Of a stretch of 64,000 bases of DNA, positions 1-64,000 are shown piece after piece. The notes beneath the pieces are model-generated. The model ran no database searches. It saw nothing but the letters and a program-made list of their open reading frames with translations, and was not told where the DNA came from. This DNA is from Mycolicibacterium holsaticum DSM 44478 = JCM 12374 (GTDB lineage: Bacteria > Actinomycetota > Actinomycetes > Mycobacteriales > Mycobacteriaceae): contig NZ_CP080998.1 of NCBI RefSeq assembly GCF_019645835.1, positions 2,418,001 through 2,482,000 of the forward strand. Direction: 5' to 3'. Position 1 is the first letter of the stretch, and each line of letters begins with the position of its first letter. The position numbers and the translations under genes were made by a program.

Positions 1-514
1 GGGTGAGCTCGTCGAGGCCGAGCGTGCCCGGCAGGATCGTGAGCACCTCGTCACCCTGGACCAGCGGTGTCCCGGTGGCCGCGGATGCGGCGCTCACCGA
101 CGTCACGCCCGGCACGATCACCGCGTCGAACCGCTGCGTGAGCCGGTTGTGCATGTGCATGTAGGAGCTGTAGAACAGCGGGTCGCCCTCGGCGAGCAGG
201 GCGACGTTGCGGCCGGCCTCCAGATGGGCGGCGATGCGGTCGGCGGCCTCGCGGTAGAAGTCCTCCATCGCACCGGCGTATCCGCCGGGGTGGTCGGTGG
301 TCTCGGTGGTGACGGGGTAGACCAGATGCTCCTCGATCTGCCCCCGGCGCAGATACGGTTCGGCGATGCCGCGGGCGATGCTGCGGCCGTGGCGCGCGCT
401 GTGGTAGGCGACGACGTCGGCCTCCCCGATCACCCGCGCCGCCTTGACGGTCACCAGTTCGGGGTCGCCGGGTCCGAGCCCGACACCCCACAGCTGTCCG
501 GGTGATGTGCTCAT
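1..514 (-). CDS. cobI: precorrin-2 C20-methyltransferase (CobI part of CobIJ), 3' truncated by window edge
   Basis: N-terminal 171 codons of a tetrapyrrole SAM-methyltransferase that methylates precorrin-2 at C20 in aerobic cobalamin synthesis. The translation opens with the family signature [13 protein letters not shown] and later carries [15 protein letters not shown], both SAM-site motifs of this family. The ATG at 514 overlaps the cobH stop as ATGA, so translation is probably coupled. In mycobacteria CobI is normally fused to CobJ (precorrin-3B C17-methyltransferase); the window ends before that could be checked. No defect is visible in the part present. Confidence 0.93.
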
Positions 515-1137
515 TCTGCTTCGGAGGCAATCGCGTTCACGGCCGCGGCCGCCATCGCGCTGCCGCCGCGCCGACCCGTCACGACCAGATAGGCCATCCC
601 GCGCGGCCGGTCGATGAGTTCCTGTTTGGACTGTGCCGAGCCGACGAAACCGACCGGGCCGCCGAGCACCGCCGCGGGGGTGGGCGCGCCGTCGTCGAGC
701 AGCTCGAGCAATCGGAACAGCGCGGTGGGCGCGTTGCCGATAGCCAGCACGGCACCGCCGAGCCGGTCGGCCCACAGCTGCACCGCGGCCGCCGAGCGGG
801 TGGTGCCCAGCCGCGCCGCCAGCTCAGGCGCGCGGGGGTCGGCGACCAGGGACACCACCTCGTTGCCGGCGGGCAGCCGGGACTTGGTGATGCCCGCGGC
901 CACCATCGACGAGTCGCACAGCACTGGCGCGCCCGCGGCCAGCGCGGCGTGGGCCTTGGCGACCACGTCGTCGCTGTAGGCCACATGCCCGGCGACGTCG
1001 ACCTGTCCGCACGTGTGGATCAGCCGCACCACCACCCGGGCCACATCGGCGGGAAAACGGGCGAGGTCGGCCTCGTCGCGGATGGTCGCGAACGACTGCC
1101 GGTAGATCTCGGCGGCGTCGCGAATGTAGTCGAGCAT
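511..1137 (-). CDS. cobH: precorrin-8X methylmutase CobH
   Basis: 208 aa, full length for CobH, which moves the C11 methyl group to C12, converting precorrin-8X to hydrogenobyrinate in the cytoplasm. Recognisable blocks are [15 protein letters not shown] (including the conserved histidine), [22 protein letters not shown] and [16 protein letters not shown]. It lies between cobG (9 nt upstream) and cobI (4-nt overlap) in one operon, the same cobG-cobH-cobI order I recall from M. tuberculosis Rv2064-Rv2066. The ATG at 1137 is the obvious start because cobG ends just before it. Confidence 0.96.
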
Positions 1138-1146
1138 CCGCTCACC

Positions 1147-2271
1147 CTACGGCGGCGGTTTGCGCGGCCGATATCCGTCTCCGGTGGCCACCAGCACCTC
1201 ACCGACCGGCGGGCTGCCGCAGGCGCGGTCGCACCCGACGAAATGGCGGTGCCCGGAGACGGGTTCATCGACGGCCGCCGTGGCGTCGGCGCGCACGTCG
1301 GCCGCCGAGTGCGCGCAGCCCGGGCTGCCGGTGCACGCGCTGACCGACAGCCACGGCGAGTGCTCGTCGAACACCAGCCCCATCGGGGCGAGCACGCGCA
1401 GCGCGACGTCGGCCCGGCCTTCGTCGAGGTCGAAGACCAGCACCGAACGCCACGGGGTGATGGCCATCGGCGCGTCGATGGCGGCCAGGAACTCGGCCGT
1501 GCGGGCAGGCAGCACGCCCAGCGGCACAGCCGCCCCCAGCGTGATACGACCGTCGCGCTGGGCGATCCAGCCGACGGGCGGGCGGGTGACCGGCTGCCAT
1601 GTCGCTCCCGGCTGCGCGCTGACCGCCAGGCCGGCGATCAGTGCGCCCGGGTCGTCGAGTTCGGCGATGCGCCAAGCATTTTCGCGGGTGTCGGCGAAGC
1701 GCTGCGCGACGTCGACCAAGGCGGGCACCACCTGCGGCAGCGACAGCCGGACGCCGGTGTCGCGGCCGGCCAGCAGCACCGCCGCCGCATCGCCGACGAC
1801 ATGCACTCCGACGTCGGCGCCCAGCCCGGAGATGTCACCGCGGCCGTCGTCGATACCGAACAGAAACCGGCCAGGCAGCGCGGCGAGGCCGGGCCGTGCC
1901 TGGATCGCCGCGTCGAGTTCGGTGACGATGGCGCGGATGTCGGTCGTCGTCGCAACCCGGCCCGACAGCGGCGAGGCGACGATGTTGCGGACCCGCTCGT
2001 GTGTCGGTGAGGGCAGCAGCCCCGCGGCGGCGACGGCGTCGGCAACCGCGGTCGTCGCCGCGTCGTCGGCGATGCCGCGGATCTGGATGTTGGCCCGCGA
2101 CGTGAGTTCCAAAGTGCCAGAACCCCACCGCGTCGCGGCCGCCGCCAGCGCCTGCAGTTGCGCGGCGGCAATCATCCCGCCGGCAAGCCGGACCCGCGCC
2201 AGCGCGCCGTCGGCGGCGCGGTGCACGTGCAAGGCCCCCGGGCAGGCGTCGTGCTCGCGGGTCCGGGCCAT
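1147..2271 (-). CDS. cobG: precorrin-3B synthase CobG
   Basis: 374 aa member of the nitrite/sulfite reductase fold, which oxidises precorrin-3A to precorrin-3B with O2 using a 4Fe-4S cluster. Seen: an N-terminal ferredoxin-like half (LELTSRANIQIRG, TTDIRAIVTELD) and, near the C-terminus, the cluster cysteines in ACTGSPGCAHS and VGCDRACGSP, i.e. C-x5-C then C-x3-C. The start ATG at 2271 gives the usual MARTREHDACPGALHVHRAADG opening region. First gene of cobG-cobH-cobI(J). Presence of CobG indicates the oxygen-dependent corrin pathway, in agreement with cobN on the other strand. Confidence 0.94.
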   Translation of the reverse strand: MARTREHDACPGALHVHRAADGALARVRLAGGMIAAAQLQALAAAATRWGSGTLELTSRANIQIRGIADDAATTAVADAVAAAGLLPSPTHERVRNIVASPLSGRVATTTDIRAIVTELDAAIQARPGLAALPGRFLFGIDDGRGDISGLGADVGVHVVGDAAAVLLAGRDTGVRLSLPQVVPALVDVAQRFADTRENAWRIAELDDPGALIAGLAVSAQPGATWQPVTRPPVGWIAQRDGRITLGAAVPLGVLPARTAEFLAAIDAPMAITPWRSVLVFDLDEGRADVALRVLAPMGLVFDEHSPWLSVSACTGSPGCAHSAADVRADATAAVDEPVSGHRHFVGCDRACGSPPVGEVLVATGDGYRPRKPPP

Positions 2272-2384
2272 GGACCCACCGTACGCCCGCGATCAACACA
2301 GGTAGTCCGCTACGCATGACCGCTCGGCATCGGCGGCCCAGACTCTTCTCATCAGATACCGGCAACCATGGTGGAGAGTATGAA

Positions 2385-2624
2385 ATGACCAGCCTGACAA
2401 CACGTTCTGACCCTACGGCCACGCCGAGCACGCGCAGCGCCCCGGCGCCCGCGCAGGAGCCGGTCCTGATCACCGAACAACAGGTGCTGTGGGGTACTGC
2501 CGTCGCGCGCTCGGCGACGCCGGCCAAGAAGCAGAAGAAGCAGAAGGCGGCGCGGCGCCAGTACCCGAAGCGCTACGCCTGGCTCGACAACTCCCTCATG
2601 GGACGCGAGATGGACCGCCTGTAG
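2385..2624 (+). CDS. small basic protein of unknown function (79 aa)
   Basis: I do not recognise a characterised family. The start ATG at 2385 is chosen because GGAGAG lies at 2373-2378, six bases upstream; an in-frame ATG at 2316 has no ribosome site. The N-terminal 30 residues are Pro/Ser/Thr-rich and likely disordered, the middle has a lysine stretch (AKKQKKQKAARRQ), and the end reads YAWLDNSLMGREMDRL. No membrane segment. It is divergent from cobG, so it may share that promoter region; the basic tract would fit nucleic-acid or phosphate binding, but this is a guess. Confidence 0.6.
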   Translation: MTSLTTRSDPTATPSTRSAPAPAQEPVLITEQQVLWGTAVARSATPAKKQKKQKAARRQYPKRYAWLDNSLMGREMDRL

Positions 2625-2745
2625 CGCCATCGATGTGACGCCGGCCACAGTGTTGGCCGCGGTGATCCGTCCCACACAAGTCGATAGCTAGGGCCGGTTT
2701 TCGCCGTAGCTTCTGCACATCTGGATCTGTTTGGAAGGAACAACG

Positions 2746-2847
2746 ATGTTCGAACTACTGATCTTCGCCGCGCTGTTGGTCGTCCTGCTCGCCGCGCTGG
2801 GACTGCCGTATCCGAACACCACCCACGATCGGTGGAATCGGCGCTGA
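2746..2847 (+). CDS. 33-aa single-span membrane micro-protein
   Basis: Short ORF starting ATG at 2746 behind a strong GGAAGGAA at 2733-2740 (5-base spacing) and ending TGA at 2845-2847. The product opens MFELLIFAALLVVLLAALGL, a continuous hydrophobic helix, followed by the polar tail PYPNTTHDRWNRR. The arrangement (good ribosome site, one helix inserted from residue 3, positively charged tail) is typical of real bacterial membrane micro-proteins. A stem-loop follows at 2875-2895. It sits 93 bases ahead of cobN; a link to cobalt or corrin metabolism is only positional. Confidence 0.6.
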   Translation: MFELLIFAALLVVLLAALGLPYPNTTHDRWNRR

Positions 2848-2874
2848 CCGGCGTCTGGGCGACTTGAGGAGTCC

Positions 2875-2895
2875 TAGCCGCGCTGACCGCGGCTA
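2875..2895 (+). terminator. stem-loop after the 33-aa ORF
   Basis: Perfect 8-bp inverted repeat TAGCCGCG / CGCGGCTA around a 5-base loop, 28 bases after the stop of the 33-aa ORF and 45 bases before cobN. There is no T-run, so it would be an I-shaped mycobacterial-type terminator or an mRNA structure ahead of cobN. Confidence 0.45.
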
Positions 2896-2940
2896 CCGCT
2901 CCACAAACGCGAAAATTCGGCCATGGGGTAGGAATGGTGG

Positions 2941-5900
2941 GTGGCTCAGCCCCTCCGCAACCCGACCGTACTGGTCCTTTCGACGTCCGATACCGACCTG
3001 ATCACCGCGCGCGCCAGCGGCGCGCAGTACCGGTGGGCGAACCCGTCGCGGCTCGTCGACGGCGAACTCGAGGAGTTGCTCGGCGGGGCCGACATCGCGG
3101 TTGTGCGCATCCTCGGCGGCTACCGCGCGTGGCAGGACGGCATCGACACCGTGGTGGCCAGCGGGGTGCCCGCGGTGGTGGTCAGCGGTGAGCAGACGCC
3201 GGACGCCGAGCTGATGGGCCACTCCACCACGCCGGCGGGCGTGGCCGTGCAGTCGCATCTGTACCTCGCGCACGGCGGCGTGGCCAACCTGCGTGCGCTG
3301 CACACCTTCCTGTGCGACACGCTGCTGATGACCGGCTACGGTTTCGCACCGCCGGAGACGACCCCGAACTGGGGTGTCACCGAACGTCCGGTCCGAAACA
3401 CCGACGGCCCCACCGTCGCGGTGCTCTATTACCGCGCACAGCATCTGGCCGGCAACACGGCCTACGTGGACGCGCTGTGTGCGGCCCTCGAGGATGCCGG
3501 CGGCCGGGCACTGCCGGTGTTCTGCGCGTCGCTGCGCACGGCCGACGCCGAACTGCTCGACGTGCTGGGCACCGCCGACGCGATGGTGACGACCGTGCTG
3601 GCCGCCGGCGGCGCCACCCCGGCCACCGTCACCGCCGGAGGTGACGACGACACCTGGAACGTCGCGCATCTGGCCGCCCTGGACATCCCCATCCTGCAGG
3701 GCCTGTGCCTGACCAGCTCGCGCGCGCAGTGGCAGGACAACGACGACGGGCTCTCGCCGCTGGACGTGGCCAGCCAGGTCGCCGTTCCGGAGTTCGACGG
3801 GCGCATCATCACGGTTCCGTTCTCGTTCAAGGAGATCGACGATGAGGGTTTGATCTCCTACGTCGCCGACCCGGAGCGCTGCGCGCGGGTCGCGGGCCTC
3901 GCGGTGCGCCACGCCCGGCTGCGCGCCATCCCGCCCGCACAGAAGCGGGTCGCGGTGGTGTTCTCGGCATATCCGACCAAGCACGCCCGCATCGGCAACG
4001 CCGTCGGGCTGGACACCCCCGCCAGCGCCGTCGCCCTGCTGCGGGCGATGCGCGAGCGCGGATATGCGATCGGCGACGTCCCGGGGCTCCAGGCAGGTGA
4101 TGGGGACGCGCTTATCCACGAACTGATCGAACGCGGCGGTCAGGACCCCGACTGGCTCACCGAAGGGCAACTCGAGGGCAACCCGATCCGGCTGTCGGCC
4201 AAGGAATATCGCGACTGGTTCGACACGCTGCCCACGCGGTTCACCGACGCCGTGACCGCACACTGGGGCGCGGCGCCTGGTGAGCTGTTCGTCGACCGCA
4301 GCGCCGACCCCGAGGGTGAGATCGTGATCGCGGCCCTGCAGGCCGGCAACGTGGTGCTGATGGTGCAGCCGCCGCGCGGGTTCGGGGAGAACCCGGTGGC
4401 TATCTACCACGACCCCGATCTGCCGCCCAGCCACCACTATCTGGCCGCCTATCACTGGCTGAACAGTGGATTCCAGGCTGACGCGATTGTGCACCTGGGC
4501 AAGCACGGCAACCTGGAGTGGTTGCCCGGCAAGACGCTTGGCATGTCGGCGGCGTGCGCCTCCGACGCCGCGCTTGCCGACCTGCCGCTGATCTACCCGT
4601 TTCTGGTCAACGATCCCGGCGAGGGCACGCAGGCCAAGCGCCGTGCCCACGCGACGCTGGTGGACCACCTGATCCCGCCCATGGCCAGGGCCGAAACCTA
4701 CGGCGATATCGCCCGTTTGGAGCAACTGCTCGACGAGCACGCCAACATCGCCGCGCTCGATCCCGGTAAGCTCCCGGCCATCCGCCAGCAGATCTGGACG
4801 CTGATGCGGGCCGCGAAGATGGACCACGACCTCGGGCTCGAGGACCGGCCCGACGAGGACTCCTTCGACGACATGCTGTTGCATGTCGACGGTTGGCTGT
4901 GCGAGATCAAGGATGTGCAGATCCGTGACGGCCTGCACATCCTCGGTCAAACACCAACCGGTGAAGCCGAACTCGACCTGGTGCTGGCCATCCTGCGGGC
5001 ACGACAGCTGTTCGGGGGAGAGCAGGCCGTGCCCGGACTGCGCCAGGCGCTCGGCCTGGCCGAGGACGGCAACGACGAGCGGTCCGCCGTCGACACCGCC
5101 GAGGCCGGTGCCCGTAAACTCGTTGCCGCACTGCAGGAATCGGGTTGGAACCCCGACATCGTCGACACCTTGACCGACAACGCCGACGTCGCCGCCGTGC
5201 TGCGGTTCGCCGCGACCGAGGTGGTGCCCCGGCTGGCGGGCACCGCCGGCGAGATCGACCAGATCCTCAATGCGCTCGACGGCCGGTTCATCCCGGCAGG
5301 CCCGTCGGGCTCCCCGCTGCGCGGGCTGGTCAACGTGCTGCCCACCGGACGCAACTTCTACTCGGTGGACCCCAAGGCCGTGCCGTCGCGGCTGGCGTGG
5401 GAAACCGGTGTGGCGATGGCCGATTCGCTGCTGACGCGCTACCGCGAGGACTACGGGCAGTGGCCGCGCTCGGTCGGGTTGTCGGTGTGGGGCACGTCGG
5501 CGATGCGCACCGCCGGCGACGACATCGCCGAAGTGCTCGCGCTGCTGGGTGTCCGCCCGGTGTGGGACGAAGCCTCCCGGCGGGTGGTGAACCTCGAACC
5601 CATCGCGCTGGCCGAACTGGGCAGGCCGCGCATCGACGTCACGGTGCGGATCTCGGGCTTCTTCCGTGACGCCTTCCCGCACGTCGTCACCATGCTCGAC
5701 GACGCCGTACAGCTGGTCGCGAACCTCGACGAGCCGACCGAGGACAACTATGTGCGCGCCCACTCGCAAACCGACCTGTCCGAACATGGTGACCAACGAC
5801 GGGCCACCACAAGGATTTTCGGCTCCAAGCCGGGAACCTACGGCGCCGGACTGCTGCAGCTGATCGACAGCCGCAACTGGCGCGACGACGCCGACCTGGC

Positions 5901-6525
5901 CCAGGTGTATACGGCGTGGGGCGGTTTCGCCTATGGCCGCGGTCTGGACGGCGCGCCTGCCGCCGACGACATGAGCAGGCAGTATCGCCGGATCGCGGTG
6001 GCCGCCAAGAACACCGACACCCGCGAACACGACATCGCCGACTCCGACGACTACTTCCAGTACCACGGCGGCATGGTGGCCACCGTCCGGGCGCTGACCG
6101 GCAAGGATCCCGCGGCCTACATCGGCGACAACACCCGCCCCGACGCGGTGCGCACCCGCACGCTGTCGGAGGAGACCACCCGGGTGTTCCGCGCGCGCGT
6201 CGTCAACCCGCGCTGGATGAATGCCATGCGGCGGCACGGCTACAAGGGCGCCTTCGAGATGGCGGCCACCGTGGACTACCTGTTCGGCTACGACGCCACC
6301 GCGGGCGTGATGGCCGACTGGATGTATGAACAGCTCACCGCCGAGTACGTGCTCGACGACGTGAACCGCAAGTTCATGGCCGAATCCAACCCGTGGGCAC
6401 TGCACGGGATGGCCGAGCGGTTGCTGGAAGCCGTGGACCGCGGCATGTGGGCACAACCCGATGCGGCCACGCTGGAAAACCTGCGCCAAGTGCTGCTGGA
6501 GACCGAAGGTGAGCTCGAAGGCTAG
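2941..6525 (+). CDS. cobN: cobaltochelatase subunit CobN
   Basis: 1194 aa, the normal length for the large subunit of the ATP-dependent cobaltochelatase, which inserts Co2+ into hydrogenobyrinic acid a,c-diamide with CobS and CobT (not in this window). Magnesium-chelatase-H-type blocks are clear: NTAYVDALCAALEDAG, RVAVVFSAYPTKHARIGNAVGLDTPAS, HHYLAAYHWLNSGFQADAIVHLGKHGNLEWLPGK region, PTGRNFYSVDP, GLSVWGTSAMRTAGDDIAE and SRNWRDDADLAQVY. The start is GTG at 2941 behind a GGGGTAGGA element; a nearby ATG at 2934 is in another frame. Divergent from the cobG-cobI operon and followed 10 bases later by the PPOX gene. Confidence 0.97.
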   Translation: MAQPLRNPTVLVLSTSDTDLITARASGAQYRWANPSRLVDGELEELLGGADIAVVRILGGYRAWQDGIDTVVASGVPAVVVSGEQTPDAELMGHSTTPAGVAVQSHLYLAHGGVANLRALHTFLCDTLLMTGYGFAPPETTPNWGVTERPVRNTDGPTVAVLYYRAQHLAGNTAYVDALCAALEDAGGRALPVFCASLRTADAELLDVLGTADAMVTTVLAAGGATPATVTAGGDDDTWNVAHLAALDIPILQGLCLTSSRAQWQDNDDGLSPLDVASQVAVPEFDGRIITVPFSFKEIDDEGLISYVADPERCARVAGLAVRHARLRAIPPAQKRVAVVFSAYPTKHARIGNAVGLDTPASAVALLRAMRERGYAIGDVPGLQAGDGDALIHELIERGGQDPDWLTEGQLEGNPIRLSAKEYRDWFDTLPTRFTDAVTAHWGAAPGELFVDRSADPEGEIVIAALQAGNVVLMVQPPRGFGENPVAIYHDPDLPPSHHYLAAYHWLNSGFQADAIVHLGKHGNLEWLPGKTLGMSAACASDAALADLPLIYPFLVNDPGEGTQAKRRAHATLVDHLIPPMARAETYGDIARLEQLLDEHANIAALDPGKLPAIRQQIWTLMRAAKMDHDLGLEDRPDEDSFDDMLLHVDGWLCEIKDVQIRDGLHILGQTPTGEAELDLVLAILRARQLFGGEQAVPGLRQALGLAEDGNDERSAVDTAEAGARKLVAALQESGWNPDIVDTLTDNADVAAVLRFAATEVVPRLAGTAGEIDQILNALDGRFIPAGPSGSPLRGLVNVLPTGRNFYSVDPKAVPSRLAWETGVAMADSLLTRYREDYGQWPRSVGLSVWGTSAMRTAGDDIAEVLALLGVRPVWDEASRRVVNLEPIALAELGRPRIDVTVRISGFFRDAFPHVVTMLDDAVQLVANLDEPTEDNYVRAHSQTDLSEHGDQRRATTRIFGSKPGTYGAGLLQLIDSRNWRDDADLAQVYTAWGGFAYGRGLDGAPAADDMSRQYRRIAVAAKNTDTREHDIADSDDYFQYHGGMVATVRALTGKDPAAYIGDNTRPDAVRTRTLSEETTRVFRARVVNPRWMNAMRRHGYKGAFEMAATVDYLFGYDATAGVMADWMYEQLTAEYVLDDVNRKFMAESNPWALHGMAERLLEAVDRGMWAQPDAATLENLRQVLLETEGELEG

Positions 6526-6535
6526 GTTGGGTGAC

Positions 6536-6916
6536 GTGTCTGCCACCTTTGCCGATGTCGCGAAATCCGAGTACATCCTGCTGACGACGTTCACCAAAGA
6601 CGGCAGGCCCAAGCCGACCGCGGTCTGGGCCGCGCCCGACGGTGACCGGCTGCTGGTCATCACCCAGGAGCAGTCATGGAAGGTCAAGCGCATCCGCAAC
6701 ACCCCGCGGGTGACCATCGCGAAAAGCGACGTCCGCGGCAACCCCAAAGGTGAGCCCGTCGAGGCCGTCGCGGCCATCCTCGACAAGTCCGCCAACGCCG
6801 GCACTTACGACGCGATCGGCAAGCGTTACGGGCTGCTGGGCAAGACGTTCAACCTCTTCAGCAAACTGCGCGGCGGCATGAAGAACAACGTGACCGTCGA
6901 ACTCAGGGCCGCATGA
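6536..6916 (+). CDS. PPOX-class (F420/FMN split-barrel) oxidoreductase-like protein
   Basis: 126 aa pyridoxamine-5'-phosphate-oxidase-like split beta-barrel of the type that binds F420 or FMN in actinobacteria. Visible family features: LLTTFTKDGRPKPTAVWAAPDGDRLLVIT (two strands of the barrel), SWKVKRIRNTPRVTIAKSD, and a C-terminal TYDAIGKRYGLLGKTFNLFSKLRGG segment. GTG at 6536 is selected because it follows the cobN stop by 10 bases; an earlier in-frame ATG lies inside cobN. The gene occupies the place of Rv2061c next to cobN in M. tuberculosis (from memory). Substrate unknown. Confidence 0.88.
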   Translation: MSATFADVAKSEYILLTTFTKDGRPKPTAVWAAPDGDRLLVITQEQSWKVKRIRNTPRVTIAKSDVRGNPKGEPVEAVAAILDKSANAGTYDAIGKRYGLLGKTFNLFSKLRGGMKNNVTVELRAA

Positions 6917-6934
6917 GCGTGCCCGACACCTTCG

Positions 6935-7459
6935 ATGCCTGCTGATTTTCGGAACCAGATCGACCACTTCGGACGTTCCCCCTATATGGCGATGCGGCTG
7001 TTTGTCCTGTACGTGGTGTTCGAGATCGCGGTGATCGTGGCGCTGACCACGACCATCGGCTTCGGCTGGACCCTGCTGCTGCTGGCCGCCACCTTCACCG
7101 CCGGTCTCGTACTGGCCGGATCCCAGCTGCGCCGCCAGCTGCGGCGACTGCAGTCCGGGCTGACCGCGACCGCCGTACCGGCAGCGGCCACCGACAGCCT
7201 GCTCGTCGCGCTGGGCACGGTGCTCGTCGTCATCCCCGGGCTGGCCAGCTCGGTCGTCGGCGCGCTGCTGCTTCTGCCGCCCACCCGGGCCGCGGCCCGG
7301 CCGCTGGTCACCGCGCTGGCCGCCCGCCGGATGCCGCTGCTCACCGCCGGCGCCGCGGGGTGGGGATACACCGCGCAGCGCCGTGGTGATTACATCGACG
7401 GCGAGGTGATCGACGTGGTCGACACCGATCCGCACGCCGTGGAGCGCAAGCCCGAATAA
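6935..7459 (+). CDS. fxsA: FxsA family membrane protein
   Basis: 174 aa membrane protein of the FxsA family (in E. coli it relieves exclusion of phage T7 by the F plasmid; the general role is unknown). Two hydrophobic hairpins are visible: LFVLYVVFEIAVIVALTTTIGFGWTLLLLAATF near residues 21-53 and LLVALGTVLVVIPGLASSVVGALLLLPPTRA near 90-120, followed by a polar tail. The start is uncertain: ATG at 6935 gives an extra 17 residues, while ATG at 6986 begins right at the first helix; neither has a strong ribosome site. The stop TAA abuts the GTG of the amidohydrolase with no spacer. Confidence 0.85.
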   Translation: MPADFRNQIDHFGRSPYMAMRLFVLYVVFEIAVIVALTTTIGFGWTLLLLAATFTAGLVLAGSQLRRQLRRLQSGLTATAVPAAATDSLLVALGTVLVVIPGLASSVVGALLLLPPTRAAARPLVTALAARRMPLLTAGAAGWGYTAQRRGDYIDGEVIDVVDTDPHAVERKPE

Positions 7460-9046
7460 GTGACTCAACTCCTGCTCAACGGGCGGGTGCACAGCCCCGC
7501 CATGCCCGACGCCACCGCGCTCGCGGTGCGCGACGGTGTCGTCGCGTGGGTCGGCAGCGACGACGTGGGCCGCGCCCAGTTCCCCGACGCCCAGATCAGC
7601 GACCTCGACGGCGCGTTCGTCGCGCCGGCGTTCGTCGACAGCCATGTGCACCTGACCGCCACCGGGCTGACCCTGATCGGGCTGGATCTGCGGGCCGCCA
7701 CCTCGCTGCGACACTGCCTGCACCTGCTCGGCGAGCACACCCGCGCCCACCCCGACGGCGTGATCTGGGCACACGGCTGGGACGAGTCCGGCTGGCCCGA
7801 GCGCACCCCGCCCAGCACCGCTGACGTCGACGCCGCGGTCGGCGACCGGCCCGCCTACCTGGCGCGCGTCGACGTTCACTCGGCGGCCGCGTCCACCGCG
7901 TTGCGCGCGCTGGCCGCCGGCCTGCCCGACGCGGGCGGATACGCCCCGCAGCACCCGCTGACCGGCGACGCCCACCACCTGGTGCGCGCCGTGGCGCGCG
8001 ACCGGCTGACCCCCGGGCAGCGGCACCAGGCCCGTGCGGCCGCATTGGACGCCGCGGCCGCGCTGGGCATCGTCGCGGTGCACGAATGCGCGGGCCCCGA
8101 GATCGGCGGCTTCGACGACTGGGACGAGATCCGGCGCATCGAGCACGGCGTCGACGTCGTCGGCTACTGGGGTGAGGCGGTCGGCGACGCCCGAGAGGCC
8201 CGTGCCCTGATCGACCGCACCGGCGCGCACGGGCTGGCCGGTGACCTGTTCGTCGACGGCGCACTCGGCTCACGCACAGCATGGCTGCAGCAGCCCTACA
8301 GTGATGCCCAAAACTGCTGTGGCAACACCTATCTCGACACAGAGGCGATCGCCGCGCACCTGCACGCCTGCACCGAAGCCGGTATCACCGCCGGTTTCCA
8401 CGTCATCGGCGACGCGGCCGTCAGCGCCGTGGTCGACGCGCTCGAACGCGTCGTCGACACCTTCGGCGCGCCCGCGGTGGCCCGCTGCGGGCACCGGCTC
8501 GAACACCTGGAGATGATCACCGACGAACAGGCCCGCCGGCTCGGCGGGTGGGGGGTGTTCGCCAGCGTGCAGCCCAACTTCGACGCGTTGTGGGGCGGCG
8601 CCGACGGCATGTACGCGCAGCGTCTGGGCCCCGACCGGGGCAAGACGCTCAACCCGTTCGCGCTGTTAGCATCCCAAGGCGTGCCCCTAGCCTTCGGCTC
8701 CGATACCCCCGTCACCAGCATGAATCCCTGGGAGACCGTGCGCGCGGCGATCCAGCACCGGACCAGAGGCAGCGCGCTGTCGGCCCGTGCGGCGTTCTCC
8801 GCGGCCACCCGTGGTGCATGGCGGGCCGCAGGTGTGCGCGACGGAATCACCGGCACCCTGGTCCCCGGTGCGCCCGCGTCCTACGCCGTCTGGGAAACGG
8901 GCGAACTCGAGGTGCACGCACCGGAGGACGCGGTGCAACGCTGGTCGACGGATCAACGCTCGCGGGTGCCTGCGCTGCCGCGACTTGACGGCGAGTTGCC
9001 TCACTGCCGACAGACGGTCAATCGCGGTGTCGTCCTCCATGGTTGA
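7460..9046 (+). CDS. amidohydrolase family 3 (YtcJ-like) metal-dependent hydrolase
   Basis: 528 aa. Composite beta-sandwich plus TIM-barrel hydrolase. Metal and catalytic landmarks: [13 protein letters not shown] (HxH on strand 1, about residue 60), [16 protein letters not shown] (histidine near residue 310), HRLEHLEMI (histidine), and [18 protein letters not shown] (the late aspartate). YtcJ-like enzymes hydrolyse N-acyl or formamide-type bonds; the physiological substrate is unknown. It begins GTG directly after fxsA and its last 8 bases overlap the ATG of lnt, so it belongs to the fxsA-lnt-ppm1 operon. Neighbourhood conservation in mycobacteria suggests an envelope-linked role, but that is inference. 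Confidence 0.9.
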
Positions 9047-10685
9047 GCTGCCGCGATGGCGCGCACGGGGCAAGCGGTTCGGCCAGGCGGTGGTCGCCCG
9101 GCTGCCCCAGCTGTCGGTCACGATCGTCGCGGGCCTGCTGTTGTGCGTGAGCTTCCCGCCGTTCGGGTGGTGGTATCTGGCGGTCGTCGCGTTCGGGGCG
9201 CTGGCATGGGTGTTGACCCGCGAAACCACCACGATCGCAGGCGGATTCGGGTACGGGTTCATCTTCGGGGCGGTCTTCTACCTGCCGCTGCTGCCGTGGA
9301 TCAGCGGGCTGGTCGGCGTGGTTCCGTGGATCGCGCTGTCGCTGGTCGAGGCGCTGTTTCCCGCGTTGTTCGGTGCGCTGGCGGTGGTCGTCCGGCGCGT
9401 TCCGGGCTGGCCGCTGTGGTTCGCCGGCTTGTGGGCGGCCCAGGAGTGGCTGAAGTGCACCGTGCCGTTCGGCGGATTTCCCTGGGGTGTCGTGGCTTTC
9501 AGCCAGACCGAGGCGCCGCTGTTGCCGCTGGCGCGGATCGGCGGGGCGCCGCTGCTGTCCTTCGCGGTGGTGTTGGCCGGATTCAGTTTCGCCGCACTCA
9601 TTTTCGAGGTCGTGCGGTGGTGGCGGCACGATGAGGCGCAGAAGGCGGGTCCGCCTGCCGTCGTCCTGCCCGGGGTGTGCATCACCGTCGTGCTGCTGGG
9701 CACCGCGCTGGCCGCACCGCAGGTTCGCCAGTCCGCTGCGGGCGCAGACGAACACCAGCCCGTGACCGTCGCCGTCGTGCAGGGCAATGTGCCGCGCCTG
9801 GGGCTGGATTTCAACGCCCAGCGCCGCGCCGTGCTGGACAACCACGTGCGTGAAACGATGCGGCTGGCCGACGACGTGCGCGCCGGGCGGGCACCGCAGC
9901 CGATGTTCGTCGTGTGGCCGGAGAATTCCTCGGATATCGACCCGCTGAAGAACCCGGACGCCAACGAGCTGATCTCCAGGGCCGCAGCGGCCGTCGACGC
10001 GCCGATCCTGGTCGGCGGCGTGGTGGCCGCGCCCGGCTACCGGCCCGACAACCCGGAGTCGACGAACTCGGTGATCGTGTGGAACCCCGGCAGCGGCCCC
10101 GGGGACCGCCACGACAAGAAGATCGTGCAGCCGTTCGGCGAGTACCTGCCGTGGCGGAGCTTTTTCAGCAAGCTGTCGCCGTACGCCGACCGGGCGGGCT
10201 ATTTCATCCCCGGCGACGGCGACGGGGTGGTGAAGGCCGCAGGCGTTCCGGTCGGCGTCACCACCTGCTGGGAGGTCATCTTCGACCGTGCGCCGCGCGA
10301 ATCGGTGCGCAACGGCGCCCAGCTGCTGGCCGTGCCCACCAACAACGCCACGTTCGACGAGGCGATGAGCCGACAGCAGCTGGCCTTCGCCCATCTGCGC
10401 GCGGTCGAGCACGACCGCTACACGCTGGTCGCGGGCACCACCGGGATCAGCGCCGTCATCGCCCCCGACGGCCGCGAACTGGCCCGCACCGAGTTCTTTG
10501 AACCCGCCTACCTCGACACCGCGGTACGGCTGAAAACGCAGCTCACGGTCGCAACACGGTGGGCGCCGGTGATCGAGGGCCTGCTCATCGCCGTCGGCGT
10601 CGGCGGTCTGATCACCGCAATGCTGCACAATTGGAAGTTTGCGCGTCGTCGATCCAGTGGCGACCAAGAAAGAGGAGCCTCATGA
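9039..10685 (+). CDS. lnt: apolipoprotein N-acyltransferase Lnt
   Basis: 548 aa integral membrane enzyme that adds the third acyl chain to the N-terminal cysteine of lipoproteins. Several transmembrane segments occupy roughly residues 15-240, followed by a nitrilase-like domain with the triad Glu in VVWPENSSD, Lys in [14 protein letters not shown] and Cys in [11 protein letters not shown], and a final helix [16 protein letters not shown]. Start: ATG at 9039 (8-base overlap with the amidohydrolase) or GTG at 9027, which has GACGG upstream. The stop overlaps the ppm1 ATG (ATGA). In M. tuberculosis this domain is fused to Ppm1 (Rv2051c); here it is a separate protein, as in M. smegmatis. Confidence 0.96.
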
Positions 10686-11458
10686 CGACGGGCCGCGACC
10701 CGGGGGAACGTCCAAGCCAGCGCACGCTGGTCATCATCCCCACCTACAACGAGCGGGAGAACCTGCCGCTGATCGCCGGGCGCGTGAAGGACGCGTGCCC
10801 CGACGTGCACATCCTGATCGTCGACGACGGCAGCCCCGACGGCACCGGCGACCTGGCCGACGAGTTGGCGCTGGCCGATCCCGACCGCGTGCACGTCATG
10901 CACCGCAACGCCAAAGGCGGGCTGGGAGCGGCCTACCTGGCCGGGTTCGAGTGGGGGCTGGGTCGCGAGTACTCGGTGCTGGTCGAGATGGACGCCGACG
11001 GCAGCCACCCGCCCGAACAACTGCACCGCCTGCTCGACGCCGTCGACGCCGGGGCCGATCTGGCGATCGGCTCGCGCTATGTGGCCGGGGGAGAGGTGCG
11101 CAACTGGCCCAAGCGCCGGATGGTGCTCTCCCGCACCGCCAACGGCTACTCGCGCATCCTGCTCGGCGTCGACATCCATGACATCACCGCCGGCTACCGC
11201 GCCTATCGGCGTGAGGTGCTGGAGAAGATCGACCTGACCGCCGTCGACTCGAAGGGTTACTGCTTCCAGATCGACCTGACCTGGCGCACCATCAACAACG
11301 GCTTCGTCGTGGTCGAGGTGCCGATCACCTTCACCGAACGTGAATTCGGGCAATCCAAGATGAGCGGATCCAACATCCGCGAAGCCCTGTTCAAGGTCGC
11401 GGAATGGGGTATCCGCGGGCGCTTGGATCGCGCCCGCGGAGTAGGCGTCACCCGCTAG
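10682..11458 (+). CDS. ppm1: polyprenol-phosphate mannose synthase Ppm1
   Basis: 258 aa family-2 glycosyltransferase that makes polyprenyl-phosphate-mannose, the donor for lipomannan, LAM and protein mannosylation at the cytoplasmic membrane. Motifs: [23 protein letters not shown], the DxD-type [24 protein letters not shown] and the late [11 protein letters not shown] block. No C-terminal membrane helices, so it probably relies on contact with Lnt for membrane location, as shown for the M. smegmatis pair. The ATG is preceded by AAGAGGAG and overlaps the lnt stop by 4 bases. Its TAG is immediately followed by the converging rbpA stop. Confidence 0.96.
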
Positions 11459-11797
11459 CTAGTTGCCGCGGCGGCGCGCCTTGATGATGTCCATGCGCTC
11501 CTTGAGCAGTTCCTCGAGTTCCTCGATGGACCGGCGCTCGAGCAGCATGTCCCAGTGGGTCCGCGGCGGTTTGGTCTTCTTCGGCTCGGGCGCGTCGCCT
11601 TCGATCAGCGTGCCCTCCATGCCGTTGCGGCACAGCCAGGTGTGGGGGATCTCGGCGTCGTCGGCGAACGGGACGTCGAACTCCTCACCGTTGTCGGTGC
11701 GGTACCGGGCGACCTGACGCGGCGCCAAGTCGTGGTTGCGGTCGGTCTCGTAGCTCACGGCTCCGAGGCGACTGCCTCTCAAGACACGATCAGCCAT
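11459..11797 (-). CDS. rbpA: RNA polymerase-binding protein RbpA
   Basis: 112 aa, the usual size for this actinobacterial RNA polymerase cofactor that binds SigA/SigB holoenzyme and stabilises the open complex. The conserved core MADRVLRGSRLGAVSYE is intact, followed by the zinc-site-like barrel (EFDVPFADDAEIPHTWLCRNG) and the sigma-interacting C-terminal helix region (THWDMLLERRSIEELEELLKER). ATG 11797 is chosen over GTG 11806 because GAGGAG precedes it at 8 bases. Promoter described separately at 11836-11864. The gene ends flush against the end of ppm1, so both transcripts must run into each other unless terminated inside coding sequence. Confidence 0.98.
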   Translation of the reverse strand: MADRVLRGSRLGAVSYETDRNHDLAPRQVARYRTDNGEEFDVPFADDAEIPHTWLCRNGMEGTLIEGDAPEPKKTKPPRTHWDMLLERRSIEELEELLKERMDIIKARRRGN

Positions 11798-11835
11798 CGT
11801 CAACACTCCTCAATAAGCCCTGTTTGTCCGGATAG

Positions 11836-11864
11836 ACAACGCAGCACGACGCCACGTAGTTCCC
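11836..11864 (-). promoter_or_regulatory. SigH/SigR-type promoter of rbpA
   Basis: On the minus strand: GGGAAC at 11864-11859, 17 bases, then CGTTGT at 11841-11836. Counted as GGAAC-N18-GTT this fits the thiol-stress sigma consensus (Streptomyces SigR GGAAT-N18-GTT, mycobacterial SigH GGAA/GTT). The predicted start near 11826 leaves a leader of about 30 bases that contains GAGGAG. rbpA is a known SigR target in Streptomyces, which makes the match more credible. Confidence 0.6.
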
Positions 11865-11921
11865 GACTCGACCGCTGATGATACCGGGATTGGTCCGTGT
11901 CTACGTTTACAGTCAGGTTCC

Positions 11922-12251
11922 GTGGCACGGCGTTTACGTCCCCAATCCTGTCGCTGGTGCGGCCGCGAAGTCGCTGATGCCGGGCTGGGCAGGCGACGAC
12001 AGTACTGCCGGCAGTCCTGCCGACAGCGCGCCTACGAACAACGCACGCTGGTCAAGGGCACCACGCTGGCACCCGACGCGGTGGTCCTCACCGCCGAGGA
12101 GGCCGCCCAACTCGCCGACCGCGTGTATGAGGTCAGGTGCGCCGCCGAGGACGTCGCGACCGCCGTCGACGAGGGCGCCGACGCCGACGAACTGCGCGCG
12201 CTTTGCGATGCGCTGATGAAGGCCGCCAAGGCGGCCGACGGCTGGCGCTGA
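11922..12251 (+). CDS. small zinc-ribbon-like protein (109 aa)
   Basis: Conserved mycobacterial small protein next to rbpA; no characterised function known to me. Four cysteines at about residues 10, 13, 29 and 33 (CRWCG and YCRQSCRQR) suggest a treble-clef/zinc-ribbon with a very basic loop, the type that binds nucleic acid or polymerase. The C-terminal two thirds (LTAEEAAQLADRVYEVRCAAEDVATAVDEGADADELRALCDAL) is helical and acidic. Starts GTG 11922; a TACAGT hexamer at 11908-11913 would place the transcript start close to the GTG, so the message may be leaderless. Divergent from rbpA with a shared 124-base control region. Confidence 0.75.
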   Translation: MARRLRPQSCRWCGREVADAGLGRRRQYCRQSCRQRAYEQRTLVKGTTLAPDAVVLTAEEAAQLADRVYEVRCAAEDVATAVDEGADADELRALCDALMKAAKAADGWR

Positions 12252-12332
12252 GGGCCCGGCGGGCGTGCTACGCCGCCACGTTGTCGGCGGGGACGCCGGC
12301 CGCGTTCAGGTGTTCACGTTCGGCCGCCACGG

Positions 12333-13004
12333 TCAGCAGCTGAACATCTCGCCGATCTGCGGCGGCGCGGTGGCCGGTTTCAGGCAGCCGAACGGTTCGA
12401 CGCCGGCGTCGCTCAACCGGATCGCCGACCGGTGCGCGTAGTTGACGCAGAACAGGCCGGCGGTGTCGGCGCGGCACCGGTAGTCGCCGAACGCCAGCAC
12501 CTGACCGTAGGGCAGTTCCGGGCCCACCCCGGCGGTGAAGCGTCCCGGGTCGCCGTGCACGGAGCCCACGGTCACGGTCGTGCCGTCATAGTCGACCCAG
12601 CCGCCCTTCCATTCGCCGTACACGTCCGCGGGCCGCGGCGGCGGGTCGGCCAGATCGACCAGGCAGGCCAGCGCACCGTCGCTGTTCGTGGCGTCGGTCA
12701 TGCACTGCGAAGTGCTCGACGGGGTCCGGAACGCGACGTCGTCGCCGAGCTGGTTGGTGGCGCCGTCGCGGAACGCCACGTGGTACTGGTCTGCGTCGGC
12801 CGGGACGCCCGCCTCGATCCAGGCGATGACGTCGGCGACCGCCGCGCCCGCCGCGGGCGGTTGGGCGGGTGCCGTGGTGGTGGTCGTCGGCGACGCCGTG
12901 GTGCTGCGGGGCGGGATCGGCTCGATCCGTTCGGCCTCGCCGCCCACCGACTGGGAACACCCAGCTAGCAGCAACAAGACCGCGACCAGCCCAGCCATTC
13001 GCAT
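12333..13004 (-). CDS. lppI: LppI-like lipoprotein
   Basis: 223 aa secreted lipoprotein. The signal peptide MRMAGLVAVLLLLAGC ends with the lipobox LAGC (Cys16), then a low-complexity Thr/Pro/Ala linker (about residues 30-52), then a domain with paired cysteines (QCMTD...LACLVD, DYRCRADTAGLFCVNY, FGCLKP...MFSC). The position between the rbpA/zinc-protein region and lipT is that of LppI (Rv2046) in M. tuberculosis, by recollection. Acyl modification would depend on Lgt, LspA and the Lnt encoded at 9039. Function unknown. Divergent from lipT, 73 bases apart. Confidence 0.82.
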   Translation of the reverse strand: MRMAGLVAVLLLLAGCSQSVGGEAERIEPIPPRSTTASPTTTTTAPAQPPAAGAAVADVIAWIEAGVPADADQYHVAFRDGATNQLGDDVAFRTPSSTSQCMTDATNSDGALACLVDLADPPPRPADVYGEWKGGWVDYDGTTVTVGSVHGDPGRFTAGVGPELPYGQVLAFGDYRCRADTAGLFCVNYAHRSAIRLSDAGVEPFGCLKPATAPPQIGEMFSC

Positions 13005-13077
13005 ACCGGCCAGGTTAGCGGGCCGACGCGGGACGCCCGGCCAGGCACGGCCGGGCAGGACCGTTCGCTACCGTCGA

Positions 13078-14589
13078 ATGATGCACGAACACACCGTCCG
13101 CGCAAAGATCGACGCCGGCACCATCGAGGGCTTCACCCGGGACGGAGTCAACCGGTGGCGGGGCATCCCCTACGCCCGCCCGCCGGTCGGGCCGCTGCGT
13201 CTGCGTGCGCCGCAGCCCGTCGAGCCGTGGCGCGGTGTGCGGTACTGCCACGGCTTCGGCAACTGCGCGCCCCAGCAGCGCATGTACACGATGCTGGCGC
13301 CGGGCAAATACCAGCCGATGAGCGAAGACTGCCTCACGCTCAACGTGGTCGCCCCCAAGAGGCCACCCGAGGCGCCGCTTCCGGTCATGGTGTTCATCCA
13401 CGGCGGCGGTTATTTCATGGGCAGTTCGGCGACCCCGATCTACGACGGCGCATCGCTGGTGCGCGGCGGATGCGTCTACGTCTCGGTCAACTACCGGCTG
13501 GGGGCGCTGGGATGCCTGGACCTGTCGGCGCTGTCCAACGACGAGTTCACCTTCGACGACAACCTGTACCTGCGCGATCTGGTGATGGCGCTGCGTTGGG
13601 TGCGCGCCAACATCGCGGTGTTCGGCGGTGACCCCGACAACGTGACGATCTTTGGGGAAAGCGCGGGCGCTCACGCCGTCGCCACCCTGCTGGCGGTTCC
13701 TGCAGCCGAAGGCCTTTTCAACCAAGCGATTTCGGAAAGTCCGGCGGCGGGCATGGTACGTACCGCGGACGTCGGCGCGCAATACGCCGAGAGGTTCGCG
13801 GCGTTGCTCGGCGCGCGGAAGGCTGACGGTGCCAATGCGGTGATGACCGCGCGCCCGGCCGAACTGGTGACGGCGTTCGACCAGCTCGTCAAACAAGGTC
13901 AACGGGAGATGCTCGGCGCGTTCGCGGCGGGCCCCACCAGCGGCGGTGACTACCTGCCGCTGGATCCGGTGGCGGCGATGCGCAGCGGCAAGGCCCACCG
14001 GGTGCCGCTGATCGTGGGCACCAACGCCGACGAGGCGCGGCTGTTCGGCCGGTTCCTCAAGCTGTTGCCGATGACCGAGCCGATGATCGAACGCCTGCTG
14101 TCACAAGCTGATCCCGCTGAGCGTGAACGCATCACCGCGGCCTACCCGGGATATCCCGACCCCAGGGCCTGTGCGCAGTTCGGCGGGGACTTCGCGTTCG
14201 GGGCGGCTGCGTGGCAGATCGCCGAAGCGCACAGCCGACACGCGGCCACGTACCTGTACCGCTACGACTACGCGCCGCGCACCCTGCGCTGGTCGGGGTT
14301 GGGCGCCACGCACGCCACCGAACTGCTGGCCGTGTTCGACGTCTACCGCAGCGGCATCGGCCGACTGCTCACCGCGGCCGCCGATCGTCGCACCGCGTTG
14401 CGGGTCAGCGACGACGTCCAGGGCAGGTGGCGCGCCTTCGCGCACTCGGGTGCGCCGAAGGCGGATTGGCCGGCGTACCGCGCCGAGGAGCGTGCGGTGA
14501 TGGTGTTCGATCGCCGCCCCCGCATCGAGTTCGACCCGCACGCCGCCCGCAGGCAGGCCTGGGAGGGCTTTTCCCTGGCCACCGGGTGA
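13078..14589 (+). CDS. lipT: carboxylesterase/lipase LipT
   Basis: 503 aa type-B carboxylesterase, alpha/beta hydrolase fold. Family landmarks: the oxyanion loop VFIHGGGYFMGSS, EDCLTLNV, nucleophile elbow FGESAGAHAVA, the acidic residue region GTNADEARLFG and the catalytic histidine in LGATHATELLAVF. No signal peptide. Start: ATG ATG at 13078-13083; either could be used and neither has a strong ribosome site. Corresponds in position to Rv2045c (lipT). Likely hydrolyses short- to medium-chain esters; the substrate is not predictable here. Confidence 0.93.
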   Translation: MMHEHTVRAKIDAGTIEGFTRDGVNRWRGIPYARPPVGPLRLRAPQPVEPWRGVRYCHGFGNCAPQQRMYTMLAPGKYQPMSEDCLTLNVVAPKRPPEAPLPVMVFIHGGGYFMGSSATPIYDGASLVRGGCVYVSVNYRLGALGCLDLSALSNDEFTFDDNLYLRDLVMALRWVRANIAVFGGDPDNVTIFGESAGAHAVATLLAVPAAEGLFNQAISESPAAGMVRTADVGAQYAERFAALLGARKADGANAVMTARPAELVTAFDQLVKQGQREMLGAFAAGPTSGGDYLPLDPVAAMRSGKAHRVPLIVGTNADEARLFGRFLKLLPMTEPMIERLLSQADPAERERITAAYPGYPDPRACAQFGGDFAFGAAAWQIAEAHSRHAATYLYRYDYAPRTLRWSGLGATHATELLAVFDVYRSGIGRLLTAAADRRTALRVSDDVQGRWRAFAHSGAPKADWPAYRAEERAVMVFDRRPRIEFDPHAARRQAWEGFSLATG

Positions 14590-14659
14590 ATCGGCACGCG
14601 CCGAAAGGCGTGTTGACACCCGTCAAGCTTGTGATTCAGCCCACTGCTAGGTTGCCAGT

Positions 14660-16660
14660 GTGCATCCTCCGCAGAACGCTGTCATCGAACGTCCCACGGA
14701 TCTGAGCGCCGACTGGCTGACCGATGCCCTCGGCGCAGCAACCGTCACCGGTTTCGCCACCGAACGCATCGGCACCGGCCAGATGAGCGAGTGCTACCGC
14801 GTGACGCTGACGTACGCCGACGCCGAGGCCGGACCGCCGTCGGTGGTGTTGAAGGTCGCCGCCACCGACGCCGCCAGCCGACAGACCGGCCTGGCGCTGG
14901 GACTCTACGAACGCGAGGTGCGGTTCTACACCGACATCGCGCCGCGCATCGGCGGACCGGTGGCACCGTGCTATTCCGCTGGCTACGACAGCGAGACCGG
15001 GGCCTTTCACCTGCTGCTGGGTGACGCGGCGCCGGCCACCGTCGGCGACGAGATCCGTGGTGCCACAACGGATCAGGCACTGCTGGCGCTTGCCGAGCTG
15101 GGCCGGGTGCACGCCCCGTTGCTCGGTGACACGGCGGCCGCCCAGGCCGACTGGCTCAACCGCGAGGCACCCATCAACCAGGCGCTGATCGGCCAGCTCT
15201 ACGCTGGGTTCGCCGAGCGTTACGCCGACCAGATCACCGACGAACAACGCGAGGTCTGCCAGCGGCTGATCGGCAGCTTCGACGCCTACCTCGCCGCAGA
15301 ATCCGACCCGCAGCGCGCGATGGGCCTGGTCCACGGCGACTACCGGCTTGACAACATGCTCTTCGGTGAACGAGGCGCCGATCGCGCGGTGACCGTGGTG
15401 GACTGGCAGACGGTGACGTGGGGGCCCGCGCTGACCGATGTCGCGTATTTCCTGGGCTGCGCGCTGCCGGTGCAGGACCGTCGCGATCACTACGACGCGC
15501 TGCTGCGGGCCTACCACGAAGCGCTCGGCCCCGACGCGCCGCTGACCCTCGACGACGTCCGCGAGGGGGTGCGCAGGCAGAGCTTCTTCGGGGTGGTCAT
15601 GGCGATCGTGTCCTCGATGCTGGTCGAGCGCACCGCGCGGGGCGATCAGATGTTCATGACGATGTTGCAACGGCATTGCCAGCACGTACTGGACACCGGC
15701 GCGCTGGCCATCTTGCCGGATCCCGTTGCGCTCGAACCGTTGCGGCCCGACGCCGCCGACGAGGGCGCCCATCCGGCCGGCCCCGAGGACCTGTGGAACG
15801 AGAGCTGGTATTTCGACTTCGTCGATCCGGCACAGCGGATCGGCGGCTGGATCCGGCTGGGCCTGGTTCCGAACCAGAACGTCGCGTGGGTCAACGGGCT
15901 GGTGTGCGGACCCGACATGCCCACGATCGCGATCGTCGACTTCGAGGCCCCGCTGCCCGATGATCCGATGCGGACGCGCTGCGACGCAGGGGATCTCACC
16001 ATGGAGATCACCGAAGCGCTGCAGTCCTACCGGGTGACGCTGCGCGGGTCGGGGCAGGCCTACGACGATCCGGCCGCATTGCTGCGTGGCGAGTCGGGCC
16101 GGCCTGCCGAGTTGACGATGGACCTCGTGTTCGGCAGCCAGGGCGTGCCCTACCAGTATCGGATCACCCCGCGATACGAGATCCCGTGCACGGTGTCGGG
16201 CACCGTCACCGCCGACGGCCAGAGCTACCAACTGGATTCGGTACCAGGACAGCGCGACCATTCGTGGGGGGTCCGCGACTGGTGGGCCATGGAGTGGGTG
16301 TGGAGCGCATTGCACCTCGAGGACGGCACGCATCTGCACGGCGTCGACGTCCGGATCCCGGGCGCACCGCCAGTGGGCATCGGCTATATCCAGAAGGCGG
16401 GCGCGGAGTTCATCGAACTGCAGACGGTGACAGCCCGAGAAGAGTTCGCCGACAACGGGTTACCGCTGCAGACGACACTCACGCTGGCACCTGGCGACGT
16501 CACCGCGACCGTCGACATCCATGGACACGCGCCGGTGCTGCTGACGTCGCCCGAGGGCCGGCTCAGCCACTTCCCGCGGGCGTGGGTGACGGTCACCACC
16601 GCCGACGGCCGCACCGGCGTCGGCTGGGTGGAATGGAACCGCAACCAGCCGCCGTCCTGA
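14660..16660 (+). CDS. fusion of aminoglycoside-phosphotransferase-like kinase and lipocalin/AttH-like domain
   Basis: 666 aa two-domain protein. Residues about 1-360 form an APH/ecdysteroid-kinase-like fold: GTGQMSECYRV loop, PSVVLKVA, the Brenner catalytic motif LVHGDYRLDNMLF and the metal-binding aspartate in VTVVDWQTVTWGPALTDVAYF. Residues about 375-666 resemble the DUF7064/7065 or AttH-type beta-barrel domain (NESWYFDFVDPAQRIGGW, PGQRDHSWGVRDWW). APH-type kinases in mycobacteria often act on sterol or lipid-like hydroxyls; a beta-barrel binding a hydrophobic ligand would suit a kinase-plus-carrier arrangement, but that is inference. GTG start at 14660, 70 bases after lipT. Confidence 0.82.
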   Translation: MHPPQNAVIERPTDLSADWLTDALGAATVTGFATERIGTGQMSECYRVTLTYADAEAGPPSVVLKVAATDAASRQTGLALGLYEREVRFYTDIAPRIGGPVAPCYSAGYDSETGAFHLLLGDAAPATVGDEIRGATTDQALLALAELGRVHAPLLGDTAAAQADWLNREAPINQALIGQLYAGFAERYADQITDEQREVCQRLIGSFDAYLAAESDPQRAMGLVHGDYRLDNMLFGERGADRAVTVVDWQTVTWGPALTDVAYFLGCALPVQDRRDHYDALLRAYHEALGPDAPLTLDDVREGVRRQSFFGVVMAIVSSMLVERTARGDQMFMTMLQRHCQHVLDTGALAILPDPVALEPLRPDAADEGAHPAGPEDLWNESWYFDFVDPAQRIGGWIRLGLVPNQNVAWVNGLVCGPDMPTIAIVDFEAPLPDDPMRTRCDAGDLTMEITEALQSYRVTLRGSGQAYDDPAALLRGESGRPAELTMDLVFGSQGVPYQYRITPRYEIPCTVSGTVTADGQSYQLDSVPGQRDHSWGVRDWWAMEWVWSALHLEDGTHLHGVDVRIPGAPPVGIGYIQKAGAEFIELQTVTAREEFADNGLPLQTTLTLAPGDVTATVDIHGHAPVLLTSPEGRLSHFPRAWVTVTTADGRTGVGWVEWNRNQPPS

Positions 16661-16682
16661 TTCCCGCGAGCGTGCGTCGACG

Positions 16683-17009
16683 TCACCGCGGCGCATACAT
16701 GATGACGCCGACCCCGAGCAGGCACATCGTCGCCCCGGCGATGTCCCACCGGTCCGGCCGGAAGCCGTCGGCGATCATTCCCCACGCCAGCGATCCAGCC
16801 ACGAAGACGCCGCCGTATGCGGCGAGCACCCTGCCGAAGTTGGCGTCGGGCTGAAACGCCGCGACGAACCCGTAGGCACCCAGCGCTATGACCCCGACAC
16901 CGATCCACAGCCAACCGCGATGTTCGCGGAATCCTTGCCACACCAACCAGGCGCCGCCGATCTCCAACACCGCGGCGAGCGCGAACAACAGCATCGACTT
17001 GAGCACCAT
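16683..17009 (-). CDS. YnfA/UPF0060 family membrane protein
   Basis: 108 aa with four predicted membrane helices ([75 protein letters not shown]) and the family-typical [17 protein letters not shown] block. UPF0060 proteins resemble small multidrug-resistance efflux pumps. ATG at 17009 is chosen for the GAGAG eight bases upstream; an earlier in-frame start would add a non-conserved basic tail. Monocistronic, tail-to-tail with the kinase fusion. Confidence 0.92.
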
Positions 17010-17093
17010 CACATCTCTCAGCGTGCCGTGACCGTGCGCAAACTCGGGCCAAATGGCGGCGTGTCGCCCTCTGACACGCACGCTCGCGCCCGA

Positions 17094-17975
17094 TTAGTGG
17101 GCCGAGTCGTTGTCGAGGTCGTCGCGATTGAGGCCCATCGGCGTCGCGGCGGGCAGATCACCACCGGCCACCACTGTTCGGGTGATCGGGGTCAACGCCT
17201 GAAAGAGCGTTTCGATCTCGTCGTCGGCCAACGCGTCGAGCGCGGACAGTGCCAGCCGGTCGGTGGCGTCCTCGATGTGGGCCTTGAGTTCGCCCCCGGC
17301 CGCGGTCAGTTCGCCGCCGTCGAGCAGTCCGCGCTGGGCCAACCGGTCGCTGTACAGCTGCCACTGCTCATCGTCGTAGTCGCGGCTGCGCATGATCATC
17401 TCCTTGGGCACCCGGCCCGCTGCCGCGTGCAGGACGTTGGCCTCGCGCCCGGAGATCCCGTTGGTCGCCAGCACGGCGACGTGGCCGTCGCCGCGTTGTT
17501 CACGCAGCAGCGTGGTGGCATGCCACAGCTTGGCCAGCGGTTCCTCGGGCCAGTCCAACGCCACGTTGGCGGCGTACAACGGCCGCCCGTCCAGCGGAGC
17601 GCTGCGCGCGGCCTTGGCGGCGAGGTCGGCGGCGCGTCGCACCCGCTCGTCGTCGCCGCCCACGCCGTACCGGCCCAGCGCCGCCACCGCTGACTCCAGC
17701 CGGACGCGCAGCGCGTCGGCGGGGCTGATGATGTCCCAGGCCGCCGGAAGGGCCTTGGCCACCCGATGCGGCGCGAAGTTGTAGAACACCGCGGTCACCA
17801 CTTCTGCCGGTACCACCCCCAACGGCGCCGAGCGGGCCGCGAAGTAGCCCATCCAGAAGCCTTTGAGGCCAAGCCCATCGAGCGCCGCACGGACCTCGGG
17901 GGCAAAGTATGTGGCGGCGTGTACGGGTTCGATGCGATCGAAGAAGCGCCGCGCCAGTTTCGGTTCCCTGTCCAC
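17094..17975 (-). CDS. SCO6745/SalK-like helix-turn-helix family protein
   Basis: 293 aa helical protein of the actinobacterial SCO6745 family. Recognisable: an N-terminal EPVHAATYFAPEVRAALDGLGLKGFWMGYFAARSAP block and a middle/C-terminal MarR-like winged-helix region (LLDGGELTAAGGELKAHIEDATDRLALSALDAL). Members are annotated as SalK-like but lack clear biochemical assignment. GTG start at 17975, eight bases after the stop of the FadR-type regulator, so it is probably cotranscribed with it; whether it takes part in gluconate control is unknown. Confidence 0.8.
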   Translation of the reverse strand: MDREPKLARRFFDRIEPVHAATYFAPEVRAALDGLGLKGFWMGYFAARSAPLGVVPAEVVTAVFYNFAPHRVAKALPAAWDIISPADALRVRLESAVAALGRYGVGGDDERVRRAADLAAKAARSAPLDGRPLYAANVALDWPEEPLAKLWHATTLLREQRGDGHVAVLATNGISGREANVLHAAAGRVPKEMIMRSRDYDDEQWQLYSDRLAQRGLLDGGELTAAGGELKAHIEDATDRLALSALDALADDEIETLFQALTPITRTVVAGGDLPAATPMGLNRDDLDNDSAH

Positions 17976-17983
17976 CTTGGCAG

Positions 17984-18694
17984 TTAACCATTCAGTTCAC
18001 GGCCGAGGTCAAGGGCCGCCTCGTCGATGATGGCGCGCATGGCCGTTTCCGCTGCGGCCTCGTCGCGGGTCCTGATGGCCCGGGCCACCTCGTCGTGCAG
18101 TTCGATGGCGGCCGGGTTGGGGGTGCTGGGCATCATGCCGTGTTGGGTGCGGCCGCTGAGCACCTCGGCGACGACGCCGTTCAATGCGCGGAACATCTCG
18201 TTGCCGCTGGCCTCCAGCAGGGTGCGGTGAAAGAGCTTGTCGGCCAACAGGTATGCCTGGAGATCTCCGGAACGACCGTGTACCACCATGTCGGAGACCG
18301 CCGCGGCCATGGTGCGGCATTGGTCCGGGGTGGCCCGGCGTGCCGCCAGGGCCGCGGCGACGGGTTCGAAGCCCCGCCGCAGCTCCGAAAGTGACACCAG
18401 CTGTTCGGCGCGGTCGCCGGCATCGATACGCCAGCGAATCAGCATGGGGTCAAAGACATTCCAGTTCTCGGCCGGTTGGACCGTGATACCCACCCGGCGC
18501 CGGGATGCGACCATGCCCATCGACTCGAGCACGCGCACGACTTCACGGGCGACGCTGCGCGACAGGCCGTGTTGTGCGCTCACCCCGTCGAGCGTGAGCA
18601 CTTGGCCCGGCGGATATGCACCGGACACGATGGCGGTGCCCAGCGCGGTGAGCAGCTTGGCGTGCAGGGCGCCGACGTTGGGTTCCGACGACAC
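17984..18694 (-). CDS. FadR-subfamily GntR regulator, probable gluconate repressor
   Basis: 236 aa. The N-terminal winged helix (LHAKLLTALGTAIVSGAYPPGQVLTLDG, VAREVVRVLESMGMVASRRRVG) is followed by an all-helical FCD ligand domain with the metal-site type pattern LLADKLFHRTLLEASGN and ELHDEVARAI. It is divergent from gntK-gntP with 123 bases between, so it most likely controls them and responds to gluconate or a phosphorylated derivative. GTG start at 18694. The intergenic region carries repeated ATGACG half-sites (see 18764-18790). Confidence 0.88.
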   Translation of the reverse strand: MSSEPNVGALHAKLLTALGTAIVSGAYPPGQVLTLDGVSAQHGLSRSVAREVVRVLESMGMVASRRRVGITVQPAENWNVFDPMLIRWRIDAGDRAEQLVSLSELRRGFEPVAAALAARRATPDQCRTMAAAVSDMVVHGRSGDLQAYLLADKLFHRTLLEASGNEMFRALNGVVAEVLSGRTQHGMMPSTPNPAAIELHDEVARAIRTRDEAAAETAMRAIIDEAALDLGRELNG

Positions 18695-18763
18695 CGATAC
18701 ATCTTGTCATAGCCGCGTAGCACCGCTTAAAGACATATCTTTCCGTAACAGAATTGAAATCAT

Positions 18764-18790
18764 ATGACGATTGCGTCATGCTGTATGACG
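18764..18790. promoter_or_regulatory. candidate operator of the gluconate regulator
   Basis: Inverted repeat ATGACG-ATTG-CGTCAT at 18764-18779 followed by a third ATGACG half-site at 18785-18790, ending 27 bases before the gntK ATG. The position would let the divergent FadR-type protein block gntK-gntP transcription. Confidence 0.5.
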
Positions 18791-18817
18791 GCAACCACAA
18801 TGGGGTAGGTGCAGCAC

Positions 18818-19306
18818 ATGTCGCCAATCGTCGTGATGGGCGTCTCGGGGTCGGGTAAGTCGACTGTCGGGGCGGCATTGGCGCAGCGACTCCGGGTTCC
18901 GTTCGCCGACGCCGATGATTTTCACCCGCCGGCCAACATCGCGAAGATGACATCGGGCCAGCCGCTCAACGACGAAGACCGCCGTCCCTGGCTGGAAGCG
19001 ATCGGGAAGTGGCTGGCCGAGCGGGGTGAGCACGGCGGTGTGATGAGTTGCTCTGCGCTCAAACGCATGTACCGCGACCGGTTGCGCCGCCATTGTCCCG
19101 ACGTGGAATTCGTCCATCTCAGCGGCACACCCGAGGTGATCGGCAGGCGCCAGGCCAGCCGCCCCGGGCACTTCATGCCCGCCTCGCTGCTCAATTCCCA
19201 GTTCGCCACCCTCGAGCCGCTTGAACCGGACGAGAAGGGTGTCACCATCGATGTCGATCAGAGCATCGATGCCATCGTCGAAAGCTACGTCGCCGCAACC
19301 GAATAG
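18818..19306 (+). CDS. gntK: gluconokinase
   Basis: 162 aa, typical GntK size. Phosphorylates D-gluconate to 6-phosphogluconate for the pentose phosphate pathway. P-loop GVSGSGKST near the N-terminus, the substrate loop DADDFHPPANIAKMTSGQPLNDEDR, and CSALKRMYRD. ATG at 18818 is preferred to GTG 18809 because GGGGTAGG lies at 18802-18809. Followed 14 bases later by the permease gene. Confidence 0.95.
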   Translation: MSPIVVMGVSGSGKSTVGAALAQRLRVPFADADDFHPPANIAKMTSGQPLNDEDRRPWLEAIGKWLAERGEHGGVMSCSALKRMYRDRLRRHCPDVEFVHLSGTPEVIGRRQASRPGHFMPASLLNSQFATLEPLEPDEKGVTIDVDQSIDAIVESYVAATE

Positions 19307-19320
19307 GTCTGGGAGGTCTC

Positions 19321-20718
19321 GTGCAGGCAATCGAACCGGCTTACGGCGCCGGCACACTGATGCTGATCGCCGCGGCAGCGGTGGCCGTTCTGCTGTTCTT
19401 GATCATGAAGGTCAACCTGCATCCGTTCGTGGCGCTCGTGTTGGTGAGCGTGCTGACGGCGATCGCCGCAGGCATCCCGGTGGGTGACATTCCCGACGCG
19501 CTGGCCTTCGGCTTCGCCGACACCATCGGCGCGGTCGCGCTCCTGGTCGGTTTCGGCATCATGCTCGGGCGCCTGCTCGAGATCACCGGTGGCGCCCAGG
19601 TCCTCGCCGACACGCTCATCGGCCGCTTCGGTGAAAAGCGCGCACCGCTGGCGCTCGGCGTTGCGGCGCTGCTCTTCGGCTTTCCGATCTTCTTCGACGC
19701 CGGCCTGGTCGTGTTCCTGCCGATCATCATGACGGTGGCGCGGCGCTTCGGCGGTTCGCTGCTGCTGTACGCGCTGCCGGCCGCCGGCGCATTCGCCGCG
19801 ATGCATGCCCTGGTCCCGCCGCACCCCGGACCGGTGGCAGCGGCCGAGGCGCTCGACGCCGACATCGGGCTCACGTTGCTCGTCGGTGTGCCCATCGCGG
19901 TCGTGTCGTGGTACGTGGGTGTGATGCTCGTGTCGCGGGTGCTCGGGCGCCGGGTGTTCGTCGACGTTCCCGAGGCGCTGTTCGGTGAGCTGAACGGCGG
20001 ACGCGACGCGGACACCGAGGGGACCACCGGGACGGCTCCAGCGTTTCTGACCGTGCTCGCCCTGCTGCTGCTGCCGATGGTGCTGATCTCGTTCAACACC
20101 GTGCTCAACACGCTCATCGCTGCTCGGGTGATCGGCGAAGACGCCACCTGGGCGCGATATCTCATGCTGCTCGGCAACACCACCGTGGCGCTGCTGATAA
20201 CCGTCGTCGTGGCGATCCTCGTGCTGGGGTTGCGCGAGCATGCGATGGCCGACATCACCACGATCCTGGACAAGGCGCTCGGCCCGATCTGCTCGATCAT
20301 CCTGATCACCGGTGCGGGCGGCATGTTCGGCGGGGTGCTGGAGCTCAGCGGTATCGGCGAAGCGCTCAGCGGGTCACTTTCGGACCTCGGAATGTCGCTG
20401 ATCGTGCAGGCTTTCATCATCGCCACGTTGCTGCGCGTCGCGCAGGGCTCAGCCACCGTCGCGCTGACGACGACGGCCGGTCTGCTCAGCGCGGGGGCCG
20501 CCCAGGCCGACCTGAGCAGCCTTCAACTCACGCTGATGGTGATCGCGATCGCGGCGGGCGCCACCGTGCTCTCCCACGTCAACGACTCAGGTTTCTGGCT
20601 GGTCAGCCGGTTCTTCGGGATGGACGTCAAGACGACGCTGAAGACGTGGACGGTGATGGAGACGGCGCTGGGCCTCAGCGCGTTCGTCCTGGCCCTGGCC
20701 CTCTGGATGGTGGCGTGA
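19321..20718 (+). CDS. gntP: gluconate:H+ symporter, GntP family
   Basis: 465 aa with about 12 hydrophobic segments over the whole length. GntP family blocks include PHPGPVAAAEALDADIGLTLL, GFPIFFDAGLVVFLPI, RVAQGSATVALTTTAGLL and LSHVNDSGFWLVSRFFGM. Imports gluconate (or a related aldonate) for the kinase encoded just upstream. GTG start behind GGGAGGT at 19311-19317. Converges with the DoxX gene seven bases after its stop. Confidence 0.95.
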   Translation: MQAIEPAYGAGTLMLIAAAAVAVLLFLIMKVNLHPFVALVLVSVLTAIAAGIPVGDIPDALAFGFADTIGAVALLVGFGIMLGRLLEITGGAQVLADTLIGRFGEKRAPLALGVAALLFGFPIFFDAGLVVFLPIIMTVARRFGGSLLLYALPAAGAFAAMHALVPPHPGPVAAAEALDADIGLTLLVGVPIAVVSWYVGVMLVSRVLGRRVFVDVPEALFGELNGGRDADTEGTTGTAPAFLTVLALLLLPMVLISFNTVLNTLIAARVIGEDATWARYLMLLGNTTVALLITVVVAILVLGLREHAMADITTILDKALGPICSIILITGAGGMFGGVLELSGIGEALSGSLSDLGMSLIVQAFIIATLLRVAQGSATVALTTTAGLLSAGAAQADLSSLQLTLMVIAIAAGATVLSHVNDSGFWLVSRFFGMDVKTTLKTWTVMETALGLSAFVLALALWMVA

Positions 20719-20725
20719 TCAGCGC

Positions 20726-21541
20726 TCAGCGCCGGCGGCGTTGTTTGACCTGAGTGCGCGCGGTCTCGGCCAACTCCGGAGCACGTTTACGCGCGGTCTC
20801 GGCCAGCTCGGGTCCCCGCTCACGGGCCACCTCCGCCAGTTCGGTCCCGCGCTCACGGGCCACCTCGGCCAGTTCGGCGCCGCGCTTGCGGGCCACCTCG
20901 GCCCATTCCGGGCCCCGTTCGCGGGCCACCTCGGCCAGTTCGGTCCCGCGCTCACGGGCGACCTGGGCGAGTTCGCGACCCCGCTCCGCGCCGACCTGAA
21001 GGCCGTGGCCGACCTTCTCGGCCAGCGCGCTGTCGGCGAGCACCCCGCCGGTTGCGGCGCCGGCCGGCAGCGCGGCCCCGACGACTTCGGTGACCTTGTG
21101 GGCGGCCCGGCGGCCCCGCCATCCCAGCGACGGTTTGCCTTCGGTGTCGACGGCCGCGATGATCAGCCCGCCGATCAGGCTGATGTCGGTGACAAAGGCG
21201 CGTCGCTCGTCGGTCTTGCGCTGCGGATCGGTCTCTTGCCAGAAGGCATGTCCGCCAAGGCTGCCCGGCACCACGCTGAGCGCCAGCACCGACGACGCCA
21301 GCCTGGGCAGCTTGCCCGTGGCCAGCAGCAGGCCGCCGCCGATCTGCACGGCGGCGTTGACGCGCGCGACCGTTTCGGCGTCGGAGGGCACGTTCGTGCC
21401 GACCGGGTCTGGCAGCTTGCTCAGCCCCTCGAGGGTCGGACGGGTGGCGTCGGCCGCCGGTTTGGGGCTGCGGAGGGCGTCGACACCGCGGGCGATGAAC
21501 ACCGCTGAGAGCATGGGGCGCGCGATTCGTCGGATCAACAT
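20726..21541 (-). CDS. DoxX family membrane protein with 11-residue repeat tail
   Basis: 271 aa. The first half is a DoxX-type four-helix membrane domain (ARPMLSAVFIARGVDALRSP, VNAAVQIGGGLLLATGKLPRLASSVLAL, TDISLIGGLIIAAVDTEGKPS). From about residue 186 to 262 the protein is seven consecutive 11-residue units of the form ERGxELAEVAR, charged and alanine-rich, ending in a basic VKQRRRR. Mycobacterial DoxX proteins act with thiol/superoxide defence complexes; the repeated tail is an unusual addition. ATG at 21541 starts the conserved MLIRRIARP; TTG 21574 would add 11 residues. Confidence 0.85.
   Translation of the reverse strand: MLIRRIARPMLSAVFIARGVDALRSPKPAADATRPTLEGLSKLPDPVGTNVPSDAETVARVNAAVQIGGGLLLATGKLPRLASSVLALSVVPGSLGGHAFWQETDPQRKTDERRAFVTDISLIGGLIIAAVDTEGKPSLGWRGRRAAHKVTEVVGAALPAGAATGGVLADSALAEKVGHGLQVGAERGRELAQVARERGTELAEVARERGPEWAEVARKRGAELAEVARERGTELAEVARERGPELAETARKRAPELAETARTQVKQRRRR
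20756..20986 (-). repeat. seven tandem 33-bp units encoding a hendecad
   Basis: The DNA follows the protein periodicity: GCCGAGGTGGCCCG-type blocks recur every 33 bases on the minus strand. Consensus peptide ERG(T/P/A)ELAEVAR; the outer units are more diverged (ERGRELAQVAR, KRAPELAETAR), as expected of expansion from the middle. Confidence 0.85.
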
Positions 21542-21578
21542 GAACCGGGTGTTCCCCGGGTCGCGCTTCGACAAACGC

Positions 21579-22085
21579 TCAGTATGGGTCGCCTGGTGAA
21601 TTGCGGCCCCGTAGCGGTATCGCGTACCAGAACACGCCCAGGGTCGCCAGCGTGCAGGCGCCTGCGGTCCAGGCGTACGCCCGGCCCATCACGGCGTCGA
21701 AGATGATCGTCGCCACGCCGGTGAGCGCGAGACCCAGCAGCAGGGTGCCCACCACGGCGTACCTGTGTGAGGTGGTCACCAGCGTCCTGAGCCTGCGGCG
21801 GCGGAACAACAACCGGTGCATGATCACCGGCGCGACGAACAACACGGTCGCACCGATCGAACAGCCGACCGTGCCCAGGTAGACCCCGCGCATCACCGCG
21901 TCGAGTTTGCCGAACTCGTCGGAGAACGGCAGGATCAGCAGAAATCCCGTCAACAGTTGGACCCCGGTTTGGGCAACCCGTAGTTCCTGTAACAGACCCG
22001 CCCAATTACGGTCCAGCCGTTGAGCTTCCGTCTCGCTGCGGTTGTGATCCCACGGCTCGGGGGTCCCTGGCTGCTCGACGTCCAC
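21579..22085 (-). CDS. DUF6328-type four-helix membrane protein
   Basis: About 168 aa. A polar N-terminus ([32 protein letters not shown]) precedes four hydrophobic helices: [60 protein letters not shown] and [18 protein letters not shown]. The TxxQRLxRNxxxLLQELRVxQTGVQ signature is that of the DUF6328 family; function unknown. The GTG at 22085 ([12 protein letters not shown]) avoids running into the xylB control region; an upstream GTG at 22121 is possible. It directly precedes the DoxX gene on the same strand. Confidence 0.8.
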
Positions 22086-22139
22086 GCCGCTGATTCTCGC
22101 AGCACGGCGCACGCGGTGCACGGTGATAGGTTCGCAGGC

Positions 22140-23534
22140 GTGGATCTCGTTGCCGGAATCGACTCATCCACCCAGTCGTGCAAGGTGGTGATCTGCCGGG
22201 CCGACACCGGCGAGATCGTCAGATCGGCGTCCTCGCCGCATCCGGCGGGTACGGAGGTGGACCCGCGGCTGTGGTGGACCGCATTGCAATCCGCCATTGA
22301 CGAGGCGGGCGGAATCGACGACGTCGCGGCGCTGTCGGTCGGCGCCCAGCAGCACGGCATGGTGTGTCTGGACGACTCTGGACGTACTATTCGAAATGCG
22401 TTGCTGTGGAACGATACTCGATCCGACACCGCGGCCGACGAACTGGTGCGCGAGCTGGGTGGCGCCCAGCAGTGGGCCCAGCGCGTCGGCGTGGTGCCGG
22501 TCGCGGCGATCACCGCGTCCAAACTGCGGTGGCTGGCCGATCACGAACCCGCGCACGCCGACGCGACCGCGGCGGTGTGCCTACCGCACGACTGGCTGAC
22601 GTGGCGGTTGAGCGGGTCCAGCGACATCGCGTCGCTGCGCACCGACCGCAGCGACGCCAGCGGAACGGGCTACTACTCCGCCGAGCGCGACGCCTACCAG
22701 CCCGACCTGCTCGAGTTGGCGATGCGCGGTCGCCGCCCGATGGTGCCGACGGTGCTGGGTCCGCGCGACGTGGCCGGGCATCTCGGGTCCGGGGCGGTGC
22801 TCGGGCCGGGAGCGGGGGACAACGCCGCGGCGGCGCTGGGGTTGGGGGCCGGGCTGGGCGACGGCATCGTGTCGCTCGGCACCTCGGGGGTGGTCAGCGC
22901 GGTCAGCGCCGCCGCCCCGCATGACCCCGAAGGCCTGGTCGCCGGATTCGCCGACGCGACGGGACGACAACTTCCGCTGGTGTGCACGCTGAACGGCGCA
23001 CCGGTGTTGGCGGCGGTCGCACGCATGCTCAACGTGGACTTCGCGGAACTGGACAGGCTGGCGTTGTCGGCGCCCGCGGGTGCGCAGGGATTGACGCTGG
23101 TGCCCTACCTCGAAGGTGAGCGGTCGCCGAACCTTCCCGGCGCCGCAGGCGCACTGCACGGCGTGACCACACGGAACCTGCTGGCCGCCAACGTCGCCCG
23201 CGCCGCCGTCGAGGGTGTGCTCGCCTCGATGGCGTACTGCATCGAGAAGATCTGCGCGCAGGGCGTCGACGTCGCACGTCTCATCCTGGTCGGCGGCGCA
23301 ATGCGCTCGGAGGCCGTGCGCCGGATCGCGCCGGCGGTCTGGGGCGCGCCCGTCGACGTGCCGGCACCCGCCGAGTACGTCGCGCTCGGCGCGGCCAGGC
23401 AGGCGGCGTGGACTCTGACACAACAGGATTCACCACCGGTATGGTCGTTCGGCGTGACCACGCCCTATACCGCCGAACCGACTCCGCAGGTGTTGGACCA
23501 GTACCGTGCGGCGCAGCCGCTGACGCTGCGGTGA
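22140..23534 (+). CDS. xylB: FGGY-family carbohydrate kinase, probable xylulokinase
   Basis: 464 aa. ATP-dependent sugar kinase; the xylulokinase-type signature [13 protein letters not shown] near residue 70 and LLWNDTRSD are present, with the FGGY nucleotide blocks [26 protein letters not shown] and [18 protein letters not shown]. Would phosphorylate D-xylulose or a related ketose or polyol. GTG at 22140 gives the canonical [15 protein letters not shown] opening. The stop overlaps the GTG of the MBL gene (GTGA), so the two are translated together. Confidence 0.92.
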
Positions 23535-24226
23535 ACTACTCCTGGGAGCGTCTGGAGGACGCCGTATTCCGCTGCCGCCTACCGTTTCTCGACGTCACCA
23601 TCGGGCTGGTGGCAGGCAGCGCGGGCACTCTGCTGATTGACACCGGCACCACCCTCACCGAAGCCGGCGCCATCGCCGCCGACGTCGAGGCGATGGGGCA
23701 CCGCGATGTCAGCCATATCCTGCTGACCCACAATCACTTTGACCATATCCTCGGGTCGGCGGCATTTCCCGACGCGGAGATCTACTGTGCACCGCAGGTC
23801 GCGGCGACGATGTCTGAGCGTCGTGACCATCTCCGCGACGACGCCGCCAAACACGGCGCCGACCTCGCCGAGGTGGACCGCGCGATCGCCGCCCTGCCCG
23901 AGCCGCAGCGTTCGGTCACCGCCGCGGTCGTCGACCTCGGTGACATCGCCGTGACGGTCGGTCACCTGGGTCCCGGTCACACCGACCACGACCTGATTGC
24001 GATCGTGTCCGGACCGGAGGTCACCGTGGTGTTCTGCGGCGACCTCGTCGAGGAATCCGGGGACCCGTGCGTCGGCGAGGACTCCGATCTGGCGGCATGG
24101 CCCGCCACGCTCGACCGGCTCCTCGAGGCCGGCGGCAGCGACGCGCGCTACGTACCCGGTCACGGAGCCGTCGTCGACGCGGAGTTCGTCCGTCGGCAGC
24201 GGCGATGGCTCGTCGGACGCGTGTGA
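23531..24226 (+). CDS. metallo-beta-lactamase-fold hydrolase
   Basis: 231 aa single-domain MBL protein. Metal site: [10 protein letters not shown] (HxHxDH at residues 67-72), [11 protein letters not shown] (histidine after the central insert), the bridging aspartate in [12 protein letters not shown] and a final [10 protein letters not shown] histidine; all ligands are present. Closest in layout to glyoxalase-II-like or lactonase-like proteins. Coupled to the FGGY kinase by a 4-base overlap, which hints at a sugar-derived ester, lactone or phosphate substrate; that is inference. Confidence 0.9.
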
Positions 24227-24251
24227 CGTAGTCGGACAGCGGGCCCACGAC

Positions 24252-24353
24252 ATGCTGTACTCCGACTTGGACGCCGACCAGCAGCGCATCTACGACGACC
24301 TGGTCGCCGCCGGTGTGCTGCCCGATCGGACGGTGCACCGTGCTACCGATTGA
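24252..24353 (+). CDS. possible 33-aa protein
   Basis: ATG-initiated ORF 25 bases after the MBL gene, product MLYSDLDADQQRIYDDLVAAG then VLPDRTVHRATD. The composition (acidic amphipathic helix followed by a Pro-containing tail) is protein-like and codon third positions are GC-rich, but no clear ribosome site is present and no family is recognised. It could also be the surviving end of a longer gene. Confidence 0.35.
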   Translation: MLYSDLDADQQRIYDDLVAAGVLPDRTVHRATD

Positions 24354-24546
24354 TCCCACCGCCGACCGGGCCCGTGGACACACACGGCCGCGGTGCCGCG
24401 GGCCACGTCGCCTGACGAGCCGCATTACCTTCGCCCTGTGGGACGTGGCCGCCCGGGACGCCAAGGGGCGCGTCGCGGTCACCGCCACCGGTATTTGAGG
24501 CAGACGTCCCATGCGCCGTGCCGCAGCCGCGGCCGAGCATGCGGGT
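24354..24546. other. intergenic stretch with a possible coding remnant
   Basis: No complete gene is supported. The plus-strand frame ending at 24498 reads LTSRITFALWDVAARDAKG then RVAVTATGI, which looks like the last strands of a thioesterase or MaoC-type domain without its beginning; too short to assign. Confidence 0.3.
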
Positions 24547-25293
24547 ATGACGAAGACACCTACCCCCTCGGAGGCGGCCGCGGCCGTCCTGCGCAACGCC
24601 ACGCTGCCCGCGGGCGATGACGAACGGTTCGTCGGCTACGGAGTGATGGGGCTGCCGTTTCGGACCGGCCACTACCTGGCGCTGCGGGACTTTCCGGCGA
24701 CGTCGTTCTCACCGGCGTACCGGTCGGTGTGGCACCGCGATCCGGCCGGGGTGTGGTCGTTCTACGCCACGACGCCCGGTCAGCAGAGTTGCGCGCGCTA
24801 CTTCAGCTCCGCGACGACGCAGGACGCGATCGAGTGCGACATCGACGTCGCATGGCGCACGCCGTGGTCGCTGATGGTGCGGATCGCCGGGTTGCTCGAC
24901 TGGGCCGTCGAGCTGAAGGCGACGCGCGCCACCCGGCTGATGAGCAGTATCGGACGCCGGCTGCCCGCCTCGGCGTGGACGAACCGGTCGGCCCTTCAGA
25001 TGATCGGGCGCGCGGCCGGGCCCATGCTGCGCGCCGGGCAGGTCCGGCTGTCGGGTGCTGCCCCCAACGGTCAGCGGTTCATGATCGCGCCGACGCAGTT
25101 GTGGGCGGTGGCCGGGTCGCGCGCGTCGTGGCGCGGGAAGGACCTGGGGCCGGTGGGACCCCTTGACCGACAGGTCCGGCTCGCCGATTTCCGTCCCCCG
25201 CAGCGCGGGATATTCGTCGTCGGCTCCGGGCATTTCGAGTCGTACGATCCGGCTCGACACCGGGCTGCGGAGAAGACGATCTCGATCCGGTGA
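24547..25293 (+). CDS. conserved protein of unknown function (248 aa)
   Basis: I do not recognise a characterised family. Soluble, about 248 aa from ATG 24547. Notable blocks: GYGVMGLPFRTGHYLALRDFPATSF, SVWHRDPAGVWSFYATTPGQQSCARYFSS, and AWRTPWSLMVRIAGLLDWAVELKATRATRLMSSIGRRLP; overall mixed beta/alpha with several surface-type WHRDPxGxWxFY strands reminiscent of heme- or lipid-binding beta barrels. The TGA overlaps the GTG of the HD-GYP/LuxR gene, implying cotranslation and perhaps a sensory partnership. An in-frame ATG at 24511 is less likely because it lies in the low-complexity RRAAAAAEHAG lead. Confidence 0.7.
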   Translation: MTKTPTPSEAAAAVLRNATLPAGDDERFVGYGVMGLPFRTGHYLALRDFPATSFSPAYRSVWHRDPAGVWSFYATTPGQQSCARYFSSATTQDAIECDIDVAWRTPWSLMVRIAGLLDWAVELKATRATRLMSSIGRRLPASAWTNRSALQMIGRAAGPMLRAGQVRLSGAAPNGQRFMIAPTQLWAVAGSRASWRGKDLGPVGPLDRQVRLADFRPPQRGIFVVGSGHFESYDPARHRAAEKTISIR

Positions 25294-26909
25294 CCGGAGC
25301 CGACCGAAAAGCGCACAATCAGCCCATGGCATTGCACCGGCCGGGACCTGAGACGGCCGAATTGCCGCGTCGCGCGGAGCTATTGGCCGCGCTGTCGGTG
25401 GCGATCGACCTCGGCCTCGGGCAACCCGCCGAACACATGTTGCGATCGGCCCTGATCGCCACCCGGCTCGCCGACCGGCTGGGGCTGAGCGCCGAGCAAC
25501 GCAACTGCACCTACTACACGACCCTGATCATGTGGATCGGATGCCATGCCGACTCACACGAATACGCCAGGTGGTTCGGCGACGACATCGCAGTGCGCCG
25601 CGACTCCTACCTGCTCGACTGGTCGGGGCTGCCGTACCTGTGGTTCCTGATGAGCAACGTCGGCCGCGGGGAGCCGCTGACGCACCGGCTGAGCGTCATG
25701 GCCACGCTTTTCGCCAACGCCAAAGGCCACCTGTCCCGGCTGATCCACTCACACTGCACATCGGCGGCACTGCTTGCCGATCGGATCGGCCTGGGGCCAG
25801 ATGTGCAGGCGGCCCTGGCTTTCGCGTTCGAGCGCTACGACGGGGGAGGGTTACCGACGGGCGCACACGGCGACACGATCCCGGTGCAGATGCGCGTCGC
25901 CCAGCTTGCCGACATGGCAGAGGTGCACCACCGGATCGGCGGTGTGGAAGGGGCGGTGGCGATGGCCCGCCGCAGGCGTGGCGGTCAGTTCGACCCCCAA
26001 CTCGTCGACACGTTCGTCACCAACGCCGAGGAGGTGCTGGCCGGTCCGGCGGCCGGCGACGTGTGGGCCGCGGCGCTGCGCGAGGCACCCGAACGCAACC
26101 AGCGCTTGGACGAACGCGCGCTGGATGCCATACTCGTCGCCCTTGGCGATTTCGTCGACCTGAAATGTCCTTTCACGCTGGGCCATTCACGGAAGGTGGG
26201 GCAGCTCGCCGCCGACGCGGCAACGGTGGCCGGGCTGGACGCCGAAACCGTCGCGCTGACGCGGCGGGCGGGTCACATCCACGACCTAGGCCGCATCGGG
26301 GTGTCGAACCAGGTGTGGTCCAAACCGGGACCGCTGTCCGCGGCCGAGTTCGAGCGGGTACGGCTGCACCCGTATCTCACGGTAAGGATCCTGCACCAGG
26401 TGCGCGGTCTGGAGCGGGTGGCGCAACTGGCGGGCAACCACCACGAATGCGTGAACGGCACCGGTTATCCACGCGGTCTGGCCGGGGCCGCGCTCAGCCG
26501 CGCCGACCGCATCCTGGCCGCCGCGGTGAGCTACCAATCCGGTTGTGAGCCACGCCCTTACCGACAACCCCTTTCCGCGCCGTCCGCAGCGCGCAGGCTT
26601 GACGAGCGGGTGCGCGCCGGGGAACTCGACGCGACGGCGGTGGAAGCGGTGCTGCACGCCGCCGGCCAGCGCGCGCAGCGCGCCGTCCACCGTCCCGGCG
26701 GGCTGACCGTGCGGGAGGTCGAAGTGCTGTGCCTGGTCGCGCGCGGCGCCTCCAACAAGGAGATCGCCGCCGCGCTGGTGATCAGCGAGAAGACGGCGCG
26801 CAACCATGTCGAGCGCACCTACGCCAAGATCGGGGTGTCCAACCGCATCGGCGCCAGCATGTATGCCTTGCAGCAAGGGCTGATCGAGGCCGAAGCTCAA
26901 GGCAGTTGA
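25290..26909 (+). CDS. double HD-GYP-like protein with C-terminal LuxR DNA-binding domain
   Basis: 539 aa. Residues about 30-215 look like a degenerate HD-GYP half (LSRLIHSHCTSAALLADRIGL, FERYDGGGLPTG). Residues about 285-445 form a better HD-GYP domain: HSRKVGQLAADAA, RRAGHIHDLGRIGVSNQVW (HD pair) and NHHECVNGTGYPRGL (GYP). Residues about 470-539 are a GerE/LuxR helix-turn-helix (LTVREVEVLCLVARGASNKEIAAALVISEKTARNHVERTYAKIGVSNR region). HD-GYP domains hydrolyse cyclic dinucleotides; combined with a LuxR domain this suggests a transcription factor controlled by a nucleotide or small ligand. GTG 25290 overlaps the upstream stop; ATG 25326 is an alternative start. Confidence 0.88.
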   Translation: MTGADRKAHNQPMALHRPGPETAELPRRAELLAALSVAIDLGLGQPAEHMLRSALIATRLADRLGLSAEQRNCTYYTTLIMWIGCHADSHEYARWFGDDIAVRRDSYLLDWSGLPYLWFLMSNVGRGEPLTHRLSVMATLFANAKGHLSRLIHSHCTSAALLADRIGLGPDVQAALAFAFERYDGGGLPTGAHGDTIPVQMRVAQLADMAEVHHRIGGVEGAVAMARRRRGGQFDPQLVDTFVTNAEEVLAGPAAGDVWAAALREAPERNQRLDERALDAILVALGDFVDLKCPFTLGHSRKVGQLAADAATVAGLDAETVALTRRAGHIHDLGRIGVSNQVWSKPGPLSAAEFERVRLHPYLTVRILHQVRGLERVAQLAGNHHECVNGTGYPRGLAGAALSRADRILAAAVSYQSGCEPRPYRQPLSAPSAARRLDERVRAGELDATAVEAVLHAAGQRAQRAVHRPGGLTVREVEVLCLVARGASNKEIAAALVISEKTARNHVERTYAKIGVSNRIGASMYALQQGLIEAEAQGS

Positions 26910-26931
26910 GGCAGTTGAGGCAGTTGCCTCA
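26901..26931 (+). repeat. three 9-bp repeats ending in an inverted repeat
   Basis: GGCAGTTGA at 26901-26909 and 26910-26918, then GGCAGTTGC at 26919-26927. The first copy contains the HD-GYP/LuxR stop codon. The last copies create TGAGGCA-GT-TGCCTCA (26916-26931), a hairpin that could end transcription before the methyltransferase gene. Confidence 0.6.
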
Positions 26932-26966
26932 GGTGTTCACGCACCGCGTTGAACCACCATCACGGT

Positions 26967-27761
26967 ATGAAACGTGTTAACGCCATGAACCGGTTACTCA
27001 TCGTCGGCTACGGCGCCGTCAGCTACGCCGTTTTCGTGCTCGCCTTCCTGTATGCCATCGGGTTCGTCGGCGACATCGGTGTCCCGCGCACCGTGTCGCA
27101 CGGGATCCCCGCGCCGCTCGCCCAAGCGCTGGCGATCAACGTGGCGCTGCTCGCGGTGTTCGCCGTTCAGCACAGCGTTATGGCCAGGCCGGGCTTCAAA
27201 CGGTGGTGGACCAGGCTGATCCCGCAGGCCGTCGAACGCAGCACCTACGTGCTGCTGGCCAGTGCCGCGCTGCTTCTGCTGTATTGGCAGTGGCGATCGA
27301 TGCCGGCGGTGCTGTGGGACGTCACGTCCACGGCGGGCCGGCTGGCGGTCTGGGCGCTGTTCTGGTTCGGGTGGGCCATGGTGTTCGCCGCGACGTTCCT
27401 GATCAACCATTTCGACCTGTTCGGGCTTCGACAGGTCTATCTGGCCTGGCGGGGACGGCCGTACACCGAGATCGCCTTTCAGGTCCGGCTGCTGTACCGG
27501 CTGGTGCGCCACCCGCTGATGCTGGGCTTCATCATCGCGTTCTGGGCGGCGCCGACGATGACGGCCGGGCGGCTGCTGTTCGCGGCGGTCACCACCGGCT
27601 ACATCCTGGTGGCGATCCGACTCGAGGAGCGCGACCTGACCGCCACGCTCGGCGCGGACTACCACGCCTACCGCCGGCGCGTGCCGATGCTGGTGCCGCG
27701 GGTGAGCACACCGCACCCGGCGACAGCACAGGCCCGGCGGGCAGGCCCGGAAATCGCGTAG
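26967..27761 (+). CDS. mddA: NnrU/MddA-like membrane methyltransferase (methanethiol S-methyltransferase)
   Basis: 264 aa polytopic membrane protein with about six helices. The family signature is clear: FAVQHSVMARPGFKRWW, FLINHFDLFGLRQVYLAW, LVRHPLMLGFIIAFWAAPTMT, and the SAM-side RLEERDLTATLGADYHAYRRRVPMLVP. MddA enzymes convert methanethiol to dimethylsulfide; Rv3238c of M. tuberculosis is such an enzyme (recalled). Start taken at ATG 26967; ATG 26985 is equally plausible and no ribosome site decides. No sulfur-metabolism gene is nearby. Confidence 0.82.
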   Translation: MKRVNAMNRLLIVGYGAVSYAVFVLAFLYAIGFVGDIGVPRTVSHGIPAPLAQALAINVALLAVFAVQHSVMARPGFKRWWTRLIPQAVERSTYVLLASAALLLLYWQWRSMPAVLWDVTSTAGRLAVWALFWFGWAMVFAATFLINHFDLFGLRQVYLAWRGRPYTEIAFQVRLLYRLVRHPLMLGFIIAFWAAPTMTAGRLLFAAVTTGYILVAIRLEERDLTATLGADYHAYRRRVPMLVPRVSTPHPATAQARRAGPEIA

Positions 27762-27794
27762 ACGCACGCGAGGTCGGTCACGTTCAATGCATTG

Positions 27795-28665
27795 GTGAGT
27801 GCCACGCAGGCCCGCACCGGTGCGTTGATGGCGATGACGTCGATGCTGTCTGTCCAACTGGGGCTGGCCATCGCCGTCACCTTGATCGACCGCATCGGTG
27901 TCGAAGGGGCGGCCTGGTTACGCCTGGTCTGGGCCGGCGTGCTGATCCTCGTCATCGTGCGGCCCCGCATCGCGGCGTTCACCTGGGCGACGTTCGGCAT
28001 CTGCGCGGCGCTCGGTGTGGTCACGGCGGGGATCACGCTGCTGTTCATGGCCGCGCTCGATCGCATCCCGATGGGCACGGCAAGCGCCATCGAATTCCTG
28101 GGACCGCTCGGAGTCGCCGTGGCCTACGGCAGGGGCCGTGACCGGATGGTCTGGCCAGGGCTGGCCGCGCTGGGTGTGGCGCTGCTGACCCGGCCGTGGG
28201 ACGGTGCCGTCGACGTCGCCGGGGTGCTGTACGCGCTGGGGGCCGCGGTCTGCTGGGCCGGATACATCCTGTTGACCCAGCGCGTCGGCGACAAGGTCGC
28301 GGGCATCAACGGGTTGGCGGTGTCGATGCCGGTGGCTGCCCTGGTGACCACCGCCGCCGTTGGGCCACTGGTGATTCCGAGGATGACGGTGGATATCCTG
28401 CTGATCGGCATCGGCCTTGCCATCCTGCTGCCCGTGCTGCCGTTCGCCCTGGAGATGCTGGCTTTTGCGGCGCCTGATCACCGCGGCGTTCGGCACGCTG
28501 ATGGCGCTCGAACCGGCATTCGCGATGCTGGTCGGCCTGGCGGTGCTGCACCAGGTACCGCATGGCCTCGGCGTGGTCGGCATCTGCTTCGTGGTGGCCG
28601 CAGGCATCGGGGCAGCCCGCAGAGGCGCCCGGCCCGCACCCGTACCCGCCGAAGTCGGGTCGTAG
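27795..28665 (+). pseudogene. EamA/RhtA-type exporter interrupted by a +1 frameshift
   Basis: About 290-residue inner-membrane exporter of the drug/metabolite (threonine/homoserine RhtA-like) family with ten helices. The reading frame is normal from GTG 27795 through [12 protein letters not shown]; at the four T residues 28463-28466 it shifts. Removing one T restores [20 protein letters not shown] then [20 protein letters not shown], the conserved RhtA C-terminus, ending TAG at 28663. The unshifted frame instead runs into an arginine-rich tail to 28673. Either a real inactivating mutation, a slippage event or a sequencing error in a homopolymer. The stop lies 5 bases from the converging ABC permease gene. 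Confidence 0.85.
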
Positions 28666-28669
28666 GACG

Positions 28670-29515
28670 CTAAGCGTCGATTCGTTTGCGCCGGTACAAC
28701 GTTCCCGCGGCCAGCAGCACCAGGCTGATCACCAGGATCGCCGTGGCCAGCACGTTGATCTGCGGCGGCACCGCCGCCTTCACCGCCGCGTTCACATACA
28801 ACGGATAGGTCACCGCGGACCCGCTGACGAAATAGGTGATGATGAAATCGTCGAGCGACAACGCGAACGACAACATCGCGGCCGCGACGATGCCGGGGGC
28901 CACCAGCGGCAGCGTCACCTTGAAGAACGTCCGGGTCGGGCTGGCGCCCAGATCCAGCGACGCGTCCTCCAGTGTCCAGTCGAAACCGCGGACCCGCGCA
29001 CGAACCGTCATTGCGATGAAGCTCACCTCGAACGCGATGTGCGCCAATACGATCGTGAGATAGCCGGTGGCCCACCCCAGGTCGAGGAACAGCACCAGCA
29101 GCGCGGCTCCCATGACGACCTCGGGTGCGGTCAGCGGCAACACCAGGAAGGTGTCCACCGCCCGCTGCCCCCGCCACCGTTGCCGGACAAGGGCGATGGC
29201 CACCAGCGACCCCAGCACCAGCGCGACGGCGGTGGACACCGCGGCGACGTTGATGCTCAGCAGCAGCGCCTCGGTCAGCGCCGGATACTTGAACGGGTCG
29301 GCCCAGTTGTCCAGCGTGAAACCCTGCCAGGTGTAGTTGAACTTGCCCTTCGGGTCGTTGAACGAGAAAAACACGATCACGAAGATCGGCAGGAACAGGT
29401 ACAGCAACACCAGACCGGCGACGATCCGCAGCAAGATGTCGCCCCACTTGCGGTCGCCCTTAACGGATTTCGCCGGCGCTGGACTGGTCGCCGAGGCCAC
29501 CGCCTGGATCGTCAT
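28670..29515 (-). CDS. potC: polyamine-type ABC transporter permease (PotC-like)
   Basis: 281 aa, six membrane helices with the EAA loop [26 protein letters not shown] that docks on the ATPase. Sequence style ([40 protein letters not shown]) is that of spermidine/putrescine PotC. ATG 29515 overlaps the potB stop by 4 bases. Last gene of a four-gene importer operon potA-potD-potB-potC. Confidence 0.93.
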
Positions 29516-30387
29516 ACCAGCTCCTCGGTGCCCAGCGCGCGGGTGTAGAGCAGCACGCCCGCCAGGATGATCGCCATCAGCACCATGCTCAGCGCGGCGG
29601 CCGCCGGGTAGTCCTTGACCACCAGGAACTGCTGCTGGATCACGTTGCCGATCATCGTGGTCTGCGTGCTGCCGAGGTAGTCGGCGTTGATGAAGTCACC
29701 GGAAGCCGGGATGAAGACCAGCAGGCTGCCTGCCAGCAGACCCGGCATCGACAGCGGCAGCACCACTTTGGTGAAGCTGCGGGCGTTCGACGAGTACAGG
29801 TCCCTGGAGGCCTCGATCAGCCGCGGGTCGATCTTGTCCAGGCTCACATACAGCGGCAGGATCATGAAGATGATCCAGTTGTAGGTCAGCCCGCCGATCA
29901 CCGCCCAGCTCGTCGAGAGCAGCCGCCCGTCGCTCGGAAGCAGGCCGACGGCACCCAACGCGCTGACCACCCAGCCGTCGTCGGCCAGGATCGTTTTCCA
30001 CGCGATGGTGCGGATCAGGAACGTCACGAAGAACGGCAACAGCACCAGGCCCAAGATCAGGTTCTTGAACCGACCCGCCTTGAACGCGATGACGTACGCC
30101 AGCGGATACGCCAGCAGCACGCACAGCACCGTCGCGGTGATCGCATAGCCGAACGAACGCAGGATCTGGTCTTGATACTTGCTGAATGCTTCGACATAGT
30201 TCGCGAAATCCCACGAAAACGTCAGGGTGGGAAGGAAGATCGACCCGCTGGTCGTCGACAACGATATGCGCGCCAGCGAGAAGAACGGTATGACGAAGAA
30301 CACCGCGAGGTACACCATCGCGGGCAGGATCATCAGATACGGGGCGATCCTGCTGCGCTGCCGACCGCTGACGGCGACGCCCGCCAT
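29512..30387 (-). CDS. potB: polyamine-type ABC transporter permease (PotB-like)
   Basis: 291 aa, six membrane helices; begins with a first helix YLMILPAMVYLAVFFVIPFF and an extracellular loop. EAA motif EASRDLYSSNARSFTKVVLPLSMPGL and the PotB-type FIPASGDFINADYLGS. Forms the heterodimeric channel with PotC. Starts three bases after the binding-protein stop and overlaps potC by four. Confidence 0.93.
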   Translation of the reverse strand: MAGVAVSGRQRSRIAPYLMILPAMVYLAVFFVIPFFSLARISLSTTSGSIFLPTLTFSWDFANYVEAFSKYQDQILRSFGYAITATVLCVLLAYPLAYVIAFKAGRFKNLILGLVLLPFFVTFLIRTIAWKTILADDGWVVSALGAVGLLPSDGRLLSTSWAVIGGLTYNWIIFMILPLYVSLDKIDPRLIEASRDLYSSNARSFTKVVLPLSMPGLLAGSLLVFIPASGDFINADYLGSTQTTMIGNVIQQQFLVVKDYPAAAALSMVLMAIILAGVLLYTRALGTEELV

Positions 30388-30390
30388 CGG

Positions 30391-31581
30391 CTAACCGCCG
30401 GTGACCGCGGCGTACATGGCGGCGTACTCCTGCTTCTGCTCATCGGCGAGCGGTGCCCACGCGGTGATCCTGTCGATGATGGCCTTCGGCGGGTTGATCA
30501 GCTGATTCTTCGCCAACCCCGGGTCGATCGTGTTCAGCTCGTCGGTCATGTCCGAGAGTACGGGCACGAACTGTGTGAACGCGATGAGCTTGGCGTAGTT
30601 GGGGCGTTCGTAGACGTAGTCGATCCACGCCTCGGCCGCCGGCTGATTCTTCGTCGTGTACGGGATCACCATGTTGTCGACGAAGTCGGTGCCGCCGGAC
30701 TCGGGCACCACGAACTGCAGATCGGGGTCATCGGCCTGCAGTTGCACCACGTCGCCCGAATACGCTTGCGCGATCACGACATTGCCGGCGGCCAGGTCCT
30801 CGGCGTAGTCGTTGCCGGTGAAGCGGCGGATCTGGCCTTTGTCCTTCTGGTCGCGGACCACGTCGACGGCCTTCTGCACCGATTCGGTGGTGGGCGCCCC
30901 CGGATCGCCGCCCTGACCCAGCATGATCATGCCCAGCCCGTCCTGCACATCGGAGAGCAGGCTCACCTGCCCCTTGAACTTCGGGTCCCACAAGTCGTCG
31001 AGCGTGGTGATGTCGCGGCCGGTGGCTGCCCGGTTGTATGCCAACCCCACCATGCCGGTCATGTAGGGCGCGCTGAATTTTCGGCCCGGATCCATCTGCG
31101 CGTTCAGCATGTCGGGGCGCAGATTCTTTTTGTTCGGTATGGCACCTTCGGTGAAGTCGTTGAGCCAGTTGAGGTTGCGGATCTGCACCGTCATGAACGC
31201 GGTCGGCACCACCAGGTCGGCGCCGATGTCCTGTTTACGCGACAGCGGTTCCTTGACCTTGGCGAACCACTCCTCGTTGTCGTTGAAGTCCTCCTTGTAG
31301 TCCACGGTGATCCCCGAGGCGTCCTGGAACGCCGCGATGAAACCGTCGGCCATGTATAGCGGCCAGTTGGAGATGCGTAAGGTGCCACCGGCCGGGCCGC
31401 CGGTGTGGGAGGTGGTTTCCGATGTGCCGCTGTCGGATCCGCACGCCGCCAAGAACGACGGGCCCAGCACCATCGCGGCCGCGGCCGCGGCGCCGCCACC
31501 GATGAAGCGGCGCCGTGAGGTGCGGTTCGTCGCGAACCGCGACATCAACCGGGGATCGAATGCCTCGAGGTGAGACGGCAT
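30391..31581 (-). CDS. potD: polyamine-type ABC transporter binding lipoprotein (PotD/PotF-like)
   Basis: 396 aa extracytoplasmic substrate-binding protein. The N-terminus carries a twin-arginine-like run NRTSRRRFIGGGAAAAAAMV and a lipobox FLAAC, so it is likely exported folded and lipidated. Mature domain: LRISNWPLYMADGF, YKEDFNDNEEWFAKV, IGADLVVPTAFM, MVGLAYNRAATG, SLLSDVQDGLGMI, NMVIPYTTKNQPAAEAWIDYVY, all typical of spermidine/putrescine-binding proteins. ATG 31581 begins the protein; upstream in-frame starts lie in the potA tail. Forty-one bases separate it from potA. Confidence 0.93.
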   Translation of the reverse strand: MPSHLEAFDPRLMSRFATNRTSRRRFIGGGAAAAAAMVLGPSFLAACGSDSGTSETTSHTGGPAGGTLRISNWPLYMADGFIAAFQDASGITVDYKEDFNDNEEWFAKVKEPLSRKQDIGADLVVPTAFMTVQIRNLNWLNDFTEGAIPNKKNLRPDMLNAQMDPGRKFSAPYMTGMVGLAYNRAATGRDITTLDDLWDPKFKGQVSLLSDVQDGLGMIMLGQGGDPGAPTTESVQKAVDVVRDQKDKGQIRRFTGNDYAEDLAAGNVVIAQAYSGDVVQLQADDPDLQFVVPESGGTDFVDNMVIPYTTKNQPAAEAWIDYVYERPNYAKLIAFTQFVPVLSDMTDELNTIDPGLAKNQLINPPKAIIDRITAWAPLADEQKQEYAAMYAAVTGG

Positions 31582-31622
31582 GACGGCTGCGCCTTTCGTC
31601 GGTGTGCCGGCGGACAGGTGGG

Positions 31623-32879
31623 TCAATGTTGCGGCGTCTCGAGCATCTCTTGGAGGTCCTCGGCAGTGGGGATGTCGGCGGCAGGAAGGACCAGCGACGA
31701 GTCCGGCGCCCAGCAGACGTGCACGTGGTCACCGGGTCGGAGCAGTGGAAGGTCCTGTTCGGGTCCGATGTGCGCGACGATCGGCGAACCGTCGGCGGCG
31801 GCGAGCGACAGCCGCACCACCGGTCCCTGGAACGTCAGGTCGGTCACCGTCGCACCCACCGTCGCGATGTCGCCGGTCGGGGCGTCCATCGAGACCCGAA
31901 TACGCTCGGGACGCACCATCAGCGTCGCGTGACCGCCGGGTTCGATGGTGGTGTCACCCGGTCGGGCCTTCAGCGTCGTGCCCAGCACGTCGACCTCGAC
32001 GAAGTCCCGGTTCGCGCGCCCGGTCCTGGTGCCGGCCCACAAATTGGCCTGACCGATGAAGCTGGCGACGAACACCGTTGCGGGCCGGTCGTAAATCTCT
32101 GTGGGCGTGCCGATCTGGTCGACATTGCCTGCGTTCATCACCGCGATCCGGTCGCTCATCGTCAACGCCTCCTCCTGGTCGTGGGTCACGTAGACGAACG
32201 TGATCCCGACCTCGCGTTGAATGCGTTTGAGCTCGAACTGCATCACCTGGCGCAGCTTGAGATCGAGTGCGCCGAGCGGTTCGTCGAGCAGCAGCGCGCT
32301 GGGATAGTTGACCAGTGCCCGGGCCAACGCCACGCGCTGCTGTTGGCCGCCGGACAGTTGGGCGGGTCTGCGCTCGGCGAAGTCGGTCAGCCGCACGATC
32401 TCCAACAACTCATCGACGCGCTTGCGGACCGTGCCTTTTCCGTGGGCCTTGTCCATCTTCCTGCTGCGCGGCCCGTAGGCGACGTTGTCCCACACCGACA
32501 TGTGCGGAAACAGCGCATAGTGCTGAAAGACCGTGTTCACGTTGCGCTTGTGCGGCGGGACCCGCGACACGTCGACACCTTCCAACCGGATCGCACCTTC
32601 GGTCGGGCTGTCGAACCCGGCGATCATCCGCAACGTCGTGGTCTTACCGCACCCCGACGGGCCGAGCAGTGAGAAAAACTCGCCGGATGCGATGGAGAAG
32701 TCGGCTTCAGCAACCGCGATGTAGTTTCCGAAGCGCTTCGTGACGTGGTCAATCTCGACAACCGGACCACCCGTGGCGCGCGCGGTGCCGCCTTGTCCCG
32801 CCGCATTGTTTACCGCGGTGGTGTGTGAGCCGGTCAGCGGGATCCTCCTCAGTACAGCCGGAAAGCTGTGGGTAAACAA
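31623..32879 (-). CDS. potA: polyamine-type ABC transporter ATPase (PotA-like)
   Basis: Up to 418 aa. Walker [15 protein letters not shown]-loop [20 protein letters not shown], signature [17 protein letters not shown], Walker [13 protein letters not shown], switch histidine VTHDQEEAL, then a TOBE regulatory domain ([14 protein letters not shown] onward). Energises import by PotB/C with PotD. The start is unusual: between TTG 32879 and the ATPase domain there is no ATG, GTG or other TTG in frame, yet a perfect AGGAGG lies at 32849-32844, six bases before an in-frame CTG at 32837. CTG may be the true start. Promoter-region repeats are listed separately. Confidence 0.92.
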
Positions 32880-32880
32880 T
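32805..32880. promoter_or_regulatory. 10-bp perfect inverted repeat enclosing the potA ribosome site
   Basis: ATTGTTTACC at 32805-32814 and its exact complement GGTAAACAAT at 32871-32880, with the AGGAGG and CTG of potA between. A further GTTTACC is at 33003-33009. Either a repeated operator or an RNA stem controlling potA translation. Confidence 0.45.
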
Positions 32881-33038
32881 CGCCGATCGACCGGACCTGC
32901 GCAAGTGATTCCGCAACGAATTTACGCAATGACAATGGAATCCTTCGCCGGCGGCGCACACCCCCAAAGAATCCACCACGCCCGGTGTCCGCGATCGCGT
33001 TCGTTTACCCGGGCCCCGTTGTCGGGTAGGGATAGGGC

Positions 33039-33467
33039 ATGGCAACGGTGGACGTGGCGGTGTCGTCGGACTTGACCCCCGAGCAGGCGTGGGCGCTCGC
33101 CTCGAACCTGAGGCGCTTTGACGAGTGGCTGACCATCTTCGGCGGCTGGCGCAGCGACGTGCCCGAAGATATCGAGGTCGGCACGTGTGTGTCGTCGCTG
33201 ATCAGGGTCAAGGGTTTCCGCAACGTCATCCATTGGCGGGTGACGCGCTACGACGAGCCCAAGCTGATCGAGCTGATCGGTAAGGGGCGCGGCGGGGTGT
33301 GTATCCGGCTGTGTCTGCACGTCGAGAGCCGCGAGGTGGGTACAACGTTTCGGGTGGTGGCCGAACTGTCCGGCGGCCTGCTCAACACCCCGATCGGAAA
33401 CCTGGTCGCCAAGGTGGTCGAGTCCGACGTGCGCAAGTCGGTGAACAACCTCGCGGCGTTGCGTTAG
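33039..33467 (+). CDS. SRPBCC family protein (Rv0910-toxin-like)
   Basis: 142 aa START/SRPBCC helix-grip fold: MATVDVAVSSDLTPEQAWALAS, FDEWLTIFGGWRSDVPED, VKGFRNVIHWRVTRYDEP, and the long C-terminal helix GNLVAKVVESDVRKSVNNLAAL. The family in actinobacteria includes the Rv0910-type toxins of Rv0909/Rv0910 pairs, but no antitoxin-like partner lies beside it here, so a lipid- or ligand-binding role is as likely. ATG 33039 follows GGGTAGGG. Its end overlaps the end of the converging MFS gene by four bases. Confidence 0.8.
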   Translation: MATVDVAVSSDLTPEQAWALASNLRRFDEWLTIFGGWRSDVPEDIEVGTCVSSLIRVKGFRNVIHWRVTRYDEPKLIELIGKGRGGVCIRLCLHVESREVGTTFRVVAELSGGLLNTPIGNLVAKVVESDVRKSVNNLAALR

Positions 33468-34912
33468 CCCCACTCGTGGTTCATGGCGCGTGTCTCACAC
33501 TGCGCCTCAAGGGATTTCGTACCTCGCCTGCGGGGACCCGTGAACGCGATGAGGGCTAGCGCCAGGGCGGCGGTGATCGCCCCGCCGAGGAAGATCGCGA
33601 CATAGCTGCTCTGCACGGGCACGTCGAAGCCGGCCATCGTGCGGGCCAGCAGCATGGCGACCACGGCCGCGGCCGTCGAGCTGCCGATGGTGCGGGCGAT
33701 CGCATTCATGCTCGTGGCCGCGCCCGTCTCGTCGGCGTCGACCTCGCTGACGACCAGCGCGGGCAGCGCGCCGTAGCCCAGGCTGATGTAGGCGTTGGCA
33801 AGGATGCTGGCCACGATCACCTGCCAGGCCTGCGAATGCGCAAACGCGACGAACGAGAACCCCGCGATACCGGCGATGGCCGCGACGATGAGCACCGGGC
33901 GGGCGCCGAACCGGTCGATGAACCTGCCGCTGGCCATCGCCACCAGAAAGCCGGTGACCGCGCCGGGCAGCAGGTACACCACACTGGCTTCCAACACCGT
34001 TGCGCTGAAGCCGTAACCGGCGGTTTCCCTGGGTATCTGGACGAACAGCGTCAAGCCGAGAAACGCGAAGTAAAGGCCCATCCCGACGAAGATCGTGGCC
34101 AGGTTGGTGAGCAGGATCGGGCGGCGTGCGAGCATCGCCGTCGACACCAGCGGCTGCCGGATGCGGCGTTCCCACTGCCACCAGCCGACGAGCAGGCCGA
34201 TGCCGAGCGCTGCGCAGCCCAGCGTGGCCGGCGACGCCCAGCCCCACGAGTGGCCCTGGGTGATCGCCAGCAGCGCCGTCGACAGGCCGGCCGCCAGGCC
34301 TGCCGCGCCGAGCCAGTCGATGGTTCCGGTGGCGCTGCGCGGACGGTGGGGGACCAGGAACACCACGACGGCGATGACCATGATGGTGAACGCGGTGGTC
34401 AGCCAGAACACCCGGTGATAGCCCGCGTCGCCGCCGCCCATCAACAGCCCGACCACGACGAGTCCCATGCCGCCGCCGAAGCCCAACGCGCCCGACATCA
34501 CCGCCATCGCCGACATCAACCGCTCACGCGACAACTCTTCGCGCAGGATCGCCACCGCGATGGGGTAGAGGGCGTAGGACGCCGCCTGAAGGATCCGGCC
34601 CACGATCAGCAGCGCCAGCGAGGACGTCGTCGCGGCCAGCAGCGATCCGACGAGCACGATCGCGAGCACCCAGAGCAGGATCCGCTTCTTGCTGTGCAGG
34701 TCGGCCAGTCGCCCGACCAACGGGGTGGCGGCCACGGCGGCCAACAGGTTCGCGGTGACCGCCCAACTCACCGCGACCGCGGAGACGTGGAGTTGTTCGG
34801 CAATGACGCCCAGCACCGGCACCACCGCCGTCTGCAGGACGGCGACGGTGATGACCACCACCGACAGCCCGGCCACCAACAGGCGCGGCGAGCGCACGGG
34901 TGGGTCCGCCAC
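33464..34912 (-). CDS. MFS drug exporter, DHA2-type
   Basis: 482 aa with about 14 hydrophobic segments, an H+-antiporter of the 14-helix multidrug family. Motif A is seen as GRLADLHSKKRILLW after helix 2 and motif C-like GALGFGGGMGLVVVGLLMGG in helix 5. Second-half repeat SGRFIDRFGARPVL. Substrate not predictable. GTG start at 34912; 57 bases separate it from the sigma factor gene upstream on the same strand, so it may be read from the ECF41 operon. Confidence 0.9.
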   Translation of the reverse strand: MADPPVRSPRLLVAGLSVVVITVAVLQTAVVPVLGVIAEQLHVSAVAVSWAVTANLLAAVAATPLVGRLADLHSKKRILLWVLAIVLVGSLLAATTSSLALLIVGRILQAASYALYPIAVAILREELSRERLMSAMAVMSGALGFGGGMGLVVVGLLMGGGDAGYHRVFWLTTAFTIMVIAVVVFLVPHRPRSATGTIDWLGAAGLAAGLSTALLAITQGHSWGWASPATLGCAALGIGLLVGWWQWERRIRQPLVSTAMLARRPILLTNLATIFVGMGLYFAFLGLTLFVQIPRETAGYGFSATVLEASVVYLLPGAVTGFLVAMASGRFIDRFGARPVLIVAAIAGIAGFSFVAFAHSQAWQVIVASILANAYISLGYGALPALVVSEVDADETGAATSMNAIARTIGSSTAAAVVAMLLARTMAGFDVPVQSSYVAIFLGGAITAALALALIAFTGPRRRGTKSLEAQCETRAMNHEWG

Positions 34913-34969
34913 ACCTGCTCCGATCGTTAGCCCATCTTCGGTTCTCCGATTATGGGGTTGAGGCGGCGC

Positions 34970-35863
34970 TCACACTCGCTTGACCCCCTCGGCGACCGCG
35001 CGCAGCTTGTCGGGGTTGGCGACGTTGTGCACGGTGACGATGCGGCCGTCGGCGTCCAGGGCGACGGTGATGGTGGCGATGACGCGTCCCGCGCCGCTCA
35101 TGACGATGCCGGGCCCGCCGTTGATGTCGACGAGCTCGGCTGTCATATCGGCGACGTCGACGCCCTCGTAGGGCCGTTTGACGTTGCCGGCGATCCAGCG
35201 CAGCACGTTGGCGGCGCCGACGATGGGGCGCATCGCCTGGCGCACCCTGCCGCCGCCGTCGGTCCACAGCGTGACTTCTGGTGCCAGCAGTTCCATCAGC
35301 TCGTTGATGTCGCCGCCGGTGGTCGCGGCGAAGAACCGTTCGGTGGCCTCGCGCTTCTTGACGCGGTCGGCTTCGAACCGCGGCCGCCGTGCCTGCACGT
35401 GTTCGCGGGCTCGATGACCGGCCTGCCGCACCGCCGGCTCGGAGCGCTCGACGGCCTTGGCGATTTCGGCGTAGCTGAAGTCGAACACCTCTTTCAGCAC
35501 GAACACCGCCCGTTCGAGCGGGCTGAGGGTTTCCAGCACCACCAGCATCGCCATCGATATCGATTCGGCGGCGACGACGTCCTCTGCGGTGTCGGTGTCG
35601 GTGAGGATCGGCTCGGGCAGCCACGGACCCACGTACGTCTCGCGTTGGCGCCGTGTCGAGCGCAGCCGCTCCACCGACAGGTTGGACACGATGCGGGACA
35701 GGTAGGCCTTCGGATCGGCGATCTGTGACCGATCGGCGGCCGACCACTTGAACCAGGCGTCCTGGACGACGTCTTCGGCGTCGGCGGCAGAGCCGAACAT
35801 GCGGTAGGCGATCGAAAACAACAGTCGGCGGTGCTCGGCGAAGGTTTGCTGGTCGGTGTTCAT
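34970..35863 (-). CDS. ECF41-family sigma factor with SnoaL-like C-terminal domain
   Basis: 297 aa. Sigma2 (FSIAYRMFGSAADAEDVVQDAW), sigma4 (LSPLERAVFVLKEVFDFSYAEIAKAVERSEPAVRQ) and a NTF2/SnoaL-like C-terminal domain. All three ECF41 signatures are present: WLPEP at residues 81-85, DGGGR at 202-206 and NPDKL at 283-287. In this group the C-terminal domain acts as a fused regulator in place of an anti-sigma factor. The ATG overlaps the oxidoreductase stop as ATGA. A matching promoter lies ahead of that oxidoreductase (37062-37089), implying autoregulation of the pair. Confidence 0.95.
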   Translation of the reverse strand: MNTDQQTFAEHRRLLFSIAYRMFGSAADAEDVVQDAWFKWSAADRSQIADPKAYLSRIVSNLSVERLRSTRRQRETYVGPWLPEPILTDTDTAEDVVAAESISMAMLVVLETLSPLERAVFVLKEVFDFSYAEIAKAVERSEPAVRQAGHRAREHVQARRPRFEADRVKKREATERFFAATTGGDINELMELLAPEVTLWTDGGGRVRQAMRPIVGAANVLRWIAGNVKRPYEGVDVADMTAELVDINGGPGIVMSGAGRVIATITVALDADGRIVTVHNVANPDKLRAVAEGVKRV

Positions 35864-37020
35864 CGCGTCGACCGGCCGCCCCGCCGCCACGTCGCCGAGC
35901 CCAGCCACGGGAAGACCCTGATCAGTCGGAAGGTCGGCCACGGGCTCGAGCTCACCGTTTCTTTGTACGCGGCGGCCAACCACCCGGCCAAGTAGAACCG
36001 GCGCGGGGTGTCGTCGGGGCGGGTGAACTGGATGACGGCATCCTTGCGTCCCAGGCTCACCGGCTGATGCACGTAGCCGAAGCGGAATGCCTTCGGGTGC
36101 TTACCTTTCAGTTCCCTGGTGATCGATGCGGCGGCGTGCATCGCGGTGGGGATGCCGCTCTGGCAGGTGCCGTGGATGACGCCATAGCCCTGCCGGATCG
36201 CGGCCGCATCGCCGACGGCGTAGACGTTGGGGTGCGACACCGACCGCAGCGACTCGTCGGTGACGATACGGCCGCGGTCGTCGACCGTCAGCCCGGCCGC
36301 TGCAGCAAGTGGTGAGACCCGCACACCGGTCGTCCACAGCACCGCCTGCGCGGCGATGACCTCGCCGTCGGCGAGCGCCACGCCGTCGGCCATCACCTTG
36401 ACGATGTCCACACCGGCGCGGACCTGCACCCCGAGCCGGTTCAACCCGGCGTGCAGGCGTGCGCGGGCCTTCGCACCCATCATCGAGCCGGGGGTCTGCC
36501 TGCTCAGCAGCACCACGTCGAGCCCAGGATGCTGCTCGGCGATCTCGGCTGCCGATTCGACGCCGGTGAGCCCGCCGCCGGCCACCACGACGGTGCCGTC
36601 GGCCATCCGGTCCAGGTGCGCGGCCAGCATCGCCGCGTCCTGGCCGCTGGTCAGGCTGTAGGCGAACTCGTCGACACCGGGCACCCCGGCGGTGTCGGTG
36701 ACGCTGCCCAGCGCGTAGACCAGGGTGTCGTAGCGCAGCGTGACGTCGTCGTCGATGCGCACGGTCTGCGCGGCGGCGTCGATGCCGGTGACCCAGCCTT
36801 TGACGAAGTCGACGCCGGTGCTGGTCAACCGGTCGGGGATGTGCAGGTCCTCAAGTGTCTGGCCGGACGCAATCTGGTGCAGCCGCAGCCGTTCGGTGAA
36901 CCGGGTCTGCGGGTTGACCAAGGTGATGTGCACGTCGTCGCGGCGTTTCACCCGGCCCGCCAAACCTGCGGCGGCGGTCATTCCGGTGTATCCGGCGCCG
37001 AGAATCAGAACCTCTTTCAT
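35860..37020 (-). CDS. FAD-dependent pyridine-nucleotide oxidoreductase (type II NADH dehydrogenase-like)
   Basis: 386 aa two-dinucleotide-binding-domain flavoprotein: FAD site LILGAGYTGMTAAAGLAGR at the N-terminus, NAD(P)H site VVVAGGGLTGVESAAEIAE near residue 150, and the C-terminal FAD contact HPNVYAVGDAAAIRQGYG. Related to NDH-2 and ferredoxin reductase-like enzymes; no C-terminal membrane anchor is obvious. ATG 37020 follows GGAAGG. As the gene encoded just upstream of an ECF41 sigma factor it fits the oxidoreductase class typically controlled by ECF41. Confidence 0.92.
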   Translation of the reverse strand: MKEVLILGAGYTGMTAAAGLAGRVKRRDDVHITLVNPQTRFTERLRLHQIASGQTLEDLHIPDRLTSTGVDFVKGWVTGIDAAAQTVRIDDDVTLRYDTLVYALGSVTDTAGVPGVDEFAYSLTSGQDAAMLAAHLDRMADGTVVVAGGGLTGVESAAEIAEQHPGLDVVLLSRQTPGSMMGAKARARLHAGLNRLGVQVRAGVDIVKVMADGVALADGEVIAAQAVLWTTGVRVSPLAAAAGLTVDDRGRIVTDESLRSVSHPNVYAVGDAAAIRQGYGVIHGTCQSGIPTAMHAAASITRELKGKHPKAFRFGYVHQPVSLGRKDAVIQFTRPDDTPRRFYLAGWLAAAYKETVSSSPWPTFRLIRVFPWLGSATWRRGGRSTR

Positions 37021-37061
37021 GATGCTGCCTTCCGGTCGGTATCGATGGGGGACACCCACCA

Positions 37062-37089
37062 GACGCATCCAGCGGCCAAACTTGTGACA
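37062..37089 (-). promoter_or_regulatory. ECF41-type promoter
   Basis: On the minus strand TGTCACA at 37089-37083, 17 bases, CGTC at 37065-37062. This equals the published ECF41 consensus (TGTCACA in the -35, CGTC in the -10) and sits about 42 bases before the oxidoreductase ATG, directly upstream of the oxidoreductase-sigma pair. Confidence 0.75.
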
Positions 37090-37133
37090 TCACCGCACAC
37101 CATGAGTTCCACGCGTACGGGCCGTCGCACTGG

Positions 37134-37784
37134 GTGGTGCTGGCCGTGTTCGTCGTCGGCGCCGCGCTGCTGGTGTGGCTGGGCCGCAGGCAGAGCGAAC
37201 GGCAGTCCCGGCGCTTCGGTCGCGTCGTCGGTGCGCTGACCGCGGTGGTCTACGCCGCGGTGTTGGTCTACGGGCTGGTCCCGTTCGATGTGCGGTGGTC
37301 GATGCCGCTGCAGCTGACCGACCTGGCCACCGTGGTCACCGCGTACGCGCTGTGGTCGCAGAAGCACTGGGCGTACGCGGTGACGTATTACTGGGGTCTG
37401 GTGCTGTCCGTGCAGGCGTTGATCTCACCCGCGCTGACCGGGCCGGACTTTCCGAACTACCGGTTCCTCGCGTTCTGGGCGATCCATCTGGTGGTGGTGT
37501 GGACGGCGATCTACCTCACCTGGGGCAGGGGGATGCGGCCGCGGTGGCGCAGCTACCGCTTCGTGGTGTCGGTGACGCTGGCGTGGATGGCGGTCACGAT
37601 GACGTTCAACAGCGTCGCCGGATCCAACTACGGCTTCCTCAACGGCAAGCCCGCGACGGCGTCGCTGCTGGATGTGCTCGGGCCGTGGCCGTGGTACCTG
37701 GTGATCGCGGCCGCGCTGGTGTTCGCGGTGTGGGCCGCGATGACCTGGCCATGGGAGCGGGCAACCGGCAAGGTTGAGTCATGA
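37134..37784 (+). CDS. YwaF/TIGR02206 family membrane protein
   Basis: 216 aa from the first canonical start (GTG 37134), with six hydrophobic helices (VVLAVFVVGAALLVWLG, VVGALTAVVYAAVLVYGLV, LTDLATVVTAYALWS, AVTYYWGLVLSVQALISP, FLAFWAIHLVVVWTAIYLTW, WYLVIAAALVFAVWAAM). The conserved N-terminal EFHAYGPSHW is encoded just upstream of GTG 37134, in frame, and the only plausible initiator ahead of it is an ATC at 37089, giving TAHHEFHAYGPSHW. True start therefore uncertain. The stop overlaps the methyltransferase ATG (ATGA). Confidence 0.82.
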   Translation: MVLAVFVVGAALLVWLGRRQSERQSRRFGRVVGALTAVVYAAVLVYGLVPFDVRWSMPLQLTDLATVVTAYALWSQKHWAYAVTYYWGLVLSVQALISPALTGPDFPNYRFLAFWAIHLVVVWTAIYLTWGRGMRPRWRSYRFVVSVTLAWMAVTMTFNSVAGSNYGFLNGKPATASLLDVLGPWPWYLVIAAALVFAVWAAMTWPWERATGKVES

Positions 37785-38398
37785 ACACGACACCACCTCT
37801 ACCGGTCAACCATCACGGCGACCATCCCGGGTTCTCCGGCGTCATGGGAGCGGTGTGCGGGGTCGTCTTCCTGGCGATGGGGCCGAAGAACGCGCGTCTG
37901 GTGGTCGACCTCGCCGGGCTATCGGAGCGCGACCACGTCGTCGACATCGGCTGTGGCCCGGGAAGCGCGGTTCGCGAAGCCGCGCGGCGCGGCGCGCGGG
38001 CCACCGGCGTCGACCCTTCGTCGATGTTCCTGCGGATCGCGCGGGCCGTCACGCGCAAGTCGGCGAACGTCACGTGGGTCAAAGGCACCGCGGAGAACGT
38101 CCCGGTGCCCAGCGAGTCGGCGACAGTGCTGTGGTCGCTGGCCACGGTGCACCACTGGCAGGACGTCACCGCCGGACTGCAGGAGGCGCACCGAGTGCTG
38201 GCACCTGGTGGGCGGCTGCTTGCCATCGAGCGCCAGACCCAGCCCGGCGCGACCGGCTACGCCAGCCACGGGTGGACCCGTCAACAGGCTGAATCCTTTG
38301 CCGCGCAGTGCCGTAGCACCGGTTTCAGCGACGCGGTGATCGAGAGCAACGATGCTGGTCGGCGTCCGGTGTGGGTGGTCCGGGCCCGGCGCCCCTGA
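37781..38398 (+). CDS. class I SAM-dependent methyltransferase
   Basis: 205 aa Rossmann-fold methyltransferase of the UbiE/Methyltransf_11 type: motif I VVDIGCGPGSAVREAARRG, motif II-like TGVDPSSMFLRIA, AENVPVPSESATVLWSLATVHHW and motif III EAHRVLAPGGRLLAIER. An N-terminal hydrophobic stretch (GVMGAVCGVVFLAMG) could contact membrane lipid. Translationally coupled to the membrane protein upstream. Substrate unknown. Confidence 0.9.
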   Translation: MNTTPPLPVNHHGDHPGFSGVMGAVCGVVFLAMGPKNARLVVDLAGLSERDHVVDIGCGPGSAVREAARRGARATGVDPSSMFLRIARAVTRKSANVTWVKGTAENVPVPSESATVLWSLATVHHWQDVTAGLQEAHRVLAPGGRLLAIERQTQPGATGYASHGWTRQQAESFAAQCRSTGFSDAVIESNDAGRRPVWVVRARRP

Positions 38399-38399
38399 G

Positions 38400-38440
38400 T
38401 TTGGCGCCGCTTCGGCGCCGCTTTGGCGCCGCTTTGGCGC
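38400..38440. repeat. 11-bp direct repeats forming hairpins after the methyltransferase
   Basis: TTYGGCGCCGC repeated at 38400, 38411 and 38422 with a partial fourth copy at 38433. Each unit contains the palindrome GGCGCC; copies 1-2 form GGCGCCG-CTT-CGGCGCC, a strong stem. Begins one base after the stop codon, so it could act as a terminator. Confidence 0.65.
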
Positions 38441-38579
38441 TGAGTGTGCGGTTTCATCCGCGACACGCCGGGCCAGGCGGATGAGATTGCACTTTCGCGG
38501 CCTGTGGATGGCGTCGCGGGTGTGGATAACCAACCCGTCGTGGCCTTGATCCGTCGTGCGGGGGTGCAAGCGTCCTGGC

Positions 38580-39452
38580 ATGCAGACAATCGACTGGCCA
38601 TTCCGCGCCGACGAAGCCCTCGACGCCGGGGCGGTGACTTTCCGCGAACTACGACGGTTTCATGCCGCGGTCTATCCGGGAGTGTGGGCGCCCGCAGGCG
38701 TCGAAATCTCCGCGGCTGCACGTGCTCGCGCGGCGTGGTTGTGGTCGCGTCGCACCGGCGTCATCGCCGGACGTTCAGCGTCGGCCGTGTTGGGCACAAA
38801 GTGGATTGAGCCGGAACTGCCTGCGGAGCTCATCCACCTCAACTGTCGACCGCCGCCGCTGTTGACCGTTCACACCGACCAACTCCTCTGCGGTGAGACG
38901 ACGCATATCGCCGGTATGGCCGTGACGACGCCGGCCCGTACCGCCTTCGACGTCGGTCGACGGCTTGCGTTGCAGGACGGAGCGCAGCGGGTCGACGCCT
39001 TGATGAACGCGACCGACGTGAAGGTCGACGACATCGCCGCCGTGGCTCAGCGTCATCCAGGTGTGCGGGGGCTCAAAGCGCTGCGTCAGACGTTGGAATA
39101 CGTTGACAGCGGTGCGGAGTCGCCGTACGAATCGTTGACGCGACTCCTGCTCGTGCAGGCGGGTTTTCCGCGCCCACAGACCCAGATTCCCGTCTTCGAC
39201 GAGTACGGTCGCCTGCTCGCGCGGATCGACATGGGCTGGCCCGAGTACCTCGTCGGCGTCGACTTCGAGGGTGCTCACCACTGGACGGACCCCCGACAGC
39301 GCACTTGGGACGCCGAGCGCTACACCCTGCTACCTGAACTGGGCTGGACCGACTTCCGAGTGACCAGCGGCATGCTGCACAACGCTCCGCAGCGGCTCCT
39401 GGACCGGGTCGGTGCGGCGTTGATCGCCCGCGGTTGCCCCAAGACATGGTGA
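38580..39452 (+). CDS. DUF559/Vsr-like endonuclease-fold protein
   Basis: 290 aa conserved mycobacterial protein. The N-terminal half resembles the winged-helix lead of AbiEi-type proteins (DAGAVTFRELRRFHAAVYPGVWAP). The C-terminal half looks like a Vsr/DUF559 PD-(D/E)xK nuclease fold: ARIDMGWPEYLVGVDFEGAHHW (D...E core), then RTWDAERYTLLPELGWTDFRVTS. This family is common in mycobacteria and its function is unsettled. ATG 38580 is picked because the preceding in-frame ATG adds a short non-conserved lead; ribosome site weak. Confidence 0.75.
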   Translation: MQTIDWPFRADEALDAGAVTFRELRRFHAAVYPGVWAPAGVEISAAARARAAWLWSRRTGVIAGRSASAVLGTKWIEPELPAELIHLNCRPPPLLTVHTDQLLCGETTHIAGMAVTTPARTAFDVGRRLALQDGAQRVDALMNATDVKVDDIAAVAQRHPGVRGLKALRQTLEYVDSGAESPYESLTRLLLVQAGFPRPQTQIPVFDEYGRLLARIDMGWPEYLVGVDFEGAHHWTDPRQRTWDAERYTLLPELGWTDFRVTSGMLHNAPQRLLDRVGAALIARGCPKTW

Positions 39453-39492
39453 AACCGCACACTGGCGCGGGCGCCGAGCGGACACTGGCGGT

Positions 39493-40605
39493 GTGTCGTC
39501 GAGCGCGGACACCGACGTCGTCGTATTTCTGACCGGCGACGTGATGACCGGTCGCGGCATCGACCAGATCCTGCCGCATCCCGGCGATCCGACGCTGCGC
39601 GAATCCGTCGTATCGGATGCGCGAACGTATGTAGCGCTTGCCGAGCGGACCAACGGTTCGATCCCCGCTCCGGTCGACTTCGCGTGGCCGTGGGGTGATG
39701 CGGTGGCGGTCCTCGACCAGGTCCAACCCGACGTCCGCCTGATCAACCTCGAGACGAGTATCACCACCAGCGGCAAGTTCGCACCCGGCAAGGCCGTTCA
39801 CTACCGGATGCATCCGGACAACATCGGATGCCTGGCCGCGATCCGACCCGATGTCTGCGCGCTGGCGAACAATCACGTCCTCGACTTCGGCCATCGCGGT
39901 CTGGCCGACACGCTGGAGGTGCTCACCCGCGCGGAAATAGGTTGTGCCGGAGTCGGTTCCGATGTCGAGCAGGCCAACGAGCCGGTAAAGGTGCCCGTGG
40001 GGGAGTCCGGGCAGGTGGTGATTGCCTCCGTCGGATCGGTGACGAGCGGCATCCCGGCGCGCTGGGCCGCTACCGGCGACCACCCCGGAGTTGCTCTGCT
40101 GCCCGATCTGTCCGGCCGGACAGCCGACGCCGTCGCCAACCGCATGCTGGCGCAAAAGCACGACGGCGATATCACGATTGCCTCGGTGCACTGGGGTTCA
40201 AACTGGGGTTACGAGGTGGAACTGGCACAGATCCGCTTCGCGCACCGGTTGATCGACGAGGGTGTCGACGTCGTGCACGGCCACTCATCGCATCATCCGC
40301 GTCCCATCGAGGTGTACCGCGGCAAGCTAATCCTCTACGGGTGCGGCGACACCGTCGACGACTACGAGGGCATCGGCAGCTACGATGCGTTTCGCCACGA
40401 GTTGCGCCTGCTGTACTTCGCGTCGATCGACCGCCGAACCGGCCGCCTTACCCGTCTTCGGATGACGCCGATGCGGATGCGGCGGATGCGTCTCGAACAC
40501 GCACCCGACGACGCCGCCGAATGGTTGCGCGGAAGGCTCGAGCATATGAGCCGGCAGTTCGGCACCGCGGTACGCCGCATGGATGCCAACTTTACGGTCG
40601 GCTAG
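39493..40605 (+). CDS. CapA/PgsA-family protein (calcineurin-like fold)
   Basis: 370 aa member of the CapA family (poly-gamma-glutamate capsule accessory proteins, metallophosphatase-like fold). Motifs: FLTGDVMTGRGIDQ, LINLETSITT, VCALANNHVLDFGHRGL, ASVHWGSNWGYEV, VHGHSSHHPRPIEVYRGKLILYGCGD. No signal peptide or anchor, unlike Bacillus CapA. No capB/capC genes nearby, so capsule synthesis is unlikely; similar orphan CapA proteins are widespread in mycobacteria. GTG start at 39493. The stop abuts a truncated SDR remnant. Confidence 0.88.
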   Translation: MSSSADTDVVVFLTGDVMTGRGIDQILPHPGDPTLRESVVSDARTYVALAERTNGSIPAPVDFAWPWGDAVAVLDQVQPDVRLINLETSITTSGKFAPGKAVHYRMHPDNIGCLAAIRPDVCALANNHVLDFGHRGLADTLEVLTRAEIGCAGVGSDVEQANEPVKVPVGESGQVVIASVGSVTSGIPARWAATGDHPGVALLPDLSGRTADAVANRMLAQKHDGDITIASVHWGSNWGYEVELAQIRFAHRLIDEGVDVVHGHSSHHPRPIEVYRGKLILYGCGDTVDDYEGIGSYDAFRHELRLLYFASIDRRTGRLTRLRMTPMRMRRMRLEHAPDDAAEWLRGRLEHMSRQFGTAVRRMDANFTVG

Positions 40606-40606
40606 T

Positions 40607-40852
40607 GTCGAATACGGTCCGGCAGGCATCACCGTCAACGCGGTGCCGCCCGGCTTCATCGACACCCCGATGCTGCGCAACGCCGAAGCCAGGGGCTTCC
40701 TCGGCGACATCCAGGCGACAATCGACGCGACGCCCGTGCGCCGGATGGGAAAGCCCGAGGACATCGCCGCGGCCTGCGCCTTCCTCGCCTCCGAAGAGGC
40801 CGGCTACATCACCGGCCAGATCCTGGGCGTCAACGGCGGACGCAACACCTGA
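40607..40852 (+). pseudogene. 5'-truncated short-chain dehydrogenase remnant
   Basis: The frame reads VEYGPAGITVNAVPPGFIDT, PMLRNAEARGF and ends RMGKPEDIAAACAFLASEEAG then YITGQILGVNGGRNT: the last 80 or so residues of a classical SDR (ITVNAVxPGxIxTPM and ITGQxxxVNGG). The cofactor-binding TGxxxGIG and the catalytic Ser-Tyr-Lys are absent. It begins exactly one base after the CapA stop, which looks like a deletion junction. A nominal ATG at 40583 lies inside capA, so an 89-aa product could be made but would not be an enzyme. Confidence 0.85.
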
Positions 40853-40889
40853 TCGTGGCCGCGTTCGGCGATTGTGCGAAGATCCGCAA

Positions 40890-41711
40890 ATGAGCACGGA
40901 ACCGGCGCATTTCACGCGGACCGACGACGGCGCGTACCTGCCGACGCCCTTTGCCCAGAGCCATTGGGGTGACGATCACCTCAACGGCCCGGCGGTCGTC
41001 GGCTTGGTGGCCCGGGTGTTGGAGACCCAATGCGGGTCCGACGACTTCATGCCTGCGCGGCTGACGGTCGACCTGTTCAAGGCTGCACGTGGGGTGCCGA
41101 CCACCGTCGAGGTGCGGGTGGTGCGCGATGGCCGACGGGTACGCAGCGCGGAATGCGATGTGCGCCAAGATGGTAAGGCGGTAGCACGGGCAACACTGCT
41201 GCAGTACCGGCGCTCGTCCGCACCGCCGGGTGAGCAGTGGATCGCACCGGTATCGGTACCGAAGTCACCGCCGCCTGACGGTGAAACCCTGCCGTACATC
41301 GGCAGCGAGGAAGCCGGATGGACGCGCTCGCCGTCGGTGCATCAGAACGCCTCGCGCAAATGCTTCTTCAACGACGGGATCGATGTCGTTGCCGGAAAGA
41401 AGAACTCACCGTTTGTGCGGGCCGTGATGGTCGCCGAGTCGACCAGCCTGGTGACGAACCTCGGCACCAAGGGGATCGGGTACATCAACGGCGACCTCAC
41501 GGTGGCGCTGTCGCGCCTTCCGCTCGACGACTGGCTCGCCGTGCAGGCCGACTCGCATTGGGCGGCCGATGGAATCGCGGTGGGCACCGCGACGTTGTTC
41601 GACCACCAAGGTCCCTTCGGGTCCGGGATGGTGACCGCGGTGGCCAACCCGGCCGCGCAGATCGACTTCAGCAACCGGCAGTTCCCGGTCGCCGAACTCA
41701 ACTACGAATAG
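40890..41711 (+). CDS. thioesterase-family (acyl-CoA hotdog) protein
   Basis: 273 aa. The N-terminal half is a hotdog fold of the acyl-CoA thioesterase II type: FAQSHWGDDHLNGPAVVGLVARVLE, FMPARLTVDLFKAARGVPTTVEVRVVRDGRRVRSAECDV and ARATLLQYR. The C-terminal half repeats the fold (TSLVTNLGTKGIGYINGDLTVALSRLP, WAADGIAVGTATLFDHQG). Predicted to hydrolyse acyl-CoA or act as an acyl-binding double hotdog. ATG 40890. Last gene before the large uncharacterised operon. Confidence 0.82.
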   Translation: MSTEPAHFTRTDDGAYLPTPFAQSHWGDDHLNGPAVVGLVARVLETQCGSDDFMPARLTVDLFKAARGVPTTVEVRVVRDGRRVRSAECDVRQDGKAVARATLLQYRRSSAPPGEQWIAPVSVPKSPPPDGETLPYIGSEEAGWTRSPSVHQNASRKCFFNDGIDVVAGKKNSPFVRAVMVAESTSLVTNLGTKGIGYINGDLTVALSRLPLDDWLAVQADSHWAADGIAVGTATLFDHQGPFGSGMVTAVANPAAQIDFSNRQFPVAELNYE

Positions 41712-41907
41712 CGTGACCGCCAGACCACGCCGACGCAGGCCTCCGGTGGCAAGGTGTGCGTGTTCGCGGATGGGCGAGGATTGACCCGCTGGCCAGCCGA
41801 TGCGGTTCAGTAGTTGTTTGCAACGGATCCTGACAGCGAATAGCTGCCCTACGCGCGGCGGCCTTCAGCGCAGATCGAATACGAATTCAGCCGTGCTGCA
41901 CTAAAAG

Positions 41908-41927
41908 TGGGGTAGTGGATTACCCCA
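41908..41927. promoter_or_regulatory. inverted repeat upstream of the five-gene operon
   Basis: TGGGGTA-GTGGAT-TACCCCA, perfect 7-bp arms, 68 bases before the first ATG of the operon in a 283-base region without genes. Suitable in size and place for a dimeric repressor site; a weak hairpin is the alternative. Confidence 0.45.
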
Positions 41928-41994
41928 TACCCCCTGACTCGCCGCCGCAATACTGCGAACCATCAGCACAACGCGACGGATTGTCAGGGTAGCC

Positions 41995-42477
41995 ATGCGC
42001 GCTCGTTCGCTCACGATCTCCGCAGCCGACGTCGAATCGCGGATTCGACAGCGGCTGATCGGCGTCGGTAACACAGCGCGCCATGTGGTGTGGCAGACCG
42101 GCGACCACGCCGTCCTGCTGCGCAGTGACCGTGTCCGCGCACGCCTGCTCGAGGGCTGGCTCATGGTCTCGATCGAACTCCAGACCGACCAGACAGGACG
42201 GCGTCAGCTCGAACTCGTCTATCGCCTCGGCGCACCCGAGTCGGGGCGCGGCACCGGCGCGGCGGTGAAGATCAACGCCGCGACGCCGCAGGCCCTTGCA
42301 CTGGCCGAGGTGTGGGGTGCAGATCTGCAGCGGGTCGTGTGGGACGCCGTGCTCGACGCGGTCGAGGCAGCGGTCAGCGCGGTGCGACGCAGAGAACCGC
42401 GTCAGCCGTTAGTCCTTCGCGGGTTTCACGCCGGCCGTGAGGGTTTCACGGTCGAGGTCGCAAGTGGGTCGCGCTGA
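41995..42477 (+). CDS. uncharacterised protein, first gene of the five-gene operon
   Basis: 160 aa; not recognised. Starts ATG 41995 with AGGG eight bases upstream. N-terminal helix (SLTISAADVESRIRQRLIGVG), a run of beta-strands (HVVWQTGDHAVLLRSDRVRARLLEGWLMVSIELQT, RQLELVYRLG), a helical middle (ATPQALALAEVWGADLQRVVWDAVLDAVEAAVSAVRRRE) and a final strand pair FHAGREGFTVEVASG. No signal, helix bundle or enzyme motif. The TGA shares its A with the ATG of the next gene, so the two are translationally coupled; a small adaptor or chaperone for the 1660-aa product is one possibility. Confidence 0.75.
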   Translation: MRARSLTISAADVESRIRQRLIGVGNTARHVVWQTGDHAVLLRSDRVRARLLEGWLMVSIELQTDQTGRRQLELVYRLGAPESGRGTGAAVKINAATPQALALAEVWGADLQRVVWDAVLDAVEAAVSAVRRREPRQPLVLRGFHAGREGFTVEVASGSR

Positions 42478-45400
42478 TGGTGAACTTCGATATCGCCCTC
42501 ATCGAGCTCGGCAAGCTGATCGGATTCTTCGACCCGGGCGGTACCGTGCGGTGGGTCTGGTTCGGCAAGCCGATCGAAGAAGCCCTCGAGACGCTCCCCG
42601 CGGAGCGCCAACGGATCGGCTTGATGCTGCAATCCCTGCTGCCCGACCCGGTGCCGGAAGGAGGGGCCTTCGCCGGCACCCAGGACGATCCTGACCACCA
42701 GTGGCAGCCGGTGTTGATGATCGACGCGATCAACGGTGGTTTCGGAGTTACCTGGAGCATGCCGGTCGGGGAGCCCCTCGTGATCGGGATCGGGGCGAAG
42801 GCAAGCGATATCGGTGGCCAGCCGATCGACCTGGCCGTGCTCGCGAAGGTGCTGCGGATCGACGGCGGGTCCGCCGATCACGCGTTCGGCGATGTGGAGT
42901 TCGCGGGCACATTTCCGGTGCCGGACTTTCTCACCTCGGGTGAACTGAACGGCGCCATCAGCGCGACGGCGAATCCGCTCGAGGCGTCGGTCGACCTCAC
43001 CGCCGAGGCGAACATCCTGCCCGCACCGAACGGGCGCACGATGTCGTACGTCTCGGGCCAGTCCTCGCCCGAAATCCTGGGCTGGGATGCCGCGAGGTTG
43101 GCGGTGTTCGTGCTCAAGGCGTTCATCGCGCAGCGCGCCGCTACCGGATCCGAGCCGTTCTTCGAGCGGGTGCTCGAGCACGTGTTCCCGATGCTCGGTG
43201 ACCCACCCGACCCGATCATGCCCTTCCCGATCGTCGACGAAATGGGCGAACCGGTCGACTTCACGATCTGGAGCAACAGTGTTCTGCAGGGCGAGGACGC
43301 GGCCGGCCCGTTGACCTTCCTCTGGCATCTGCGCGCGTTGCTGACCGGCAACGAGGATCCGCAATTCTGGCCGGGATCAATGTTTTTCCCGCTCATCGAC
43401 GGTCCCTTGACCGGTAACCCACCGACGATGGCCGACGCGCTCGACGGCCAACAGTACCCACCCGCGGCTCCCGGAGCGGGCGCGTGGGTGGGCGTGCTGA
43501 CCGATCCGCCCGACGCCTTCACGCTCGTGATCGACCTGTGGAATGCGGCGTCGCAGCGGCACCGCATTCCGATCGCCAAGTGGGACGGTACCAACCTCAT
43601 CCGCCCACCACTTCAGTTGAACCCGCTGGATCTCGTCGGATTTGGGACGAGCGAGGTCATGTTCGCGTCCGGGGAGCTGATCCTCGTCTCACACACCGTG
43701 CCGGACGGTCCGCTGCAGGGCGTCTTCGCGATCGCGCTCGCCCTCGCCCAAAATCAGCCGCCCGCAATCGTGTTGAAGACCCCGGCCGCGTTCCCCGATC
43801 TCGCATTCCCGCCCGATGCGACAGCCCTCGCCGCCGACCTCACGTCGTCGATCGTCATAGTCGCGTCCGAAGGCACCGAGTTCGAGGCGCTGACCACCGC
43901 GCTTTCCAGTGTGGTGAACGACGCGATCCGGGGCCAGACACCCAGCGCCCAGGAGATGCTCGCGACCCTTGTCGCGATCGCGTCAAAAGCCACCGGCGGT
44001 ACAGGCAACGACGTGGTGGTGCCGGTCGACGACGTCGAACTCACCGTCGGTCTCGACGGTGCCGACCATCTCACCGCGGGTGTAGCCTACGGCCCCGTCA
44101 CCTCCGGAGGCGATGATCCCGATCTGGTGATCGGCAAATTCAGCGCCGGGGTCGACATCGTGCTCGGCAGCGACGACCGGGTACTCGACGGATTCCAGGT
44201 CGGTTTCGAGGATATGCGCCTCGGGGACCGCGGATCCGGTGGCGGCATCGTCGCGAGCCTCATCCCCGACATGCGCGAAATGCCCGGGTTCGGACTCCAA
44301 TTGGTCTACTCGGCGTCGTTGGAGCCGCCCGTCACGCTCACCGGCGGCGGAAAGATCCCCATTCAACGCACCTTCGGCCCGCTCGAGATCGCCGCGCTGC
44401 TGGTCGATCTGCGTGAGGAATCCTTCGCGGTCGGGCTGGACCTCGGATTCGAGCTCGGCCCGATCATGGTCGCCGCCTATGAACTCGGCCTGGAGATCCG
44501 TTTCGAGGACGGTGCGGTGACACCGTTCCTGCACGGGCTCGGCCTTGCGATGGACACCGAAACGATTAAGCTCGGCGGCTTCTTCGCGGCCGTCGAGACG
44601 CCGCAGGGGCAGACCGATTACGTCGGCGGTGCCGTCGTCTCCGTCGCAGGCTATTTCGAGCTTTCGGCGATCGGCGGCTACACCCAGTTACCCGACGATG
44701 ACCCCTCGCTGTTCATCTTCGCGTCGCTGGTCGCGCCGCTCGGCGGGCCGCCGTGGTTCTTCATGACGGGCGTCGCCGGCGGCTTCGGCTTCAATCGGGC
44801 GCTGCCCAACCCCGAGCTGATGCTCGACCACCCGTTCCTGAAGGTCATGCGGGGAGAGCTCGCGGTGAGCGGCGACGCCGCGACCTCACTGAAGGAGCTG
44901 AGCCTGCTTTTCGCCCCCGAGGAGGGCCAGTTCTGGATCGCCGCAGGCATCCAGTTCATCTCGTTCGGCTTCATCACCGGCCGCGTCGTCGTCGCAATCG
45001 CGTTCGGCCACAGGTTCTCGTTCACCATCCTGGGGATGGCGTCCTTCAGCCTCGAACCGCTCGCCTATATCGAAATCGGCATCCTCACCACCGTCGACGA
45101 GGAACATTTCGTGCTGCGGGCGTCGTTGTCGCCCAACAGTTACATCCTGCACCCCGACATCTTCAGCCTGCAGGGCGATATCGCATTGTGCGCGTGGTAC
45201 GCACCGCCGCACGACGGTGACTTCCTCTTCAGCATCGGCGGGTACCACCCTGAGTTCAAGAAGCCCGACCACTATCCCGAACTCGTTCGTGTCGGCGCCA
45301 AGGCGACGCTGTACGAGTTCGTCCATCTGTCGGTCGAGGTGTTCTTCGCATGTACGCCGCAGGCGCTGATGGCGGGAGCCAAAGCCGCCCTGTGGGGCGA

Positions 45401-47459
45401 GTTCATGGGTATCGCCGCGGGGTGTGAGGTCTACGTCGACGTGCTCATCACGTGGGATCCGTTCTTCCTGCGCGCGGGCCTCGGGGTGGTGCTGTGGTTC
45501 GAGTTCTTCGGCAGGCACGAGATCGGTGTGCACCTCGACATCTACACACCCGAGTTCGGCGGCACCGCAACGATCGACCTCGCCATCGTCTCGTTCGAGG
45601 TGAGTTTCGGTGCCGAGATCGGTGAGCCGCCCGCACCGCAGATTTCTGAGTTCATGACCAAGCAACTGGCACTGCCCGCCAATGAGCTTCCGCCCGCAAC
45701 CGGGATCCATCCGGCCGGCGCGCGGGTTCCCGCATTCAACACCGCCGATGCCCCCGGCCTGTTGCGCGTCGAATTCCTCAGCGGCAGAGTCGGGACCGCA
45801 GCCGACGAGGAGTCAGAGCAACAGGAGGGCACCGACCAGGCCGCCCCGGTGCGCCTCGGTCCCGAGTGGAGTTTCCTTGTCCGGACCCGTCTTCCGCTGG
45901 ATCCCGACGATGTGCCTGCCGATGGCGCCGCCTTCCCGCCCGTCGTGGCCGGGGACGTCAACCTGCCGTTGTGCCGGCAGCTGGGACTCACCTCACGGCT
46001 CGCGGTCACCTCGCCGGCGCTCGACGATCCCGAGGTGTCCGATGCGATCGGCCGCGCCTGGGTCACTGACTTCCACCCCGCGGCGACGTTCGGCCCTTCG
46101 CTGCTCGACACCGGCCAGACCGGGACTCAGGCCGCGGCGAAACTCGATTCGGCCACGCCGTCGGTTCCCCTCGTCGAGGGCATGTTCGTCGACTGCGGTC
46201 CCGAGGTTCCCACCGCACCTCCACTTTCGGCTTCGCGGTCGGAGAAGTCGCCCAACAGCGAGGCCTACCCGTTGCCGCTGGGCGACGAAGCCCCGGGTCA
46301 ACTCGTCGGCGTGGCCGACCACTTCTTCTTTGCGGCCGCACCACTGCAGGCCACGGCTCCCAGCGGTGGATCCCGCCGGGACTCCGCGTTGACCGCCCTG
46401 CGTGGCCGCACCCGCGCGCCGCTGACCGCACTCCTCAAGAGCGCCGCACTGCTGAACCCGGTAAAGCACTCCGCAGCAGCACAGTTCAGCGTGGCCGCTA
46501 CCGCGGCCGCGGCGATACCGCACATGTCGCCACCGCTGTCGCCCGCGCGGCCGGTCGAACTACAACCAGTGCGCCTCAAGGTGCTGTCGATACGTTCGGA
46601 TCACGCCACCTCCGGTCGCAAGCTGGAAACCGTCACGTCGCCGGCGAAATTTACCGAGCGGCTGCTCACGGGCACCGCGGGCGCGCGGGGGATATTCCGC
46701 GCGGCGATCGAGGTACCCGCCGGGGAAGCACAGCTGCTCGAGTTCGGCGGTGGTGGCGCTGCGGCCGCGGCGCTTCGGATGTCGGGTCATCAGCACGTGC
46801 GGACGGTCGCGTTCGACCGCGCGGGGGGCGTCGTGCTCGACAGACACGCGCGGGGCGCCGGCTCACTGAAACTGCCCGCGAGCACCGCCACGGTCGCTTT
46901 CATCGGATCGGGAAGTGCCGCAGCACCCGCGACGGCCGGCGTAGAACCCGACACGGCACTGCTTGCGGTCAATCCCCGAAGCTTCCTTGCGCCCGGCTGC
47001 GTCGTGACAACACGGACCCCGCTGCACACCGCTGTCCGCGCGCTCGACGGCATGCCTGGCGCCGAGCTCTTCGCCGGTGCGCGCTCGGTGGATGTCTCTT
47101 TCCAGGCCTTGAAGAAGGCCGCGGCTCTCATCATCCGGGTCGTGCCCGTCGTCGAGCGCCCCGGACCCGCTGAGCGTCAGGTGCGTTGGCGTGCGATCGG
47201 GGCGCGATTGCGCGACCTCGTTCCCGTCGTCGGTGCCGACGCGGTGAGCCTCACGATGGCGGTGGCCGCCGACCGGGCCTGGCGACTCGAGATCGACCTC
47301 GGCCCGGAATGGCGGCTCGACGGCATCGCGGTCGTCCCCGGTGGCACCGAGGCGCTGGTCGCTCAACTGCGTCGCGGCGGCGGGCGTGACCTTGTGGACG
47401 ACGCGATAGCACCCCCCAGCGAGCTGGTCACGAAGGTGAACGTGGAGGCGCGAGCATGA
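42477..47459 (+). CDS. giant DUF6603-type protein, core of the uncharacterised operon
   Basis: 1660 aa, no signal peptide, no conventional membrane helix. About residues 590-1060 have the long run of alternating hydrophobic/polar strands and the GGFGFNRALPNPE-type turn (after FFMTGVAG) that I associate with the DUF6603 family: FGPLEIAALLVDLREESFAV, FGLITGR-like FGFITGRVVVAIAFG, LGMASFSLEPLAYIEIGILT, AGLGVVLWFEFFGRHEIGVH. The first 580 residues are mixed alpha/beta with several Trp/Pro-rich segments; residues about 1090-1430 are Pro/Ala/Ser-rich linker-like; the last 220 contain another beta domain (EVPAGEAQLLEFGGGGAAA, VSFQALKKAAALIIRVVPVVE). Function unknown; an extended beta-scaffold is suggested. 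Overlaps the next gene as ATGA. Confidence 0.8.
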   Translation: MVNFDIALIELGKLIGFFDPGGTVRWVWFGKPIEEALETLPAERQRIGLMLQSLLPDPVPEGGAFAGTQDDPDHQWQPVLMIDAINGGFGVTWSMPVGEPLVIGIGAKASDIGGQPIDLAVLAKVLRIDGGSADHAFGDVEFAGTFPVPDFLTSGELNGAISATANPLEASVDLTAEANILPAPNGRTMSYVSGQSSPEILGWDAARLAVFVLKAFIAQRAATGSEPFFERVLEHVFPMLGDPPDPIMPFPIVDEMGEPVDFTIWSNSVLQGEDAAGPLTFLWHLRALLTGNEDPQFWPGSMFFPLIDGPLTGNPPTMADALDGQQYPPAAPGAGAWVGVLTDPPDAFTLVIDLWNAASQRHRIPIAKWDGTNLIRPPLQLNPLDLVGFGTSEVMFASGELILVSHTVPDGPLQGVFAIALALAQNQPPAIVLKTPAAFPDLAFPPDATALAADLTSSIVIVASEGTEFEALTTALSSVVNDAIRGQTPSAQEMLATLVAIASKATGGTGNDVVVPVDDVELTVGLDGADHLTAGVAYGPVTSGGDDPDLVIGKFSAGVDIVLGSDDRVLDGFQVGFEDMRLGDRGSGGGIVASLIPDMREMPGFGLQLVYSASLEPPVTLTGGGKIPIQRTFGPLEIAALLVDLREESFAVGLDLGFELGPIMVAAYELGLEIRFEDGAVTPFLHGLGLAMDTETIKLGGFFAAVETPQGQTDYVGGAVVSVAGYFELSAIGGYTQLPDDDPSLFIFASLVAPLGGPPWFFMTGVAGGFGFNRALPNPELMLDHPFLKVMRGELAVSGDAATSLKELSLLFAPEEGQFWIAAGIQFISFGFITGRVVVAIAFGHRFSFTILGMASFSLEPLAYIEIGILTTVDEEHFVLRASLSPNSYILHPDIFSLQGDIALCAWYAPPHDGDFLFSIGGYHPEFKKPDHYPELVRVGAKATLYEFVHLSVEVFFACTPQALMAGAKAALWGEFMGIAAGCEVYVDVLITWDPFFLRAGLGVVLWFEFFGRHEIGVHLDIYTPEFGGTATIDLAIVSFEVSFGAEIGEPPAPQISEFMTKQLALPANELPPATGIHPAGARVPAFNTADAPGLLRVEFLSGRVGTAADEESEQQEGTDQAAPVRLGPEWSFLVRTRLPLDPDDVPADGAAFPPVVAGDVNLPLCRQLGLTSRLAVTSPALDDPEVSDAIGRAWVTDFHPAATFGPSLLDTGQTGTQAAAKLDSATPSVPLVEGMFVDCGPEVPTAPPLSASRSEKSPNSEAYPLPLGDEAPGQLVGVADHFFFAAAPLQATAPSGGSRRDSALTALRGRTRAPLTALLKSAALLNPVKHSAAAQFSVAATAAAAIPHMSPPLSPARPVELQPVRLKVLSIRSDHATSGRKLETVTSPAKFTERLLTGTAGARGIFRAAIEVPAGEAQLLEFGGGGAAAAALRMSGHQHVRTVAFDRAGGVVLDRHARGAGSLKLPASTATVAFIGSGSAAAPATAGVEPDTALLAVNPRSFLAPGCVVTTRTPLHTAVRALDGMPGAELFAGARSVDVSFQALKKAAALIIRVVPVVERPGPAERQVRWRAIGARLRDLVPVVGADAVSLTMAVAADRAWRLEIDLGPEWRLDGIAVVPGGTEALVAQLRRGGGRDLVDDAIAPPSELVTKVNVEARA

Positions 47460-48997
47460 ACCAGGTCTTCTCGAGGATGATGCCGGTCGCTCGGGCCGGT
47501 GTTCCCGTCACGATCACCCCGATGCAGACGCTTGACCCGAAAGACTCGCAGGCACAGGACAGCTCGCTTCTCGAGCTGACCGGGCCCGACACCATCCACG
47601 TCCAGATCGACGGCCCGCAGGCCTCGTTGACCGCCGACCTCATCGCGGGTGTCTATCCGGCCCCCGGCAGCGAGACCTCACCCGACGAGTTTCTGCCGCA
47701 CATCGCGTTCAACCGGCGCACGCTTCCATGGGAACGCCAAGGGCCCCAGCCCGACCGGGAGGTGCCGTGGCTGGCGCTCCTGGTGTTTTCCGAAGCTGAT
47801 TTTGCGACCGTGACCCCGTCAGTGCGTGGTGGTCCGTTCCGGGGGCAGCCGCAGCAGGCCCCGACCGTCAGCGTCGACAAGTTCGCCGTTGTGGACACGC
47901 CCGAGCCCACCCGGAACCACCTCGTGAACACGCTCGGAATCCCTGGTGATGCACAGGTCAGCACGCTCACCGTGCCCAACAGTGTGTTGCGCAAGGTGAT
48001 GCCCAAGGTCGACGAACTCCCGCTGCTGTGTCACGTCAAACGCAGCGTCGTGGCCGGCGTCGAGACCGACCACGCGATCGTCGTTGCGAACCGGTTGCCC
48101 AACGCCGCGGCGCCGGAGGGGGAGCGGGCGCCCCTGCACCTCGCCGTGCTCGTCTCGGTGGAAAGGTGGGCGCAGCTGTTCCCGGTGGGGCCGCAGCCCC
48201 CGGTCATCACGGGCACCACGACGCTGCTCGTGCTGCACCACTGGACATTCCGACCGTACGCCGGTGGCGACTTCGAGCAGGTTGTCAAGGCGATCCGGTA
48301 CCGGCCCAACGGCGGTGTCCTGCGGTTCGGCAATCTTCCGGCCGACGTCGCCGAGGGCGAGGACGCGCCGCTGTCGGGTGACTTTCAGTCATTGCTCAAC
48401 CCGAGCGGTACCTTCATCACGCCGCTCGAGCACGATCAGGACGTCGGCGCCGCCACCTACCGCGGACCGCTCCGGCCGTTCGGCCCGCAGCCGCGCAGTT
48501 CCGCATTCGCGATCGCCGCCGCGCCAAGCGAATTCGCAGACGCTCCGCAAGGGGCGCCGCTGGAGTATTCGCACGCCGCGGCGTTCGAGCTGGGCCGGCT
48601 GCTCGCGCTGGCCGATCCGGCGATCCTCGAGGACCTGCGTGACATCCGCGCGACCGCCAAGCAACCCGTCGAGCCGCCGGACCTGGTGAACCAGTTGCCC
48701 GATGCCCTCCAGAAGCCCGACTGGGTGCAGAACCCGCAATGGGTCGACGAGCCGTGGCAGGACTTCGGCGGCCAGAGCCTGGTCAAAGACCAGACTCAGT
48801 TCCTCGCGCGGGGTGTGGCCGATCCGAGCGGCCTGGCCGACCATCTCGACAAGTGGAACCTCGGTGACATCGTCTCGACGGTGACCGGCATCGGAGCGGT
48901 GGTGAGCGCACCGGTCACAGCGGTCAATATTGGCTCGATCACCGCCGACCAACTCGCGGTTGAGTTCGCCGACGTCGCCGAAGCGGCGCAGGAGTAG
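47456..48997 (+). CDS. uncharacterised 513-aa protein of the operon
   Basis: 513 aa; not recognised. Soluble, beta-rich first half with distinctive blocks FLPHIAFNRRTLPWERQGP, VPWLALLVFSEADFATV, LPLLCHVKRSVVAG, HAIVVANRLPNAAAPEGERA, LHLAVLVSVERW and TLLVLHHWTFRPYAGGDFEQV; the second half (about residue 350 onward) is more helical with HAAAFELGRLLALADPAILEDLRDIRATA. There is no P-loop, protease, nuclease or glycosidase motif that I can see. It overlaps the giant gene by four bases and is followed four bases later by the 320-aa gene. Confidence 0.75.
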   Translation: MNQVFSRMMPVARAGVPVTITPMQTLDPKDSQAQDSSLLELTGPDTIHVQIDGPQASLTADLIAGVYPAPGSETSPDEFLPHIAFNRRTLPWERQGPQPDREVPWLALLVFSEADFATVTPSVRGGPFRGQPQQAPTVSVDKFAVVDTPEPTRNHLVNTLGIPGDAQVSTLTVPNSVLRKVMPKVDELPLLCHVKRSVVAGVETDHAIVVANRLPNAAAPEGERAPLHLAVLVSVERWAQLFPVGPQPPVITGTTTLLVLHHWTFRPYAGGDFEQVVKAIRYRPNGGVLRFGNLPADVAEGEDAPLSGDFQSLLNPSGTFITPLEHDQDVGAATYRGPLRPFGPQPRSSAFAIAAAPSEFADAPQGAPLEYSHAAAFELGRLLALADPAILEDLRDIRATAKQPVEPPDLVNQLPDALQKPDWVQNPQWVDEPWQDFGGQSLVKDQTQFLARGVADPSGLADHLDKWNLGDIVSTVTGIGAVVSAPVTAVNIGSITADQLAVEFADVAEAAQE

Positions 48998-49001
48998 CGA
49001 T

Positions 49002-49964
49002 ATGGCCCAGAACGAGCATCTGTCACCGAAGACCGGGGTGGAAGCCGTCGTCACGACGGTGGGCGAGTACGCGGTTACCGCGACTACCGATGGCCTCGAA
49101 TTCGCCTCGCCGTCAAGCACTCCCGATTGGTTCATCAACGGAATCAAGATGTCGGCGCGGCTCGTCGAGTTCCTCACAGACATCCGCCTGCTTCGGCGCA
49201 TCCCGCTGAGCTATCTGGTGCCCGACGCCCGGCTGCTGCCGCCCGAGTCGATCCGGTTCTTTCACGTCAACCAGACGTGGGTCGACCGGGTCATCGACGG
49301 TGTCGTGTCCAACACCAATCTCGGCACGGTCGACTTCCACCGTTCGCTGACGGTGCTGCAAGCGATCCGCGAGCAGGTGAACCCGGCCGAGGGTCAGATG
49401 ACCGGCATGCTGATACGTTCCGAACTCGTCCGGCGCTGGCCGAAGATGATTGTCCGGGCATACAGCGTCGCCGACGCCGAAGCGGACTCCGAACAGAACA
49501 TCGTCGAAACCCTGCGCGCCGAGCCGGTCTCGCGCGATGTCTTCATCGCCCTGTTCGACGGCGAGCCCGCGTCGGTGCATCTTCGGGAGCCGTTCGAGGG
49601 GGTCCGGTACGGCGTCGAGTTCGACGACAACCGCCCCGTTGGGCAGGAATACACTGTCGACCGACGGAATCCCGACGGCAGTGAGGCGACCGGCTCGCAC
49701 GTCATCGGCTTCCACGATCAGAACCGCAGAACGATCGATGTCCGCAAACTCAGTGATGACATCGTCCCGGGCTCTGCCGTCGGTGATTCCCGCGCCGTGG
49801 CGTTGCACCTCGAGCAGCGCCCCTATATCCAGGTGTTTCGGCAGCCGTCCGCCGAAAGCGGGGGATCCAAACCGGCTCCACCAGAGGGGCTTCTGCTGCG
49901 CAACGGCCACCGGGTGAACCTGAAGTTCGCCGAGCATGCGCTCTTCCGAACCGAACCCGACTGA
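49002..49964 (+). CDS. uncharacterised 320-aa protein of the operon
   Basis: 320 aa; not recognised. ATG 49002 is preceded by GGAG at 48991-48994. N-terminal region AVVTTVGEYAVTATTDGLEF then an amphipathic block DWFINGIKMSARLVEFLTDIRLLRRIPLSYLVPDARLLPPE; centre with IRFFHVNQTWVDRVIDGVVSNTNLG and SLTVLQAIREQVNP; later beta strands MIVRAYSVADAEAD, RDVFIALFDGEPASVHLREPFEG, and a C-terminal NLKFAEHALF. The DARLLPPESIRFFHVNQTW segment hints at a protein-protein docking surface. No catalytic motif or membrane segment. Confidence 0.75.
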   Translation: MAQNEHLSPKTGVEAVVTTVGEYAVTATTDGLEFASPSSTPDWFINGIKMSARLVEFLTDIRLLRRIPLSYLVPDARLLPPESIRFFHVNQTWVDRVIDGVVSNTNLGTVDFHRSLTVLQAIREQVNPAEGQMTGMLIRSELVRRWPKMIVRAYSVADAEADSEQNIVETLRAEPVSRDVFIALFDGEPASVHLREPFEGVRYGVEFDDNRPVGQEYTVDRRNPDGSEATGSHVIGFHDQNRRTIDVRKLSDDIVPGSAVGDSRAVALHLEQRPYIQVFRQPSAESGGSKPAPPEGLLLRNGHRVNLKFAEHALFRTEPD

Positions 49965-49973
49965 GGAGCCACG

Positions 49974-52900
49974 ATGCCCAAGCGGACAAAGACCGTGCCG
50001 ATCGATGTCGCCGCCCGCGTGGTCGGCGCGGCGACGACCGTTCCGCTGCTCAGCGACCCGCCGTTCACCGCCACCGGTGTGCTCGAACGCGGCATCCACC
50101 TGCACTGGGCGCTTCCGGATGCACTGGCCAAAGCCGACGCCCAGAAGTCACGCCCGCCCAGGTTCCGCGGGGTCCCCGATCTGTGGCTCGTCGTGCGCTT
50201 CAACCCGGTCAGCGGCAATGCGGCGCGCACGCATCGGGAATGGATCGTCGACTCGGTCGCCGAGGCGGTGACGCCGCTGGCCGAGTGGCAACCGCCGGCG
50301 GGCCGGGCCGCCGACCGCATCCACACCGCACCCGGTGTGCTGGCCCGCGTCGCACCCGGCTGGGGCGAGTGGGCCCTCGACGAACCGTTCGACCAACTCA
50401 CCACCGCGTACTACCCGAGTTGCCGCAGGCGCCTGGGGTTTCACGACGATCTGGCCGATCTCGGCTCGACGCCGTCCGGGACGGTGAGCTACGCGGTCGT
50501 CGGCTGGTACTCGTCCACATCGTTCGACCCGTTCTACCGCACGCTGCTGCGGCGCCTCGACAAGCTCGGGCACCGCGCCGATCTGAAAAGCTTCACCGAG
50601 TTCGCGGTGCCGGTGGCCAACGGGGCGGTCGTTGCGGAACCGTCGTGGAACCCGCAGCTCAGCGTCAAGGACATGCCGCCACCACCGGCGGCCGAGACGA
50701 CGATGCTGCTCGCCGACGCCGACTTCACCGATGAGCTGCTGCGGAGCAGCGTGACCGCGACGCGGACGCTTGCGGATGCGTTCCAATCCAACGGAGGCAC
50801 AGCACAACACGTCGTGGTCGACGCGCTCATGCCCGCGGCTCACCAAGCCCACACGGTGCTGCACGGCTCGATCGTCGGCGTGCCGGTCCGGCAGACAAGG
50901 TTGATCGGCTTTTCGTCGCTCAAGACGGACGGGGTTGCCCTCTATCCAAACCTGCAGCGGGCCATGGCGGACGTCGCTGCGCGTACCGGGGCCGACACGG
51001 AGGTGGACTACCTCGACATGATGCTGGGCAAGCTCGGACAGCAGTCGGGTACGGTAGGCGGGGTCATCGATCTGCCCGGCGCACAACATGCGCGCACTTT
51101 CCAGGGGGTGCCCGGCCGCTCGACATGGTTTGCGCGGCTGGACATCTATCCGAAGCTCAACCTGCAGAACCTCGGGTTCACCCTCGCCGATCTCGGTGGT
51201 TCGGCCGCCGTGCCGGTGATGGGAAACTGGTTGGACCTGATCGCGAGGTCGGCCGCGATCGCAGCCCCGACCGCGGATCAGCTGCAGAGCCAGATCCCCG
51301 ACGCCGTCCTCAGCGAGCCCCCGCAGGCACAACCCTCCGGGCCCAGCGACGGCGAAATCATCGAGTGGATCGGCGATCTGCGCGCCGCGTTCGCCACCGC
51401 ACAGCACGAGTCAACGCATCCGATCGACCCCAGGCTCGTGCGTGTACAGGACCATCGCCGCAACGCCGCGCCGAGCATGCTGGGACCCTCGGCCGACGGC
51501 TCGGGTCCCGCACAGGCGGGCTGGTGGCTCGACCTCGGAGATCCGAATGCCCCAATCGACCTCGCGCAGAACCGCATTCACCGTGTACTCGCGGAGCTGT
51601 ACCGTTCGATCGCCGGCGCCCGGGTGCACCTCCCGGACACCGGGCACCTCTTTGAGGTCCCCGGCCCGCGGTGGTACCGGCCGTGGGCGCCGCACCTCGT
51701 GCTCTACGGCGCCAAGCGGCAGTTCCGCCACGGAGCCGACGGACGGTTCCGGCTCGACGGCCACCTCGACACACGGTTCGCCGGCGAGCTGATGGTCGGT
51801 CTGCGCGTCGGCGGCCACACCGTGCTCGGCAGCGAATTACTCGCTGACACCGCCGCGTTCAGAGTCTCCGGACTGCCGGATACGGTATCCGGCCTCGTCG
51901 CGGAGCACGCGCTGACCGACGCGGCGAACGCGCCGATCATGACGCGCGTCGCGCACCGGACCGGTGACGGCGGCCAGAAGCCCACCGCGGCTCAACTGAC
52001 CGCGGCCGCACGCTCGATCTGGCTCAACCGCGGCGGTCTACTCGACGACGAGCAGGCCGAGGCGATCGCCGCGATCGAGCCCATCGGAACGCCATCGAGC
52101 GCGGTTGGGCTGCAGGCGTGGCGTGACTGGTACGGTCCGCTCTTCCTCGACACCGAAGCCACCCACCGGCGCAAGCGGTTCAACGACGCGTGGGCACTGC
52201 CGCCGGAGCATGTCGAGACGGTCGACCGGGACCCGGTCGTCGCGCCGGACCGCGAGCAGGTCGTGACCGAGCGGCATGTCGCCACCGTGACCGTCGCCAA
52301 CGTGTTGCGCGAGACTCTGGTCACCGAAGCCGTCAACGGTCCCGACGGAAACCCGATGCCGAAAAAGCCTGCGCCCAACGGGGTGGACGCCGGCACATTC
52401 GACGCACTTGATGTGGTGTCGGCGTCGCTGACCGGCCTTGACGATGCACTCGCCGCCGAGGGGCAGCGCGAGCAGGGCGGGTTTCTGCACATGAACCGCA
52501 TCCGCGTCTACGACACGTTCGGGGCATCTGCGGGCTGGTCGAGCGCCAGCACAACGCTGGACCCGTTGCCGGAGTGGGCGACGGCGATGCCCGCTCGGCT
52601 CACCACTTGGGGGCGGCTGAATCTGCGGTTGCAGTCGGCCGCGGACCTCGATGTCGAGGCCACGCCGTTCGACTCACCGATCTGTGGATTTCTGTTGCCG
52701 GACTTCGTGGATCAAGCACTCGAGGTCTACGACGCCGACGGTCAACCGGTCGGCCAACTCACCGCGACCGACCCGATCGACGGAGATCTGGGCCCGGTCG
52801 ACGCCACGACGCTCACGGTCGACTTCACGCCGTTGCCATGGGTCACCGTGCCCGACGGAGAACCGACGACCGCCGCGATCACGAACGCGACCCTGCGCCG

Positions 52901-53750
52901 GTTCGTCGAGGCGGTGGTAGCGCAATCACTCACCGTGGCAGCCGGTGCGCCCGGATGGCACGAAACCGGCTTCACCGCAATGCTTCGCGTGTTCGACACG
53001 GTCCGTTCGACGCTCGAGCCCACCGTCAAGCATGCCGACGGTTGTGTGCGGCTGCTCGGGGATCCCGTGGTCGTGCTTCGCGCAAGAGCAGCATTCGAGG
53101 CGTCCGACGCGACGGTCACGCAGCTACGAGAGGGACCGCCGACGATCACCGATGCATCTTCGCTGCCGGTGCTGCGGGTAAGGATCGGTGATGTGACGCG
53201 GCCTGAGGACGGTGTGCTGGGGTGCTTCCTGGATGCTGCGACACCGGCCGACGCACGGTTCGCGCCGCCGACACTGGAGGCGGCTGAGAAGGCGGTGCTC
53301 AACCAGATGGTGACGAGCGCGGGGCTTCAGAAGACGCGCGCGATCACCCACCCGTTCGTGGCTGGGCAGGTCTCGGAGTTCGACGTTCCAGCGAACCAGC
53401 CGCTCGACCTCGTCGTGCTCGCTGATACCCGGGGCAGCATCTACGCCACCTGCGGGGTGCTCCCGCGCAAGAACATCGTGATGCCAAAGGACTTCATCGA
53501 GCCGGCCCTTGCCCGACTACGGCCGACCTTCCGGGTGGGGCCGATCCTGGGATTCGAGCGCGATGAGAAGGTCGTGCCCGTGATGCCGGCGCCGTTCATC
53601 GAGGGGTTGCGTGCGACGTTCGTACACGACGACGACGCGACCTTCCCGGAGGTGCCGATTCCACCCGTGCTGGGTGTGGGGGAGTTGCCACCCGCGCGGG
53701 CGCGGCTGACCGAGGGCTGGGCACGCATGGTGCCTCAGGAGCCGGGATAA
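49974..53750 (+). CDS. uncharacterised 1258-aa protein, last gene of the operon
   Basis: 1258 aa; not recognised. ATG 49974 follows GAGGAGCC. The N-terminus has a distinctive ATGVLERGIHLHWALPDALA then RGVPDLWLVVRFNPV. Middle parts alternate beta-rich and helical sections (MTRVAHRTGDGG and a long LTAAARSIWLNRGGLLDDEQAEAIAAIE segment), and there is a late beta domain ending IYATCGVLPRKNIVMPKDF and FIEGLRATFVHDDDATFPE. No signal peptide, no transmembrane helix, no common enzyme signature. Length and the repeated small sheet-like blocks suggest a large structural or adhesive protein. Stops eleven bases before an amine oxidase fragment on the other strand. Confidence 0.75.
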   Translation: MPKRTKTVPIDVAARVVGAATTVPLLSDPPFTATGVLERGIHLHWALPDALAKADAQKSRPPRFRGVPDLWLVVRFNPVSGNAARTHREWIVDSVAEAVTPLAEWQPPAGRAADRIHTAPGVLARVAPGWGEWALDEPFDQLTTAYYPSCRRRLGFHDDLADLGSTPSGTVSYAVVGWYSSTSFDPFYRTLLRRLDKLGHRADLKSFTEFAVPVANGAVVAEPSWNPQLSVKDMPPPPAAETTMLLADADFTDELLRSSVTATRTLADAFQSNGGTAQHVVVDALMPAAHQAHTVLHGSIVGVPVRQTRLIGFSSLKTDGVALYPNLQRAMADVAARTGADTEVDYLDMMLGKLGQQSGTVGGVIDLPGAQHARTFQGVPGRSTWFARLDIYPKLNLQNLGFTLADLGGSAAVPVMGNWLDLIARSAAIAAPTADQLQSQIPDAVLSEPPQAQPSGPSDGEIIEWIGDLRAAFATAQHESTHPIDPRLVRVQDHRRNAAPSMLGPSADGSGPAQAGWWLDLGDPNAPIDLAQNRIHRVLAELYRSIAGARVHLPDTGHLFEVPGPRWYRPWAPHLVLYGAKRQFRHGADGRFRLDGHLDTRFAGELMVGLRVGGHTVLGSELLADTAAFRVSGLPDTVSGLVAEHALTDAANAPIMTRVAHRTGDGGQKPTAAQLTAAARSIWLNRGGLLDDEQAEAIAAIEPIGTPSSAVGLQAWRDWYGPLFLDTEATHRRKRFNDAWALPPEHVETVDRDPVVAPDREQVVTERHVATVTVANVLRETLVTEAVNGPDGNPMPKKPAPNGVDAGTFDALDVVSASLTGLDDALAAEGQREQGGFLHMNRIRVYDTFGASAGWSSASTTLDPLPEWATAMPARLTTWGRLNLRLQSAADLDVEATPFDSPICGFLLPDFVDQALEVYDADGQPVGQLTATDPIDGDLGPVDATTLTVDFTPLPWVTVPDGEPTTAAITNATLRRFVEAVVAQSLTVAAGAPGWHETGFTAMLRVFDTVRSTLEPTVKHADGCVRLLGDPVVVLRARAAFEASDATVTQLREGPPTITDASSLPVLRVRIGDVTRPEDGVLGCFLDAATPADARFAPPTLEAAEKAVLNQMVTSAGLQKTRAITHPFVAGQVSEFDVPANQPLDLVVLADTRGSIYATCGVLPRKNIVMPKDFIEPALARLRPTFRVGPILGFERDEKVVPVMPAPFIEGLRATFVHDDDATFPEVPIPPVLGVGELPPARARLTEGWARMVPQEPG

Positions 53751-53760
53751 ACCGCGGGTT

Positions 53761-54068
53761 TCACAGCGCGGGGAGTACGTTGGCTGCGGCGCGTTCGCCC
53801 GAGGACACCGCGCCGTCCATGTAGCCCATGGACTCCACTGCGGTTTCCGCGCGCGGATGCGCTTGTGGTTGGGCCCGATCCATTGATCGCCGACTTCGAC
53901 CACCGCGTCGCCGAAAGCAGCGCCGAGGCGGTGGTTCAGCGTGCGCCCGCCGACACGGTCGCGGGCTTCCAACACAGCGACGTCCACGCCGGCGCGACGC
54001 AGAATTCGGGCGGCGGTCAATCCTGCCAGGCCGGCCCCGATCACCGCGACGTCCGTGTCGATGTGCAT
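53761..54068 (-). pseudogene. flavin monoamine oxidase reduced to its two ends
   Basis: From ATG 54068 (behind GGGAGGCAGG) the frame gives MHIDTDVAVIGAGLAGLTAA, RILRRAGVDVAVLEARDRVG and GRTLNHRLGAAFGDAVVEVG: the N-terminal FAD site of a flavin monoamine oxidase. After about 68 residues, near 53860, the sequence jumps, in another frame, to TAVESMGYMDGAVSSGERAA then ANVLPAL and a stop at 53761, the characteristic C-terminus of the same enzyme. About 350 residues between are missing. The product cannot be functional. It lies between the unknown operon and an alpha/beta hydrolase. Confidence 0.88.
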
Positions 54069-54088
54069 CCTGCCTCCCACGGGGGAGT

Positions 54089-55315
54089 CTATTCCAGGAT
54101 GCCCTCCAGCCAGTCCAGTGTGACGGCGTTGGACAGGGTCAGGTTGCCGAGCTGGCAATGGGTATCGGCGCCCTCGGCGGTGGTGAACATCCGCTGGGTC
54201 ACCGGACCACCGGACTGCTCGGCGAAAACCTCGTACTGGCGGATCGGTTCACCGCCCTCCCCGGCGCCGACCATTGCAAGGGTAGGGCAGGTGATCGTGG
54301 CGGGATCGACGTTGAACTCCCGTAGGTAGTGAAACGTGTTCAGGAACGTTGACTGTCCGAAGCGTCGGATCAACGACCGCGACATCTCCTTGATGGTGGG
54401 CGGCATCTCGGCGTCGGGAATCTGGTCGATGTCGTCAAGGCTGAAATCCACTGCGGGCGTGAGTACTTGCTCAGGGTCTCCGCCCATGCCGGCCAGAAAC
54501 GAGACCATATACGCGCGCAGATCGACAACAGGGGAGTTGGCCACCAATGCGCGGATCCGAGGTTCGTGCGCGGCGGCCCGCAGGACGAAATAGCCACCGA
54601 AGCTGATGCCGAGCATGCCGAGTTGGTTGGGGTCCACCTCGGGGCGGTCCAAAGCGATGTCGATCCACGGGGTTATCCAGCTCTCGGTATCAGGAACGAA
54701 AGATGTTGCGGCTTCGGTGCGGGCGGTGTCCATCTGGCCCGGGCCGCAGATCTGCAGCACCTGCCAGCCACGCTCGAGTGCCGCTACGCCGATCTGAAAG
54801 TAGGTTTCCTCGAGTGTTCCGTCGAATCCACTCGTGACGACCAGCGTCGGGCTGCCGGAGGTGTCGTGGGGAGTGAACCAGTAGCCCGGAAGCCGTTGTC
54901 CGCGCCAGGGAAGCCATAACTCTTCGATGTCAGTGCAGTTTTCGGCCATAGCTGCCAAAAATGCCGCACGGCTTGCAAGGCCCAATTCGACGTGCCTGTC
55001 GGTTCCGAACGGGGTGAAATACTCAGCTGCACGGTAGCTGTTGGCCGCATGCAGGTAGCGGTCGCGCGCGCTGAGCCGGTGACCGGCGGCGGCGAGTTGC
55101 TGTGCGTCGGCGTGTTGTTGGTCGGCGAGTCCGGCGAACACGTCGGTCCAACTGTGCGGGCCGGATTCGCGGATGCGGGCGGCGGCGGCCAAGCACTCGC
55201 CGACGGAGGCTCCGCCGTATGCAGCCGAGCCGAGCTGGCGGAGCAGCTGAAAGTCCAGCTCGGGATCCTCGAAGCCAGCGACCCGAGTTGTGCTGCGAAC
55301 AGTCGAATCTGCCAC
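54089..55315 (-). CDS. alpha/beta hydrolase, FrsA / dihydropseudooxynicotine-hydrolase-like
   Basis: 408 aa. N-terminal helical lid (LGSAAYGGASVGECLAAAARIRESG, HRLSARDRYLHAANSYRAAEYFTPFG) and a C-terminal alpha/beta hydrolase core: LVVTSGFDGTLEE, nucleophile GISFGGYFVLRAA, GAGEGGEPIRQYEVFAEQ (acid region) and the late histidine ADTHCQLGN. This architecture is shared by 2,6-dihydropseudooxynicotine hydrolase and polyketide-shortening Ayg1-type enzymes, which cleave C-C bonds of diketone-like substrates. GTG start at 55315 with GGAG upstream. The adjacent ruined amine oxidase makes a former amine/nicotine-like catabolic pair plausible. Confidence 0.85.
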   Translation of the reverse strand: MADSTVRSTTRVAGFEDPELDFQLLRQLGSAAYGGASVGECLAAAARIRESGPHSWTDVFAGLADQQHADAQQLAAAGHRLSARDRYLHAANSYRAAEYFTPFGTDRHVELGLASRAAFLAAMAENCTDIEELWLPWRGQRLPGYWFTPHDTSGSPTLVVTSGFDGTLEETYFQIGVAALERGWQVLQICGPGQMDTARTEAATSFVPDTESWITPWIDIALDRPEVDPNQLGMLGISFGGYFVLRAAAHEPRIRALVANSPVVDLRAYMVSFLAGMGGDPEQVLTPAVDFSLDDIDQIPDAEMPPTIKEMSRSLIRRFGQSTFLNTFHYLREFNVDPATITCPTLAMVGAGEGGEPIRQYEVFAEQSGGPVTQRMFTTAEGADTHCQLGNLTLSNAVTLDWLEGILE

Positions 55316-55534
55316 CGATGTGCTCCTTCGCCGTTGCTTCCCTGACCATTATGCGATCGAGTGGTGATCATGGGCTTACTTCGGTTGGTGGGAAGGCGAA
55401 TGGCCGCGTGCGGTGAGCGTGCCATGATTCACACCCGCCGTGTCGACCAGCCTCACATTGGTTGGGAGCAAAGGTCGGCGTTCACGGTCGCGACGGCAGT
55501 AGCCGGCGAGGCTGCTGCCGTTGACGGGCGGTGG

Positions 55535-56128
55535 CTAGCGGCGATCCGGCGGGTTGGGCCAGCACGTGGTGAGCGCCGCCGGGGTCCACTGCGGCCAGCG
55601 GAGGGAGCCCACGACGAAGCCGCCGGCCATCTGCGCAACGATACGGGGTCCCCGGATGCCGCTGTTGTCGTAAAAGGTCGCTGAGTCCGCCCGAGCAGCC
55701 GCGAGGGCGACCAGTGCCCACAGCCGTTGGTAGCGTTCCCGAATCTTGGCTTCCGGCACGGAATGTCCGCCCGCGGCGACTCGGTGTTGCACCCTGGCCA
55801 CGGCGAGCTGCTCGGGGATGAGAACCGCGTGCACAACCACCGAGTACCCCCGCAGGTGTGCGCTGTAGAGGAGCTCGAGCTTGGAAGGGTGGGAGAACAC
55901 GGTCTCGGCGATGAAGGATTCGCCGAGTTCGATCAGGCGTTCTCTGGTGGCGGCTGCGATCCGTGCGGCTTCATAGGCGTGTGAGGCGGGGTCATCTGGC
56001 CAGCGCTGCTTGGCGATCTCGTCGGCGTTGACCACCACGCTGCCAGGCAGCAGGGGCGCCAAGGTCAGCTCGATGAAGGTGGACTTGCCGGCACCGTTGG
56101 GGCCGACGACGAGGTCGAGCCGCTTCAC
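55535..56128 (-). CDS. zeta-type toxin (P-loop kinase) of a toxin-antitoxin pair
   Basis: 197 aa. Walker A GPNGAGKSTFIE at the very N-terminus, then ETVFSHPSKLELLYSAHLRGYSVVVHAVLI and ERYQRLWAL, as in zeta toxins that phosphorylate UDP-N-acetylamino-sugars. The layout (zeta-like protein behind a 129-aa partner) matches M. tuberculosis Rv0366c/Rv0367c, including lengths as I recall them. GTG start at 56128, 31 bases after the antitoxin stop. Complete and apparently active. Confidence 0.88.
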   Translation of the reverse strand: MKRLDLVVGPNGAGKSTFIELTLAPLLPGSVVVNADEIAKQRWPDDPASHAYEAARIAAATRERLIELGESFIAETVFSHPSKLELLYSAHLRGYSVVVHAVLIPEQLAVARVQHRVAAGGHSVPEAKIRERYQRLWALVALAAARADSATFYDNSGIRGPRIVAQMAGGFVVGSLRWPQWTPAALTTCWPNPPDRR

Positions 56129-56159
56129 CAGATGATGTCAGCCTCGTACGGTGCGGGTC

Positions 56160-56549
56160 TCACCGCTGGTCTGACAGCGTCGACGAGGTCCCATCGGGGC
56201 GGTACTGGACCAGCTCGCCGTCGTCGTTGAGTGCGACGGTGGTGATACCGCGGCCGGCCAACGTCGCGCCGTAGTCGGTGTCGGCCAGTCTCTCTTGGAT
56301 CGCGGCGGAGATCTCAGCGTTGAACACCACACCTTCCTCGGCGCTCAGCTCGCTCAGCGGAGTTGCGCCGCTCAGCGCGGCCTCCACCTTGCGTCGGGCC
56401 GCACTGTGCTGTCCTGATACCGCGCGACCCACTCGTGCCCAATGATCGAGCTGCTGTTTGGCTGAGCGACTCTGCCGCGCGCCCTCGGCCGCGGCGCTAT
56501 CGAGCAGATCCGCGGCAAACCGCGTGACCCGATCTGCCGTCTCAGTCAT
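56160..56549 (-). CDS. antitoxin of the zeta-type pair
   Basis: 129 aa, Rv0367c-like. An N-terminal helical segment with ADRVTRFAADLLDSAAAEGA then RQSRSAKQQLDHWARVGRAV suggests a ParD-type ribbon-helix-helix or helical DNA-binding part; the C-terminal half (VVFNAEISAAIQERLADTDYG then LNDDGELVQYRPDG) likely covers the toxin. Excellent ribosome site AGGAGG seven bases before ATG 56549. Placed first in the operon, as needed to keep antitoxin in excess, and preceded by overlapping palindromes (56568-56599). Confidence 0.88.
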   Translation of the reverse strand: MTETADRVTRFAADLLDSAAAEGARQSRSAKQQLDHWARVGRAVSGQHSAARRKVEAALSGATPLSELSAEEGVVFNAEISAAIQERLADTDYGATLAGRGITTVALNDDGELVQYRPDGTSSTLSDQR

Positions 56550-56567
56550 ACGGAACCTCCTGCTGTT

Positions 56568-56599
56568 GCAATCTGATACAACCGTAGCAGATTGCTACG
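56568..56599. promoter_or_regulatory. autoregulatory operator of the zeta-type pair
   Basis: Two interlocking perfect inverted repeats: GCAATCTG (56568-56575) with CAGATTGC (56588-56595), and CGTAGCA (56583-56589) with TGCTACG (56593-56599). They lie 19-50 bases before the antitoxin ATG, next to a TTGTAT -10-like hexamer on the minus strand. Classical position for antitoxin binding. Confidence 0.65.
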
Positions 56600-57108
56600 G
56601 GGTTGGTTGCCCGCCTGGTGTGGAGGCACTGTCAGAATATGGCTCCAAGGCACAGATCCAGACCGGAGGCAGCATTTCGTCACTGTGACGTATGCATCCC
56701 CGTCGGCGGTAGGTCAGCTTGGATCGTCACCGTCGGGCGCAGAGGAAGTTGGGGTGTGACGTGGTCGTCATCGCGACCAGGCGTCGGCCCAGTGGCGGCG
56801 GCAAGAACAAGCCAGCGCAGATTCAGTCGGTGATCGCTCGGCGCAGAAGGCGTGGGACGGGCGAAGATCAACTGAGAAGGACAGTTCCGTGACGGTCAAT
56901 GGGCGGAAACCTGGACGGCATCAGATGCAGCCTGCACCGGTGTGTGCCGATAAGCGACATTATGTCAAGTTAAGTACTGCATATTGCATCAGATGAATCA
57001 TTGCCCGACCTCTTGCCGGTCATCGCTCCTCCCGTCGTTTTCGGCTGCGTTGCAGGACTTCCCCACCGATCTCCCCGTCGGCCGGCGAGCCGGGGGCCTA
57101 CGCCGTCC
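56600..57108. other. 509-base region without a supported gene
   Basis: Lower GC than its surroundings in 56950-57000. No ORF here has convincing composition or a start with a ribosome site; a basic plus-strand frame ending at about 56891 (reading RRRPSGGGKNKPAQIQSVIA) is short and unassigned. No tRNA-like or transposase-like signal seen. Confidence 0.5.
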
Positions 57109-58119
57109 TCAGTCGAAGGTGATGACGATCTTGTCGGACGCGCCGGGCGTGGCGGCGCAGCGCAAAGCTTCATCGAGGTCGTCGAAGGCGAAGGTGTGGC
57201 TCACGATCACGGCGTATTTCTCCCAGTGCTCGATGATGTCCTTCGTGACTTCGAAGATCTCGTCCGGGTAGCCCATCGAGCCGACGATGGTGAGTTCATT
57301 GCTCATCACGTTCATGAGATCGACGGTCACCGGTTCCTTGTGCACACCGACGATCCCAAGGGTGGCTCCGCGCTGCGCCGCCGCCAATGCCGTCGTGACG
57401 ACCTCGGACGCACCAGCGGCATCGAGGTAGATGTCCGTGCCGGACTTTCCCGGCCAGATCGACTCACCCGGGCCGTGCAGGTCGATCAACCGCGCGACGA
57501 CGTCTTCGTCGGCCGAATTGATGACCGCATCCGCCCCGACCTTCATTGCCTTGTCCAGGCGAGTCTGCAGCAGGTCGATGACAACCACATGGCCGACTCC
57601 AAGGGATTTCAGGGCTATCGTCGCGCCGAGTCCGATCGGCCCGGCGCCGAACACCGCCACGCGATCTGTGGGCTTGGGAGCCACCTGGTTCACCGCGTGC
57701 CGGGCCACGGCCATGGGTTCGTTGAGCGCAGCGACCTGGTAGGGAACGTAGTCGGGAATGACCTCGATGCTGTGGCCCCGCACGGCGTCCTTGACCAACA
57801 GGTAGTCGGCGAGGCCACCGGCGGATCCCCCGTTTCCGATGATGTCGTCGGGTACGGCCATCGGATTGATGACGACGCGGTCGCCGACCGCGATACCGGT
57901 CACGTTCTCACCGACGGCGGCGACCTCGCCGGCCGGTTCATGCCCGAGAGGCATGCTGCCCTGATGCGGTGGAAGACCCCCGATGGAGATGTAGAACGTG
58001 TCCGACCCGCAGATTCCACACGCGCGGATGCGGACGAGGACCTCGTCGGGGCCTGCCTGCGGTGTGGGAACGTCGATGATCGCGGTCGTGCCTGCACCGG
58101 AGACGATGGCTGACCTCAT
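57109..58119 (-). CDS. medium-chain zinc-type alcohol/polyol dehydrogenase
   Basis: 336 aa. Catalytic zinc site CGICGSDTFYI and MPLGHEPAGEV are present, as is the Rossmann motif AVFGAGPIGLGATIALK. The four-cysteine structural zinc lobe is missing: after DRVVINPMAVPDD the chain goes straight to GNGGSAGGLADYLLV. That is usual for the sorbitol/threonine-dehydrogenase side of the family. Likely oxidises a secondary alcohol made by the P450 or SDR of the same operon. ATG overlaps the P450 stop (ATGA). Confidence 0.9.
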   Translation of the reverse strand: MRSAIVSGAGTTAIIDVPTPQAGPDEVLVRIRACGICGSDTFYISIGGLPPHQGSMPLGHEPAGEVAAVGENVTGIAVGDRVVINPMAVPDDIIGNGGSAGGLADYLLVKDAVRGHSIEVIPDYVPYQVAALNEPMAVARHAVNQVAPKPTDRVAVFGAGPIGLGATIALKSLGVGHVVVIDLLQTRLDKAMKVGADAVINSADEDVVARLIDLHGPGESIWPGKSGTDIYLDAAGASEVVTTALAAAQRGATLGIVGVHKEPVTVDLMNVMSNELTIVGSMGYPDEIFEVTKDIIEHWEKYAVIVSHTFAFDDLDEALRCAATPGASDKIVITFD

Positions 58120-59285
58120 GGCTGGGATGTCCTTTTCTCGTTCACGCGAAGGGGAATCGACTCGAACGCCCGCGCCCAGGTGGACGTCATCCGCGTGGGC
58201 GCACCGATGAGTTCACACTCGGGGAAGCGCGTGAACCATTGCTCGAAGGCGAGCCGGGCCTCCAAGCGCGCCAGACCTGAGCCCATGCAGAAGTGCACAC
58301 CGTGACCGAATGACGCGTGGCGCTGGGCACGTCGTGTCACGTCGAATCGCTCCGGATCCGGGAACTCGCGTTCGTCGTGATTGGCTGCGCCCCATACCAG
58401 CAGCACCCGTGAGCCGGCCGGGATGCGTACGCCGTGCAGCTCGACGTCGCGGGTTGCGGTCCGGGGCAGGGCCTGGGTTGGAGCCTCGATACGGTTGATC
58501 TCCTCGACCGCGGACAACCACAGTGACGGGTCGTGGCGCAGCAGGTCCAGCTGATCCGGGTTCTGCAGGAGAAGCACCGTACCGGAACCGATCAGGCTGG
58601 CTGTGGTGTCGTTGCCGCCGAGTACCAGCAGCAAACAGAATCCGAGCAACTCCTCGTCACTGAGCCGCTCGCCGTCGATTTCCGCGTTGAGCAGTGCGGT
58701 CATCATGTCTTCACGCGGTTCACGACGGCGCTCTTCGAGAAGTTCGGCGAACGTCGTGTAGATGCTCACGGCGGCGTTGAGCGCATCCTCGTTGTTCTCC
58801 GTCAACCCGATGAACGCCTCGGTCCATGCGCGCATCGGGGCGAGATACTTTTCGTCGAGGCCGATCATCCCGCCGACTGCGACGCTCGGGATGACCGCGG
58901 CGTATTCGTGCTGGAATTCGCACGTGCCTTTGGCTGCGATGGTGTCGATCAGTCGTTCTATCGACGCACTGAGATCCGCTTCCATCCCGGCGACCCGGCG
59001 CGGGGTGAACACGCGCGATACGAGCTTGCGCAGCGCGGTCTGCCTGGGCGGGTCCATGTAGATCAGTTGCGGCAGGAGCTCATTGGCCTCGGCGACCTTG
59101 CTGGAGAACGTTTCGTGATCCGCTGCGGCTGCCCATACATCGTCGAACCGGGTCAGCGCATAGAAACCTTGGTCCGGATCGTGATACACGGGATGCTCAT
59201 CACGCATCGTGCGGTAGATGTCCCAGATATCGGTTTGGAACTCACGCGTCGACGTGTTGTACAGAACTCGCGCTTCATTCGTCAC
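58116..59285 (-). CDS. cytochrome P450
   Basis: 389 aa soluble bacterial class-I P450. I-helix LLVLGGNDTTASLIGSG (acid-alcohol pair replaced by NDTT), K-helix ExxR in EEINRIEAPTQALPRTATRD, and heme-thiolate loop FGHGVHFCMGSGLARLEARL. Monooxygenation of a small or medium substrate; no ferredoxin or reductase gene is in the operon, so electrons must come from elsewhere. GTG start at 59285, 30 bases after the SDR stop. Confidence 0.95.
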   Translation of the reverse strand: MTNEARVLYNTSTREFQTDIWDIYRTMRDEHPVYHDPDQGFYALTRFDDVWAAAADHETFSSKVAEANELLPQLIYMDPPRQTALRKLVSRVFTPRRVAGMEADLSASIERLIDTIAAKGTCEFQHEYAAVIPSVAVGGMIGLDEKYLAPMRAWTEAFIGLTENNEDALNAAVSIYTTFAELLEERRREPREDMMTALLNAEIDGERLSDEELLGFCLLLVLGGNDTTASLIGSGTVLLLQNPDQLDLLRHDPSLWLSAVEEINRIEAPTQALPRTATRDVELHGVRIPAGSRVLLVWGAANHDEREFPDPERFDVTRRAQRHASFGHGVHFCMGSGLARLEARLAFEQWFTRFPECELIGAPTRMTSTWARAFESIPLRVNEKRTSQP

Positions 59286-59315
59286 AGTGCACCTGTCTCA
59301 TCGGGTTGTGCCGGG

Positions 59316-60068
59316 TCACAGCACGCTGTAGCCGCCGTCGACGATCAATGCCGATCCCGTGCAGTACGAGGCATTTTCGGTGCACAGGTACAGAACTGGG
59401 GACGCGATCTCGTCAGGTTCGCCGAACCGGCCCAGCGGGATGTGGCCGATTTGCTCTTGTTTGATCTCCGGCACGTAGTCCATCGGCGCCGTCATCCTGG
59501 TCGCGACGACTCCGGGTACGACGGTGTTGAGCCGGATGCCGTCGTCGGCCCACTTGACGGCGAGGTTGCGGGTCAGCGCCAGCACGCCCGCCTTGGCCGA
59601 ACCGTATCCCGGCACGATCGGTACTGAGCGAATCGCTGCCATCGACGCGAGCATCACCACGCTCGCTCCCCCAGGCGCCGTCGATCGTTTCAACGCTCCG
59701 TGCAACCGCTCGGTTAGCGTGAACGGCGCCAGCAGGTTCACCTGCACCGACAGAGCGAAGCCTTCAGGGGTGGACTCGTCGAGACCACCGGGAAAGTTGG
59801 CGCCCGCGTTGTTGATCAAGATGTCCAACGTGTCAAAGGACTCGGCGAGGGCAGCGATGCCGACGTCATCGGTCAATGACAGTTGGCGGTAATCAAGCCC
59901 CGACAGATCCACGTCGTCGTAGTCCTGGGGCCCCGGACGTGTCCCGGTGACGGTCACCGTGGCACCGCTGTCACGCAGTAAAGACGCCGTCGCGTATCCG
60001 ATGCCGCTGGTCCCGCCGGTCACCAATGCGGTGCTACCGCTGAAATCGAAATGGACGCGGTTCGTCAT
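59316..60068 (-). CDS. short-chain dehydrogenase/reductase
   Basis: 250 aa classical SDR. Cofactor motif VTGGTSGIGYATA, NNAG in ILINNAGANFPGG, active-site Ser in VMLASMAAIRS and Tyr-x3-Lys in PGYGSAKAG, with a C-terminal YCTGSALIVDGGYSVL. Oxidises or reduces a hydroxyl/keto group in the pathway encoded around it. ATG 60068 overlaps the MBL stop by four bases and has GAGGAG upstream. Confidence 0.95.
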   Translation of the reverse strand: MTNRVHFDFSGSTALVTGGTSGIGYATASLLRDSGATVTVTGTRPGPQDYDDVDLSGLDYRQLSLTDDVGIAALAESFDTLDILINNAGANFPGGLDESTPEGFALSVQVNLLAPFTLTERLHGALKRSTAPGGASVVMLASMAAIRSVPIVPGYGSAKAGVLALTRNLAVKWADDGIRLNTVVPGVVATRMTAPMDYVPEIKQEQIGHIPLGRFGEPDEIASPVLYLCTENASYCTGSALIVDGGYSVL

Positions 60069-61309
60069 GACAGCTCCTCGATCTTCTTGCGTAGCCACGC
60101 GGCCTCCCAAAAGTTGGTGCTGGCATCCAGCAATCGCTTGTGCGCAGCGACCTGAATGCTCTTTGCCCTCTTGTCGTCCGGCACAGTGCGCGTGACGATC
60201 TCCGCCAATCGGATCGCGCGGACGGGATTTCCCGCGTCCAGAAGCTCTGCCGCCCGATCCAGCACCGCTTCTGCGCCGGCTAGTTCGACCAGCGTCTGCT
60301 CCGCGAAGTCCGGGCTTTCGGCGTACAGCTCGGCGGTGGAGCGGTGATGGAACCAGCCCGCGTAGTTCTCCCAGATCGCGCGCACATTCCACCGCACCAT
60401 GCCGTAGCCCTCGCCGACCTGCATGGCGGGTGGTAGCACCACCTCGCGCATCAGCGTGTGTACATCCTTGCCGGCGTTCATCCCCGCCACAGTCTGGTCG
60501 TGGATGGACAGCACGGCGTCACGAAGGCGAGTCAACTCCCAGTGGATCCGTTCCTTGCCGACGATCGGGCCGAAATGGCCGGTGAGAAGCGTCTCCGCTC
60601 CCAGCGCCCGCACCCTGTCGATGGACTCGACGACGGTGAGCGCATCGCGGTACCGGTCGCCGCGGATCGTCACCAGGTTCGGAATGTGCCCGAAGAGCGC
60701 CCCGAACACGTTGCCGCATAGGCAGACACCCTCGTCGGGCAGCCACACGACGAGGCTGTCGGTGGTTTCGCCGCCTGGTGTCGCATAGAGCTGCAGGTGC
60801 CGCCCGCCCAGTTCGATGAGGAATTCGTCGTCGAACACGATGGTCGGGGTGGGGGCACTCTGTGGCGGCGGCGGACCGAATCGAGCCGTGGCGTGGTTGA
60901 TCGTGTCCATCACCTTGTCCACCCAGGCGAAGGCAGAATTCTGCGCGCGGAACGCGGCCAGAATCTCGTTGTCCCGTCGCCACATCTCCCAGTTCGACTG
61001 GGCGACAATGTCACTGTCCGGGTCGGCGACAGTGCCGACACCGCCCACGTGATCCACATGCCCCTGGGTGAGGATGACGTACCGGATCGGCGACGAATCG
61101 ACGGCGTCGTAGTTGGCGCGGTGAACCGGCCCCTCGAAGCCCATCCCCGTGTTCACCACGATCCGGCCCTCGCCGGTCGTCAACAGGAAGGAGTTCGACA
61201 GGCCCGGTGACATCCAGATCCCCGGCGCGACCTCTTCGGCGGGCGCCCCGGCGCCGACGATGGCGTCGCCTCCCGGCCGGCTCAGATAAATGGGCTCGAA
61301 TGTGCTCAT
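60065..61309 (-). CDS. MBL-fold protein with alkyl-sulfatase-type dimerisation domain, one metal ligand altered
   Basis: 414 aa. N-terminal metallo-beta-lactamase core (FLLTTGEGRIVVNTGMGFEG, LTGHFGPIVGKERIH) and a C-terminal helical domain (VRWNVRAIWENYAGWFHHRST, ALDRAAELLDAGNPVRAIRLAE-like) of the kind found in SdsA1 alkylsulfatases. The metal motif reads TQGHVDHVGG: the first histidine of HxHxDH is glutamine (residue 82), while His84, Asp86 and His87 remain. A sulfatase or related ester hydrolase is suggested by the neighbouring sulfotransferase. Overlaps the sulfotransferase stop and the SDR start by four bases each. Confidence 0.88.
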   Translation of the reverse strand: MSTFEPIYLSRPGGDAIVGAGAPAEEVAPGIWMSPGLSNSFLLTTGEGRIVVNTGMGFEGPVHRANYDAVDSSPIRYVILTQGHVDHVGGVGTVADPDSDIVAQSNWEMWRRDNEILAAFRAQNSAFAWVDKVMDTINHATARFGPPPPQSAPTPTIVFDDEFLIELGGRHLQLYATPGGETTDSLVVWLPDEGVCLCGNVFGALFGHIPNLVTIRGDRYRDALTVVESIDRVRALGAETLLTGHFGPIVGKERIHWELTRLRDAVLSIHDQTVAGMNAGKDVHTLMREVVLPPAMQVGEGYGMVRWNVRAIWENYAGWFHHRSTAELYAESPDFAEQTLVELAGAEAVLDRAAELLDAGNPVRAIRLAEIVTRTVPDDKRAKSIQVAAHKRLLDASTNFWEAAWLRKKIEELS

Positions 61310-62559
61310 ACTTCGGCCCGCACATCGAACCGGTCGAAGTAGAAGGCGAACCTCGCCCGTATCTCTTCAGGGGTCCGCCCGAAATCCCGTGCGAGGTCGT
61401 AGCGCACCTGGCCGTGCTTGCCCCGGGGGTTGGCGTCGAGGTAGCTCTGGAAAGCCGCACTAGCCTCCGGCGTGAGTTCCGTTCCGTTGCACTCGTACAG
61501 CGTCTCCAGGATCGAAATCTCGTTGCCGTTGAGCTGATGGAACGGGATATCGACGCTGCGGTCCGCACCGATCAATTCGCGGTCGCGCACGCAGGCGCGT
61601 AGCAACCGTTCGATCCGGTCGATCCAGTACTCCACCAGTCCCTCGGGGTCGATCTCTTTGCGGCGCATCCGGTCCCCGTAGGCCAGCATGGTCACGGCGG
61701 ACTGGATGACGGCCACGGGGTCTCGGTGGGTGAACGCCACTGTGGCGTCCGGGAAGGTCTGCATCAGCGGTCCGAGTTGCTCGCAGTGTTGCGGCGATTT
61801 GAGGACCCACTGGCGTGGACCACGCAGGAAGGTCAGCGCCTGCAGAACAGTCCGCAGGTAGCCGTAATGTTCGCGCTGGTCGAGCCCGAGGTAGAAGTCT
61901 CGCCATTGCGGCACCCGGGCGTGCCACTCCAGGACATAGCTCGCGAAGTCGAGGTCGAGGAGCTCGACTTCCTCCTCGATGGCCTGCGGGAATCGGTCGT
62001 GCATCGCCTGCACCAGGGGCGTCATCATCTTGGCCGATTCGTGCTCTTCGACGCTGCGCGTGAATCTCGGGTCGACGCCGCCGACGTCGGGACCTTCACC
62101 CAGGTACGGAAAGGGTTCCTGGCTTTCCCAGTACGGCAGCGCGCGCCGACGGGTGTCGGCCGCTATGAGATTCACCAGATGCGTTGTACCCGAGCGGGGA
62201 AGACCGACGACGATGAACGGACTTTCGATCTCGATGGCGTGGATCTCCGGGTAGCGACGCAAGAGGTCGGCCAGCAGCAACCGCTGTGACAGCAGTCGGA
62301 TGATCCGGTTACGGATGATCAGCCTGTTCAGGTTCGTGTTGCCCGAATCGGCGTCCACTGCCGCGGCGTATGCCTCCAGCCGGGGACGAAAGTCGCCCGG
62401 GCCGAAGTCGTCCATTCCAGTTCGCTCGATCGCCTCGTCGATCAGGGTGGCCGGATCGAGTTCGACCGATACCGCAGCCATGTGTTCGAGGACCTGCCGT
62501 TGGATCGGATCGAGCACCGGCGCTGTCAGATCGTCGATGTCCAGAACTGTTTGCGCCAT
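61306..62559 (-). CDS. PAPS-dependent sulfotransferase family protein
   Basis: 417 aa. 5'-phosphosulfate loop IVVGLPRSGTTHLVN near residue 120 and the 3'-phosphate block VAFTHRDPVAVIQSAVTM near residue 285; LRGPRQWVLKSPQHCEQL between. Mycobacterial Stf-like proteins transfer sulfate to lipids or steroids, but several in catabolic clusters are of unproven activity. ATG 62559 is chosen since AGAGG lies nine bases before it; ATG 62568 is too close to that site. First gene of the five-gene operon, divergent from the IclR regulator. Confidence 0.9.
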   Translation of the reverse strand: MAQTVLDIDDLTAPVLDPIQRQVLEHMAAVSVELDPATLIDEAIERTGMDDFGPGDFRPRLEAYAAAVDADSGNTNLNRLIIRNRIIRLLSQRLLLADLLRRYPEIHAIEIESPFIVVGLPRSGTTHLVNLIAADTRRRALPYWESQEPFPYLGEGPDVGGVDPRFTRSVEEHESAKMMTPLVQAMHDRFPQAIEEEVELLDLDFASYVLEWHARVPQWRDFYLGLDQREHYGYLRTVLQALTFLRGPRQWVLKSPQHCEQLGPLMQTFPDATVAFTHRDPVAVIQSAVTMLAYGDRMRRKEIDPEGLVEYWIDRIERLLRACVRDRELIGADRSVDIPFHQLNGNEISILETLYECNGTELTPEASAAFQSYLDANPRGKHGQVRYDLARDFGRTPEEIRARFAFYFDRFDVRAEV

Positions 62560-62588
62560 CGCGGGCATCCTCTTCAGAATGGCAGTGT

Positions 62589-62614
62589 GTCGAATATTCG
62601 AGTTATGATTCGAC
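62589..62614. promoter_or_regulatory. IclR-type operator between sulfotransferase and regulator genes
   Basis: Three half-sites: GTCGAAT (62589-62595), ATTCGA (62596-62601) and ATTCGAC (62608-62614). The first two form the 12-bp palindrome TCGAATATTCGA (62590-62601). The site overlaps TATGAT (62604-62609), a -10-like hexamer eight bases before the regulator ATG, so binding would block the regulator promoter and lies 30 bases from the sulfotransferase start. Confidence 0.65.
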
Positions 62615-62617
62615 TAT

Positions 62618-63529
62618 ATGAACGCGAAGTTAGGCGAGGAAGACCCCGACGGTCAAGACCTTTCGCCCCCGACCCGACGTGTCGTCGCAGTCGTCGAGTT
62701 ACTGGTCGATCGTGCCGGCACCCCGTTGACATTGGCTGAGATATGCCGTGAGCTGCGGATCAGCCGATCCACCGGGCACGCCATCTTGCACACACTGCGC
62801 GTGTGCGAGTGGGTTCTGCGTGACCCACTCAGCGGGAAATACTCACCGGGCCCGGGCCTGCCTACCCCACCGTCGGCCGCGACACCGCTGTCACGCGTTC
62901 TCAGAGCGCCTCTGCACAAGCTGTGCACCGAGCTCGGCATGGCGGTCTGCATCTCGGAGGTGAGCGATGGTTCCATCACCGTCATCGACGCGGCGTCTCC
63001 CGGAGCCAATCCTCCCCCTGTTCGCGCCGGGGTGCGCCTGCCCTTCGTCGCACCGTTCGGCCGCGAGTTCGTCGCATGGGCACCCACAGCCGCGCACGAG
63101 CGCTGGATGGACGCCGCCGGTGCGGCCAATGATGTCTACCGGGCGCGGATGCCAAAGGTGCTGACAGAGGTTCGGGAACGCGGATACGGTATCGAACGCC
63201 TCAGCGACCCCCTGCTGCGCGTGTACACCGCGCTGCTGGCCCTCGACAATGGAAACGGGCCGGATCCGGTCTCGGTTCGTCTGGCCGGTGCCGTCGCCGA
63301 CCTGACAGTCGTCGACTTTCTACCCGACGAGTTGCCCGAGGTGGATGCCCATCCCCTCGCCACAATCTCGGCACCGATTTTCGATGAGCACGGCACCGCC
63401 GTTATGTCGGTCTCCGCGCAGCCGTACCGTCAACTCACGCAGCAGCAGGTACGTGAAATCGGGGCACGGATCATCGACTTCGCCAGCGTGGCTGCGCCTC
63501 TCATGAGGCGCTCGGCGCCGTCGGCGTAG
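62618..63529 (+). CDS. IclR family transcriptional regulator
   Basis: 303 aa. N-terminal winged helix (VVAVVELLVDRAGTPLTLAEICRELRISRSTGHAILHTL region) and a C-terminal effector domain (LGMAVCISEVSDGSITVIDAAS, APFGREFVAWAP, LATISAPIFDEHGTAVMSVSA). It is divergent from the sulfotransferase-P450 operon and probably regulates it in response to a pathway intermediate. ATG 62618 lies eight bases after TATGAT with no Shine-Dalgarno, so the transcript is probably leaderless. Confidence 0.92.
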   Translation: MNAKLGEEDPDGQDLSPPTRRVVAVVELLVDRAGTPLTLAEICRELRISRSTGHAILHTLRVCEWVLRDPLSGKYSPGPGLPTPPSAATPLSRVLRAPLHKLCTELGMAVCISEVSDGSITVIDAASPGANPPPVRAGVRLPFVAPFGREFVAWAPTAAHERWMDAAGAANDVYRARMPKVLTEVRERGYGIERLSDPLLRVYTALLALDNGNGPDPVSVRLAGAVADLTVVDFLPDELPEVDAHPLATISAPIFDEHGTAVMSVSAQPYRQLTQQQVREIGARIIDFASVAAPLMRRSAPSA

Positions 63530-63760
63530 CCATCGCGTCGATCGTCAGCAGGGCGCCGTACAGCACGGCGTCGGCGATCGAGCGCTTGCTCACGTTATGT
63601 GCCAGCCTCATACGCCGCACCTGACGAGAACCGCGCACGACACGTGGGCATCTCGTCAACGATTATGCAGCAATCGAATATGCAGGGTTACCCGTAAAGT
63701 ACGCCGTATCGCGGTGTCTACCAATTGCTTTTGTCCAATGTGGTGGTGACCGCGCAGCGC

Positions 63761-64000
63761 TCAGAGATCGAGGACGACGCGTAGGGCTGCATCGACGCGG
63801 CGCATTTCGTCGAAGCTGAGGAACCCGACGCTCTTGCCGAGCCGGCCTGGATCTATCGCTGCAGTCTGCTCAGCAAGCACCCGGGTGTTGAGGCCGCCGA
63901 TTTCAACTTCGGGTCGGAAGCTGGCGGCACGAGCCGACGTGGACGTCGGTGCGACTAGCCAGGTCGACAGTGGCAATTGATCTGACTGAACGACGACCGC
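63761..64000 (-). CDS. MazF/PemK-type mRNA interferase, 5' part beyond the window
   Basis: C-terminal 79 residues: VVVQSDQLPLSTWLVAPTST, SARAASFRPEVEIGGLNTRV, LAEQTAAIDPGRLGKSVGFL and DEMRRVDAALRVVLDL. The VVVQSD strand, the QTxAxDPxRLG block and the final VDxALRxVLDL are standard for MazF. Continues past the right edge, so start, antitoxin and intactness cannot be judged. Cleaves single-stranded RNA when freed from its antitoxin. Confidence 0.88.
   Translation of the reverse strand, partial: AVVVQSDQLPLSTWLVAPTSTSARAASFRPEVEIGGLNTRVLAEQTAAIDPGRLGKSVGFLSFDEMRRVDAALRVVLDL

Follow-up and report, generated by a model that had tools for sequence, protein, structure and literature searches.

Tc and other polymorphic toxin systems combine giant beta-rich core proteins with one exchangeable enzymatic part and with variable binding parts. 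Extracellular contractile injection systems are scattered across taxa in a manner broadly similar to that of the module described here. Passages of one report (PMC12799240) describe MBL nucleases as effectors that are common to unrelated defence systems, and the effectors as modular. The Pfam entry for PF20248 (DUF6603) is that of a domain of unknown function, and this domain is present at full strength in g2, the second gene of a five-gene operon in the DNA analysed here (the window, 64,000 nucleotides of the Mycolicibacterium holsaticum chromosome). Neither DUF6603, PF20248 nor the module to which this operon belongs is mentioned in the open-access literature searched, which excludes preprints and outside which a description may exist. 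The module, consisting of the DUF6603 giant, g3 with g4, and g5, is undescribed in that literature.

The operon and its surroundings

Five open ORFs, each with an ATG start, lie on the + strand of the window, in a genome that is a single contig of 5.62 Mb. The first, g1 (41995-42477, 160 aa), occupies the place of the variable, putative effector gene of many relatives; g2 (42477-47459, 1660 aa) is the DUF6603 giant; g3 (47456-48997, 513 aa) and g4 (49002-49964, 320 aa) correspond to the N- and C-terminal parts, respectively, of one protein of ~580-980 aa in most relatives; and g5 (49974-53750, 1258 aa) is the third core component, with no known domain. For g4 the mechanical ORF begins with TTG at 48930; the length of 320 aa results when the ATG at 49002 is taken as the start. 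All five genes are co-directional, with junctions of -1, -4, +4 and +9 bases, in agreement with an earlier sequence-only reading that had taken them for one operon, and their GC content is 0.77-0.85 at codon position 3 against 0.43-0.52 at position 2, a bias strong enough for g1-g5 to look like real genes.

That reading had also called g2 a DUF6603-type giant, and the match to PF20248 bears this out (residues 629-1069, encoded at 44361-45683 on the + strand; E 3.1e-100, 336.6 bits against a curated cut-off of 27). In the same Pfam scan of all five proteins, g1, g3, g4 and g5 had zero matches. None of the five matched NCBIfam or, at E 0.01, any family of PADLOC (library of 2023), and PHROGs returned two insignificant matches alone (E 0.17 and 0.4), so that, DUF6603 being of unknown function, the earlier statement that the five genes have no characterised homologue holds for these four collections. 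The sequences of g2 and g5 had no significant relative in the PDB; profiles of the DUF6603 core and of g3/g4 likewise found none there, and a g5 profile gave two insignificant matches (E 0.2 and 0.46). On a crude hydropathy test, which is not a predictor, no 19-residue Kyte-Doolittle peak exceeded 1.85 in g1-g5, consistent with the claim that they contain no membrane helix, and by similarly crude hydropathy none has a strongly hydrophobic start.

The ten flanking genes scanned are mostly ordinary metabolic genes, two of them being a toxin-antitoxin pair, namely a Zeta-toxin-like kinase and a ParD-like antitoxin (window 55535-56549, - strand). A PGA_cap (capsule synthesis) protein is encoded two genes upstream of the operon (39493-40605, + strand), and a perfect 7-pair inverted repeat, TGGGGTA/TACCCCA, is located at 41908-41927, 67 bases 5' of g1, where it is a possible operator. 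Abutting the downstream border of g5 is what appears by eye to be the remnant of a flavin amine-oxidase-like gene (53755-54070, - strand), in which the N-terminal nucleotide-binding start stands near the apparent C-terminal end, the middle having gone. Among 36 sampled genomes of the same genus, with at most eight candidates scored per genome, none had a match to the g2 protein; the operon is rare within its genus.

A conserved module in many phyla

Relatives of the operon were studied in the window together with 101 fetched loci, searched with iterative profiles. The 101 loci comprise 13 genome neighbourhoods, eight plasmid regions and 80 of the 251 relatives in genome_contigs; some organisms are represented twice, and near-copies occur among the loci. 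Retrieval was by way of DUF6603, which is the reason for its presence in 102 of 102 loci. Locus genes were called as greedy longest ORFs, a procedure that can err in GC-rich DNA and by which some ORFs overrun the true start. Across the 102 loci, g3 was detected in 100, g4 in 84 and g5 in 80. A tree divides the set into 92 type A loci, including the window, and 10 type B loci; within type A the corresponding counts are 90, 84 and 80. In many of the loci where a gene was missed, the contig is short or the fetched stretch comes to an end. Wherever they were found, the ORFs of g3, g4 and g5 were on the strand of the DUF6603 gene (266 of 266 in the 102 loci), and in the window all core parts are adjacent as well as co-directional. 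This clustering of g2-g5 relatives in ~80 other loci indicates that the operon is more than a chance arrangement.

In 69 loci g3 and g4 share one ORF and in 15, including the window, they are separate, the split in L032 being doubtful since its ORFs may overrun the true start. Judged from these ORFs, g3 and g4 are the two halves of a protein that most relatives have fused. The sequence-only reading had proposed a multi-subunit structure; the multi-gene system stands, with the refinement that two of its five genes are such halves. The position of g5 is less constant: in the 80 loci that have it, it lies after the DUF6603 gene in 49 and before it in 30, with one locus showing both arrangements.

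A measure of co-occurrence that is independent of selection by DUF6603 came from 396 genomes of the window's phylum, in which two or three candidates were scored per genome for g5 and for g3/g4 (the three counts probably refer to the same 396 genomes). DUF6603 was found in 12, g5 in four and g3/g4 in five. All genomes with g5 or g3/g4 fall among the 12 with DUF6603, and the matches sit at the DUF6603 locus; the four with g5 are exactly the four with a type A DUF6603, the remaining eight being type B, among them G165, which gave a weak g3 match (E 9.2e-6). The proposal that the genes form one multi-gene system that travels together across distant genomes is thus supported both by the type A counts and by the finding of DUF6603 in four of four g5 genomes.

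Hosts of type A loci belong to the Actinomycetota, Cyanobacteriota, Bacteroidota, Chloroflexota, Bacillota, Pseudomonadota, Acidobacteriota, Balneolota and candidate groups, with one Methanoculleus MAG; those of type B include a haloarchaeal plasmid and Paraburkholderia. As a genetic unit, the core, comprising the DUF6603 giant, g3/g4 and g5, is conserved across many phyla. On the DUF6603 tree the phyla are mixed with one another, as horizontal transfer would lead one to expect. The DUF6603 core of G050, a genome of the same order as that of the window, is 97-98% identical to those of Micromonospora loci. We rejected a phage origin of the core, since g2 had no relatives in viral contigs or in the phage collection and a g3/g4 relative used as query had no match in the latter.

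The type B loci (L018, L020-L025, L029, L036 and L037) have a second gene that resembles g3 (hhalign probability 96.5). A third gene (c4, 1300-2300 aa, some copies cut) was seen in six of them and is annotated in Salinigranum as a BGTF surface protein; kinship of g5 with this third gene was rejected on an hhalign probability of 0.0. Variation was also apparent in the length of the giant, which reaches ~3200 aa in L019, L065, L067, L080 and L085, with ~2100 residues N-terminal to the core; in L019 the first part of the giant is similar to its counterpart in the Bacteroidota group (hhalign 95.1). On a plasmid of Paenibacillus sonchi (L129) the g5 match is spread over two hypothetical genes, covering the end of one of them, with no DUF6603 gene listed upstream, and the module there looks like a decayed one.

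The copy in the window is divergent. Its DUF6603 core stands alone on a long isolated branch of a quick tree whose long branches leave this placement unsure. The arms of g2, N-terminal (1-620) and C-terminal (1076-1660), have no relative among the fetched loci, in which the single recognisable relative of g1 is a 243-aa protein at the same position in L019. Our own profiles for fibre-like and MBL genes, described below, found none within 35001-60000 of the window. The function of the window copy may therefore have shifted.

A variable gene upstream of DUF6603

An accepted same-strand gene lies 5' of the DUF6603 gene in 54 of the 92 type A loci. These slot genes were picked by hand, and in some of the 38 loci omitted the upstream ORF is short or lies far off; a short upstream ORF alone is present in the window, in L019 and in several Lachnospiraceae. 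In 47 of the 54 the distance from the end of the slot gene to the DUF6603 ORF is between -50 and +100 bases; in the other seven it falls outside this range. At a Pfam threshold of E 0.001, the 54 proteins yielded 20 matches to Lactamase_B, three to Lactamase_B_2, two each to subtilase and EEP nuclease, and one each to trypsin, class 3 lipase, glutaminase and DUF4135; proteins outside those families, scanned singly, gave no match or weak matches. With our own profile 27 slot proteins were assigned to the MBL fold, and an HxDxDH or HxHxDH motif is kept in all 27. The slot genes with a known domain have thereby been shown to encode predicted enzymes of kinds that serve as effectors. In one MBL slot protein (L071), whose true start is unsure, the MBL domain is preceded by a Lys/Arg-rich segment that by eye looks like a nuclear-localisation signal but may be of no significance. 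In the window the slot is filled by g1, which has no known Pfam domain.

Genes appear to have been swapped at this position. By sequence, the 62 upstream proteins (54 of type A and eight of type B) form 29 clusters, some of which, the three EEP-like ones for example, are distantly related to one another and are counted apart. Unrelated slot genes accompany DUF6603 cores that are 87% (L062/L070) and 89% (L083/L072) identical. When slot genes were compared in ten close pairs of loci, seven pairs were without a hit at E 1, two had hits that were insignificant, and one, L074/L071, had a match that extends over 115 residues outside the MBL part (E 2e-10). Placed on the tree, 20 assigned states, of which 15 occur once, need 26 changes where the least possible is 19, with the slot of L063 scored as EEP by eye; scored as MBL against the rest, 15 changes are needed. 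On these comparisons the slot shows the pattern of exchangeable effectors. By crude hydropathy nearly all of 49 slot proteins have cytosolic-looking starts; that of L056 has a hydrophobic, signal-peptide-like start, as perhaps has that of L112, and some slot genes therefore need not belong to the module.

An alternative is intracellular anti-phage defence, in which the core would sense infection and a modular effector (MBL nuclease, protease or lipase) would kill or arrest the cell, as in Avs1, Lamassu and Hachiman. We consider this the strongest rival explanation, if an unlikely one. In PADLOC the MBL slot protein of L110 most resembles effectors of intracellular defence systems, matching LmuA (E 2e-22), an RT-associated MBL (1.1e-20) and Avs1a (9.8e-11), and the L109 subtilase has a weak match (8.6e-4), the other three of the five slot proteins scanned having none. 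Passages of the report cited above describe pairs of MBL nuclease and trypsin as taken up by unrelated defence systems, and pools of effectors as interchangeable (PMC12799240). In favour of defence, too, the gap between the slot gene and DUF6603 has no room for a further gene in 47 of the 54 loci, which leaves no immunity gene on that side, and the module is distributed sporadically, its phyla being mixed together on the tree. Against it, the Pfam scan of g1-g5 revealed no ATPase, STAND, cyclase, NTPase or other sensor domain, PADLOC matched none of the five, and the lectin, S74 chaperone, tail-collar and Kelch parts of adjoining proteins suit an outward-facing fibre.

Fibre-like proteins beside the module

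Next to g5 there is often a variable protein of fibre-like type that contains lectin, S74, tail-collar, Kelch or hemopexin-like parts. The first single-linkage cluster of flank proteins spans 54 loci. From such clusters 58 proteins were picked by hand, fragments being omitted, and shared repeats may chain unrelated proteins within them; among the 58, the domains seen include Laminin_G_3 (19), Peptidase_S74 (eight), Kelch (six), Collar (five), Hemopexin (three) and PLAT, F5/8 type C and Gp10_C (one each). A subgroup that shares its middle part was matched in 33 loci, in some of them partially. S74 and collar parts are typical of the tail fibres and spikes of phages.

The tail-collar, Gp10_C and S74 parts bring to mind a contractile injection system, whether intact or in relic form; the sequence-only reading had suggested an assembly related to contractile particles. 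Plasmid p-YT9A (L128) has two baseplate-V genes and a DUF4280 gene ~9-14 kb upstream of its module, and sheath families occur elsewhere in five of eight DUF6603-bearing genomes, a count that may reflect the base rate in their kin. A PF04984 sheath is, however, absent from the genome of the window (0 matches) and from G316 and G343, in a search in which three of 14 control genomes were positive; neither Pfam nor PHROGs assigned a tail family to any of g1-g5; and g2 and g3/g4 were unmatched in the phage collection, and g2 in viral contigs, the locus neighbours having been scanned in part. We accordingly set the contractile proposal aside as very improbable. The stretch of p-YT9A concerned (13611-19623 of L128) holds a GH-E nuclease gene together with the two baseplate-V genes and the DUF4280 gene, all upstream of the DUF6603 module.

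Predicted structures

A predicted model of a fused g3/g4 relative (mean pLDDT 88.2, pTM 0.75) contains Ig-like sandwiches and had no clear structural match. The AlphaFold model of 1196 residues of a DUF6603 relative (mean pLDDT 82.7, pTM 0.58) is a very long antiparallel beta-meander. It matches porins, ushers, LptD and ApoB, with an rmsd of ~12-16 A in most rows of the second comparison and larger values in the Foldseek rows; in this model the matches appear to reflect strand order, and the meander could be a closed shell, a pore or an open belt. DUF6603 relatives have a strong amphipathic strand pattern (z 11 against within-strand shuffles), which says little on membranes because the Ig-like strands of g3/g4 show a similar face contrast (2.1 against 2.6).

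Giant beta-rich proteins, Ig-like sandwiches in g3/g4 and flank proteins of lectin type are also what would be seen in a structural or surface assembly, such as a coat, a sheath, an adhesive or an S-layer-like scaffold, whose nearby enzymes would be processing factors or unrelated genes and not cargo. A BGTF surface protein follows the haloarchaeal type B locus, and the 38 type A loci without an accepted enzyme gene, the window among them, are consistent with such an assembly. Processing factors are not expected, however, to swap among unrelated families at 87-89% core identity, and the crude test revealed no strongly hydrophobic start in g1-g5. We regard an assembly of this type as improbable.

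Proposed function

The explanation that we find to fit best is that the module is a polymorphic effector-bearing and probably target-binding (delivery) complex, because exchangeable enzymes at a fixed place are combined with variable binding proteins; we would put its probability a little short of even. In our working hypothesis the core proteins assemble into a large beta-rich complex of which the slot enzyme would be the cargo, the fibre would select the target surface, and the DUF6603 meander might house the cargo or form a passage for it. The interchangeable enzymes and fibre-like binders of the relatives suggest a weapon or delivery complex and not a storage particle, as had been considered earlier and in favour of which nothing was found. 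Of the scaffold also proposed there, the single multi-gene system is retained, whereas the same enzymes and binders point to conflict or delivery and not to a passive role.

For the window operon, we lean, with not quite even confidence, towards a divergent, core-only copy of this undescribed multi-protein conflict system. Here g1 and the unmatched arms of g2 may replace cargo and target binding, or distant genes of the genome may serve. Assigning a function to the window by kinship is a stretch, since it has no recognisable effector or fibre gene and its DUF6603 lies on a long isolated branch. A broader proposal, which is possible and which we hold with some doubt, is that the module represents a new class of non-contractile multi-protein effector-delivery complex, moving horizontally among many bacterial phyla and some archaea, in which the DUF6603 giant and its two partners would bring exchangeable enzymes to other cells, variable fibres of lectin and tail type providing the aim; the window would then be a deep divergent branch with altered cargo and aiming parts.

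If the delivery explanation is right, scattered 'hypothetical' giants of streptomycetes, cyanobacteria, Bacteroidota, Chloroflexota, clostridia and some archaea belong to one system with exchangeable cargo, and microbes have a new means to hit neighbours, hosts or phages. The module would also be a source of uncharacterised enzymes, given how many slot proteins fall outside the known families. Should delivery prove the wrong reading, the definition of the module still unites scattered unknowns as one testable system.

Comparison with known systems

Systems such as Lamassu, Avs1, Hachiman and DRT with MBL nuclease effectors have in common with the module a related MBL-fold slot protein, found in a relative, and the modularity of their effectors, yet the core proteins of the module match no PADLOC model and no NTPase or sensor domain was seen in them. 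The likeness to extracellular contractile injection systems lies in the fibre-like proteins of relatives with their tail parts, whereas the genome of the window has no sheath and its five proteins no tail family. Tc and other polymorphic toxins follow a logic like that proposed for the module. No Tc or Rhs Pfam domain is present in g1-g5, in which Pfam yields DUF6603 alone, and the putative effectors of the module are separate upstream genes, in contrast to the C-terminal tips of polymorphic toxins. The present analysis supplements the Pfam entry for PF20248 with the proteins that accompany DUF6603, the slot with its changing genes and the fibre-like proteins nearby.
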